Source: Ruminococcus sp. (lineage in GTDB: Bacteria > Bacillota > Clostridia > Oscillospirales > Ruminococcaceae). Taken from it: 43,251 bases of DNA. The stretch lies in assembly GCF_017464355.1 (NCBI RefSeq), contig NZ_JAFUAG010000012.1, positions 1-43,251 on the forward strand, given 5' to 3'. Position numbers and translations under genes: made by a program. Positions within the stretch are counted from its first letter, which is position 1. Each line of letters starts with the position of its first letter. Positions 1 to 43,251 of the stretch are shown one piece after another. The notes under the pieces are model-generated. The model was not told where the DNA came from, did no database searches, and worked only from the letters and a program-made list of their open reading frames with translations.

Positions 1-80
1 AGTGAATGTCCGCTACACACTGTTCTATCGTAGAATAGCACCCTTTCGCCCCAAAATATAAAAGTCTTTGGAAAGGGGTT

Positions 81-115
81 CGGGGGATAACCTTTCTTCA
101 GAAAGGTTTCCCCCG
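81..115. repeat. GC-rich hairpin downstream of hsp20
   Basis: Inverted repeat: arm 81-96 (cgggggataacctttc) pairs with 101-115 (gaaaggtttcccccg) with one bulged base. Neither strand has a following T-run, so it is not a standard intrinsic terminator, although it is the only strong hairpin 3' of hsp20. It looks like a dispersed intergenic hairpin. Nothing else is seen in 1-198. Confidence 0.5.
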
Positions 116-198
116 ATAAAACACACAAGTTTCTTTATGAGTGCCACCCTTATCGAGCACCGCTGTTTTTGCAGCTGCCCCTCAGGGCAGTGTTTGGT

Positions 199-651
199 TT
201 ATCCTTCGATAGCTATGTGCTTTCTTTCGGGGACGGCCTTCTGGGGTTCCTTTTTAGGAACGTTAAGGGACAGCACACCGTTTTCAAACTTAGCCTTGAT
301 ATCCTCCTCTGTCAGGTCTTTGCCGACGAAATAGCTGCGCTGCATGGAGCCTGCGTAGCGTTCCTGGCGGATAAGCTTGCCTTCTTCGGACTTCTCCTCC
401 TTATCAAGGCCCTTAGCGGCGCTGATAACGAGATAACCGTTCTGCAGGGTGAGTTCGATCTCGTCCTTGGCAAAGCCGGGCAGGTCTATATCCACCTCAA
501 AGTGGTCTTCATGCTCCCGCACATCTGTCTTCATGAGGCGGTCGGCATTTTTGCCGTAGAGCTTGCGGTCAACATCACCGAGATCATCAAACCTGGGGAA
601 GCTCATCATTGTATCAAAAATATCATTTCCGAAAATACTTGGCAGTAACAT
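199..651 (-). CDS. hsp20: Small heat shock protein, Hsp20/alpha-crystallin family
   Basis: ATP-independent holdase chaperone of the cytoplasm that binds unfolding proteins in oligomers. The 150-aa product has the family's usual size. An N-terminal arm includes DIFDTMMSFPRFDDL; an alpha-crystallin domain runs from about residue 35 (DVREHEDHFEVDIDLPGF) and ends with the conserved GVLSLNVPKK signature (about residues 126-135), followed by a short tail. The ATG at 651 is preceded by a GGAGG ribosome binding site. The gene stands alone, with a ~210-nt leader and a CIRCE-controlled promoter upstream, which fits heat-shock control by HrcA. Family assignment is firm; the symbol is generic. Confidence 0.95.
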   Translation of the reverse strand: MLLPSIFGNDIFDTMMSFPRFDDLGDVDRKLYGKNADRLMKTDVREHEDHFEVDIDLPGFAKDEIELTLQNGYLVISAAKGLDKEEKSEEGKLIRQERYAGSMQRSYFVGKDLTEEDIKAKFENGVLSLNVPKKEPQKAVPERKHIAIEG

Positions 652-870
652 AGGTCAGTCCTCCTTTTTCTCATAAACATATTATATTGATCGACATATA
701 ATTTTTCACCTAGACTGCTCACACAGCCTGCGATCATTGGATGTGTGGCCGCGCTAAGTAAGAAAAATCATGTCGTTTAATATTATGACCTTTGCCTTAT
801 GTTTTATTCATGAGCAACGGGACGGTCTGCGGACTCCCGGGCATTCCGCTTGTTCCTTTGTTCTGTCTTT

Positions 871-898
871 ATTATAGCACAAAAATTAGCACTGTCAA
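871..898 (-). promoter_or_regulatory. Sigma-A promoter of hsp20
   Basis: On the minus strand TTGACA (893-898) and TATAAT (871-876) are separated by 16 nt. Transcription would start near 864, giving a ~210-nt 5' leader. The -35 box lies inside the CIRCE operator, so repressor and RNA polymerase would exclude each other. Confidence 0.8.
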
Positions 899-912
899 GA
901 GGAGAGTGCTAA
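886..912. promoter_or_regulatory. CIRCE element (HrcA operator)
   Basis: TTAGCACTG (886-894), nine bases, then GAGTGCTAA (904-912). This matches the CIRCE consensus TTAGCACTC-N9-GAGTGCTAA at 17 of 18 arm positions. HrcA binding here would repress hsp20 until heat shock. CIRCE normally controls groESL and dnaK operons; hsp20 is a less common target. Confidence 0.9.
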
Positions 913-953
913 TTTTCGCATATTTTTCAATTTTATTCACATATTTGTCACTC

Positions 954-2360
954 TCAGGCAGGTCTGTACTTGGGGTGGCTGGTGTAGTATAGCTCCTTGT
1001 CTGCGTACATACGGGCATCGGCCTCGCTCATGGCACCGCGGATATCCTGCCTGCCCTCATCGCCGCAGACACCCACAGCAAAGCTGGGGCCTGCGGGGCT
1101 CTCGGATATCTCCCTGAGCTGAGCAACACATTCCTCCACCTTAGCTTCATCATAGCCTGAAGCTATCACCACGAACTCATCGCCGCCCGCACGGTATATC
1201 TCCTGTCCCAGGAAGACCTGTTCCAGCGTGACAGCAGCGTTTTTCAGCAGCAGGTCGCCTGCGATGTGACCCTTTTCATCGTTCATCTTTTTAAGGCCGT
1301 TCAGGTCTGCAAAGATGACCCACAGGCCATCGGGGTACTTGTCTTCGCCGTCGGTCAGGCGCCTTACTCTCTCGTTCATGGCATTGCGGTTGCGTATACC
1401 TGTGAGCATATCCACGCTGCTCATGTATTCCAGCTTTTTCAGCAGCCTGTAGTTGGCTATCTCTGAGGCCAGGAAGAAAGTGGTAAGCTCCAGTGTACGC
1501 TTTATCTCGGGGGTGTTCTGGGTGTCGAATTCAGTTACCCAAATGTACCCGACAGTTTCCTTGTTGTATCTCAGGGGGAACAGCACCAGGCTGTTAACAC
1601 CCGCAGCATTCAGCGACTCATACCAGACCTCGTTGCGCTCCTTGATGAACTGCATATCCTGTTTGTTCTTGATGATAAGGCAGTCGCTGCCCGCAATGGT
1701 ATCGGGCCAGGTCTTCACCACTTCAATAAAATCGTCTGATACATACTTCCGTGCGCTCTCCACGCCCTCTTCATGGGACTCTCCCAGCAGGGTGCAGGTC
1801 TCGGCGGCCAGGTCTGTAAGCAGCAGGCAGCAGCGGTCAGCCCCGCATATGCTGCGTATATCCCCCACGACTTCCTCTATGGTTTTCTCGAAATCAGTGG
1901 CGCCCCTCAGCTTTATGCAGGTGCGCAGGACATCGTTGGAGATCTTCAGCGAAAGGTCAGTCATCTGGGAAGAATCCGCCGTAGCAGTTACCTCGTAGGT
2001 GTATATGCAGTAGCCTATATCCTCCCTGTCAGAGGCCAGGGGCAGCATTACCAGGTTGAACCAGATATCAAATCTGTCAGGCTGCACATAGGTGTGCATT
2101 ACCTGTCCCAGCAGTGCGGCACGGTAGCAGAAATCCTCAAAGTTCAGGTCCTTGGGGAAATACTTGTCATACAGCGAATTCGGCACAAAGCGGTTGTTCT
2201 TCGCGTTGGGTATGTCAGCATTTTCATTCTGTTCAATGGATTTTATGTAGGCTTCATTGCCTGCCACTATCCTTATATCACCGTAGCCGCCCTCTTTGCG
2301 TTCTACGGACATAACGCAGGTCATAGTACCGAAATGCTCCAGAAATGGTTTGAAATCCAT
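954..2360 (-). CDS. GAF-like sensor plus GGDEF diguanylate cyclase
   Basis: Predicted cytoplasmic c-di-GMP synthase of 468 aa. The start is the ATG at 2360 (MDFKPFLEHFG), preceded by GGAGGGG; longer reading would run into a repeat element. The N-terminal third looks PAS-like. A GAF-like middle includes RSICGADRCCLLLTDL, and the C-terminal GGDEF domain carries DMLTGIRNRNAMNERV, the Mg-binding region FADLNGLKKMND and the intact signature YRAGGDEFVVI. No RxxD inhibitory site is seen just before GGDEF, so product inhibition may be absent. No membrane segment is visible. Monocistronic; a dispersed repeat sits 40 nt upstream of the start. The input ligand is unknown. Confidence 0.9.
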   Translation of the reverse strand: MDFKPFLEHFGTMTCVMSVERKEGGYGDIRIVAGNEAYIKSIEQNENADIPNAKNNRFVPNSLYDKYFPKDLNFEDFCYRAALLGQVMHTYVQPDRFDIWFNLVMLPLASDREDIGYCIYTYEVTATADSSQMTDLSLKISNDVLRTCIKLRGATDFEKTIEEVVGDIRSICGADRCCLLLTDLAAETCTLLGESHEEGVESARKYVSDDFIEVVKTWPDTIAGSDCLIIKNKQDMQFIKERNEVWYESLNAAGVNSLVLFPLRYNKETVGYIWVTEFDTQNTPEIKRTLELTTFFLASEIANYRLLKKLEYMSSVDMLTGIRNRNAMNERVRRLTDGEDKYPDGLWVIFADLNGLKKMNDEKGHIAGDLLLKNAAVTLEQVFLGQEIYRAGGDEFVVIASGYDEAKVEECVAQLREISESPAGPSFAVGVCGDEGRQDIRGAMSEADARMYADKELYYTSHPKYRPA

Positions 2361-2400
2361 GTATACCCCTCCGATCTTTATTTCTGTAAAAACTCTTTTA

Positions 2401-2499
2401 TCCCAATTTTGAAGTGTATTGCTGATGGTACAGAATGGCTGTTTTCTTCGTATTGCTCCCTCGCCGAAGTCGGGGGAGCAATACACGACCAAATTGGGA
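2401..2499 (+). repeat. Dispersed palindromic element, TCCCAATTT family, copy A
   Basis: 99-bp element bounded by TCCCAATTT (2401-2409) and AAATTGGGA (2491-2499). An internal imperfect hairpin (GTATTGCTCCC...GGGGGAGCAATAC) occupies its right half. A reverse-complement copy lies at 37637-37734 and a more diverged copy at 39309-39403. It encodes nothing and resembles a MITE or REP-type element. It lies in the 5' region of the GGDEF gene. Confidence 0.75.
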
Positions 2500-2635
2500 T
2501 ACTCTTTTTATGAAAAAGTTTACCTTAATACTAATATACCACAATTTTTCATACTTTTCCAGTTAATTTTTGTCAATTTGCAGAATATTTTCACTGTTTT
2601 TGAATCGGCATTTGTATAAATGCTACACATCACGC

Positions 2636-2666
2636 AAAAAGACCCGACACCATAAGGTATCGGGTC
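2636..2666 (-). terminator. Intrinsic terminator of rpsT
   Basis: On the minus strand an 11-bp stem (GACCCGATACC / GGTGTCGGGTC, one G-U pair) with an ATAA/TTAT loop is followed by TTTTT. It lies 20 nt beyond the rpsT stop codon. Confidence 0.9.
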
Positions 2667-2687
2667 ATATCCGTTATAATAACGATC

Positions 2688-2939
2688 TTAGCCGAGCTTC
2701 TTAGCAAGCTGAGACTTCTTTCTTGCAGCGTTATTCTTGTGCAGAATACCCTTTGTGCAAGCCATATCCACCTTCTTGATAGCAGCTCTTACTACCTGCT
2801 CCTTGTCAGCAGCGTTGTTAGCAACAGCAGCATCAGCCTTCTTAAGAGCAGTCTTCAGATCGGACTTGATAGCCTTGTTTCTCAGGGTCTTCTTCTCGAT
2901 GACCTTAACTCTCTTCTTAGCAGACTTGATATTAGGCAT
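2688..2939 (-). CDS. rpsT: 30S ribosomal protein S20
   Basis: Small basic ribosomal protein that binds 16S rRNA during assembly of the 30S body. The start [15 protein letters not shown] is the family N-terminus; the ATG at 2939 has GGGAGG about 8 nt upstream, while an in-frame ATG at 2957 would place the ribosome binding site inside the gene. The product is 83 aa, typical of S20, rich in Lys and Ala helices and ending KSQLAKKLG. Monocistronic, with its own terminator and a structured leader. Confidence 0.97.
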
Positions 2940-2970
2940 TATGGACACCTCCCTCAATGAATAAAATCTC

Positions 2971-3043
2971 GCTTATCAGGATAAGCTATCCGCAGACTGA
3001 GAGGAAATGCGGATAACAGATTTGGCAAGCTTACTAAATTATA
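2971..3043 (-). promoter_or_regulatory. rpsT leader with two hairpins and -10 box
   Basis: Minus strand: a -10 TATAAT at 3038-3043 with no convincing -35, then two adjacent hairpins. The first pairs 2987-2994 with 3008-3015 (TATCCGCA/TGCGGATA); the second pairs 2971-2977 with 2980-2986 (GCTTATC/GATAAGC). The latter ends about 20 nt before the ribosome binding site. Ribosomal protein leaders often bind their own product; here that is only inference. Confidence 0.45.
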
Positions 3044-3161
3044 ATATCACATTTTCGCCCGAATTGCAAGGGGTTTTCAAAAAAAATTCAGCCAATTTTG
3101 TAAACCTTATTTGTACATATTGTTTAAAAAATCAACCAACAAAAGAAAGAAGGAGACCCCT

Positions 3162-4031
3162 ATGATAACGCCCCGCACCGACCTTGCCGTTGAGGCAGCC
3201 CGCAGACTTTCCCTGAGCCGTGACCTTGAGGGAGTAACACGGGATATAGATATTGTCGAAGCAGCACAGCTGGAAATTGCTGACATCACCATAAAGACCT
3301 CCGCCGCCGCTCGGGAGATAGGCCGACCCAAAGGCCGTTACATCACCCTGAAAGCCCTGGACGGCAGCTTTGCGGGCTACTGCCCCTGCTGTGATGAACG
3401 GGTAAAGCTTCTGGCAGAAAAGCTGCGCGCGCTGGCAGGGAATGCAAGACGGGTACTGGTGGCGGGGCTTGGCAACCGTCATCTCACGGCGGACTCGCTG
3501 GGTCCCCTGACGGTGGACAAGGTATTCGCCACACGGCACCTCATGGGGCTTTCCCATGAGCTTGATGTCAGCGGCCTGACGGAGGTCTCTGCCGTTGAAA
3601 CAGGTGTGCTTGGACAGACGGGCATTGAGTCCACCGAGCAAATAAAGGCCTTGTGCGCCGCCCTGCGCCCCGACCTTGTCATAGCGGTAGACGCCCTTGC
3701 CTGCTGGGACCTTGACCACCTCGGCCGCACCATACAGCTGTGTGACACGGGCATTTCCCCCGGCAGCGGAGTTGAGAATTCCCGCAAGGAACTTTCACGG
3801 GCGACCCTGGGCACCGCCTGCATAGCCATAGGTGTGCCCATGGTAGTAGACCTTGCCTCAGCGGCGGAGATGATATTCAACGCTCCCGCCCCCGAGAACA
3901 GCGCCCGCCTGACCGTCACCCCCGACAGCATAGACCGTCTTGCTGCCTCAGCTGCAAGCTATATAGCCGACGGGATAAATCTTGCCTTTCAGCGCTCCCT
4001 TTCTGCGTCAGAGATACGCTCGCTAATTTAA
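3162..4031 (+). CDS. gpr: Germination protease GPR (peptidase family A25)
   Basis: Spore protease that degrades small acid-soluble proteins at germination. ATG at 3162 preceded by AAGGAGA; 289 aa, somewhat short against the ~370-aa Bacillus enzyme. The N-terminus MITPRTDLAVEAARRL matches the region around the propeptide cleavage site of the zymogen. Two family aspartates are present: Asp111 in GNRHLTADSLGP and Asp177 in IAVDALA. Their 66-residue spacing equals that of the B. megaterium pair D127/D193. The motif DTGISPGSGVENSRKELS is also typical. The gene is alone between rpsT and adhE. Its presence indicates sporulation ancestry or capacity. Confidence 0.93.
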   Translation: MITPRTDLAVEAARRLSLSRDLEGVTRDIDIVEAAQLEIADITIKTSAAAREIGRPKGRYITLKALDGSFAGYCPCCDERVKLLAEKLRALAGNARRVLVAGLGNRHLTADSLGPLTVDKVFATRHLMGLSHELDVSGLTEVSAVETGVLGQTGIESTEQIKALCAALRPDLVIAVDALACWDLDHLGRTIQLCDTGISPGSGVENSRKELSRATLGTACIAIGVPMVVDLASAAEMIFNAPAPENSARLTVTPDSIDRLAASAASYIADGINLAFQRSLSASEIRSLI

Positions 4032-4039
4032 TTCACTTC

Positions 4040-4219
4040 TTTAATTCATAATTCATAATGAATGCGTTCGCTTCGCTCGCAGTTTTTATTGTACGCAAAA
4101 AAGTGCGTTCACGATTTTTTTCGTGAACGCACTTGTATTATTTTCTTTCGTTACTCATAATTCCATTGGCGGAAAGCAAAATGTCAGCCACTGCCAACAA
4201 TTATGAATTAAGAATTAAA
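4040..4219. repeat. MITE-like element with 20-bp ATTCATAATT terminal inverted repeats
   Basis: The left end 4040-4059 (TTTAATTCATAATTCATAAT) and the reverse complement of the right end 4200-4219 differ at one base. The 180-bp interval has no gene but contains a perfect hairpin at 4101-4134. The right end abuts the adhE stop codon. Single ATTCATAATT arms recur after other genes at about 11661, 25938 and 42405. Confidence 0.6.
4101..4134. terminator. Bidirectional terminator between gpr and adhE
   Basis: A 14-bp stem (AAGTGCGTTCACGA with TCGTGAACGCACTT) around a T6 loop, with A/T-rich flanks on both sides (AAAAAA before, TATTATTTT after). It can terminate gpr on the plus strand and adhE on the minus strand. 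Confidence 0.8.
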
Positions 4220-4220
4220 A

Positions 4221-6857
4221 TCAACCGTTGTAGGGTGTGCCGTAGTAGCAAGCCTTGTAGATCTCCTTCAGCTCTTCGATGAGAGGATATCTGGGGTTAG
4301 CGCCAGTGCACTGATCGTCGAAAGCGTCCTCGGACATCTGGTCGAGGGTAGCCAGGAAGTCTTCCTCGGTGATACCGTATTCAGCAATGGTCTTCTTGCA
4401 ACCTACGCGCTCCTTCAGTTCCTCTACCTTGTCGCAGAGCATCTTGAAGCACTCCTTGTCGTCCTTGCCGAACAGACCCAGCGAACGAGCGACCATAGCG
4501 TACTTCTCCAGTGTCTTGGGATATTCATACTGTGAGAATGTGCCCATCTTGGTGGGAACAGGGTTAGCGTTGAACTTCATGACATTGGTGATCACCAATG
4601 CGCAGCATATGCCGTGGGGCAGGTGGTGGTAAGCACCCAGCTTGTGTGCCAGCGAGTGGCCTATACCCAGGAAAGCATTTGCAAATGCCATACCTGCCAT
4701 GGTAGCAGCGTGTGCCATTTCTTCTCTTGCCTTAACAGCCTTCTGGCCGTTGTCAACGCACTCGGGCAGATTTTCAAAGGTCATTTTCAGGGACTGCAGT
4801 GCCAGACCGTCAGTGAAATCGGTAGCCATTACAGAAGCCAGAGCCTCCAGGTTATGTACCATGCAGTCCAGACCGGAAGCAGCAGTCAGGCCCTTGGGGG
4901 CGCTCATCATCAGGTCGGTATCAACTATAGCCATGTTAGGCAGCAGCGCGTAGTCTGCCAGAGGATACTTGTGGCCTGTGTGCTCATCGGTGATAACTGC
5001 AAAGGGCGTTACCTCGGAGCCAGTGCCCGAAGAGGTAGGTATGCAGATGAAGTAAGCCTTTTCGCCCATCTTGGGGAAGGTGTAAACTCTCTTCCTGATA
5101 TCTATGAATCTCATGGCCATATCCATGAAGTCAGCCTCGGGATGCTCATACATCACCCACATGATCTTAGCAGCGTCCATAGCAGAACCGCCGCCGATAG
5201 CGATAATGGTGTCAGGCTCAAAAGCACGGATAGCCTTTACACCCTCCAGTGCGCAGCCCAGCGAGGGATCGGGGGCAACGTCGAAGAATACGTTGTGTGC
5301 AATGCCCATCTGGTCAAGCTTATCGGTGATAGCCTTGGTGTAGCCGTTCTTGTAGAGGAACTGGTCGGTAACGATGAAGGCCTTCTTCTTGCCCATTACA
5401 GTTTTCAGCTCATCAAGGGCAACAGGCAGGCAGCCCTTCTTGAAGTATACCTTTTCAGGCGCTCTGAACCAAAGCATATTCTCTCTCCTCTCGACCACTG
5501 TCTTGACATTCAGCAGGTGCTTGATACCCACGTTCTCGGAAACCGAGTTGCCGCCCCATGAGCCGCAGCCCAGGGTCAGCGAGGGTGCGAAGTTGAAGTT
5601 GTACAGGTCGCCTATACCGCCCAGAGAAGAGGGGGTGTTAACGATAAGACGGCAGGTCTTCATGCGCTCAGCGAACTTCATCAGCTTCTCGCGCTCGTTC
5701 ACATTATCTATCCACAGCACTGAGGTGTGACCCAGGCCGCCGTTGTTTTCCAGCAGAGCCTCAGCCTTGTTCAGTGCATCATCGAAATCGTCAGCCTTGT
5801 ACATACCCAGTACGGTAGTCAGCTTTTCGTGGCCGAAGGCTTCATCGCGGTCGGTGCTGGTAGCTTCGCCGATAAGCACCTTAACGTTCTCGGGAACTTC
5901 AAATCCGCAGAGCTTTGCAATGGTCACAGGGCGCTGTCCAACGACCTTTGCATTGAGGGCGCCGTTAACTATCATGGTGTGTCTTACCTTGTCGGCTTCC
6001 TCATTGTTAAGGAAATAACAACCCCTTGCCTTCAGCTCAGCCTTGACCTCTTTGTAGATCTTCTTGTCAACGATGAGGGTCTGCTCGGTAGCGCAGATCA
6101 TGCCGTTGTCAAAGGTCTTGGAATGTATTATGGAGTTCACAGCCACCTTGATATCAGCAGAAGCATCTATTATAGCGGAAGCGTTGCCCGCACCAACGCC
6201 CAGCGCAGGTGTGCCGGAAGAATAAGCACTCTTGACCATGCCGGGGCCGCCTGTAGCCAGTATCAGGTCAGCATCTCTCATTATCTCGTTGGTCATATCC
6301 AGTGAGGGAACATCTATCCAGCCGATGATATTCTCGGGAGCGCCCGCAGCCACAGCAGCGTCCAGAACTATCTTGGCCGCAGCGATAGTGCAGTTCTTTG
6401 CACGGGGGTGGGGGCTGATGATGATACCGTTTCTGGTCTTAAGGGAGATCAGTGTCTTGAAAATAGCGGTAGATGTGGGGTTTGTGGTGGGTATTACCGC
6501 AGCTATCAGGCCGATAGGCTCATATATCTTGGTAGTGCCGTAAGCCTCATTTACTTCAAAAGCGCCGCAGGTCTGCACATTTTTGTATGCATTGTAGATA
6601 TGCTCAGCAGCGTAGTTGTTCTTGATGACCTTATCCTCAACGATGCCCATGCCTGTTTCCTCAACGGCCATTTTAGCCAGGGGGATACGAGCCTTGTTGG
6701 CAGCCAGTGCAGCAGCCTTGAAGATCTTGTCCACCTGTTCCTGAGTGAACTCAGCGAACTTAGCCTGTGCTTCTCTTACTTCCTTGATCTTGGCGGTCAG
6801 AGCCTCAACACTGTCAACGAAGATGGGTTCGTTCTTCTTAGCAGTTGTCTTTGCCAT
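4221..6857 (-). CDS. adhE: Bifunctional acetaldehyde/alcohol dehydrogenase
   Basis: Reduces acetyl-CoA to acetaldehyde and then ethanol, regenerating two NAD+ in fermentation. The 878 aa match the usual length of ~870. The start at ATG 6857 (MAKTTAKKNEP) has GGAGGA 6 nt upstream. The N-terminal aldehyde dehydrogenase half includes the NAD-binding region IPTTNPTSTAIFKTL and the catalytic Cys255 in FDNGMICATEQ. The C-terminal iron alcohol dehydrogenase half carries GGGSAMDAAK near residue 545, PTSSGTGSEVTPFAVI, and the metal-ligand segments GLDCMVHNLEA and GIGHSLAHKLGAYHHLPHG. Such proteins form spirosome filaments. It is transcribed alone from a strong promoter with a Rex-like site, which suggests NADH/NAD+ control. 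Confidence 0.97.
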   Translation of the reverse strand: MAKTTAKKNEPIFVDSVEALTAKIKEVREAQAKFAEFTQEQVDKIFKAAALAANKARIPLAKMAVEETGMGIVEDKVIKNNYAAEHIYNAYKNVQTCGAFEVNEAYGTTKIYEPIGLIAAVIPTTNPTSTAIFKTLISLKTRNGIIISPHPRAKNCTIAAAKIVLDAAVAAGAPENIIGWIDVPSLDMTNEIMRDADLILATGGPGMVKSAYSSGTPALGVGAGNASAIIDASADIKVAVNSIIHSKTFDNGMICATEQTLIVDKKIYKEVKAELKARGCYFLNNEEADKVRHTMIVNGALNAKVVGQRPVTIAKLCGFEVPENVKVLIGEATSTDRDEAFGHEKLTTVLGMYKADDFDDALNKAEALLENNGGLGHTSVLWIDNVNEREKLMKFAERMKTCRLIVNTPSSLGGIGDLYNFNFAPSLTLGCGSWGGNSVSENVGIKHLLNVKTVVERRENMLWFRAPEKVYFKKGCLPVALDELKTVMGKKKAFIVTDQFLYKNGYTKAITDKLDQMGIAHNVFFDVAPDPSLGCALEGVKAIRAFEPDTIIAIGGGSAMDAAKIMWVMYEHPEADFMDMAMRFIDIRKRVYTFPKMGEKAYFICIPTSSGTGSEVTPFAVITDEHTGHKYPLADYALLPNMAIVDTDLMMSAPKGLTAASGLDCMVHNLEALASVMATDFTDGLALQSLKMTFENLPECVDNGQKAVKAREEMAHAATMAGMAFANAFLGIGHSLAHKLGAYHHLPHGICCALVITNVMKFNANPVPTKMGTFSQYEYPKTLEKYAMVARSLGLFGKDDKECFKMLCDKVEELKERVGCKKTIAEYGITEEDFLATLDQMSEDAFDDQCTGANPRYPLIEELKEIYKACYYGTPYNG

Positions 6858-6974
6858 AATGATTCCTCCATGTCTTTCTCTCATCGGATATTTTTCCGCT
6901 TTTTGCCTTCAGTTTTTACCTCTCGGTACTTTTACTTTTCGTGAGAGATACTTTTTCTCTCTCAGCATGATATA

Positions 6975-7003
6975 ATTATACCAGTTTGTTATTTTTTTGT
7001 CAA
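6975..7003 (-). promoter_or_regulatory. adhE promoter with Rex-like operator
   Basis: Minus strand TTGACA (6998-7003), 17-nt spacer, TATAAT (6975-6980), giving a ~110-nt leader. The sequence 6986-7003 reads TTGTTATTTTTTTGTCAA and matches the clostridial Rex consensus TTGTTAA-N4-TTAACAA at 11 of 14 fixed positions, overlapping the -35 box and spacer. adhE is a classical Rex target. Promoter call strong, operator call tentative. Confidence 0.65.
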
Positions 7004-7150
7004 TCATTTATTGGCTTTTCTTTTTAAACTTTTTCTTAACGTTCTGCATTAAGTTTATTATATGTTAAATACGATTAATTTTTCCTTTATCGGATAACTT
7101 CACGTTGTTTCGCGGGTATTCCGTCGGGGGAGCCCTGTCGGGGCCGCGAA

Positions 7151-7654
7151 TTATTTCCTGCAAAGCACCTCATCGAAATATTCCCCCAGGGGCAGGGTAG
7201 CGCCCGAGTGTCCTCCTCCCGCCACACGGCGGAAGCGTTCGTTGTGCAGCAGTGTTTCGGTGAACTTATGATCTCCCAGAAGTTCGTCATCGTCACCCAC
7301 TATGCAGCTGACGTTTGCAGCGTCCAGGTAGGCCAGTCTGCCGAAAGCTGCAATGAATTCGCGGCTGCGGCAGGGAAGTATCATAAAGGGCATAAGGCAG
7401 GGGTTAACAAGAACTGTCCGCAGGCCTGTTTCGGCGCAGATGAGCGCTGCGTAAAATCCGCCCAGGCTGGTGCCCACGATAAAATCCGGGGAATGAACGG
7501 CAATAAGCCCCCTGAGTTTTTCAAGCACCTCATCGGCGGAAAGGCTGTCGTAGTCCAGTTCGGGGGAAACTATCTCCCGCCCCTCTTTTTCCAGTGCCTT
7601 GTAAGCGCTGTTGCGGGGGCTTCCGTGGTAGCCGTGCAGGTTGAGTATCTTCAT
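7151..7654 (-). CDS. Small alpha/beta-hydrolase esterase, YqiA/UPF0227-like
   Basis: Predicted cytoplasmic esterase of 167 aa. ATG at 7654 (MKILNLHGYHGSPRNSAY) with GGAGG 5-6 nt before it; extending further would cross the terminator at 7724-7754. Visible features are the oxyanion segment LHGYHGSP, the nucleophile elbow GTSLGGFYA near residue 68, DDELLGDHKF near the expected acid position, and a late His in GGGHSG. This is the YqiA pattern of a compact lipase-like fold. Substrate unknown. Monocistronic. Confidence 0.8.
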   Translation of the reverse strand: MKILNLHGYHGSPRNSAYKALEKEGREIVSPELDYDSLSADEVLEKLRGLIAVHSPDFIVGTSLGGFYAALICAETGLRTVLVNPCLMPFMILPCRSREFIAAFGRLAYLDAANVSCIVGDDDELLGDHKFTETLLHNERFRRVAGGGHSGATLPLGEYFDEVLCRK

Positions 7655-7723
7655 GCAGCACCTCCTTATATTTCTGCTGATATTATAGCACTGCAGGGCA
7701 GAACTTTCAACGGTAATATCCAC

Positions 7724-7754
7724 AAAAAATCGCCGCAGCAAAGTGTCTGCGGCG
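7724..7754 (-). terminator. Strong intrinsic terminator upstream of the esterase gene
   Basis: Minus strand stem CGCCGCAG...CTGCGGCG (7747-7754 with 7731-7738) followed by ATTTTTTG. It would stop any transcript that reads through the first terminator of the RNA array. The 145 bases between the two terminators are GC-rich with no convincing gene. Confidence 0.85.
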
Positions 7755-7899
7755 AAAATATAGACAAACGGCGCTGCCATGTCGGCGGCAGCGGGGCTGT
7801 TCACGGGGACGCACCTGCGCCACCCCGCAGCAGCATGGCGGGGGAGCCGTTCATTTACATACTATGCGCCCCCGCCCCTCAGCGCCACAAGCAAAGACA

Positions 7900-7935
7900 C
7901 AAACAAAGAGGGCTGCCGAACTACGGCAGCCCTCA
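7900..7935 (-). terminator. Intrinsic terminator of the tandem RNA array
   Basis: Minus strand AGGGCTGCCG-tagtt-CGGCAGCCCT (7911-7935) followed by CTTTGTTTGT. A 10-bp GC-rich stem with a T-rich tail, correctly placed after the last repeat remnant. Confidence 0.85.
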
Positions 7936-7952
7936 CATTATCCATTTTCAAG

Positions 7953-8031
7953 CCATTGGACTTTGATCCTTTCGCAAAATATAGAAAGCCAAATATGAAA
8001 TCTCATGTACTCCCCGCCACGCGTAAACTCA
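7953..8031 (-). repeat. Degenerate RNA unit, last copy
   Basis: Minus strand carries ACGCGTGGCG and then GCGAAAGG-N8-CCAATGGCTTG, the 3' module of the full units; the 5' half is not recognisable. It directly precedes the terminator. Confidence 0.55.
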
Positions 8032-8061
8032 CAACATCGTGTGGAGAAAATATATCAAATT

Positions 8062-8145
8062 TCCATTGGAATAAGTTTCCTTTCGGTAAGTAAATTTTGT
8101 CGGGATAAAATTTAACTTCTCATCGGATCTGTTACCTTTCAATAT
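8062..8145 (-). repeat. Two degenerate 3' modules of the RNA unit
   Basis: On the minus strand GAAAGG-N8-CCGATG lies near 8124-8145, and CCGACAA...CCGAAAGG-N9-CCAATGG at 8062-8104. Both keep the conserved 3' signature of the full units but lack the 5' hairpin. Confidence 0.5.
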
Positions 8146-8183
8146 ATTTTATATGATCGAGTTCCGCATCAGCGGACAATTAA

Positions 8184-8345
8184 AATCAAGCCATAGGACT
8201 TATTACCTTTCGTTGAATTAACGCTCACGCGTCTTGTCGGGATGTCCCGCTAAGCTTCGGGACTAAGCTGCATAAACCTTCGGGATCACTCCTAACATTC
8301 AGATATTCAGCAGTCTGGCGCGCATTACCATAATGCACCACTCCC
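8184..8345 (-). repeat. Structured RNA unit 4
   Basis: Minus strand. 5' hairpin GTGCATTA-tgg-TAATGCGC; helix TCCCG/CGGGA closing AAGCTTAG; ACGC-GTGA-GCGT hairpin; GAAAGG-N8-CCTATGGCTTG at the 3' end. It has GGAGTGATCCC where the other units have GGAGTGAGTCC. Confidence 0.75.
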
Positions 8346-8390
8346 ATATTCAGTATAGTGCGGCCTCAGCCGCCAAAAGGTCGGATAAAA

Positions 8391-8557
8391 AACCAACTAA
8401 GCCATTGGTACGTTTTCCTTTCAGAAGATTTGCGCTCACGCGCCGTTGTCGAAGCGTTTCCCATAAGCTCGGAAACTAAGCTGCTACACCCTTCGGACTC
8501 ACTCCTAACATTCAGATATTCAGCAGTCTTACGCGCATTAACATAATGCACCACTCC
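8391..8557 (-). repeat. Structured RNA unit 3
   Basis: Minus strand. 5' hairpin with loop tgt; GGAGTGAGTCCGAAGG; helix TTTCC/GGAAA; GCGC-GTGA-GCGC; GAAAGG-N8-CCAATGG. The 3' CCAA-N8-TTGG hairpin is followed by six T residues, so this unit could end as its own RNA. Confidence 0.75.
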
Positions 8558-8604
8558 TTATAAAGATATGCGGCTGTCACACCGTACATTTTCGTCGAAA
8601 TAAA

Positions 8605-8770
8605 AACCAACTAAGCCATTGGTAGGATTTCCTTTCAGAAGATTTGCGCTTCACGCGCCTTGTCGGATCGTTCCTCCAGCTCAGGAACTAAGCTGTATTG
8701 TACTTGGGACTCACTCCTCACTCTCACATAGTCAGCAGTCTTGTGCGCATTACCATAATGCACCACTCCC
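8605..8770 (-). repeat. Structured RNA unit 2
   Basis: Minus strand. 5' hairpin GTGCATTA-tgg-TAATGCGC; GGAGTGAGTCCC; helix TTCCT/AGGAA closing GAGCTGG; GCGC-GTGAA-GCGC; GAAAGG-N8-CCAATGG; 3' CCAA-N8-TTGG hairpin and T5. Confidence 0.75.
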
Positions 8771-8820
8771 TAACAACATATTGTATCCCGTTACCTCGGG
8801 AAAAATGAACGCTTAAACAA

Positions 8821-8984
8821 GTTACTATGCCATCGGTAAAACACCTTTCGGTAGATCAACGCTCCACGCGTCTTTGTCAGAGTGCCTCTCCAGCTCAGAG
8901 GCTAAGCCGAATAGAACTTTGGACTCACTCCCATCATTCAAATATTCAGAGATACTATGTGCATTACCATAATGCACCACTCCC
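8821..8984 (-). repeat. Structured RNA unit 1
   Basis: Minus strand. Perfect 5' hairpin GTGCATTA-tgg-TAATGCAC; GGAGTGAGTCCAAAG; helix CCTCT/AGAGG closing GAGCTGG; ACGC-GTGGA-GCGT; ACC-GAAA-GGT hairpin; CCGATGGCATAG at the end. First unit after the unique 5' domain. Confidence 0.75.
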
Positions 8985-9437
8985 GAAATAATTATTTTTA
9001 TCCCGCCGATCGGAACAGCTCCGCGCCGTCCCGCCCCACAGCGGGCGTCTATTCAATTGTAATTGTGAGTATTCGTCTTGTACTGACGTAATTGTGATAT
9101 GGTCCTTCGACCCATCCATTTCCCGTCGTGATAACCTCACTGTTCAGAACCGGCAGCCCTGTGACTGCGCCCTGTTCCCCTCGCTATCTTAAGAAATGCA
9201 CGAGCCCTGAATACTCAAAAGGCTCTCGTTTACATCCATCGGACTCGCTCCTTTCATCATGAACTAAGAATAACACGGAGTCTGCACCGCCTGGTAGATC
9301 AGGCTCTCTGCCGGGACTGGTTGCGGCACCTTTACTCTCTCCCGTGAATTTCTCCATTCAAGGAACTCTCGGCTTTAATATCAGCACCTGCTGCAATGCT
9401 TCGGCTGACTTTATGTGCTTTCCTTTTCCTTGAATAT

Positions 9438-9466
9438 ACTATACCACACTTTTTGTGCTTTGTCAA
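9438..9466 (-). promoter_or_regulatory. Promoter of the tandem RNA array
   Basis: Minus strand TTGACA (9461-9466), 17-nt spacer, TATAGT (9438-9443). The near-consensus match suggests high expression. No gene with a good ribosome binding site follows. Confidence 0.85.
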
Positions 9467-9545
9467 TAGTTTTTTTCAACAATTATATAATTTTTATATT
9501 TAACTTACAAAATAAAGAGTAACAGTTGTTTTAGAAATTCATACT

Positions 9546-9574
9546 TGACTTATGGGAGAGAATGATGTATAATA
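9546..9574 (+). promoter_or_regulatory. Promoter of the DUF1292 gene
   Basis: TTGACT (9546-9551), 17-nt spacer, TATAAT (9569-9574). It is divergent from the RNA-array promoter. The leader contains a TTGCGGC...GCCGCA inverted repeat at about 9582-9613. Confidence 0.8.
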
Positions 9575-9641
9575 TAAGTGTTGCGGCGGTCGTGGAACGA
9601 TTTGTGAGCCGCATTTGTTTTATATCAAGGAGGTTTTAGGT

Positions 9642-9977
9642 ATGGACGAGCAGATGAATGAGTATACCCCCGATCTTTATGAACTTATGGACGAGCAGGG
9701 CAACAAGCAGACCTTCGAGCTGCTGGACTGCATGGACTTTGAGGACGAGAGATACTATGCGCTGACACCTTATTTTGAGGAAGAGGACGCTGACAAGATC
9801 CTTGACGAGGCTTCGCTGCTGGTCATACTTAAGGTAGAGTACGATCCCGAAACGGGTGAGGAGATACTGGCCTCTATCGAAGATGAAGAGCTGTTTGACC
9901 GCGTAGGTGCGGCTTTTGAAGAGCGTCTTGAAGAGATGTTCGATTTTGAGGACGATGAAGACGACAGCGAGGGCTGA
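9642..9977 (+). CDS. DUF1292 (YrzB-like) acidic protein
   Basis: Small, very acidic protein of 111 aa with no known activity. ATG at 9642 has AAGGAGG 9 nt upstream, favoured over the in-frame start at 9615. The family pattern is seen: ELMDEQGNKQTFELLDCMDF, then DERYYALTPY and LVILKVEYD. It ends in a run of Asp/Glu. In many Firmicutes this family sits beside yrzL/ruvX, but not here. No membrane segment. Confidence 0.85.
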   Translation: MDEQMNEYTPDLYELMDEQGNKQTFELLDCMDFEDERYYALTPYFEEEDADKILDEASLLVILKVEYDPETGEEILASIEDEELFDRVGAAFEERLEEMFDFEDDEDDSEG

Positions 9978-10032
9978 TGCCAATAATTTATATTGTACAA
10001 TTTTTCAGACTTTATTTTGTCTAATTTACCGT

Positions 10033-10061
10033 TTGAAATCTGCACTGATATATGGTATAAT
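10033..10061 (+). promoter_or_regulatory. Promoter of the leader RNA/iron-ADH unit
   Basis: TTGAAA (10033-10038), 17-nt spacer, TATAAT (10056-10061). Start expected near 10067. Confidence 0.75.
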
Positions 10062-10066
10062 GTAGA

Positions 10067-10372
10067 CAGCAGAAAGGGAAGAGGAGATAAGGCTTCCCGA
10101 TGAACAAGTTTTTAGATTGCTACCTTGTTCGACCAAGCATAGACATTGTAAATCCAACACTTATTAAAAGGGATCCGCACTCTTTGTGAAGATTGAAGAC
10201 CTCCCGCCCGAACCGCATTTGCCGTTTGGTCTACGGACGAAGGGATCATGAGGCTCAAAGGTCGTTTTACCCACCCTGCATTCATTGCGGGTTTAACTTC
10301 TATGCGACGGCAAGGCGGCAATTTTATTTTAAAAGCAGAGGGGCTGTTGTTTTTGCAACAGCCCCTTATCTC
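10067..10372 (+). ncRNA. Structured RNA or riboswitch-like leader, unknown family
   Basis: About 300 nt between a good promoter and a terminator, with no convincing reading frame. Helices visible by eye: GAACAAG/CTTGTTC (about 10103-10130); a long-range pair GCATAGA/TCTATGC (near 10138 and 10304) closing a domain; GACCT/AGGTC inside it; CCGT-N7-ACGG; and CCCTGCA...TTGCGGG. The terminator hairpin lies 16 nt before the ribosome binding site of the next gene. It is therefore either a free small RNA or an attenuating leader for the iron alcohol dehydrogenase. I could not match it to a known riboswitch, 6S, SRP or tmRNA pattern. Confidence 0.6.
10340..10372 (+). terminator. Terminator or attenuator before the iron-ADH gene
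   Basis: Perfect 10-bp stem GGGGCTGTTG / CAACAGCCCC with loop TTTTTG, followed by TTATCTCT. The tail is T-rich but interrupted, so read-through into the downstream gene is likely. Confidence 0.7.
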
Positions 10373-10391
10373 TGTAAATGGAGGAAGAAAG

Positions 10392-11489
10392 ATGCAGAAA
10401 ATAATAGATAACACCCCCGAAGCGCTGGACGCTTACTTCACGCAGACAGGCGCAAAAAAGGTCTTCCTGGTGGGCGGGAAGTCTATGGACAAGCTGAAGA
10501 TAGGTGAGTATTTCAGCAAGCTGGAGGAACGCACAGGCATAAATGTAGTGCGCTTTTCCGACTTCAAGCCAAATCCCGGCTATGAGTCGGTGCTGGCAGG
10601 GGTAAAGCTTTTCAGGGAAAGCGGCTGCGATATGATAGCTGCTGTGGGCGGCGGTTCGGCTATGGATACCGCCAAGTGCATAAAGATGTATGCTACCATG
10701 GACGACAGCACAGATCATATCAAGCAGGAGATAGTTCCCAATGATATGGAATTTCTGGCTGTTCCCACCACGGCGGGCACAGGCAGCGAGGCTACGCGCT
10801 ATTCCATAATCTACTATAACGGGGTGAAGACCACTGTCACCGATGACAGCAGCATACCCACCGCAGTGCTTTTCGACCCCGATACACTGCGCTCTCTGCC
10901 TGATTACCAGAAAAAGGCCACCATGCTGGACGCTCTCTGCCATGCGGTGGAGTCTTACTGGTCGGTGCATTCCACCGATGAGAGCAAGGCTTTTGCGGCA
11001 CAGGCCATAAAGCTTATTTTTGCGGCTAAGGATGGTTATCTGGCCAACACTGATGAGGGCAACAGCGATATGCTGAAAGCCGCCAACATCGCGGGCAAGG
11101 CCATAAACATCACCGCCACCACCGCAGGCCACGCCATGTGCTACAAGCTCACCTCGGACTTCGGGCTGGCTCACGGCCATGCATCCGCCCTTTGCGTGAA
11201 GGTGCTGTTCCCCTATATGGTGCAGAATACACATCTTTGCACCGATGAAAGGGGCGAGGGTTATTTTGTGGAGATGCTTGATGAACTGGCGGAAGTAATG
11301 GGCTGTGACACACCTATGGCAGCGGCAGAAAAGTTCTGGGCGCTGATAGATGAGCTGGGCATGGAAGTTCCTGCCTTTACCGAAAAAGACCTGGAGAAGC
11401 TGGCAGGGGCTGTCAACACAGACCGCCTTAAAAACCACCCCATCAGCCTGGAACCCTGGAGCATAAAAATGCTCTACGGCAGAATGTGA
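10392..11489 (+). CDS. Iron-containing alcohol dehydrogenase
   Basis: NAD(P)-dependent group III alcohol dehydrogenase of 365 aa; substrate not determinable. ATG at 10392 with GGAGGAAG before it. The nucleotide-binding GGGSAMDTAK lies near residue 95, PTTAGTGSEATRYSI follows, and metal ligands are in LDALCHAVESYW (Asp and His) and in TAGHAMCYKLTSDFGLAHGH (two His). These features resemble enzymes used for phosphonoacetaldehyde or small aldehyde reduction, but no phosphonate genes are nearby. It probably forms an operon with the DUF3006-like gene 9 nt downstream. A structured leader and terminator upstream suggest control by attenuation. Confidence 0.9.
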   Translation: MQKIIDNTPEALDAYFTQTGAKKVFLVGGKSMDKLKIGEYFSKLEERTGINVVRFSDFKPNPGYESVLAGVKLFRESGCDMIAAVGGGSAMDTAKCIKMYATMDDSTDHIKQEIVPNDMEFLAVPTTAGTGSEATRYSIIYYNGVKTTVTDDSSIPTAVLFDPDTLRSLPDYQKKATMLDALCHAVESYWSVHSTDESKAFAAQAIKLIFAAKDGYLANTDEGNSDMLKAANIAGKAINITATTAGHAMCYKLTSDFGLAHGHASALCVKVLFPYMVQNTHLCTDERGEGYFVEMLDELAEVMGCDTPMAAAEKFWALIDELGMEVPAFTEKDLEKLAGAVNTDRLKNHPISLEPWSIKMLYGRM

Positions 11490-11498
11490 GGTGCAGCC

Positions 11499-11663
11499 AT
11501 GGGACCCATAACCTATAAAGTGACCAGGATAGACGGTGACTACGCTCACCTGATGAACGTTGAAACGGGCGAAGACCTGTTAGTTGCCATGGCGCTGCTG
11601 CCAGAGGAAACAGACGAAGGCATGACACTGCTCTGGGAAAATTTTACCTATACGGTCATATAA
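11499..11663 (+). CDS. DUF3006-like small protein
   Basis: 54 aa reading MGPITYKVTRIDGDYAHLMN and ending ENFTYTVI. The pattern (T)RIDGDYAhl-x-NVETGEDLLV-x-x-x-LLPEE-x-x-EGM resembles DUF3006 proteins (DRFEGDYAV...I-x-x-x-LLP-x-x-x-x-EGD), a short SH3-like beta fold. The AGGTG ribosome binding site overlaps the stop of the preceding dehydrogenase, so the two are probably cotranscribed. Function unknown. Confidence 0.65.
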   Translation: MGPITYKVTRIDGDYAHLMNVETGEDLLVAMALLPEETDEGMTLLWENFTYTVI

Positions 11664-11685
11664 TTCATAATTCATAATTATGTTG

Positions 11686-11803
11686 ATGCCACCGACACAC
11701 CTACGACTTTTCAAAGCGTGTGACAAACGCTGTTGTTATTCTTTCCACCGCCGCAGGCGGGGAAGAATAACTCAAAAAGTTTCGGGCGGTGTGCAGACGG
11801 TAT
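11686..11803. repeat. CACACC-ended palindromic element, copy 1
   Basis: 118 bp with inverted ends ATGCCACCGACACACC and GGTGTGCAGACGGTAT. The internal hairpin GTTATTCTTTCC...GGGGAAGAATAAC surrounds a CCGCCGCAGGCGG core. Related elements lie at 36580-36728 and, degenerate, at 33532-33659. No gene inside. Confidence 0.6.
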
Positions 11804-11825
11804 ACCACTTCCATGGTGCATAACT

Positions 11826-11872
11826 GCGCGGGACGTCCAGCTTCTGGTGGACATCAGTCCCGCGCTTTTTTT
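11826..11872 (+). terminator. Intrinsic terminator of the iron-ADH/DUF3006 unit
   Basis: GCGCGGGAC ... GTCCCGCGC with an inner GTCCA/TGGAC helix, followed by TTTTTTT. Confidence 0.9.
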
Positions 11873-11898
11873 ACAGCTGCGTTCGCTAACGATAAAGA

Positions 11899-12004
11899 TT
11901 TAATGTTTATCATTAAATTATTTATGTTTATTGTGACTATATCTCTTCCCCGAAAAGGGCTGTCGTTTTGTGAAAACATATAAAAATTAACGTTTATCAT
12001 TAAA
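11899..12004. promoter_or_regulatory. Two operator-like palindromes upstream of DUF2975/xre
   Basis: TTTAATG-TTTAT-CATTAAA (11899-11917) and a near copy TTAACGTTTATCATTAAA (11987-12004). The second ends 6 nt before the -35 box. The matching cores TTTATCATTAAA suggest one regulator, most simply the Xre protein of the operon itself. Confidence 0.5.
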
Positions 12005-12010
12005 AACTAG

Positions 12011-12039
12011 TTGACAAACGTAAATAACTGTGCTATACT
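12011..12039 (+). promoter_or_regulatory. Promoter of the DUF2975/xre operon
   Basis: TTGACA (12011-12016), 17-nt spacer, TATACT (12034-12039). Confidence 0.85.
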
Positions 12040-12090
12040 CATAACATCGAAAGACAACAACGACCCCAACAAGGGAAAGGAGAAAACAAA

Positions 12091-12603
12091 ATGAAAACCA
12101 AAAAAGAACTTACGACTGAAGAGATCATGAGAATGCAGAACCCCACACTGAAATTCATGTTTATAGCGACCATAGTGATCGCCGTGATACTGGCGGCGAG
12201 AATGGTGCAGGCTGTCAGCACGCTGAATATGCTCGCAGCTGACAGCGGCCTCACCGAAAGCGCCCAGCGGTGGTTCCAGGATACCGCCTTTGACCTTTTC
12301 GGTGATGTGGGCTACATCGCGGTGTGCATAGTTTCTTCCGTGATGTTTTTCTTCACGCTGAAAGACCACACCCCATTTACAAGAAGGACCTCCAACTGCC
12401 TGATCATCATTGCGGCTGTCATGATGGTAACAGCTGTCTTCTCGCCCCTTGCCGCAAGGGAATTCAGCAGTTCCGTCATCGGCACGAATTTTTACATCGT
12501 CAAGTCGGGCAATGAGATCTTCGCAAGCTCGCTGCTGTTCATAATATCCGCCTTCTTCCGCTACGGCACCAAGCTCCAGCAGGAGTCGGACGAAACTCTG
12601 TAA
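12091..12603 (+). CDS. DUF2975-like four-helix membrane protein
   Basis: 170-aa integral membrane protein of unknown function. Hydrophobic segments lie at about residues 20-40 (KFMFIATIVIAVILAARMV), 72-90 (VGYIAVCIVSSVMFFFTL), 100-120 (CLIIIAAVMMVTAVFSPLA) and 138-155 (EIFASSLLFIISAFFRYG). Start ATG 12091 with AAAGGAG upstream. Arrangement with a following small Xre regulator (YozG type) is characteristic of DUF2975 genes. The downstream gene begins 12 nt after the stop. Confidence 0.75.
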   Translation: MKTKKELTTEEIMRMQNPTLKFMFIATIVIAVILAARMVQAVSTLNMLAADSGLTESAQRWFQDTAFDLFGDVGYIAVCIVSSVMFFFTLKDHTPFTRRTSNCLIIIAAVMMVTAVFSPLAAREFSSSVIGTNFYIVKSGNEIFASSLLFIISAFFRYGTKLQQESDETL

Positions 12604-12615
12604 GGCGGTGAGGAT

Positions 12616-12825
12616 ATGGCTATAATACTCAGATTAGACAGGGTCATGGCGGACAGAAAAATGAGCCTTAACGAACTCAGCGAGTTGGTGGGTGTCAGCA
12701 ATGTCAACCTCTCAAAGCTGAAAACAGGCAAGGTCAGCGCCGTCAGGTTCTCAACTCTCAACGCTATCTGCAAAGCGCTGCACTGTCAGCCCGGCGACAT
12801 ACTTGAATTTATCGATGATGAATAG
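12616..12825 (+). CDS. Xre/YozG-type helix-turn-helix regulator
   Basis: 69-aa DNA-binding protein consisting of one Cro/C1-type HTH: MSLNELSELVGVSNVNLSKL as the helix-turn-helix, then KVSAVRFSTLNAICKALHCQ and the typical ending PGDILEF. Start ATG 12616 has AAGGCGGTGAGG upstream. It is paired with the membrane protein before it. It likely binds the palindromes at 11899-12004 and autoregulates; this is inference. Confidence 0.9.
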   Translation: MAIILRLDRVMADRKMSLNELSELVGVSNVNLSKLKTGKVSAVRFSTLNAICKALHCQPGDILEFIDDE

Positions 12826-12826
12826 C

Positions 12827-12857
12827 AAAAAGGCGGTGCGCCATGCACCGCCTTTTT
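12827..12857. terminator. Bidirectional terminator
   Basis: AAAAAGGCGGTG-cgccat-GCACCGCCTTTTT, symmetrical with A and T tails, between converging genes. A close copy lies at 24891-24922 as part of a duplicated segment. Confidence 0.9.
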
Positions 12858-12871
12858 GTTTCGGAAGTCTA

Positions 12872-13243
12872 TTACTCTGCCGACTTCACAGCCTTGCCTG
12901 TCAGGGCGAAGATTGCCACTGCAGCATGAAGAACTGCTACGCCTGCCATGAAAACTATTGAAGCGTACCTGATGTTCAGTACCATTGAGCCCACCTGAGA
13001 AATGACCAGTGCTGCTGTCACGAGGGCTGCTGCGCTGCCTGCGATAAGGCTGAGCTTTTCTGCTTTCTTATCCGATATCTTGTTTGTACCTGCTGCGAAA
13101 GCGAGCAGCATAACAAACAGTACCCAGTGATTGCACTTTGCATTTGAAATGCAGAAACCGTAAGCCGAAAGCGATGCCATAACTGCCGTTGCGATGTTCA
13201 GGATAACGAATGTGTTTCTGTTGTTCATAGTGTTGTTTTTCAT
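12872..13243 (-). CDS. Four-helix membrane protein, paralog 1
   Basis: 123 aa, unknown function. Four hydrophobic segments: about 11-31 (TFVILNIATAVMASLSAYGF), 39-53, 66-86 (LSLIAGSAAALVTAALVI) and 94-116 (ASIVFMAGVAVLHAAVAIFA). Start MKNNTMNNRNTF with GGAGG about 9 nt before the ATG. The protein at 24505-24876 differs at only about 15 positions, mostly conservative and within membrane segments, so both copies seem to be under selection. Monocistronic, with its own promoter and phased direct repeats upstream. Confidence 0.8.
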   Translation of the reverse strand: MKNNTMNNRNTFVILNIATAVMASLSAYGFCISNAKCNHWVLFVMLLAFAAGTNKISDKKAEKLSLIAGSAAALVTAALVISQVGSMVLNIRYASIVFMAGVAVLHAAVAIFALTGKAVKSAE

Positions 13244-13311
13244 AGTGATGACCTCCGAAATAATTAAGTTTTAGTTTGTTTTGGAACTCTCTGTTCCCCT
13301 TTTCTGATATC

Positions 13312-13367
13312 ATTATAGCATGAGAAAGTCAAGAAAGCGGCCAAGAAAAAGTCAAGATGTGGTCAAG
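13312..13367 (-). promoter_or_regulatory. Promoter with four helically phased TCTTGAC repeats, copy 1
   Basis: On the plus strand AGTCAAG (13327), GGCCAAG (13339), AGTCAAG (13350) and GGTCAAG (13361) begin 12, 11 and 11 nt apart; minus strand -10 TATAAT is at 13312-13317. No consensus -35 is at the right distance, which fits an activator-dependent promoter or tandem operator. It resembles CtsR heptads (RGTCAAA) but has G at position 7 and a longer period. Confidence 0.7.
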
Positions 13368-13380
13368 ATATTTTTATTTT

Positions 13381-13425
13381 GCCGTGTATTGTTTTTCCCG
13401 CCTTTGGCGGGGAGAAATGCGAATA
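13381..13425. repeat. Fragment of a dispersed palindromic element
   Basis: GTGTATTGTTTTTCCCGCC-ttt-GGCGGGGAGAAATG resembles one half of the TCCCAATTT-family element. The ends are missing. The rest of 13430-13500 shows nothing clear. Confidence 0.35.
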
Positions 13426-13500
13426 AAATTACGAGAGCCTGCATTTCCGCCGAAGTCCTCAGAGGGCGAAAGGTCAAGAAAAAATATGATAATTATGCTA

Positions 13501-13529
13501 TTGGCAAATCAGCACAAATGTGCTATAAT
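13501..13529 (+). promoter_or_regulatory. dnaE promoter
   Basis: TTGGCA (13501-13506), 17-nt spacer, TATAAT (13524-13529). The spacer holds a perfect inverted repeat AGCACA-aa-TGTGCT (13511-13524). Confidence 0.75.
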
Positions 13530-13576
13530 GATATGGTGTACACGAGATCCGTGATATCTGTGCGGGAGGTTCTGTT

Positions 13577-16500
13577 GTGGCGGGATTTGTTCATCTTCAT
13601 CTTCATACCGAATATTCGTTGCTGGACGGTGCCTGCCGCATAGACAGGCTAATGGGAAGGCTTAAAGAACTGGGGCAGACAGCCTGTGCTGTCACGGACC
13701 ACGGCAATATGTTTGCGGCGGTGGAATTCTACAATGCCTGCAGGGCTGCGGGGATAAAGCCCATAATCGGCTGTGAGGTATATGTGGCGCGGGGCAGCAG
13801 GCAGGACAAGTACCCCTCGGCGGGCAAGCCCTACCATCTTATACTGCTTTGCCGAAACGACACGGGCTACCACAACCTGATGAAGCTGGTATCTCTGGGG
13901 TACACCGAGGGCTTCTACAACCGCCCGAGGATAGACCTTGAACTGCTGCGGCAGTACCACGAGGGGCTCATATGCCTTTCGGGCTGTGTGGCGGGGGAGC
14001 TGGCGCAGAAGATAGCTGACACCAACTACAAGGGTGCTGTGGAAACTGCCCTGCTGTACAGGGAGATATTCGGGGCGGACAACTATTTCATCGAGATACA
14101 GCGCCACCGTGACCCGACCGAGCAGAGGGTCATGCCCTCGCTGATGAGACTTTCTCAGGAAACGGGCATACCCCTCTGCCTTACCAACGACTGCCACTAT
14201 CTGCGCAAAGAGGACGCTGAGGCTCAGCAGGTGCTTATGTGCATATCCACGGGGTCTACCATGGAGTCACCTGCGTTGAAGTTCCCCTCGGACGAATTCT
14301 ATGTGAAGTCCGCTGAGGAAATGGCACAGCTTTACCCCGCCGCCCCCGAAGCCATGGAGAACACCCTGCGCATTGCCGAGAGGTGCAATGTGAATATAGA
14401 GTTCGGCAACACCATACTGCCCTATTACAGCTACAAGGGTATCACCGACAACGAGAAGTTCCTGCGGAATATGTGCCGCGAGGGGCTCATAAAGCGCTAC
14501 GGCGAGCCCTCGGCGGAGGCAGTGGAGCGCATGGAGTATGAGCTTTCGGTCATAACGAGAATGGGCTACACCAACTACTATCTTATAGTGTGGGATTTTA
14601 TAAATTACGCCAAAAGCAAGGATATACCCGTGGGCCCGGGCAGAGGTTCGGGGGCGGGCAGCCTGTGCGCTTACTGCATAGGCATAACCGACATAGACCC
14701 CCTGAGATACGGGCTGCTCTTTGAGAGATTTTTAAACCCCGAGCGTGTGACCATGCCCGACTTCGATATAGATTTCTGTGTGGAGGGCAGGCAGAAGGTC
14801 ATAGACTATGTGGTGGAAAAATACGGCGCCGACCATGTGGCGCAGATAGCGACTTTCGGTACAATGGCCGCAAAGCAGGCGCTTAGGGACGCTGCCAGGG
14901 TCATGGGCGAGCCCTATGCCACAGGAGACAGGCTGGCAAAGGCCGCCCCAAGGGTAATGTCCCTTTCAGAGTCGGTGGAGAAGTCTGCGGAGCTTAAGGA
15001 GATGTACACCTCTGACAGCAAGCTGCGCAGGATAATAGACTCTGCCATGAGGATAGAGGGTATGCCCAGGAACGTTTCCACCCATGCGGCAGGTGTGGTC
15101 ATCACCAAAGAACCTGTGGACTGCTATGTTCCCCTTTACGCCAGGGAGGGAGCGGTATCCACCCAGTACACCATGACCATACTGGAAAGGCTGGGGCTGC
15201 TGAAAATAGATTTCCTCGGGCTTTCAAACCTTACTATAATAAAGCACTGCTGCGACGAGATAAAAAAGACCGACCCCGATTTCGACATAAGCGCCATACC
15301 CCTTGATGACAAGGCGGTGTACGATATGCTCTCGCGGGGCGAAACAGAGGGTATCTTCCAGTTTGAATCGGGGGGCATGACGGCAACTATAATGAAGCTG
15401 CGCCCCACAGGAATTGAAGACCTCATAGCGGTGCTTTCGCTGTACCGCCCGGGTCCTATGGACTCTATACCCAACTACATACGCTGCCGCCACGACCCTA
15501 GTCTGGTGCGCTACAAGCACCCCCTGCTGCGCCCCATACTTGAAGTCACCTACGGCTGCATAGTTTATCAGGAGCAGGTCATGCAGATATTCCGAGACCT
15601 GGCAGGCTACTCCTTCGGGCGGGCCGACCTGGTAAGGCGAGCCATGTCCAAGAAAAAGGCGGACGTGCTTGAGAATGAGCGCAGGGCTTTCGTGTACGGT
15701 GAGATAGGCGCCTGCTGCGGTGCGGTGGCAAACGGTGTCCCCGAAAAGGTGGCTAACGAGATATTCGATGAGATGTCAAGCTTTGCCAGCTACGCTTTCA
15801 ATAAATCCCATGCAGCAGCCTACGCTACGGTATCCTACCGCACGGCTTACCTTAAGTGCCACTATTTCAGGCAGTACTTTGCCTCGCTGATGACAGAGGC
15901 CATAAACGAAAGCACAGAGAAGCTCTACGGCTACATAACCGCTGCGCGCCGCAGGGGCGTGCGGGTGCTGCCCCCCGATATCAACAAAAGCGGCATGGGC
16001 TTTCTCTGTGAGGGCGAGGATATCCGCTTCGGGCTGCTGGGCATAAAGGGTCTGGGCAGCACGGCCATATCAGTTATGCTGAGGGAAAGGCAGCTGGGCG
16101 GCGAGTTCCGTTCGCTGGAGGACTTCTGCCGCCGCATACAGGGGCGGGACATACATATGCGCATGATCGAAGCCCTGATAAAGGCAGGGGCTATGGACAG
16201 CTTCAAGGGGAACCGCCACGAGAAGATGATAAACAGCTTTGTCTTTCTTGGTGACCTGGGGAAGACGTCGGACAGAATGGAGGGTCAGCTGGACTTTTTC
16301 AGCACAGGCGCCCCCGAGGGCGGCGAGGCTGTTGAACGTCCCATGCTCACCTCCCCCGAATATTCCACCGCCGAACTGCTGGAGTTTGAGCGTGAGGCGC
16401 TGGGTATGTACCTTTCAGCCCACCCCATAGACCCCTATGAACCTTTCGGGCGGGCGGCAGGCCTGACCCCCGTGAAGACCATACTTGAAGCGGGCATGAA

Positions 16501-17005
16501 CGGTGACGGCAAGACCGCCGAGGTGCTGGTGATGGTGACGCGCAAGCGGGCCTTCGCCACAAAAAAGGGTGACATGATGTGCTTCTGCGGAATTGAGGAC
16601 AAGACGGGCGAAATGGAGCTGATAGTCTTCCCGAAAGTCTACAGGGAGCATAAGGGTATAATAAACGAGAGGACTGTGCTGCACCTGCGGGGCAAGGTAT
16701 CCGTCAAGGAGGACGAGCCCCCGAAGATAATGGCAGATGCCGTTGAAACAGGCGAGCAGTTCGTCATGGGGGCTGTGGGCAGAGGTGTCTGTCTGCGGCT
16801 GTCCTCGGCGGACAAGGAACGGCTCACGGCAGTAAAGGAACTTGCACACAGATATGCCGATGACAGCGGTGTTCCCCTGACTGTCTTCTTTGCGGATCTG
16901 AGGCGGCGCACCGCCCTTAAGGGCATACACCGCATACGCATGGACGACAGGGTGATGAACGAGATACTTGACATCGTCGGGGAGGGCAACATAGCCTTCG
17001 GCTGA
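13577..17005 (+). CDS. dnaE: DNA polymerase III subunit alpha
   Basis: Replicative polymerase of the DnaE1 class, 1142 aa. It begins at GTG 13577 with GGGAGG 7 nt upstream. An N-terminal PHP domain starts VHLHLHTEYSLLDGACRI and includes AVTDHGNMFAAVEFY. The catalytic palm holds GPGRGSGAGSLCAYCIGITD and the metal-binding aspartates Asp395 and Asp397 of PDFDIDF. The segment FNKSHAAAYATVSYRTAYLK is a family hallmark, followed by helix-hairpin-helix and an OB-fold region (about 970-1050, ending in ELIVFPKVYREHKG). Gram-positive genomes usually also carry PolC, and DnaE then extends primers; PolC is not in this window. First gene of a probable operon with the two downstream genes. Confidence 0.98.
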   Translation: MAGFVHLHLHTEYSLLDGACRIDRLMGRLKELGQTACAVTDHGNMFAAVEFYNACRAAGIKPIIGCEVYVARGSRQDKYPSAGKPYHLILLCRNDTGYHNLMKLVSLGYTEGFYNRPRIDLELLRQYHEGLICLSGCVAGELAQKIADTNYKGAVETALLYREIFGADNYFIEIQRHRDPTEQRVMPSLMRLSQETGIPLCLTNDCHYLRKEDAEAQQVLMCISTGSTMESPALKFPSDEFYVKSAEEMAQLYPAAPEAMENTLRIAERCNVNIEFGNTILPYYSYKGITDNEKFLRNMCREGLIKRYGEPSAEAVERMEYELSVITRMGYTNYYLIVWDFINYAKSKDIPVGPGRGSGAGSLCAYCIGITDIDPLRYGLLFERFLNPERVTMPDFDIDFCVEGRQKVIDYVVEKYGADHVAQIATFGTMAAKQALRDAARVMGEPYATGDRLAKAAPRVMSLSESVEKSAELKEMYTSDSKLRRIIDSAMRIEGMPRNVSTHAAGVVITKEPVDCYVPLYAREGAVSTQYTMTILERLGLLKIDFLGLSNLTIIKHCCDEIKKTDPDFDISAIPLDDKAVYDMLSRGETEGIFQFESGGMTATIMKLRPTGIEDLIAVLSLYRPGPMDSIPNYIRCRHDPSLVRYKHPLLRPILEVTYGCIVYQEQVMQIFRDLAGYSFGRADLVRRAMSKKKADVLENERRAFVYGEIGACCGAVANGVPEKVANEIFDEMSSFASYAFNKSHAAAYATVSYRTAYLKCHYFRQYFASLMTEAINESTEKLYGYITAARRRGVRVLPPDINKSGMGFLCEGEDIRFGLLGIKGLGSTAISVMLRERQLGGEFRSLEDFCRRIQGRDIHMRMIEALIKAGAMDSFKGNRHEKMINSFVFLGDLGKTSDRMEGQLDFFSTGAPEGGEAVERPMLTSPEYSTAELLEFEREALGMYLSAHPIDPYEPFGRAAGLTPVKTILEAGMNGDGKTAEVLVMVTRKRAFATKKGDMMCFCGIEDKTGEMELIVFPKVYREHKGIINERTVLHLRGKVSVKEDEPPKIMADAVETGEQFVMGAVGRGVCLRLSSADKERLTAVKELAHRYADDSGVPLTVFFADLRRRTALKGIHRIRMDDRVMNEILDIVGEGNIAFG

Positions 17006-17043
17006 CGGGTCATGGAATTATAAATGTAATAACGGAGGGTAAA

Positions 17044-17733
17044 ATGAGGATACTTATTCTAAGACACGGTGAACCCGATTACGTCAAGGACTGCCTGACA
17101 GAAAAGGGCATTGAGCAGGCAAAGCTGCTGGCTGAAAGGCTGGCGGAGGAGGATATCAAAGGTTTCTATGTTTCGCCTATGGGCAGGGCAAGGGAGACCT
17201 GCGGGTACACCCTGGAAAAATTTGCGGGCAGTCAGGCTGAGGTCTGCGACTGGCTGCACGAGTTCGACCTGATGTGGGAAAACCCCCGCAGCGGCAGCAA
17301 GGAAATGGTCTGGGACATTGCCCCCGACTGCTGGACGGAGCTGCCCGAGCTTTTTGAAAAGGAAGGCTGGTACAAAAACCCCGCCATGTCCGCCGCAGGC
17401 ATGGCCGAAAGGATACAGGGGGTCAACAGCGGCGTTGACAGCATACTGGAAAAATACGGCCTTGTGCGGGAGGGCAGCTACTTCCGTGTGGAGAAAAAGT
17501 GCGATGACACCATTGCGCTGTTCTGCCATTTCGGGGCGATGTGTGCTGTTACGGCACATCTGCTGAACATATCCCCCATGATAGTATGGCAGGGCTTCAA
17601 TGCGGACATGACCGCCGTTACCGAACTCTGCACCGATGACCGCTACGGCAGCGTGACAAATTTCAGGATATGCTCCTTCAACGACACCGCCCACCTTAAA
17701 GAAAAGGAAAGGGCACAGCTAAAGGCAAAATAA
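17044..17733 (+). CDS. Histidine phosphatase family protein
   Basis: 229-aa member of the phosphoglycerate mutase-like superfamily, phosphatase type. The catalytic motif LRHGEPDY is at residues 6-13 (His8), the second Arg/Glu region is SPMGRARETCGY near 40, and the second His lies in ALFCHFGAMCAV near 160. An insert of about 80 residues between these is longer than in GpmB-type enzymes. Substrate unknown. Ribosome binding site GGAGG 6 nt before the ATG; 39 nt after dnaE and 13 nt before the next gene, so probably cotranscribed. Confidence 0.85.
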   Translation: MRILILRHGEPDYVKDCLTEKGIEQAKLLAERLAEEDIKGFYVSPMGRARETCGYTLEKFAGSQAEVCDWLHEFDLMWENPRSGSKEMVWDIAPDCWTELPELFEKEGWYKNPAMSAAGMAERIQGVNSGVDSILEKYGLVREGSYFRVEKKCDDTIALFCHFGAMCAVTAHLLNISPMIVWQGFNADMTAVTELCTDDRYGSVTNFRICSFNDTAHLKEKERAQLKAK

Positions 17734-17745
17734 CGAGGTGAGGAA

Positions 17746-18681
17746 ATGAACAGTTATTCGGTCGTACTTCTTCCTGACAGGAAGACCGCCATAAAGCTTA
17801 TGGGAATGATGTGCGGCAGCGAGGTAATAGAAAAGGGTATGCGCCCCTGCGTTGAGATGCTGACTTTTCAGTGTGAAGATGACACTGCCGCACTGGCGGC
17901 CTACCGTGATGCACAGGAACTGGCGGGGATAACAGCCCTTGAATTCTTTGCGGCTGCCATGGAAAGATACGATGATGAGAACAAGCTTTATCGGGTAGGG
18001 CTGCAGCTGCGCCATGACCTGCCCCTGATAAAGATAAGGGAGCTTTTCCGTATGCGGATAGACAAGCTTGCGTTGGTGGAGGATGAAGCTTTCGGCAGCT
18101 ACATACCTCAGGCAGTGCTGGGGCAGGGCTTTACGCAGGAGGATGCCCGCGAAGCTTACCTGATGCTGACAGATGTTTTCTCGCCCTTTTCGGCGGTGGC
18201 GGAAAAAACCGCCCTCATCAGGCTGGCTGATATGGAGATCATCGAAGAGTCCGAGCTGGAACACAGATGTCTCGGCTTTGACCTGCCCGATGAACGCTTC
18301 ACCTCACTGGCACCCGGAATGACAGCTGATGAAGCCGAAAAGGTACTCATGAGAAAGCTGCTGCTGAAAAAGCGCCGCGAGAACGGCGAGGAGGTCCTGC
18401 TGGCAAGGTTCATCGACAACGGTGTAACTCTGCTTTTCGACCCTGAAGACAGGACCCTGCACACCATCGGCCTTGAAGCACCTTTCGGGCTGCCTGTACT
18501 TGGGCTTGACCGCAACGAGGTCAGACGGGAACTTGGCGAGCCTGACAGATATCTGGGCAACAGCGGCTTTTACAGCAGCGGCTGGTTCTACGAGCATATA
18601 CTTGGTCATGCTACCCTTGAACTGGAGTTCGCAGCGCCGCCCTCAGGCACCTGCGAAAGGGTACTGATGACCCGCAGCTGA
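17746..18681 (+). CDS. Conserved protein of unknown function
   Basis: 311 aa, not recognised. No signal peptide or membrane segment, mixed charged composition. The first ~110 residues (MNSYSVVLLPDRKTAIKLMG onward) form one block, and the C-terminal 100 residues another, with GVTLLFDPEDRTLHTIGLEA, NEVRRELGEPDRYLGNSG and a Tyr/Trp-rich stretch FYSSGWFYEHILGHATLELE. The phrase LGEPD-x-Y resembles a lipoprotein-type beta-lactamase-inhibitor-like (SmpA/PepSY-type) turn, but this is weak. Start ATG 17746 with GAGGTGAGG upstream; last gene before a bidirectional terminator. Confidence 0.7.
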   Translation: MNSYSVVLLPDRKTAIKLMGMMCGSEVIEKGMRPCVEMLTFQCEDDTAALAAYRDAQELAGITALEFFAAAMERYDDENKLYRVGLQLRHDLPLIKIRELFRMRIDKLALVEDEAFGSYIPQAVLGQGFTQEDAREAYLMLTDVFSPFSAVAEKTALIRLADMEIIEESELEHRCLGFDLPDERFTSLAPGMTADEAEKVLMRKLLLKKRRENGEEVLLARFIDNGVTLLFDPEDRTLHTIGLEAPFGLPVLGLDRNEVRRELGEPDRYLGNSGFYSSGWFYEHILGHATLELEFAAPPSGTCERVLMTRS

Positions 18682-18686
18682 CATGA

Positions 18687-18723
18687 CAAAAAGGCACCTC
18701 TGCTTTGTGCAGAAGTGCCTTTT
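18687..18723. terminator. Bidirectional terminator between converging operons
   Basis: AAAAAGGCACCTCTGC-tttgt-GCAGAAGTGCCTTTT with A-rich and T-rich tails on either side. Confidence 0.9.
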
Positions 18724-18738
18724 ATCATATCATCATTC

Positions 18739-19770
18739 TTAGTCCGATTCAGCAGAGGAGTCAAACATTTCCAGCTCGACTACGGCGCGGTCTTCATAGG
18801 CTGCCATGTGGCATTTTATGTACTTTTCGGAGATCATTTTTACCGCCTCACCGCACTCCTCGGATATGTCTGAGGCAAAGTAGCCTTTTTCCGAGCTGAT
18901 CTCCTTTGAGAGATCCCAGCCCTCGCGGTCTTCAGGCTCAAAGTAAACATTCAGCCCCCCCGCCTCATAGGCTCTGTCCATGGCCGCAGCTATCTCCTCG
19001 GCGGTGTTCAGGGTCTGCAAATTGTGGGCGATGAAGGTATCCTCCCAGCTGTCGACCTCGGGGCAGCCCTCCCTGTCCCACTCGTGGCGGTCAGCCATGA
19101 CATCTGCGGTGGTGTTGAAATACTGGTGCTTTACGGGATATGTCATTGCATCGGGCACGGGGTCGTCCCAGGTGACGTCCACATAATACCAGTGCCCTGA
19201 CAGCTGAACTATGTTCCAGGCGTGTTCTCTTCCCTCAGCGGAAGCGTGTACAGACCTGCAGGGTATGCCGAGCATATCCATAAACATACGGAAAGTCGTG
19301 GTATAGCCCCTGCATATGCACTCTCCGTCACGCAGAGCCCCCAGGGGGTCGGCGGCGTGTTCGCCCGCCTCACCGAAAAGGCTCAGCTCGCCCTTGTCAT
19401 AGGTCACGTTCCTGACGATGTAGTCGTGAATGGCCAGCTCCTTATCATAGTCGCTCATATCCTCGGTGATGACTTCATCTATGACCTTGCCTGCCCTGTC
19501 CAGTATCTCACGCTGCACCTCGTCAAGGGCAGCGGTATCGCCCGAAAGATAGGCCTCGGATATGGGGGTCGTGTCATACAGCTCTTCCGTTTCCTCCTCA
19601 GGCTCCTCTGCCTCGCTCTCATCAGGGGCGGAGGTCTCAGCAGGTGCCTCGGTCTCAGCGGTCACAGAGGCCGTCTTCTCCTCAGTGCTGCTTTCCTCCG
19701 TCACAACCCTCTCGCTGCAGCCCGCCAGCATGGACACAGCCAGAAGTGCCGCCAGAAATCTCTTTTTCAT
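18739..19770 (-). CDS. Transglutaminase-like lipoprotein
   Basis: 343-aa predicted surface lipoprotein. The signal peptide MKKRFLAALLAVSMLAGC has lipobox LAGC (Cys18), followed by a ~45-residue Glu/Thr/Ser-rich linker. The transglutaminase-like core has a plausible catalytic triad: Cys153 in GECICRGYTTTF, His183 in REHAWNIVQL and Asp198 in WYYVDVTWDDP. Such bacterial domains act as proteases or amide-crosslinking enzymes on extracellular proteins or peptides; the substrate is unknown. No dockerin, unlike its two upstream neighbours, with which it forms an apparent operon (16 nt gap). Its lipid anchor may hold it at the cell while the neighbours join the cellulosome. Confidence 0.88.
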   Translation of the reverse strand: MKKRFLAALLAVSMLAGCSERVVTEESSTEEKTASVTAETEAPAETSAPDESEAEEPEEETEELYDTTPISEAYLSGDTAALDEVQREILDRAGKVIDEVITEDMSDYDKELAIHDYIVRNVTYDKGELSLFGEAGEHAADPLGALRDGECICRGYTTTFRMFMDMLGIPCRSVHASAEGREHAWNIVQLSGHWYYVDVTWDDPVPDAMTYPVKHQYFNTTADVMADRHEWDREGCPEVDSWEDTFIAHNLQTLNTAEEIAAAMDRAYEAGGLNVYFEPEDREGWDLSKEISSEKGYFASDISEECGEAVKMISEKYIKCHMAAYEDRAVVELEMFDSSAESD

Positions 19771-19786
19771 ATGTCATCTCCGTCTG

Positions 19787-20932
19787 TTATTTTATCAGCC
19801 CTTTTACGAAAGCAGCTATCCATGTCAGGTCAGTAACGTTCACATCGCCGTCCCCGTTGATATCGGCTCTCGCCAGCCAGTCCCCCTCAAGGGCTCTTAT
19901 GCTCTTCACATGGGCGGCAGCAAGCACCACATCGGTGACATTTATCTCGCCGTCACCGTTTATATCTCCCTTGACGGGCTCGCTGCCATGAGCGACATAG
20001 TATTCCCTGTCAAAATCCTGCCTGCTCATCGCGGGCAGTTCGGGCAGAAAATGTGTGGGGTCCCCCTGAGGTGTATCCATGGTATGTTCACGGCCGAAGA
20101 GGTCGCTGCCCCTTGCGAAGAATTCGTCGCCCTGAATGACATAGTCCCAGGTGCAGTCCAGCAGATAATACTTTCCGTCGTCCAGCTGCACGCTGTTCCA
20201 GGCATGGTCGCCGCCTTCTGCCTGGCCTGTAACGGTATATCCGTCGATATCCATATAATTCATCACAGCCTGAAAGGTCTTGGCAAAGCTCTCGCAGACA
20301 CCCTCGCCCCTGAGGGCGGTGCCCTCTACGCTGTGAGCCCATTCCTCCATGCTCGGGTCGCCATTGCTGTCAAGGGCATAGCTTACATTGTAGATTATCT
20401 GATCATGGACTATCTTTGCCTTGTCGTAGTCGAGCTCGCCTTCCTCGGCCAGTTCTGCCGTCGAGGTCACATAATCCACCAGAGCCTCCTGTATACGCGT
20501 TCTTTCTCCGCCGCGGGCATAGTCTGCGTTAGTGGACATATAAAATCGGCTCTCATCGCCCAGCGAAGTCATGCTGGCAAAGTAAAACATGGGGTTGTCT
20601 GCCTTCATGGTAAAGTAGACCCTTGTGGCGTCGTCAAAGTCAAGTCCGCAGTAATCCAGCTCATCGTAGATGTAAAAGCCGTCCGTTGATCTTATACGGC
20701 GGGACGTATCGTTCCACAGCTTTACAGCGGACTCGTACATCTCGTCGTACAAGGCCTGCATCTGCTCGCCGTTTTCCATGGTGCCCAGGAAATCATAGCC
20801 TGTCCTCGTCCCGCAGTCCAGCAGGAAATCCTCGCTGTCCTCAGCGGCAGGTATGCCTGCGGCTCCCGCAGGGATCACTGTGCCTATGGTCATCACCGCA
20901 GCCAGCGCCGCAGAAACTATCTTTCTTTTCAT
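19787..20932 (-). CDS. Secreted transglutaminase-like protein with C-terminal dockerin
   Basis: 381 aa. Signal peptide MKRKIVSAALAAVMTIGTVI ending near AGAAG. The transglutaminase core has Cys213 in GEGVCESFAKTFQ, His243 in GDHAWNSVQL and Asp259 in YYLLDCTWD. The C-terminal type I-like dockerin (about 322-381) has two calcium loops, DINGDGEINVTD and DINGDGDVNVTD, each followed by an AAxVK helix. The dockerin should dock the protein to a cohesin on a scaffoldin. Middle gene of the three-gene transglutaminase cluster. Start ATG 20932 with GGGAG 11 nt upstream. Confidence 0.9.
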   Translation of the reverse strand: MKRKIVSAALAAVMTIGTVIPAGAAGIPAAEDSEDFLLDCGTRTGYDFLGTMENGEQMQALYDEMYESAVKLWNDTSRRIRSTDGFYIYDELDYCGLDFDDATRVYFTMKADNPMFYFASMTSLGDESRFYMSTNADYARGGERTRIQEALVDYVTSTAELAEEGELDYDKAKIVHDQIIYNVSYALDSNGDPSMEEWAHSVEGTALRGEGVCESFAKTFQAVMNYMDIDGYTVTGQAEGGDHAWNSVQLDDGKYYLLDCTWDYVIQGDEFFARGSDLFGREHTMDTPQGDPTHFLPELPAMSRQDFDREYYVAHGSEPVKGDINGDGEINVTDVVLAAAHVKSIRALEGDWLARADINGDGDVNVTDLTWIAAFVKGLIK

Positions 20933-20981
20933 AGCAGTATCAACTCCCTAAAAATCTGCGGCCGTCGGAAGCTTCGGGGCG

Positions 20982-22163
20982 TCAGCCCACAGCTACTATC
21001 TCACGGTGCAGGCCCTTTACCCTGGCACAGATCAATGTAAGGTCGGTGACGTTTATATCGTCATCGCCGTTCATATCCGCATACCTCAGCTTGTCATCGG
21101 GTATGGCTCTTATGCTTTTTACGTGTGCCGCAGTTATCATTATATCAGTAACATTTACAAATCCGTCGCAGTTGACATCGCCCACAGCTATCTCCCTTTC
21201 TGCGGGGTTAAGGGGGTCATAGTCAAAGCTTGCTGCAGTGGGCAGCATTTTCAGCCACTCCGCAAGATCCATATCATCGCGCTGGTGGTCAAGGTCCATG
21301 GTCTGCTGGCCTACAGCGAAGTAATCATATCCCGCTTCATCGCCCTGATCGTCCCAGGTGCAGTCAACATAATAGTAGTTGCCGTCGTCCAGCTCTATGA
21401 GGTTCCAGGCATGACCCGAACCTTCGCTGAAAGACATACTGTCGTACTTATAGCCATGCAGCCCCGAATATGCCAGCAGGACCTTATAAGCATCAGCATA
21501 GCCCTCGCAGACCACCCTGCGGTCCATTGCCGCACCTATTATGCTGCCTGTGTTGTTTTCCATATCAGGCTCGCCGTTCTCATCATAGGCATAATCCACT
21601 GCCTTTATCAGGTCATCATGGAGCCTGCGTGTCTTGTCATACAGGGTCTTCTCGCTCTCGGCGCCCTTGGCAGTCTCGGTAACGAACTTCTCTATCTCCT
21701 TCTTGACCTTCACTCTCTCCTCATGGTCAAGAAACTGATCTCTTATGGTATATGTCATGTTCCAGGACTGGCCGCCGTCTCTTGAGCTTACGATAGTATC
21801 GGCAAAACAGAAGATGCAGTTATCCCTTTCAAAGGCCTGCGCCAACATACCCAGATCCCCGGTGTCGATACCTGTTACATCAAAAGACTTATATATGCAC
21901 TCACCGATATCGTCTGTGACAAAATCTGTTTCATCGTCATTCCACAGCTCCTCGGCAGCGGCCTGCAGCTGTCTGTAGATCTCCTGCAGCTTTTCGCCGT
22001 CGTTGAGGTTTATGAGGTAGTCATAAAATTCTCTTGAGCAGCACCTGTTCACAAAATCATCGCCGCCGTTTACGCCGTCGGCCGAAGCCGCAGTCTGCAC
22101 AAAGGGCACAGTGCCCATAACTGCTGCCATTGCAAATGCTGCCAACCTGTTTTTCATTTTCAT
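20982..22163 (-). CDS. Secreted transglutaminase-like protein with C-terminal dockerin, paralog
   Basis: 393 aa from ATG 22163 (MKMKNRLAAFAMAAV), chosen because AGGATGG lies 8 nt upstream; ATG 22175 would lack a ribosome binding site. Signal peptide to about ASA. The core carries RRVVCEGYADAYKVLL (Cys), SGHAWNLIEL (His) and YYYVDCTWDDQ (Asp). The dockerin at the end has DVNCDGFVNVTD, with an unusual Cys in the first loop, and DMNGDDDINVTD, followed by a short tail. First gene of the cluster. Architecture parallels the next gene, pointing to tandem duplication. Confidence 0.88.
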   Translation of the reverse strand: MKMKNRLAAFAMAAVMGTVPFVQTAASADGVNGGDDFVNRCCSREFYDYLINLNDGEKLQEIYRQLQAAAEELWNDDETDFVTDDIGECIYKSFDVTGIDTGDLGMLAQAFERDNCIFCFADTIVSSRDGGQSWNMTYTIRDQFLDHEERVKVKKEIEKFVTETAKGAESEKTLYDKTRRLHDDLIKAVDYAYDENGEPDMENNTGSIIGAAMDRRVVCEGYADAYKVLLAYSGLHGYKYDSMSFSEGSGHAWNLIELDDGNYYYVDCTWDDQGDEAGYDYFAVGQQTMDLDHQRDDMDLAEWLKMLPTAASFDYDPLNPAEREIAVGDVNCDGFVNVTDIMITAAHVKSIRAIPDDKLRYADMNGDDDINVTDLTLICARVKGLHREIVAVG

Positions 22164-22289
22164 AAATTTTACCATCCTTTTAGAAAAATATAGTAGGTCT
22201 TACCGTCCTCATATAAATAGACGGTTTGTCTGAAAAAAAGGTTACACTATTTTTTTGAATTTTTCGTGAACTATCTTTTTTTGTGTGAC

Positions 22290-23123
22290 CTACTTGATTT
22301 CTACCAGCATGGCATAAAGTTCCCCTTTTGAGAACCCTGTGGCGCGGGCTATCTCACGGCAGGCATCTGTTCCTCGGACACCTTTTTCCACCAGTGCCTG
22401 CACCTGCTCAAAGGCCTGTTCTATGGTCTCGGCCTCAGCTATATCCTCCTCTGCCGCCCCCTCGATGACCAGCACGAACTCACCCTTGGCGGTCTTGTTG
22501 TCGGGGTAAAGCTCCAGCGCCGCAGAAAGGGTAGTGCGTATGACCTCTTCGTGGAGCTTTGTCAGCTCCCTGCACAGAGATATCCTCCTGTCCCCGAAAT
22601 AGTCAAGCATATCCCGCAAAGTCTTGTGCAGCTTGTGGGGGGCTTCGTAGAATATCAGTGTTTCCCTGGCGTCCTTTACCTGCGCCAGGTGGTCATATCT
22701 CTGCCGCTTGTTCACCGAAAGGAAGCCCTCGAACCGAAAGCGTGAGGTATTCTGCCCGCTTATGGCCAGCGCCGATATCACCGCCGAGGGCCCCGGCACT
22801 ACCTCGGTGCGCACATTGTTCTCGGCGCACAGCTTCACCAGCTTCTCCCCGGGGTCTGATATGCAGGGCATACCTGCATCGGTGACTATGGCAGCGTTTT
22901 CCCCTGCCAGCAGCCTGGCAAGTATCTGCTCCCCCGCCTGGGCGGCATTGTGTTCCTGATAGCATATCAGGGGCTTTTTTATCTCAAAATGGTTCAGCAG
23001 CTTAAGGGTGACACGGGTGTCCTCCGCACAGATGAAGTCCACATTTTTCAGGGTCTCTACTGCACGGTAGGTCATGTCCCCCAGGTTGCCTATAGGTGTG
23101 CCCACCACATAAAGTATGCCCAT
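22290..23123 (-). CDS. rsmI: 16S rRNA (cytidine1402-2'-O)-methyltransferase
   Basis: SAM-dependent tetrapyrrole-methylase-fold enzyme that methylates C1402 of 16S rRNA at the decoding centre. 277 aa. Start ATG 23123 overlaps the TGA of the upstream gene (TGATG) and has GGGAGGG 8 nt before it. Diagnostic motifs are LYVVGTPIGNLGDMTYRA at the N-terminus, CAEDTRVTLKLLNHF, AGMPCISDPGEKLV and YEAPHKLHKTL, plus a C-terminal KGVRGTDACREIA-x-x-x-G-x-SKGELY helix region. Translationally coupled to the amidohydrolase gene. Confidence 0.96.
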   Translation of the reverse strand: MGILYVVGTPIGNLGDMTYRAVETLKNVDFICAEDTRVTLKLLNHFEIKKPLICYQEHNAAQAGEQILARLLAGENAAIVTDAGMPCISDPGEKLVKLCAENNVRTEVVPGPSAVISALAISGQNTSRFRFEGFLSVNKRQRYDHLAQVKDARETLIFYEAPHKLHKTLRDMLDYFGDRRISLCRELTKLHEEVIRTTLSAALELYPDNKTAKGEFVLVIEGAAEEDIAEAETIEQAFEQVQALVEKGVRGTDACREIARATGFSKGELYAMLVEIK

Positions 23124-24283
23124 CACACACCCTCCCTGCGGACTATTTTTCCGTTTATCATAACAAGTGCGGGGCTGCTCATGACCTCAAAGGGCGAGCC
23201 TGCAAACAGGGTCAGGTCAGCGTCCTTGCCTGTTTCCACCGAGCCTGTCCTGTCAAAGATACGGGCTATCCTGGCGGGGGTGCAGGTCACTGCCTTCAGC
23301 CCGTCATAGAAACTCAGCCCATGCTTTATGCATACCCCTACGGATATGGGCAGGTACTCTATGGGCACCTCGGAATGGTCGGTACACACCGCCACCTCCA
23401 GCCCGTGCTTTTTAAGAATTGCAGCATTTGCAGGAGAAAGATTGGCCATCTCGGGCTTGCACCTGTCGCATATCACAGGCCCCACCACACAGCTTGCCTT
23501 TTCCTCCGCCAGTTCATCGGCGATAAGGTGGCCGTCGGTGCAGTGGATAAGGGTGTAGTCCAGGCCGAACTCGTTCGCTATGCGCACCGCCGTAAAGATA
23601 TCATCTGCACGGTGGCAGTGGAAATGTGCCGTTACCTCCTTTTTCAGCAGAGGTATCAGCGCCTCCATGGAGCTGTCGTGGTCGGGCAGGTCGCTTTCGC
23701 TCTCCGCCTGCTCGGTGTCCCGCAGGTAGCGCTGTGCCTTGCGGAGATTATCCCGTATTATGCTTGCCACGGCCATTCTCGTCACAGGGGACTGCTCGTG
23801 ATCCATATAAGTCAGCTTGGGGTTCTCGCCCATGGCAAACTTCATGCCCACGGTCTTTACTATCATCTTGTCGATGCGCCTGCCCTCGGTCTTTATGGCG
23901 GTGATAGCCCCTGCTATGGGGTTTGTTGACCCCGGGGAAACTATAACGGTAGTCACCCCCGCCTGCCTTGCCATTTCAAAGGAATAGTCTGCGGGGTTTA
24001 TGCCGTCTATTATCCTCAGCTGAGGTGTGCAGGGGTCAAACTCCTCGTTCAGGTCCTCACCCTCAATGCCTACCCCCGCGCAGGTCAGCCCCATGTGGGT
24101 GTGGGCATCGATGAACCCGGGGTAAAGGCTCTTGCCCTGCCCGTCGATATCATCAGCTTCCACGCAGGCGGGCTCACCCTCCCCCACAGCGGTGATACGG
24201 CCGTTTTCCACGGTAACATAGCCATTTTCGATGATATGCTCATCATCGTCCATGGTGTATATCTTAACATTTCTGATTATCAT
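23123..24283 (-). CDS. Amidohydrolase family protein
   Basis: 386-aa cytoplasmic metal-dependent hydrolase of the imidazolonepropionase/adenine deaminase-like superfamily. Metal ligands are in DAHTHMG near residue 62, HFHCHRADDI near 218, LIHCTDG near 243 and VCTDHSE near 297. The N-terminal beta-domain (MIIRNVKIYTMDDDEHIIEN) and C-terminal GKDADLTLFAGSPFEV are typical. Many Clostridia carry this type as an imidazolonepropionase-like hydrolase, but with no histidine-degradation genes nearby the substrate is open. It has its own promoter and overlaps rsmI by 3 nt. Confidence 0.88.
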   Translation of the reverse strand: MIIRNVKIYTMDDDEHIIENGYVTVENGRITAVGEGEPACVEADDIDGQGKSLYPGFIDAHTHMGLTCAGVGIEGEDLNEEFDPCTPQLRIIDGINPADYSFEMARQAGVTTVIVSPGSTNPIAGAITAIKTEGRRIDKMIVKTVGMKFAMGENPKLTYMDHEQSPVTRMAVASIIRDNLRKAQRYLRDTEQAESESDLPDHDSSMEALIPLLKKEVTAHFHCHRADDIFTAVRIANEFGLDYTLIHCTDGHLIADELAEEKASCVVGPVICDRCKPEMANLSPANAAILKKHGLEVAVCTDHSEVPIEYLPISVGVCIKHGLSFYDGLKAVTCTPARIARIFDRTGSVETGKDADLTLFAGSPFEVMSSPALVMINGKIVRREGV

Positions 24284-24318
24284 GTTTTTCCTCCGAACTA
24301 TGTCTTATATTATAGTAC

Positions 24319-24347
24319 ATTATAACACATACCTTTTCATTTTGCAA
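24319..24347 (-). promoter_or_regulatory. Promoter of the amidohydrolase/rsmI operon
   Basis: Minus strand TTGCAA (24342-24347), 17-nt spacer, TATAAT (24319-24324). Confidence 0.75.
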
Positions 24348-24380
24348 GGGCGCAGACAGTTCTTCGGCTCTGCAAAATAT

Positions 24381-24436
24381 CTTGACCACATCTTGACTTT
24401 TTCTTGGCCGCTTTCTTGACTATTGGGTGTTATAAT
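24381..24436 (+). promoter_or_regulatory. Promoter with four helically phased TCTTGAC repeats, copy 2
   Basis: CTTGACC (24381), CTTGACT (24392), CTTGGCC (24403), CTTGACT (24415): periods 11, 11 and 12. TATAAT is at 24431-24436. The repeats are conserved relative to copy 1, while the 9 nt between the last repeat and the -10 differ. Confidence 0.7.
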
Positions 24437-24504
24437 GATATCAGAAAAGGGGAACAGAGAGTTCCAAAACAAAAAATAAAAAACATTTTTCGGAGGTCAT
24501 CACT

Positions 24505-24876
24505 ATGAAAAACAACACTATGAACAACAGAAACACATTCGTTATCCTGAACATTGTAACCGCAGTTTTGGCGGCTTGCTCCGCTTACGGTTTCTGCATT
24601 TCAAATGCAAAGGGCAATCACTGGGTACTGTTTGTTATACTGCTCGCTTTCGCAACAGATACAAACAAGATACTGGATAAGAAAGCAGAAAAGCTCAGCC
24701 TTATCGCAGGCAGCGCAGCAGCCCTGATAACAGCAGCACTGGTCATTTCTCAGGTGGGTTCAATGGTACTGAACATCAGGTACGCTTCGATAGTTTTCAT
24801 GGCAGGCGCAGCAGTTCTTCACGCCGCAATGGCATTTTTCGCCCTGGCAGGCAAGGCTGTGAAGTCGGCAGAGTAA
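24505..24876 (+). CDS. Four-helix membrane protein, paralog 2
   Basis: 123 aa, near-identical to the product of 12872-13243 in N-terminus (MKNNTMNNRNTFVILNI), second half (LSLIAGSAAALITAALVISQ) and C-terminus (GKAVKSAE). Differences cluster in the first two hydrophobic segments (for example CNHW/GNHW, AAGTNKISD/ATDTNKILD). GGAGG lies about 9 nt before the ATG. Unknown function; the shared phased repeats suggest that both copies answer the same regulator. Confidence 0.8.
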   Translation: MKNNTMNNRNTFVILNIVTAVLAACSAYGFCISNAKGNHWVLFVILLAFATDTNKILDKKAEKLSLIAGSAAALITAALVISQVGSMVLNIRYASIVFMAGAAVLHAAMAFFALAGKAVKSAE

Positions 24877-24890
24877 CAGACTTCCGAAAC

Positions 24891-24922
24891 AAAAAGGCGG
24901 TGCTTTGCGGCACCGCTTTTTT
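24891..24922 (+). terminator. Intrinsic terminator of membrane-protein paralog 2
   Basis: GCGGTGC-tttgcg-GCACCGC followed by TTTTTT; A-rich 5' flank. Confidence 0.9.
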
Positions 24923-24977
24923 GCTGCGGAAAATTTTACGAAAATATGCTGCAAATGATAATATTTTTTATCACATC

Positions 24978-25006
24978 TTGACAATATGTGATGCGTATGA
25001 TAAAAT
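24978..25006 (+). promoter_or_regulatory. Promoter of the GT2 gene
   Basis: TTGACA (24978-24983), 17-nt spacer, TAAAAT (25001-25006). CACATCTTGAC here resembles one unit of the phased TCTTGAC repeats, with ATATGTGATG following. Confidence 0.65.
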
Positions 25007-25049
25007 TATACTATATGTAGTATGTATTTCGGGAGAGGAGGTCTTTGTT

Positions 25050-25937
25050 ATGGTGCATCGTGTCAACAGCAATGTGGCGGGGTATGAACTGCCTAAGTAC
25101 AGCGTACTTATGTCGGTGTATGACAAGGAGCTTCCCGAGAACCTGAACCAGAGCCTGGAGTCTATGCTCAAGCAAAGCTATCCGCCCTCTGACTTCGTGC
25201 TGGTATGTGACGGCAAGCTGACCAACGAGCTGGAGGTCATAGTAAAATCTTTCCAGAACGAGTACAAGAAGATATTCAGGATAGTGAAGATAGACAAGAA
25301 CGTGGGGGCGGGCAAGGCCGTAAACAAGGGCATAAAGGCCTGCCGCTGCGAATATATAGTCCGTATGGACAGCGACGATGTATCAAAGCCCGACAGGTGC
25401 ATGAAGGAAATGCTTCTTTTTGCGGTCATGCCCGAGCTTGATATAGTAGGCAGCTTTGTGGAGGAGTTTGATGACGAGACCGACAAGACGGTGTCCCTGA
25501 AAAAGGTGCCGCTGGTGCAGAAGGACATACTCGCCTACTCAAAGCGCCGCAACCCCTTCAACCGTCAGACAGTGGCTTTCCGCAAAAGCAAGGCCATGGA
25601 GGTGGGGGGCTACAGCGACCTTAAGCTCTGCGAGGATTACGAGTTTGCCGTGCGTATGCTGGCAAACGGTGCAGTGGGGCAGAACATACCCGAGGTGCTG
25701 GTGCGCTACCGTGTCAGCGAGAACACCCCCGAGATACGCCGCAGCTGGCGGCTGACAAAGGGCTTTATGGCGGTGCGCTGGAAGCTTTTTACCGAGGGTT
25801 ACATAGGTTTCAGGGATTTCTTCCCGCCCTGCTTTTTACAGCTCATGCTGTTCATACTTCCCATGAGGTTCACAAGATGGTTCTACAGGAAATTCCTGCG
25901 TGACACCAAGATAAAGCCGCCCACGGCGGAGATCTGA
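25050..25937 (+). CDS. Family 2 glycosyltransferase
   Basis: 295 aa from ATG 25050, with GGAGG 9 nt upstream. GT-A fold: KYSVLMSVYDKELPENLNQS opens the nucleotide-sugar binding domain, VCDGKL is near residue 55, the DxD-type metal motif is in RMDSDDVSKPDR near 110, and CEDYEFAVRML near 200 supplies the catalytic ED pair. The pattern is that of EpsE/LgtA-like transferases acting on capsule, exopolysaccharide or glycoprotein glycans. No membrane segment is long enough to call with confidence. Stands alone, so acceptor and donor cannot be inferred. Confidence 0.9.
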   Translation: MVHRVNSNVAGYELPKYSVLMSVYDKELPENLNQSLESMLKQSYPPSDFVLVCDGKLTNELEVIVKSFQNEYKKIFRIVKIDKNVGAGKAVNKGIKACRCEYIVRMDSDDVSKPDRCMKEMLLFAVMPELDIVGSFVEEFDDETDKTVSLKKVPLVQKDILAYSKRRNPFNRQTVAFRKSKAMEVGGYSDLKLCEDYEFAVRMLANGAVGQNIPEVLVRYRVSENTPEIRRSWRLTKGFMAVRWKLFTEGYIGFRDFFPPCFLQLMLFILPMRFTRWFYRKFLRDTKIKPPTAEI

Positions 25938-26061
25938 TAATTCATGATCCATAATTATGTGCGGGGCGCGGGTCTTGCTTTTTATGGCGGACTTTGTCTG
26001 CGCCGCAGGTGAGCATATACAATGATTGGTCAAATGGAGAATAAGGGTAAGTAAACAGGAA

Positions 26062-26125
26062 AGCGGAGAGTGTCCGCTGCTGTTGCTATATATGGAAAAA
26101 GCTGTGCCTGCATAGGGTGGCAGGC
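26062..26125 (+). promoter_or_regulatory. Two hairpins in the mannanase leader
   Basis: AGCGGA/TCCGCT (26062-26078) and GCCTGC/GCAGGC (26106-26125), the second ending about 10 nt before the GGAGGG ribosome binding site. No matching promoter was identified with confidence. Possible translational control; weak. Confidence 0.3.
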
Positions 26126-26145
26126 GGCTTATGGAGGGTATATTT

Positions 26146-27810
26146 ATGAAAAACGACAGAAAAAAAATGCTTGCGCTCGCACTTGCACTGACGATGAGCG
26201 CAGGGCTGTTCGGCTGCGGTGAAAATGGCGGCAAGGACAGCAGCAAGTCCGACAGCAAGACAGACAGCAGCTCTGAAAGCAAGGCCGAAACCAAGGAGAA
26301 AGAGCCTGTGGTGGAAACTACGGGGGATTTTGACCTCTCCGACTTTACCTCTGAGTACGATGTGCCCGAGGACTTCAGCCTTGAATTAGAGGCTGAAACA
26401 GGGGAAATGCTGGGGCAGGCCTTCGTAATGGACAAGACCTTTGCGGGAGATTTCTCGGGGGAGGGCTATGTGGCCATACCCGAGCAGGGCGATGAAGTCA
26501 CCTTTGAGGTGGAGCTGCCTGCAAAGGGAAGCTATGATATCGTCATGAACCTGGCCACCGACAACAAGGGCTCCAATAACCTCATAACCGTTGACGGCAA
26601 TGCGGCAGTAAAGTTCATATCTGATGAGCCCAAGTTTGCTGAGGTAAAGGCTGAAAGTGTCCTGATAGAGGGGGGCAAACACACCATAGGCGTGCGGGGC
26701 GATACAGGGCATATCTACCTTGATACCGTGAAGATAGTTCCCGCCCCCCCTGTTGACCTGACACAGTTTGAGGTCACAGCAGACCTCTGCAACCCCAATG
26801 CCAGCGACAATGCGAAAAGGCTTTACAGCTTCCTGAGGGCCTGCTACGGAAAGTACACCATATCAGGCCAGTATTCGGGGGACAATGACGGCAAGGACAG
26901 CCGTGAGTTCAAGGAGATAGAAAAGCGTACAGGCGAGCGCCCTGCTATTCTGGGTCTTGATGTCATGGCGCTGGGCATATCCACTAAGATAGACCACCAG
27001 GCAGGGGGCGGCGACATGGTGCCTCTGCAGGCCATGGACTGGTACAACAATGAGAACGGCATAGTTACCATTTGCTGGCACTGGCACGCTCCCGCCCAGT
27101 ACCTTGAAGTCAACGGCCAGCCCTGGTGGAGGGGCTTCTATACCGACAGCACCAGCTTTGACCTGGGCAAGGCCATGAGTGGTGAGGACAAGGAGGGCTA
27201 CGACGCTATCGTGGCTGAACTTGACAATATGGCAGAACAGCTGAAACCTCTGGCAGAGGCTGATGTTCCTATCCTCTGGCGGCCGCTGCACGAAGCCGCA
27301 GGCGACCCCAAATACCCGGGAAATGCCTGGTTCTGGTGGGGCGCATCGGGCAAGAACGCCTACCTTGACCTCTATAAACTCATGTATGACAAATTCGTAA
27401 ACGAGTACCACCTTGATAACCTGATATGGGTGTGGAACGCACAAAATCAGGATTGGTACCCGGGGGACGAATACGTTGATATCGTAGGCTATGACTGCTA
27501 CCCTGCGGAGAGGGACAGTTCTTCCCAGAAGGACAAGTTTGAATTCCTGGCAGAATGCTCGCCCACTCACAGCAAGATAATAGCCGAGACCGAGAACGGT
27601 GCTATGTTCGACCCCGATGCTGCTTTCAACGAGGGTACAAGATGGTCATTCTTCGCTACCTGGAACGGTGAGTTCACCCTGAAGGACAAGCAGCTTTCCG
27701 ACCAGTACACCACCTTTGAGATGTGGGATAAGATCTATTCCAGCGACAGGGTGCTGACCCTGTCCGAGCTGCCCGACCTGAAATGCTGGCCGATAGATAT
27801 CGATTCATGA
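26146..27810 (+). CDS. GH26 beta-mannanase lipoprotein with N-terminal CBM
   Basis: 554-aa surface-anchored endo-beta-1,4-mannanase. ATG 26146 has GGAGGG upstream. The signal peptide ends in lipobox LFGC (Cys24), followed by a Ser/Lys/Asp linker. A CBM35-like beta-sandwich (about 78-198, SLELEAETGEMLGQAFVMDK to GHIYLDTVKI) precedes the GH26 domain (about 215-550): SGQYSGDNDGKDSREF at its start, WHWHAPAQY, the acid/base Glu383 in WRPLHEAAGD, and the nucleophile Glu in IIAETENG near 481. No dockerin, so it would work at the cell surface on mannan, galactomannan or glucomannan rather than in the cellulosome. Monocistronic. Confidence 0.93.
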   Translation: MKNDRKKMLALALALTMSAGLFGCGENGGKDSSKSDSKTDSSSESKAETKEKEPVVETTGDFDLSDFTSEYDVPEDFSLELEAETGEMLGQAFVMDKTFAGDFSGEGYVAIPEQGDEVTFEVELPAKGSYDIVMNLATDNKGSNNLITVDGNAAVKFISDEPKFAEVKAESVLIEGGKHTIGVRGDTGHIYLDTVKIVPAPPVDLTQFEVTADLCNPNASDNAKRLYSFLRACYGKYTISGQYSGDNDGKDSREFKEIEKRTGERPAILGLDVMALGISTKIDHQAGGGDMVPLQAMDWYNNENGIVTICWHWHAPAQYLEVNGQPWWRGFYTDSTSFDLGKAMSGEDKEGYDAIVAELDNMAEQLKPLAEADVPILWRPLHEAAGDPKYPGNAWFWWGASGKNAYLDLYKLMYDKFVNEYHLDNLIWVWNAQNQDWYPGDEYVDIVGYDCYPAERDSSSQKDKFEFLAECSPTHSKIIAETENGAMFDPDAAFNEGTRWSFFATWNGEFTLKDKQLSDQYTTFEMWDKIYSSDRVLTLSELPDLKCWPIDIDS

Positions 27811-27894
27811 TCCACAATTGCGCGGCAGACATGGTGAGAGTTCAGGCATAGTCCCGCGAAACTATGAAACTGTATGACCGATAAGAACAGCAAG

Positions 27895-27928
27895 GCGGCT
27901 GACCTATTTTGGGGCAGCCGCTTTTTTT
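27895..27928 (+). terminator. Intrinsic terminator of the mannanase gene
   Basis: GCGGCTG-N13-CAGCCGC followed by TTTTTTT. Confidence 0.9.
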
Positions 27929-27983
27929 GCCGCCGAATAAATGCCTGTCCGTCAAAAACACAACATTAACTCTTTTAAAAATT

Positions 27984-27998
27984 ATGACCATTGGTCAT
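27984..27998. promoter_or_regulatory. Palindromic operator O1
   Basis: ATGACC-ATT-GGTCAT, 15 bp, centred about 16 nt upstream of the -35 box. It has the same core as O2. The shape is that of a TetR-family operator. Confidence 0.6.
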
Positions 27999-28006
27999 TT
28001 TGATGA

Positions 28007-28035
28007 TTGACAGGCCGTCGTTTTTGTGCTATCAT
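28007..28035 (+). promoter_or_regulatory. Promoter flanked by two palindromic operators
   Basis: TTGACA (28007-28012), 17-nt spacer, TATCAT (28030-28035). Start expected near 28041, inside O2. The next gene on this strand is atpI, 220 nt downstream. Confidence 0.75.
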
Positions 28036-28040
28036 ATAGG

Positions 28041-28067
28041 CTATAAATGACCGTTGGTCATTTATAG
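28041..28067. promoter_or_regulatory. Palindromic operator O2 (27 bp)
   Basis: Perfect half-sites CTATAAATGACC and GGTCATTTATAG separated by GTT. It covers the transcription start, ideal for repression. No regulator gene is adjacent. Confidence 0.7.
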
Positions 28068-28142
28068 GTAAATTTGGTTCTTTGCGCCTTAGAAACTTTT
28101 GTTAACAAATTGTAAAATTTAAGGCGGTAACTTGAAAACCCC

Positions 28143-28171
28143 TTTAAAAATATTGTAAAAGATGGTATAAT
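28143..28171 (+). promoter_or_regulatory. Possible second promoter of the atp operon
   Basis: TTTAAA (28143-28148), 17-nt spacer, TATAAT (28166-28171). The -10 is perfect and the -35 weak. Between the two promoters lies an inverted repeat CGCCTTA (28085) / TAAGGCG (about 28120). Confidence 0.5.
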
Positions 28172-28262
28172 CAACTTGTATGTGCTGAATTGTTCAGCTT
28201 GACCCGTAATGCCCCTATTTGAGGGCATATGACCACCTGTGACCGAAAGGCGGAGATCAGTC

Positions 28263-28670
28263 TTGAAAAACAGCGGAGATAAAGCGCTTTCGGGAAAAAA
28301 TGCAGGGGTAACACGGCCGCTGCTGAATAAGATATACAAGTGGGGCGCAGTGCTGACAGCTGCCTGCTTCGCGGTGACTTTGCTGTGGGGCTTTCAGGTG
28401 AGCCAGCTGCTGGGCTTCGGGCTGGGATATGCCTTTATGTGCGGCCAGTTTGAATACTTCGGGCGGTGCTGTGAAAGCGCTGTCAGGCTGGACAGAAAGT
28501 CCGCCGTGCGCAAAATGCGGCTCTGCTACGCACTGAGGATGACGGCGCTGGTGATACTCAGCTGTACTGCGGCATATACGGGATATGCAAACTTTACTGG
28601 GATACTGATACCTCAGCTGTTCCCGAAGATAATACTTACAGCCGATCAGTTCATCGGCAGGAAAGGATAG
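28263..28670 (+). CDS. atpI: ATP synthase subunit I-like membrane protein
   Basis: 135 aa if started at TTG 28263, which has GGCGGAG 8 nt upstream; a GTG at 28239 lacks a site. Four hydrophobic segments are visible: WGAVLTAACFAVTLLWGF, LLGFGLGYAFMCG, MTALVILSCTAAYTGYA and GILIPQLFPKIILTA. Position directly before atpB and this topology fit AtpI/UncI, which assists assembly of the c-ring and is poorly conserved in sequence. Identification rests mainly on location. Confidence 0.7.
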   Translation: MKNSGDKALSGKNAGVTRPLLNKIYKWGAVLTAACFAVTLLWGFQVSQLLGFGLGYAFMCGQFEYFGRCCESAVRLDRKSAVRKMRLCYALRMTALVILSCTAAYTGYANFTGILIPQLFPKIILTADQFIGRKG

Positions 28671-28676
28671 GCGTTT

Positions 28677-29402
28677 ATGGAAGGATTAGGCGACGGCCCT
28701 AAGATCGTCTTTACGATAGGCCCCCTCATTTTCACGGAAACTGTGGTAATGGGCTGGCTGATAATAGTTGTGGTGACACTGCTGTGTCTGTGGCTGACAA
28801 AGGGCCTTAAAAAGAAGCCCGAGAGCAAAAAGCAGATAGTCGCTGAAATGTTCGTGGGCTTTGTGAACAACATGGTAAAAACGTCCATGGGCGAAAAAAT
28901 GATGTACTATGCACCCTACATAGCCGCACTGCTGGTGTCGGCGGTGCTGGGCGCACTGATAAGCATGGTGGGTCTGCGGTCGATGACGGCGGATATCAAC
29001 GTTACTGCGGCCTGGGCTTTCGTGACCTTTGCCCTCATTACGTTCCACAAGATAAAGGCCAACGGCTTCCTGGGATACCTCAAGGGATTTGGCCAGCCTG
29101 TGGCTTTCATACTTCCCCTCAACCTTATAAGTGAGATAGCTACTCCCGCTTCCATGGCTTTCCGTCTTTTCGGTAACGTGGCAGGCGGCATGGTAATAAC
29201 AGGTCTGCTCTATGCAGCCCTGGGCAACGCTTCCGAGGCGCTGCACCTGCACTTCGAGTTCGGCTCATGGGCACTCAGCGTGCTACAGGTAGGTATACCT
29301 GCGGTGCTGAGTATCTACTTCGACCTGTTCTCAGGCTGCATACAAGCTTACATATTCTCGACCCTTACTATGGTCAACGTTGCGGCAGCGGCTGAGGAAT
29401 AA
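28677..29402 (+). CDS. atpB: ATP synthase F0 subunit a
   Basis: 241-aa integral membrane stator subunit that forms the ion half-channels facing the c-ring. The essential Arg is in ASMAFRLFGNVAGGMVITGL (near residue 165), and the last helices hold GIPAVLSIYFDLFSGCIQAYIFSTLTMVNV, the canonical end of subunit a. Start ATG 28677, 6 nt after the atpI stop, with AAAGGA upstream. Confidence 0.95.
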   Translation: MEGLGDGPKIVFTIGPLIFTETVVMGWLIIVVVTLLCLWLTKGLKKKPESKKQIVAEMFVGFVNNMVKTSMGEKMMYYAPYIAALLVSAVLGALISMVGLRSMTADINVTAAWAFVTFALITFHKIKANGFLGYLKGFGQPVAFILPLNLISEIATPASMAFRLFGNVAGGMVITGLLYAALGNASEALHLHFEFGSWALSVLQVGIPAVLSIYFDLFSGCIQAYIFSTLTMVNVAAAAEE

Positions 29403-29405
29403 GCT

Positions 29406-29462
29406 ATGGCGCTGTTCGGCGGAAATATGAAGCCGCAAAAAGGCGAGCCCGATGGTGTCTGA
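29406..29462 (+). CDS. Possible 18-aa peptide between atpB and atpE
   Basis: MALFGGNMKPQKGEPDGV, preceded by GAGGAA at the end of atpB with a suitable 6-7 nt spacing. It may only be the remnant of intergenic sequence; no homolog known to me. Confidence 0.2.
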   Translation: MALFGGNMKPQKGEPDGV

Positions 29463-29501
29463 TAAAAAAAGTTTAGTTGCGCAGAAAACTGCGATAAATA
29501 A

Positions 29502-29795
<294 letters not shown>

Positions 29796-29846
29796 TAATT
29801 ATTCACGGGATAAGTACAGCGGATCAATAAGAGGGAGGTTTTGCAG

Positions 29847-30362
29847 ATGATAATGTCAGCAGGAGATGTAACGGATTTTCTGTCCATAAATCTCACTACC
29901 ATTATCGCCACATGGCTCAACCTGCTCATACTGTTCCTGGTGCTGAAGCACTTCCTGTTCGACAAGGTGAACAAGGTCATGGAAGACAGGAAGAACGAGG
30001 TCGCAGAGACCTACAAGAAGGCTGATGAGGCTGAGGAACGCGCAAAACAGCTGGAGCAGGAGTACGAGCAGCGCATAAGCGGCGCAAAGGAAGAATCTGC
30101 ACGGATAATACAGGCCGCTACCCGCAAGGCACAGCAGAGGAGCGATGAGATGATCGCAGATGCCAAGGTAGAGGCTAAGGGTATAACCGAGCAGGCAAGA
30201 AACGAGATCGAGCGCGAGAAGAAGATCGCAGTGAACAAGATAAAGGACGATATCACCGATATCGCATTCCAGGCGGCGCAGGCTGTTATTGAGAAAGACC
30301 TGTCCGGCGAGGATAACGAGAGGCTGATAAGCGAGTTCATCGACAACGTGGGTGAAGGCTGA
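29847..30362 (+). CDS. atpF: ATP synthase F0 subunit b
   Basis: 171-aa peripheral stalk subunit: one N-terminal membrane helix (TIIATWLNLLILFLVLKHFL) and a long charged coiled coil rich in Glu/Lys/Ala, with EERAKQLEQEYEQRISGAKE and the end DLSGEDNERLISEFIDNVGE. ATG 29847 with GAGGGAGG 8 nt upstream. Stop overlaps the atpH start (TGATG). Confidence 0.95.
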   Translation: MIMSAGDVTDFLSINLTTIIATWLNLLILFLVLKHFLFDKVNKVMEDRKNEVAETYKKADEAEERAKQLEQEYEQRISGAKEESARIIQAATRKAQQRSDEMIADAKVEAKGITEQARNEIEREKKIAVNKIKDDITDIAFQAAQAVIEKDLSGEDNERLISEFIDNVGEG

Positions 30363-30910
30363 TGGCTGAAACGATTGGCAAGGTGTACAGCACTGCACTG
30401 TTCGAGCTTTGTAACGAGCAGGGCAGCCTCGACAGGGTCTTCGGGGATTTTACGGAATTCTCTGAGCTGATGTCGGGGGAGGACTGCGCTGATTACATAA
30501 AGTTCCTGTCATCGCCCCTTATCTCGGGCAGCGAGAAGGCCGAGAGCCTGAAGGCTGTTTTCGGTGATAAGATAGAGGGGCTGCTGCTGGATTTTCTCTG
30601 CCTGGTGACAGAGAAGAACCGTGCGGACAGGCTGGAAGAGATCTACGCAGAGTTCCGCAGGATGTACAATGATGAAAAGAATATACTGGAGGTCACTGCC
30701 GTTACCGCAGTTCCCCTGTCGGCAGAGCTGAGAAAGCGTCTGACCGACAAGCTGGGCAAGACCACAGGCAGGAGCATAGTGCTGACCGAGCAGGTGGATA
30801 AGTCCATAATAGGCGGCATGATAGTCCGCTACGGCAATACCGAGCTGGATTCCAGCGTGAAGACCAGGCTTGATGACCTCAAGGCAAAGATAACGGGAAC
30901 GATAGCGTAG
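30362..30910 (+). CDS. atpH: ATP synthase F1 subunit delta
   Basis: 182-aa stalk subunit linking b to the alpha3beta3 head. Family hallmarks are GKVYSTALFELCNEQGSLDR at the start, LLLDFLCLVTEKNRADRLEE, VTAVPLSAELRKRLTDKLG, and the C-terminal IIGGMIVRYGNTELDSSVKT-x-LDDL signature. The ATG overlaps the atpF stop, so translation is coupled. Confidence 0.96.
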   Translation: MAETIGKVYSTALFELCNEQGSLDRVFGDFTEFSELMSGEDCADYIKFLSSPLISGSEKAESLKAVFGDKIEGLLLDFLCLVTEKNRADRLEEIYAEFRRMYNDEKNILEVTAVTAVPLSAELRKRLTDKLGKTTGRSIVLTEQVDKSIIGGMIVRYGNTELDSSVKTRLDDLKAKITGTIA

Positions 30911-30962
30911 CGTTCAGCGCTTACGGCAATAATGAAGATCATACGGAAGGGAACGGAAAATT

Positions 30963-32477
30963 ATGAATTTACGTCCTGATGAGATAACAGGTCTGATAAA
31001 ATCACAGATTAAAAATTACCGCACCAAGCTGGTGCTGGACGATGTGGGCACCGTATGCACAGTGGGCGACGGCATATCCAGGGTAAACGGCCTGGATAAG
31101 TGTATGTCGGGCGAACTGCTGGAATTCGAGAACGGCACCTACGGCATGGCCATGAACCTGGAGCAGGATTTCGTGGGCTGCGTGCTGCTGGGTACCGAGG
31201 AAGGCATACGCGAGGGCTCAAGCGTAAAGCGTACAGGCAGGATAGTTTCGGTGCCTGTGGGCGATGCCATGCTGGGCAGGGTAGTCAATGCCCTGGGCGC
31301 ACCTATCGACGGCAAGGGTGCGATACTCACAAACGAAACAAGACCCGTTGAGAGCCCCGCTTTCGGCATAATAACAAGAAAATCAGTAAGCAGGCCTTTA
31401 CAGACAGGTATCAAGGCTATCGACTCCATGATACCCGTGGGCAGAGGTCAGCGTGAGCTTATCATAGGCGACAGACAGACGGGCAAGACCACCATTGCAC
31501 TGGATACCATGATCAACCAGAAGGGCAAGAACGTCATCTGTATCTATGTGGCTATAGGCCAGAAGATATCAACAGTTGCAAACATAGTTGATACCCTGAC
31601 CAAGAACGACGCTATGGATTATTCCATAGTCGTATCCGCAACGGCCTCCGAGATGGCGCCGCTGCAGTACATAGCACCCTATGCAGGCGTTGCAATGGCA
31701 GAATACTTCATGCTTCAGGGCAAGGACGTGCTGTGTATCTACGATGACCTTTCAAAGCACGCTGTTGCATACAGAACTATGTCACTGCTGCTGAAAAGAC
31801 CTACAGGCCGTGAGGCTTATCCCGGCGATGTATTCTATCTGCATTCAAGGCTGCTGGAGAGAGCCTGCTGCCTGAATGAGGAGAACGGCGGCGGCTCCAT
31901 AACCGCACTGCCTATCATAGAAACTCAGGCGGGCGACGTTTCGGCTTACATACCCACAAATGTCATCTCCATCACCGACGGCCAGATATTCCTGGAGACA
32001 GAGCTGTTCTTCTCGGGCGTAAGGCCTGCGGTAAACCCGGGTATATCCGTATCGCGAGTTGGCGGCTCGGCACAGATAAAGGCCATGAAGAAGGTATCGG
32101 GTCCCCTTAAGCTGCTGTACTCACAGTACAGAGAGCTGCAGAGCTTCTCGCAGTTCGGCTCCGACCTCGACCAGGATACCAAGGACAGACTTGCCCAGGG
32201 CGAGCGTATAGTTGAGGTGCTCAAGCAGTCGAAGAATTCGCCTGTTGACGTTGAGAAGCAGGTAGTCATCATATATGCGGTGGTAAACAACTATCTCAAG
32301 AGCATACCTGTGGAGGATATCAGGGAGTACGAGAAGGATCTTTTCCTGCACCTTGATGAAGCCCACCCCGACATACTGGCTTCCATAAGAGATACCAAAG
32401 AGCTTACTGCGGAGAACGAGAAGGAGCTGAAAGCAGTTCTTAAGGACTTTGCGGAAAAGTTCGTGGCTCAGAAGTAA
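30963..32477 (+). CDS. atpA: ATP synthase F1 subunit alpha
   Basis: 504-aa non-catalytic nucleotide-binding subunit. Starts [19 protein letters not shown]. The P-loop GDRQTGKT is near residue 170, and the hallmark [17 protein letters not shown] with the arginine-finger region is near 365. C-terminal helical domain complete. GGAAGGGAACGG precedes the ATG. The 52-nt gap after atpH has no terminator. Confidence 0.98.
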
Positions 32478-32489
32478 GGAGAACGGCTT

Positions 32490-33350
32490 ATGGCTAACAT
32501 GAAGGACGTTAAGCGCCGCATAAAAAGCGTGGAAAGCACCATGCAGATAACCAAGGCGATGCAGCTGGTGGCGTCCTCGAAGATGAGGAAGGCCAAGGAG
32601 CGCGCCGAGGCGGTACACCCGTTTTTTGAAGGCGTTTTCCAGGTCATGGCAGATATCTCCCGTGACCACGAGTTCACCTCGGTGTTCACCAAGAAGAAGT
32701 TCAAGAATTCGGTGCTGCTCATAGTCATCGCAGGCGACAGAGGTCTGGCGGGCGGCTTCAACTCAAATGTGCTGAAGCTGGCAAAATCCAAGGCTGACGA
32801 GATAGAGGCCGGCGGCGGTGAAGCAGTCATCATGGCCATAGGCAAGAAGGCTGTGGAGTTCTTTGAGAAGCGTGACTACAAGCTGATAGACGGTTTCCCC
32901 CAGATAGCTGAGGGCATCGAGCTGATAGACACCATGATGATAGCCGACAAGGTCATAGACAGATTCAAGCTGGGTGACTTTGACGCGGTGGAGCTTGTAT
33001 ACACCACCTTTGTTTCGGTGATGACCCAGGAACCTCAGCACCTGAGGATACTGCCTGTGGAGCATCTGGAATATCTTGGTGAAAAGCACCCCATGACTAT
33101 CTACGACCCCTCTCCCGAGGCGGTATTTGACAGCCTTATACCCGAATATATGGGCGGTATGCTGTACTCCGCCATAGTTGACAGCTTTGCTTCCGAGCAG
33201 GCTGCCAGAAGAACGGCTATGGAATCTGCCAGCGACAATGCAGGCGAGATGATCGATAAGCTGTCCCTGCTTTACAACCGTGCAAGACAGGCACAGATAA
33301 CTCAGGAGATCACCGAGATAAGTTCAGCAAGCCTTAATGATAATTCATAG
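32490..33350 (+). CDS. atpG: ATP synthase F1 subunit gamma
   Basis: 286-aa central shaft. N-terminal MANMKDVKRRIKSVESTMQI and TKAMQLVASSKMRKA; GDRGLAGGFNSNV near 80; C-terminal SEQAARRTAMESASDNAGEM-x-DKL is the standard end helix. Ribosome binding site AAGGAG 9 nt before the ATG. The gap to atpD is unusually long (379 nt) and contains repeats. Confidence 0.97.
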   Translation: MANMKDVKRRIKSVESTMQITKAMQLVASSKMRKAKERAEAVHPFFEGVFQVMADISRDHEFTSVFTKKKFKNSVLLIVIAGDRGLAGGFNSNVLKLAKSKADEIEAGGGEAVIMAIGKKAVEFFEKRDYKLIDGFPQIAEGIELIDTMMIADKVIDRFKLGDFDAVELVYTTFVSVMTQEPQHLRILPVEHLEYLGEKHPMTIYDPSPEAVFDSLIPEYMGGMLYSAIVDSFASEQAARRTAMESASDNAGEMIDKLSLLYNRARQAQITQEITEISSASLNDNS

Positions 33351-33351
33351 T

Positions 33352-33456
33352 CCTCGGCCGGACGGGCCGATATCGGCCGCTTACGCTCCCTTCGGTCGCT
33401 CGCTGTCACAGGCGGGGCGGCAGGGTGTTTACGAAAACGAGAGAGTTTTGGGCGGA
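33352..33456 (-). repeat. 105-bp GC-rich dispersed repeat, copy 1, inside the atp operon
   Basis: The reverse complement matches 42845-42949 at about 96 of 105 positions with no gaps, including CGCCTGTGACAGCGAGCGAC and the palindromic GGCCGATATCGGCC. It begins 2 nt after the atpG stop codon. Confidence 0.8.
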
Positions 33457-33531
33457 AGATGAGGACAGGATCTGTGGTTCATTATGGACGCTGTTTGCTG
33501 TTCTTTGTAAACAGGTCTGATAAAACATGGC

Positions 33532-33659
33532 TATCCTCCCGACGCACCATAACAAACGTTGTTATATCGGAACATGAAACAGCAGGCGGGGGGTAGATGA
33601 CATCAACACAATGCTTCATCGTTACAGCGGCAGGTTTTGTGGTGTACTAAAATGATGGT
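33532..33659. repeat. Degenerate CACACC-ended element between atpG and atpD
   Basis: Starts TATCCTCCCGACGCACC and ends GGTGTACTAAAATGATGGTCA. Both ends resemble those of the 36580-36728 element (TATCCCGCTGACACACC; GGTGTGCTAAAGGGATA). The internal core is poorly conserved. Confidence 0.45.
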
Positions 33660-33666
33660 CATATAA

Positions 33667-35136
<1,470 letters not shown>

Positions 35137-35151
35137 CGAAAGGCGGCAGCT

Positions 35152-35556
35152 ATGGCAGTTTTCAAGTTAAGGGTGCTGACCCCCGAGAAAGTCTTCTTTG
35201 ACGGCGATTGCGAGCAGCTCACAGCAAAGACCACCTCGGGCTATGTGGGCATATTGAAGGGGCACGCCCCCTATGTGGCCAGCATAGTGCCCTCGGAGAT
35301 GAAGATAAAGGCAGACGGGAATTCCCGTTCTGCGGCTATCTCTGACGGGGTGGTAAAGGTATCGGCTGATGACACCGTAACGGTGCTGACCTCGGCCATA
35401 GAGTGGTCTGATGAGATAGACGTTGCCCGTGCCGAGCGTGCAAGGGAGAGAGCCGAAAAGCAGCTGAAAGCCCAGACCAGCCGTACAGAGTTCGACCTGG
35501 CGGAACGTCAGCTGAAAAGAGCTGTCAACCGTATCTCGGTGGCAGGCAAAAAATAG
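35152..35556 (+). CDS. atpC: ATP synthase F1 subunit epsilon
   Basis: 134-aa central stalk subunit and ATPase inhibitor. N-terminal beta-sandwich: FKLRVLTPEKVFFDGDCEQL, GYVGILKGHAPYVASIVPSE, ISDGVVKVSADDTVTVLTSA; then a two-helix C-terminal domain rich in Arg/Glu/Ala. 15 nt after atpD; last gene of the operon before a terminator. Confidence 0.96.
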   Translation: MAVFKLRVLTPEKVFFDGDCEQLTAKTTSGYVGILKGHAPYVASIVPSEMKIKADGNSRSAAISDGVVKVSADDTVTVLTSAIEWSDEIDVARAERARERAEKQLKAQTSRTEFDLAERQLKRAVNRISVAGKK

Positions 35557-35566
35557 CAAAAATAAC

Positions 35567-35604
35567 GAGCTTCTCTGCGGGTGCGCCCACAGGGAAGCTC
35601 TTTT
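35567..35604 (+). terminator. Terminator of the atp operon
   Basis: GAGCTTC...GGAAGCTC with an inner CTG-GGG/CCC-CAG helix, followed by TTTTC. Confidence 0.85.
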
Positions 35605-35616
35605 CATTATTGCCGC

Positions 35617-35658
35617 AAAAAACAGGCTTCCTTATGGATTTTCCATAAAGAAGCCTGT
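35617..35658 (-). terminator. Terminator of the dockerin gene at 35676
   Basis: On the minus strand ACAGGCTTC-TTTATGG-aaaat-CCATAAG-GAAGCCTGT followed by TTTTTT. Confidence 0.9.
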
Positions 35659-35675
35659 GCTGTATTTTATCAATA

Positions 35676-36536
35676 TTATTGCTTAGTCAGCTTGCTGAGG
35701 TCGGGCACCTTGATATCATGGGCTTTGCCTGACTCAAGGAAAGTCAGTGATACAGGATCAATGGTTTCTGTGTATCTTCTGGTACCCACCAGGGAAACAT
35801 TGTTACCGCTGATGTCGAACTCGTAGTAGAAGTATGCGCCGTATGCAGAATAAAGCTCATAAACGGTATTGCCGCTGCGCCTTATGCCCTTATACGTCAT
35901 AGAACCTGCCAGTGCGGTATCCATTTCATCTAAGATCATGTTGTATTCTGAAACCGCGCTGCCGATGTCGTTGGTCTGTTCATAACTGTTATTAACGTAA
36001 TCAATACTGTAGGCCTGTTCATCGTTAAGGCTTATGATCACATTGTGCCTCTCTGTATTGCCTGTGGTCTCATTGATGTCTTTCTCTTCTCCGTAACCGT
36101 CATGGCCTTTTACGGAAAAATCCTCCATGTAGGTGTGACCACCCATTGAGTAGGTGTAGGAAAGGGTCAGGTCGCTGTTCCGAAGTCCGCCCCTGATATT
36201 TGCCATATACTTGCCCATAGTTTCCTCGGGCAGTGCCTTAAGACCCTTTACATGGCCTGCCAGCATCATCAGGTCGGTGACATCCACGCTGCCGTCCTCG
36301 TTGAAGTCAGCCAGCGAATAGTCGTCCATGCCCGATATGGATTTTACAAAGGCAGCCGTGCGGGTAAGGTCGGTGACATCTACGTTGCCGTCCAGGTTTA
36401 TATCTCCGTTCAGTTCCTTTTTTATACCATTTTCAATGGTGTCATAGGTGTATTCCTCAGCGCTTGCAGGTACAGCGTAAACTGCTGCAGCCATAACAGC
36501 AGCCGCAGCTGCCGCAATGATACGTTTTGTTTTCAT
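35676..36536 (-). CDS. Secreted protein with N-terminal dockerin, unknown C-terminal domain
   Basis: 286 aa from ATG 36536 (MKTKRIIAAAAAAVMAAAVY), with AAAGGAAC upstream. The signal peptide ends near PASA. A dockerin starts near residue 35: DINLDGNVDVTDLTRTAAFV and DFNEDGSVDVTDLMMLAGHV. The rest (about 105-286) is a beta-rich domain with SLTYSYSMGGHTYMEDFSV-like strands (LTLSYTYSMGGHTYMEDF) that reports no known motif to me. An N-terminal dockerin is unusual. The following gene encodes a protein of the same architecture with a similar ending (FPDFSEYTLIDR versus VPDLSKLTKQ), so the two are probably paralogs. Confidence 0.85.
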   Translation of the reverse strand: MKTKRIIAAAAAAVMAAAVYAVPASAEEYTYDTIENGIKKELNGDINLDGNVDVTDLTRTAAFVKSISGMDDYSLADFNEDGSVDVTDLMMLAGHVKGLKALPEETMGKYMANIRGGLRNSDLTLSYTYSMGGHTYMEDFSVKGHDGYGEEKDINETTGNTERHNVIISLNDEQAYSIDYVNNSYEQTNDIGSAVSEYNMILDEMDTALAGSMTYKGIRRSGNTVYELYSAYGAYFYYEFDISGNNVSLVGTRRYTETIDPVSLTFLESGKAHDIKVPDLSKLTKQ

Positions 36537-36579
36537 AGCATCAGTTCCTTTCAGTTTATCGTATATCATTTATTGTGGT

Positions 36580-36728
36580 TATCCCGCTGACACACCACAA
36601 AAACAGCGGCTTTACAGAACTTAAGGTTCTTGGCGTATATCTTTCCCCCGCCGCAGGCGGGGGAAAGATATACAACGCTGAATTATCCTTTTGTTTACCG
36701 CATTTTTAGTTGGTGTGCTAAAGGGATA
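36580..36728. repeat. CACACC-ended palindromic element, copy 2
   Basis: 149 bp bounded by TATCCCGCTGACACACCA and TGGTGTGCTAAAGGGATA. The internal hairpin is long: GTATATCTTTCCCCCG ... CGGGGGAAAGATATAC around a CCGCAGG loop. It sits between two dockerin genes, 5' of the one ending at 35676. Confidence 0.65.
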
Positions 36729-36755
36729 GTCATATCATTTATTTTACTTCGCCTC

Positions 36756-37601
36756 TCACCGATCGATCAAAGTATACTCCGAAAAATCTGGGAAAACGAT
36801 ATTTCCTGTTCTGCCTGCCACAGGCACCGCTGTATCGTGGAAAGTGCCGTCCTTTTCATATATTTTTATCCTGGTCATTACCCCGCTGTTGAAAGTGTAG
36901 GCATATATGATGCTGTCATTAAATGTGTAGACCTCTGTGACCTCAGAAGCTTTGCCGTCTTCATTCCTGTGACCCAGGTAGGTGAGATGATAACCGAGTA
37001 CAGCTGACAAATAGGTCTGTGCAAAGTCGCTGTAACTGTCACCGCTGTCTGTTATATCATAGTACGTCTTATCAGAAGGCATAGTATAATAGCACTTGCC
37101 GTCTTTTTTCACCAGTGTTATTTTATTGCCGCTCTCACCGTCCTTAAGATCCATTACATATTCATCGCCCAGCAGCATCAGCTCCTGACTATCGGGCTCT
37201 TCGTCTTCAGGTGAGGAAAGTGTGATCTTTATATCCTTTTCTGCATGAAACCCTCTGTAAACCTTCATGTTCTCTCCGCAGGCAGGTGCAGGTATGCTCC
37301 TTATGCTCTTTACCCGGGCTGCAAGTATCATCAGGTCGGTGACATTGGTGTCGCCGTCACTGTTGAGGTCGGCGGCCGCTGTATTTTCAAGGCTCGCCAG
37401 ACCCTTTACATGGGCAGCCAGCTTCATCAGGTCGGTGACATCTGTGTCGCCGTCACCGTTCAGGTCGCCGTCGTTTATTTCCATAGTCAGGTCTTTGGTC
37501 ACGGTGTCGTAGGTGAATTCTTCGGCACCCGCAGGGATCGCGAGCGCCGCCGCGGCCATGACCATCGCCGCCGCTGCTGCAAACGTTCTCTTCAGTTTCA
37601 T
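36756..37601 (-). CDS. Secreted protein with N-terminal dockerin, paralog
   Basis: 281 aa from ATG 37601 (MKLKRTFAAAAAMVMAAAAL), with GGAGG upstream. Signal peptide ending near PAGA. Dockerin from about residue 42: DLNGDGDTDVTDLMKLAAHV and DLNSDGDTNVTDLMILAARV, both calcium loops intact. The remaining ~170 residues resemble the product of the gene at 35676 in layout: strands with YVMDLKDGESGNKITLVKKD, then VYTFNDSIIYAYTFNSGVMT and the end IVFPDFSEYTL. No catalytic motif recognised; a carbohydrate- or protein-binding role is possible but unsupported. Confidence 0.85.
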   Translation of the reverse strand: MKLKRTFAAAAAMVMAAAALAIPAGAEEFTYDTVTKDLTMEINDGDLNGDGDTDVTDLMKLAAHVKGLASLENTAAADLNSDGDTNVTDLMILAARVKSIRSIPAPACGENMKVYRGFHAEKDIKITLSSPEDEEPDSQELMLLGDEYVMDLKDGESGNKITLVKKDGKCYYTMPSDKTYYDITDSGDSYSDFAQTYLSAVLGYHLTYLGHRNEDGKASEVTEVYTFNDSIIYAYTFNSGVMTRIKIYEKDGTFHDTAVPVAGRTGNIVFPDFSEYTLIDR

Positions 37602-37636
37602 TAGCTGCCTCCTTTTATGGTCTTTTAATGTTTTGA

Positions 37637-37734
37637 TCCCAATTTGGCAGTGTATTGTTTCCCACACCGTAGGCGGGGAAAACAATACAAAAAAAGCCAT
37701 TCTGTATCACCAGCAATACACTTCAAAATTGGGA
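37637..37734 (-). repeat. TCCCAATTT-family palindromic element, copy B
   Basis: 98 bp bounded by TCCCAATTT (37637-37645) and AAATTGGGA (37726-37734). Its reverse complement matches 2401-2499 well over the whole length, including GAAGTGTATTGCTG near one end. It lies 35 nt upstream of the dockerin gene that starts at 37601. Confidence 0.75.
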
Positions 37735-37747
37735 GATGTTTTATTTG

Positions 37748-39166
37748 TTAAAGATATCCTACCATATCACTGTCGATATACCAGCTGCCGTTCATGCAGT
37801 AGATGTATACCAGCTCAGTCTCGGAATAGATATCGCCGTTCCAGTCGGGGTGGCTCCACCTTACAGCTGCCGCATAAACAGGCTTGCCCTCGTCGCACCT
37901 GTCTGCAAACTTAGCAGAGGTCATTATATCTATGTAGTCGTAGCTGTCAGGCTCGGCATCGCCGTTTATCATGCTGTTGACCTCACCTGTGGAAGACCTT
38001 TCCTCCAGCGCCAGCACCTCGTACTCATAGTCGTAGTCGGTGTCACCGAAGGTGTTCTCGTAGTAGGACTTCTCGTATCTGTAAAGGTCATAATCCTCGG
38101 GGGGCTCATCGTACTCTGAGCGCATATTCTCCTCTATCTCATCATGCAGCTCATCGGGAACTGTCATGTTGAAAACAGTGTTGAAATCCCTGTCTGTCAT
38201 GCAGGCCTTGAGGAACTTGTCCAGCACCTCTTCGGGAGCAGGGTCGTTCTCCGCGGGCTTGTCCGCCAGGCCGCTTATCCTGAAAGTAACGCTCAGTTCA
38301 TCGTAGAAGTACAGGTCTTCAGGGTCAATAGCTGCGTCCTCAGCGCTGCCGCCCATGAGGTCGGCTATCTGTATGCGGTAGCAGTTGTCTTCCTCGTCCA
38401 GGTTGCCATAGCGGACCTTTGAAGCGTCAAAGTCCACATCGTAGCCGTCCGCCGTGATGTTCAGCAGCTCTATTTTCAGCTCATCGCCCCTGTAGTCGCC
38501 CTTGACCTTCTTGTTGACATTGGCATTCTCGCCTGCCTCCAGGAAGCCCTCCAGCTCACTGCCGTCAGCTCCCAGGGTGCCGTCCAGCAGACCTGTGATA
38601 TCAACGCACATCATGGTGCAGCCGCTGGCACCGGGCAGATATCTTTCGCCGTCCCAGCTGTCATACTCGTAGTTAAGGCTGGGGTTCAGGCCTGTGTCAT
38701 CTGCGGCAGTCAGGCTCTCTTTGGTTATGCTGACAGAGTATACACCGTCCCCTGTGATATCAGCGTCCACACCGAAAGAGGGTGAGCCCGCGTATCCCTG
38801 ACCGTTCCAGTTGCCCCAGTTCATGCTGCTGTCGGCAAACATCAGGTAGGCATCATACCCCTCAAAATCCTCATCAGAACCCTCAGGGTCTGCAGGCAGG
38901 GAGCGTATGCCCTTTACATGGGCGGCTATCATCATAACATCGGTCACATTAACATCACCGTCAAAGTTTACATCTGCCGTATCAAGTGCATCATCAGGCA
39001 GCGGCTTGATGTTCTTTACATGGGCAGCCACCTTTGTAAGGTCAGTGACGTTTATATCGCCGTCACCTGTCACATCGCCCTTTATGCTGCCCTCAGCATG
39101 GGCAGTGACTGCACCGGTCATCAAAAGTCCCGCGGCAGCCATTGTGATAACTTTTTTGTTAAACAT
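37748..39166 (-). CDS. Large secreted protein with N-terminal dockerin
   Basis: 472 aa from ATG 39166 (MFNKKVITMAAAGLLMTGAV), with GGAGG about 9 nt upstream. Signal peptide to about AHA. Dockerin at about 27-90: DVTGDGDINVTDLTKVAAHV and DVNFDGDVNVTDVMMIAAHV. A beta-sandwich-like middle follows (about 105-310), with AYLMFADSSMNWGNWNGQGY and SVSITKESLTAADDTGLNPS. The C-terminal part (about 325-472) is acidic and Tyr/Asp-rich, with YDYEYEVLALEERSSTGEVN and ending YIYCMNGSWYIDSDMVGYL, a pattern seen in NTF2-like or DUF4878-type folds. No catalytic residues recognised. A likely non-catalytic cellulosome component. Confidence 0.82.
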   Translation of the reverse strand: MFNKKVITMAAAGLLMTGAVTAHAEGSIKGDVTGDGDINVTDLTKVAAHVKNIKPLPDDALDTADVNFDGDVNVTDVMMIAAHVKGIRSLPADPEGSDEDFEGYDAYLMFADSSMNWGNWNGQGYAGSPSFGVDADITGDGVYSVSITKESLTAADDTGLNPSLNYEYDSWDGERYLPGASGCTMMCVDITGLLDGTLGADGSELEGFLEAGENANVNKKVKGDYRGDELKIELLNITADGYDVDFDASKVRYGNLDEEDNCYRIQIADLMGGSAEDAAIDPEDLYFYDELSVTFRISGLADKPAENDPAPEEVLDKFLKACMTDRDFNTVFNMTVPDELHDEIEENMRSEYDEPPEDYDLYRYEKSYYENTFGDTDYDYEYEVLALEERSSTGEVNSMINGDAEPDSYDYIDIMTSAKFADRCDEGKPVYAAAVRWSHPDWNGDIYSETELVYIYCMNGSWYIDSDMVGYL

Positions 39167-39308
39167 ATAAACTACCTCCATAAGATCTTCACTTAATCCA
39201 TTATACAACAAACCGCCCCGATTGTCAATAAAAACAACGTTTCGCTGCTGTATGGGAGACGACCGTAAAATGCACTGAATTTTTTCTGCACCGCTTTTAC
39301 AGCAGACT

Positions 39309-39403
39309 TCCGTTCCTGATGTGTATTGCCGTGATACAGAAAGGCTTCTTTCGTATTTCACACCCGCCTTCGGAGAGTGGAGCGATACACAACTAGATCG
39401 GGA
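39309..39403 (+). repeat. TCCCAATTT-family palindromic element, copy C (diverged)
   Basis: Starts TCCGTTCCTGATGTGTATTG and ends ACTAGATCGGGA; aligns with 2401-2499 through GTGTATTGC, GATACAGAA, GGCT and CTTTCGTATT. The terminal nonamers have decayed. About 140 nt upstream of the 39166 start. Confidence 0.6.
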
Positions 39404-39498
39404 TACAGCAGACAATGTTGGTTTTGTGTGAATTGTGTAAAGGCACTACTTTTAAATTGTGCAAAATTACAGTTTTTGATGAAATTTAACGTATAATA

Positions 39499-39527
39499 AT
39501 GACAAAAAATAAGAAATCTGCTATAAT
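39499..39527 (+). promoter_or_regulatory. Promoter of the GGDEF/lipoprotein operon
   Basis: ATGACA (39499-39504), 17-nt spacer, TATAAT (39522-39527) with an extended TGC before the -10. Confidence 0.65.
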
Positions 39528-39588
39528 ATAGTTATCTCTATTAAACGAAATACTATCTGTCTCAGAAACAGAGATAAGGGGAAATAAT

Positions 39589-41079
39589 ATGAGCAAAAAG
39601 AAGAGCAGGGATCATCTGCGGCAGATAAAAATGATCCAGCTCGGTATGATAGCAGGCTTTGTAGCTATAGTAATGGGCGCGGTGCTGGCGGTAATGGTGC
39701 TGGCGGTCAACAAGACCGATGAGGTGCTCAAAAACAAGGTCGTGTCCATGACATCATCGCTGAACGTGCAGATGAAGCTGAACCTGCAAAGCTATATGAG
39801 CCGTATGGAAACGGTGGCCACGCTGGCCTTCGGCGAGAAGGAGGCATACACCTACGACGCCACCGACCCGAACAACGACGAGTACGAGGCGATAAATACC
39901 GAGAAGGTCATCACAGATAAGCTGTATAATCTGTGTATAATGGAAAATTTTGTAGATTATGGAATAGTTTACCGCAACAACCGTACAGTGGGCAAGCTTT
40001 CAAACGGCACCACCTCGCTGTTCGGTGAGCAGCTTTATGAGAAGCTTAGCTCCATGGTGACAGACCCCCGTTCCCAGGACGGCTGGTCGGCAGGCTATGA
40101 GGGAGATTTCAGGAGGATATACTATGTAAAGCAGGTGCATGAGAATGCAGTACTGGTCATATCCTTCTATGCAAATGAGCTGGTGGCGGTCTTCGATAAT
40201 CCCGAAACACTGACGGATATGCAGATAAAGCTGACCGATGCGAACTATAATATACTCTACTCAAAAAACGGCGATGACGTGGGCACAGGGCTGTCCTCGG
40301 AGATAACAGGCCGTATCAGCGGACATGACTTCGCCACTGCTATGGATAACGAGTATCTGGTATCGGTGAACAAGTGCGATGACTGGTATGTGGTGTGCTA
40401 TATACCCACCCAGAAGATACTGGCGGAAAAGAACGAGATGAAGCGGTATATCTACATGGCGGGCGGCATAGCCATGCTGCTGGCCGCACTGCTGGGCATG
40501 GTGCTGAGCTACCGCATAACCAGCCCTGTCAAGACCATGGTGGCTGAGCTTGACAACAAGGCCAGCACCGACAGGCTCACAGGTATACTCAATAAGCTGG
40601 CCTTTGAGGAAATGGCAGGCACTGCCATAGGCAATTCGCTGGAGAGCGAGCGCAGGGCGCTGGTCATACTGGATATAGATGACTTCAAGCGGGTGAACGA
40701 TACTCTCGGCCACGCAGCAGGCGACAAGCTGCTGGCAGGCACAGGGGGCGTCCTCAGGGAGGTCTTCTCTGATGATGACTATCTTGGCCGTGTGGGCGGT
40801 GATGAGTTCTGCATACTTATGAATGCAGGCAAGATGTCCGAGGAGGAGTTCACTGACTACGTCACTGAAAAGTGTACAGCCCTGAACAAGGCCTTCCACG
40901 ATAACAGCACCGCTGCGGAATACGGCTATCAGGTCACTGCAAGTATAGGCGCAGCGCTGTATCCTCAGGACGGCAGAACTTTCAAGGAACTTTACAGCGC
41001 CTGTGACGAGGCCATGTATGCCGCCAAGAAAAGCGGCAAGGACGGTTTCACCTTTTTCGGAAAGGGGGGCGTATCATGA
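39589..41079 (+). CDS. Membrane-bound GGDEF diguanylate cyclase with extracytoplasmic sensor
   Basis: 496 aa. Membrane helix 1 at about 15-40 (MIQLGMIAGFVAIVMGAVLA), an extracytoplasmic Cache-like region of about 240 residues (including MENFVDYGIVYRNNRTVGKL and YYVKQVHENAVLVISFYANE), then membrane helix 2 near 290-312 (YIYMAGGIAMLLAALLGMVL). The GGDEF domain carries DRLTGILNKLAFEE, LDIDDFKRVNDTLGHAAGDK and the signature GRVGGDEFCILMN; no RxxD inhibitory site directly precedes it. AAGGGG lies before the ATG. Its stop overlaps the start of the lipoprotein gene (ATGA), so both are made together. Confidence 0.93.
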   Translation: MSKKKSRDHLRQIKMIQLGMIAGFVAIVMGAVLAVMVLAVNKTDEVLKNKVVSMTSSLNVQMKLNLQSYMSRMETVATLAFGEKEAYTYDATDPNNDEYEAINTEKVITDKLYNLCIMENFVDYGIVYRNNRTVGKLSNGTTSLFGEQLYEKLSSMVTDPRSQDGWSAGYEGDFRRIYYVKQVHENAVLVISFYANELVAVFDNPETLTDMQIKLTDANYNILYSKNGDDVGTGLSSEITGRISGHDFATAMDNEYLVSVNKCDDWYVVCYIPTQKILAEKNEMKRYIYMAGGIAMLLAALLGMVLSYRITSPVKTMVAELDNKASTDRLTGILNKLAFEEMAGTAIGNSLESERRALVILDIDDFKRVNDTLGHAAGDKLLAGTGGVLREVFSDDDYLGRVGGDEFCILMNAGKMSEEEFTDYVTEKCTALNKAFHDNSTAAEYGYQVTASIGAALYPQDGRTFKELYSACDEAMYAAKKSGKDGFTFFGKGGVS

Positions 41080-42350
41080 TAAAGCGAGTTATAGCAGGTC
41101 TGCTCTCGCTGACCCTGGCGGGGTTGGCAGGCTGCGGCAATGTGGGCGAGAACGTGGTGGTAGACCAGGTAGTCCAGACGGAGATAACCCTGTCCTGGTG
41201 GGGCAATGATACCCGTAATGAGTACACCCTGGCAGCTATAGAAGAATTCGAGCAGCTGCACCCCGAGATAAAGGTAAGCTGCAGCTATTCCGAATGGTCG
41301 GGCTACGAGGCCAGAAATCAGGTGAGAATGGTATCGGGCACCGAGACCGATGTCATGCAGATAAATGTGGGCTGGCTGAACCAGTATTCGGCTGACGGCT
41401 CGGGTTACTACGATATCTCCACCCTGACAGATACGGTGGACCTTTCAAACTTCCCCGATGAACTGCTGGAATACGGCAGGAGGGGAGGGGTGCTGAACGC
41501 AGTGCCCATTGCCATGAATGCGGAAACGCTGTATATCAACAAAACAGTCTACGATAAATACGGGCTGGATATCCCAAAGACCTGGGACGACCTGTTCGAG
41601 GCAGCAAAGGTCATGTCCCCCGACGGGGTGTACCCCATGGCGGCGGCGGATAAGAGTATGTGGCTGTTCTGCATAGCCTATGCCGAGCAGGTCAACGGCA
41701 AGCACTTTTTCAACGAGAACAGCGAGATAGCCTTTACGGCGGAAGACCTGCAGATAATGATAGACTTCTACACTAAAATGGTCAACGAGAAGGTAACACC
41801 GCTTATCGAGGACTACCAGAAGTACAATATCGAGAACGACAGCTATGCAGGTGCAGTGGGCTGGGTCAGCGACGCGCTGAATTTCTATAAGAACAATATC
41901 GACTCAGGGGACGAGATAGTCGCAGCGGATTACCCCGTGATGAAAGGCCTGCCCAGCGGCACAGGCTGGTACGCAAAGCCCGCCACGCTTTATGCCGTGA
42001 GCAAGAACACCGAACATCCGAAAGAGGCGGCCATGCTGCTGGACTTCATGCTCAACAGCCGTGAAATGGCCAAGCACCAGGGCGTTGAAAAGGGCATACC
42101 CATAAGCCCTGCCGCCAGGGAATACCTTGACGAGATAGGTGAGCTTTCGGGCTTGCAGTATGAGGCTTCGCTGGTAATGGAAAACAATGAGAATATGAGT
42201 TCGATGAATTCGCTCATTGAAAATAAAGACCTGTATATGGACTTTATAGATGCCTGTAACCTGGTGCTTTTTGATAAAGCCACCAATATGGAAGCCGCAG
42301 AGGGTCTGTATGAAAAATACGGGGAAAACTATGCAATGGCGAAAGCATAG
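41076..42350 (+). CDS. Extracellular solute-binding lipoprotein (ABC sugar-binding family 1 type)
   Basis: 424 aa. Lipoprotein signal MIKRVIAGLLSLTLAGLAGC (Cys20). The mature part starts ITLSWWGNDTRNEYTLAAIE and continues as a carbohydrate-binding family 1 protein: YSEWSGYEARNQVRMVSGTE, DVMQINVGWLNQY, PKTWDDLFEAAKVM and GAVGWVSDALNFYKN. ABC permease and ATPase genes are absent: a terminator follows directly. The ATGA overlap with the membrane GGDEF gene instead suggests that it delivers a sugar signal to that sensor. The transport alternative, with permeases elsewhere, remains open. Confidence 0.9.
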   Translation: MIKRVIAGLLSLTLAGLAGCGNVGENVVVDQVVQTEITLSWWGNDTRNEYTLAAIEEFEQLHPEIKVSCSYSEWSGYEARNQVRMVSGTETDVMQINVGWLNQYSADGSGYYDISTLTDTVDLSNFPDELLEYGRRGGVLNAVPIAMNAETLYINKTVYDKYGLDIPKTWDDLFEAAKVMSPDGVYPMAAADKSMWLFCIAYAEQVNGKHFFNENSEIAFTAEDLQIMIDFYTKMVNEKVTPLIEDYQKYNIENDSYAGAVGWVSDALNFYKNNIDSGDEIVAADYPVMKGLPSGTGWYAKPATLYAVSKNTEHPKEAAMLLDFMLNSREMAKHQGVEKGIPISPAAREYLDEIGELSGLQYEASLVMENNENMSSMNSLIENKDLYMDFIDACNLVLFDKATNMEAAEGLYEKYGENYAMAKA

Positions 42351-42377
42351 CGGACAACGGTAAACTGTAAACAAACA

Positions 42378-42405
42378 AAGCGTCGTGTCATGCACGGCGC
42401 TTTTT
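42378..42405 (+). terminator. Terminator of the GGDEF/lipoprotein operon
   Basis: AAGCGTCGTG-tcat-GCACGGCGCT followed by TTTTT. Confidence 0.85.
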
Positions 42406-42473
42406 AATTCATAATTCTGAATTCATAATTCATAATTGTTGACATGGGCGAAAAAAAGCAATTCTATCGGAGA

Positions 42474-42844
42474 ATGCCAAGGAAGAGAGCTTTGGGTCAA
42501 GCCTTTCGCGAAAGGCTTGCGGGAGATTGAGGGCAGAGCCCTCAATCACCAAGGCACAAAACCAAAATGCACAGCGAACAATAAAAGCAAAACAAACCTC
42601 CGAAAAAGCGGGCGGTCGCCAAACCTTCTAGGCGAACAAAGTTCCCGCACACACAAAGCTAAGTCGGAACAACGACCGCCCGCTTTTTTGGTCGGAAGCT
42701 TGCTTTGCTCTTAATGTTTGTTATGGTCGTTGCTTTGCACCTTGGTGATTGAGGGGCTCTGCCCGTTCATCAGCTCTGCTGATGTTGGACTCCCCGCAAG
42801 CCTGCTGGCGCGAGGCTTGACCGCGCGCTTTTTTTCCTTGGCAT
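42474..42844. repeat. Large imperfect inverted repeat
   Basis: Left arm 42474-42618 and right arm 42673-42844 are reverse complements in blocks: ATGCCAAGGAA, GGTCAAGCCT, GGCTTGCGGG, GGGCAGAGCCC, CTCAATCACCAAGG and GCGGGCGGTCG. The ~54-nt centre has no gene. The blocks are separated by unequal inserts. Short open frames here have no ribosome binding sites and are not called. Confidence 0.65.
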
Positions 42845-42949
42845 TCCGCCCACAACTCTCCTGTTTTTGTAAACGCTCCGCCGCCCCGCCTGTGACAGCG
42901 AGCGACCGTAGGGAGCGTAAGCGGCCGATATGGGCCCGTCCGGCCGAGG
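42845..42949 (+). repeat. 105-bp GC-rich dispersed repeat, copy 2
   Basis: Matches the reverse complement of 33352-33456 at about 96 of 105 positions. Directly adjoins the right arm of the large inverted repeat. Confidence 0.8.
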
Positions 42950-42952
42950 ACG

Positions 42953-42993
42953 AAAAAGGCCTCTGTCGGTGGGGCGCCGACAAAGGCCTTTTT
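42953..42993. terminator. Bidirectional terminator-like hairpin in the repeat region
   Basis: AAAAAGGCCTCTGTCGG-N6-CCGACAAAGGCCTTTTTG-type stem with A5 and T5 flanks. It suggests that something is transcribed into this region, but no gene is evident; nothing else is recognised in 42994-43205. Confidence 0.6.
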
Positions 42994-43205
42994 GTCTTGT
43001 TCAGTTGTACCCGCCTGCACCCTGCAATTATGTGTAGTTTGTGCGGCTGACAGTGTTGCGGACGGTGTGTGTTCTTGTTTTTTGAACTGCTGACCGACCG
43101 CCGAAAACGCTTCGCTGTTCGGCTGGTGGTCGCGGGCGGTCGTTATCCGCATCGGATTTTGTTATGGGGTACAACAACGCTCATGCTCGGAAGTATGCAC
43201 CCGCC

Positions 43206-43251
43206 CGCTTTTTTTCCTTGGCATTCCGCCCACAACTCTCTCGTTTTCGTA
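43206..43251 (+). repeat. Third partial copy of the 105-bp repeat and its left flank
   Basis: 43206-43240 is identical to 42826-42860 (CGCTTTTTTTCCTTGGCATT then CCGCCCACAACTCTC), continuing with TCGTTTTCGTA, which agrees better with the atp-operon copy. Cut by the end of the window. Confidence 0.75.

Follow-up and report, generated by a model that had tools for sequence, protein, structure and literature searches.

Lambda bar is one of the known translational minigenes, and CsrB/CsrC-type sponges present tandem short GGA-containing hairpins in one RNA. Further translational minigenes lie in mRNA leaders, namely those of EHEC LEE1 and LEE4, axe-txe (mg2) and B. subtilis ycbK, with one or two minigenes per leader acting in cis on a gene (parts of PMC8708949). 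A survey of 26 genomes reports single uORF motifs before genes, with no mention of Ruminococcus in the sections of its main text drawn on here (PMC8632094). ROOL and GOLLD are described as ornate phage/prophage RNAs and OLE as a third class (PMC12286853, in part). The array studied here lies in a window (the whole stretch of DNA analyzed) of 43,251 nucleotides from a Ruminococcus sp. Its modules have the build of leader minigenes, which consist of a Shine-Dalgarno sequence (SD), an ATG, two to six codons and a stop and act via the ribosome, but here about 10 or more stand in one RNA that has no shared downstream gene. The array also has tandem short GGA hairpins in common with CsrB/CsrC-type sponges, with the difference that GGA here is part of an SD and that an ATG and a stop follow shortly after. 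Like odc1, uORFC-6-1 and uORFC-8-2, the array is conserved in structure and also contains a short ORF that is conserved (about 11 codons long in those motifs); each of those motifs, by contrast, is one uORF that precedes a named gene (PMC8632094, in part). ROOL, GOLLD and OLE share with the predicted array RNA a large, structured, stand-alone character; tandem mini-ORFs are absent from the portion of their description in PMC12286853 that we used, and the array lacks an Rfam match. That the RNA could at first not be placed in a known family agrees with an Rfam search (including ROOL, GOLLD, OLE, raiA and 6S) that gave no match at gathering score within the RNA, the window or 18 relative loci; a permissive search returned weak, unrelated matches only. 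In 14 and 16 further loci the Rfam matches were confined to tRNA, 6S and T-box, which we take to lie outside the RNA (in locus L105 a tRNA is found about 1.55 kb past the promoter). The open-licence PMC literature yielded no description of such an array, an absence that is not proof.

The locus is a 1.5-kb minus-strand stretch flanked by an esterase-like ORF and a DUF1292-like gene, as we take the domains of these two neighbors to be (Table 1). Its near-consensus promoter, part of the original prediction, matches at 11 of 12 positions and has a TG preceding the -10 box. The scan that found it returned 7 promoter-like sites versus 3.3 expected and alone is no proof; the promoter is supported because it is conserved in relatives. 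Judging from the promoter position, transcription probably starts near 9431, and the fold of 9295-9431 is no better than that of shuffles (z -0.67). Where an intrinsic terminator had been proposed there is a terminator-like hairpin, from a scan that gave 2 such sites versus 1.8 expected and is likewise no proof alone; 47 of 56 loci hold terminator-like sites in a loose scan run without shuffle control. A palindrome in the promoter, considered as an operator, was dropped: it looks like a general extended -10 motif, with 17 matches in the genome (3 exact, of which 2 are the array locus and its duplicate on contig C30, and 14 with two mismatches) versus 3 for a reversed control.

Table 1. Positions of the features of the array and its surroundings, numbered along the window
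Feature	Position	Strand	Remarks
6S RNA candidate past the DUF1292-like gene	10114..10325	+	41.1 bits, below the gathering score of 46.4
DUF1292-like neighbor gene	9615..9977	+	divergent; syntenic anchor, outside the RNA; domain name presumed
Promoter TTGACA-17-TATAGT, extended -10	9438..9466	-	promoter scan; -35-to-start region recurs across the family
5' region ahead of the first ORF	9240..9437	-	partly conserved in the alignment of 22 genus transcripts
ORF1, MDVNESLLSIQGSCIS-stop	9189..9239	-	SD AAAGGAG
Unit 1	8821..8983	-	repeat comparison
Unit 1 ten-codon ORF, MVMHIVSLNI-stop	8938..8970	-	ATG in hairpin
Unit 1 covarying helix	8884..8902	-	arms 8902-8897 / 8889-8884; columns 25-30 with 40-45
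Unit 1 second helix	8859..8871	-	arms 8871-8868 / 8862-8859; columns 61-64 with 70-73
Unit 1 mini-ORF, Met-Ala-stop (MA-stop)	8825..8833	-	
Unit 2	8607..8769	-	MVMRTRLLTM-stop at 8756-8724; MA-stop at 8619-8611
Unit 3	8393..8557	-	MLMRVRLLNI-stop at 8544-8512; MA-stop at 8405-8397
Unit 4	8182..8344	-	MVMRARLLNI-stop at 8331-8299; MA-stop at 8194-8186
Mini-ORF MRS-stop	8112..8123	-	with SD
Mini-ORF MEI-stop	8055..8066	-	with SD
Mini-ORF MA-stop	7948..7956	-	with SD; final one ahead of the terminator
Terminator-like hairpin, T-rich tail	7908..7934	-	11 bp; sequence scan

That the stretch holds no credible protein gene is borne out for ordinary proteins: a long frame through the units, as of a repeat protein, is absent, and the longest minus-strand ORF in the array has 62 aa (cut-off 50 aa). 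Tiny SD-preceded ORFs are present, however. The GTGCATTA/ATG hairpin and GAAAGG-N-CCNATGG, originally taken for purely structural motifs, both read as mRNA as SD, ATG, tiny ORF and stop, and each of the three 3' modules described as decayed is a complete mini-ORF with counterparts in relatives. In all, the array comprises one 16-aa ORF, four 10-aa ORFs and seven ORFs of 2-3 codons reading Met-Ala-stop, Met-Arg-Ser-stop or Met-Glu-Ile-stop, in the order ORF1, four times a ten-codon ORF followed by Met-Ala-stop, and then MRS-stop, MEI-stop and MA-stop; a Met-stop inside ORF1 and a 22-codon ORF spanning the last linker are left out of this count. In the common module the GG of the SD could pair with a CC directly before the start codon, and since these GG/CC pairs are near-invariant, covariation cannot test the SD hairpin. 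Each unit also contains a module of a second type, in which the SD is open and the ATG lies inside a hairpin loop; the start hairpin of unit 1 folds better than most shuffles (z -2.5).

AAGG-N-CCN-ATG occurs at 115 sites in 22 genus transcripts, and the succession of SD, start, few codons and stop that makes a translational minigene is seen at 94 of these, which close within 3 codons in frame 0 versus 23 in frame +1 and 25 in frame +2; 19 of the 21 sites that stay open longer are ORF1. The wider pattern (AGG or GGA)-N3-9-[CT]CC-N-ATG yields 247 modules in 65 transcripts (25 from the genus and 40 others), of which 148 have a stop within 3 codons and 244 have one within 23 (the longest runs to 28 codons and one stays open), compared with 73 and 205 in frame +1 and 44 and 206 in frame +2; other ATGs lacking AGG/GGA upstream (n = 938) close in 168 and 764 cases. 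The mini-ORFs fall into length groups of 2-3, 8-13 and 15-21 codons, and [CT]CC precedes the ATG in 101 of 310 mini-ORFs (SD at least 4) versus 1 of 139 ordinary genes (SD at least 5). Short SD-preceded ORFs number 12.9 per genus transcript versus 4.2 in shuffles, with 20 of 22 transcripts beating all 20 shuffles and 2 not, and 9.6 versus 3.8 in the family set, with 24 of 37 doing so and 13 not; these sets include one of the 22 that is clipped by a contig end and three of the 37 with spurious promoter matches. From the length, spacing, conservation, 65-transcript and downstream-gene counts we dropped L040, which is clipped by a contig end, and L106, L107 and L117, whose promoter match is spurious or misplaced. 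L103, L122 and L123 are without a promoter match, and L036, which begins inside the array and has no promoter, enters the unit alignments and is not among the transcripts. The same-genus loci L112 and L128-L130 sit in the family set (short-SD-ORF shuffles, ORF1, lengths, [CT]CC context and spacing) except in the 65-transcript module count, where they belong to the genus. Start-to-start distances (n = 578) peak at 51-58 nt (137 of 578), and 181 (31%) fall at 45-64 nt versus 9.0% in shuffles; successive steps in L124 are 54, 52, 50, 53 and 51 nt.

On these comparisons the mini-ORFs are very probably selected and translated, and their build suggests that the job of the RNA is ribosome docking rather than protein making. 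In the reading that we prefer, transcription of the locus would give a stand-alone RNA, about 1.5 kb long, with about 12 separate places of translation. At each of them a ribosome would start, join two, three or ten amino acids and then terminate or fall off having hardly moved, so that the RNA would carry ribosomes in a row; the main effect would be in trans, through binding or sensing of initiating ribosomes as a translation buffer, and pausing of ribosomes on ORF1 and the ten-codon ORFs may contribute. To this whole reading, the docking of ribosomes in series included, we assign a probability of roughly 0.4. The earlier suggestion of a multivalent scaffold or sponge would survive in it in modified form, the bound partner probably being the ribosome.

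The four tandem units are as predicted, with four copies of a 123-nt core repeat spaced 213, 212 and 214 nt and with linkers that differ in sequence. The arms of the helix do change together: across 33 units from 11 loci 95.5% of the helix cells are paired, double changes occur in 8 of 10 pairs, and the covariation score is 0.544 versus 0.264 in shuffles, a value reached by 0 of 500 shuffles and by none of the slid partners (at most 0.179), while the count of further helix pair types (14 versus 15.2; 33 units) does not exceed that in shuffles. The covarying helix in the units is real. It speaks for an RNA whose helices and linkers do the work, as a scaffold or by sponging up a protein or small RNA, with ribosomes on the mini-ORFs only protecting it from nucleases or Rho or refolding it in passing; single minigenes are indeed reported to stabilize their mRNA through ribosome occupancy (parts of PMC8708949). 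We nevertheless consider this account unlikely, in view of the single-unit relatives, in which the middle helix is missing and the mini-ORFs are still present, of the pooled folding of all 40 units, which gives 6 pairs and double changes in none, and of the dissimilar linkers. Folds no better than shuffles were obtained for 8868-8910 (z -0.23) and 9190-9262 (z -1.10). Separately, AGCUUAG and GAGCU, both near-invariant, can pair at 8640-8700, which folds better than most shuffles (z -2.46), and at the same place in the other units; this pairing would exclude the covarying helix, making a two-state switch possible. Every unit also contains GGAGTGAGTCC (at about 8931-8921 in unit 1), an SD-hairpin with a GNRA-like loop that resembles the SD-hairpin of the start modules and has no ATG after it.

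A 10-13-codon ORF is contained in 42 of 44 unit 5' halves (stops TGA 35, TAA 5 and TAG 2), and insertions in it measure 3, 6 or 9 nt. Among 29 distinct ORFs, 682 of 1178 single-base codon differences are synonymous in frame 0 (0.579), compared with 0.161 in frame +1 and 0.307 in frame +2; column shuffles, which preserve the relatedness of the non-independent sequence pairs, give 0.262 (sd 0.093), and 0 of 200 reach the observed value. The original prediction had named synonymous bias in one frame beforehand as an observation that would contradict it, and its purely non-coding RNA is not supported, on this count as well as on the retention of stops by the two- and three-codon ORFs; a structured transcript of covarying tandem units, outside known families, is what stands. 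An alternative frame over the unit start (HYxNA...EYLxxRSES), which is frame +2 and carries the 62-aa ORF, was rejected as the main frame on its synonymous fraction. ORF1 is present in 49 of 59 transcripts and its amino-acid similarity exceeds 300 of 300 shuffles, but it is less certain because 52 of 300 shuffles match or exceed its synonymous fraction. On comparative grounds both structure and translation are under selection in the array. The array could be a polycistronic mRNA for functional peptides, chiefly the ten-codon type M-x-M-x-x-R-L-L-N-I and ORF1, with amplification of the units raising the peptide dose, and this would account for the frame-specific purifying selection on the ten-codon ORF, for LNI-like C-terminal endings that recur in other genera and for the similarity among ORF1 peptides; the ten-codon peptide is conserved, for which docking alone has no need. 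The two- and three-codon ORFs are hardly functional peptides, though: the 90 two-codon ORFs use 16 different second codons (GCT 28, GCA 18), and as the second codon varies, the event rather than the peptide seems kept. We hold a peptide messenger to be quite unlikely as the whole explanation; both it and the protected structured RNA may overlap with ribosome docking.

Improbable is a motif GGA...TCCRATGG that acts untranslated, as a protein- or RNA-binding element with the ORFs as by-products. The SD-hairpin and ATG context is conserved as sequence, in part by construction since the modules were picked by pattern. At the 63 ATGGCN sites, however, a stop follows directly in 56 (TAA 25, TGA 17, TAG 14) and one codon later in the other 7, and stops of all three kinds, after one to three codons of varied sequence, interchange and are therefore not explained by a structural motif; the insertion lengths and the frame-specific bias of the ten-codon ORF also argue against it. 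What comparison of the relatives shows is selection on the modules, on their early stops and on a single reading frame.

In a BLASTN search of 100 genomes the array turned up in 22, its own included, all of the window's genus. The covariance-model search of family genomes that had been proposed was carried out with R1, a model of the unit 5' half built from an alignment of 44 copies, which matches 60 of 297 family genomes and 31 of 126 genera at E ≤ 0.01, many matches being singly weak. Within the genus R1 matches 26 of 29 genomes (21 of them by construction, as training genomes, and 5 of 8 independently), including all 20 with completeness of 90% or more and contamination of 5% or less; completeness is 70-86% in the three genomes that R1 does not match. 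Of 40 loci read, 36 of them in other genera and 4 in the genus, 33 have a DUF1292-like gene divergent and upstream, the exceptions being L106, L107, L117, L122, L123, L125 and L132. Among 295 genomes at order level R1 matches 5, of which 4 belong to the family; the fifth (G395:C7, locus L202; E 0.0036) is without DUF1292 and probably a chance match. A promoter-plus-start signature occurs in 62 of 297 genomes of the family and in 34 of 394 at order level, and of 21 such loci read 11 have a divergent DUF1292 gene and 10 do not. Ten of the 21 lie outside the family (f1), and as only two of these have DUF1292 (L208, which ends at a contig edge, and L209, both of family f24), most promoter-only matches outside the family are merely similar promoters. 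The promoter pattern is carried by 38 stretches, including Ruminococcus albus 8, AR67, KH2T6 and many rumen and gut MAGs, and this pattern, the sole one searched there, has no match among viral contigs. In 9 of 14 and in 6 of 16 relative loci a 6S RNA is found close by, and the lasting neighborhood of DUF1292, 6S and mini-ORF RNA may be meaningful. These comparisons show that the starts prefer a 51-58-nt pitch, that the units keep a covarying helix and that the locus is syntenic.

Control of a downstream gene by the mini-ORFs, the usual role of short leader ORFs (in general and in PMC8632094), is highly improbable, since the conserved regulated gene of a leader peptide or uORF attenuator was not found among the first downstream ORFs of at least 120 aa (present in 60 of 65 loci; 28 singletons, 39 on the opposite strand, largest cluster 9 loci, all of one genus), and in the window a terminator-like hairpin closes the array. 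Ribosome docking, if correct, would tentatively define a new RNA class: a stand-alone ladder in which about 10 or more start-stop mini-ORFs follow one another at a preferred pitch of 51-58 nt. What is conserved in it would be the occupancy by ribosomes, serving as a buffer or sensor of translation capacity in trans; the family would have inherited the ladder together with its neighbors DUF1292 and 6S, and the R. albus group would have amplified it. Single two-codon genes are known from leaders, and here many are kept in one transcript across the family; if ribosomes sit on them, the RNA would put translation to use as a means of binding, a new kind of regulation of protein synthesis. Structured "non-coding" RNAs may, as a warning, be read at ORFs far below annotation cut-offs. 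In ribosome profiling, conversely, signals that look like footprints can come from structured RNA (PMC7580957). Cultured carriers (Ruminococcus albus strains) make the array testable.

Several loci from other genera (L124, L110, L217-L219 and L132) hold mini-ORF arrays of their own that are built differently, with steps of about 52-54 nt, or about 106 nt in L217. An apparent second genomic copy of the array, on contig C30 (G000:C30), was discarded as a redundant contig end identical at 9201 of 9201 bases to window positions 8562-17762. Through C30 we also noticed a 555-bp stretch repeated at 91.5% identity at about 12824-13374 and 24374-24925 of the window, which covers a small ORF at 12872-13243.
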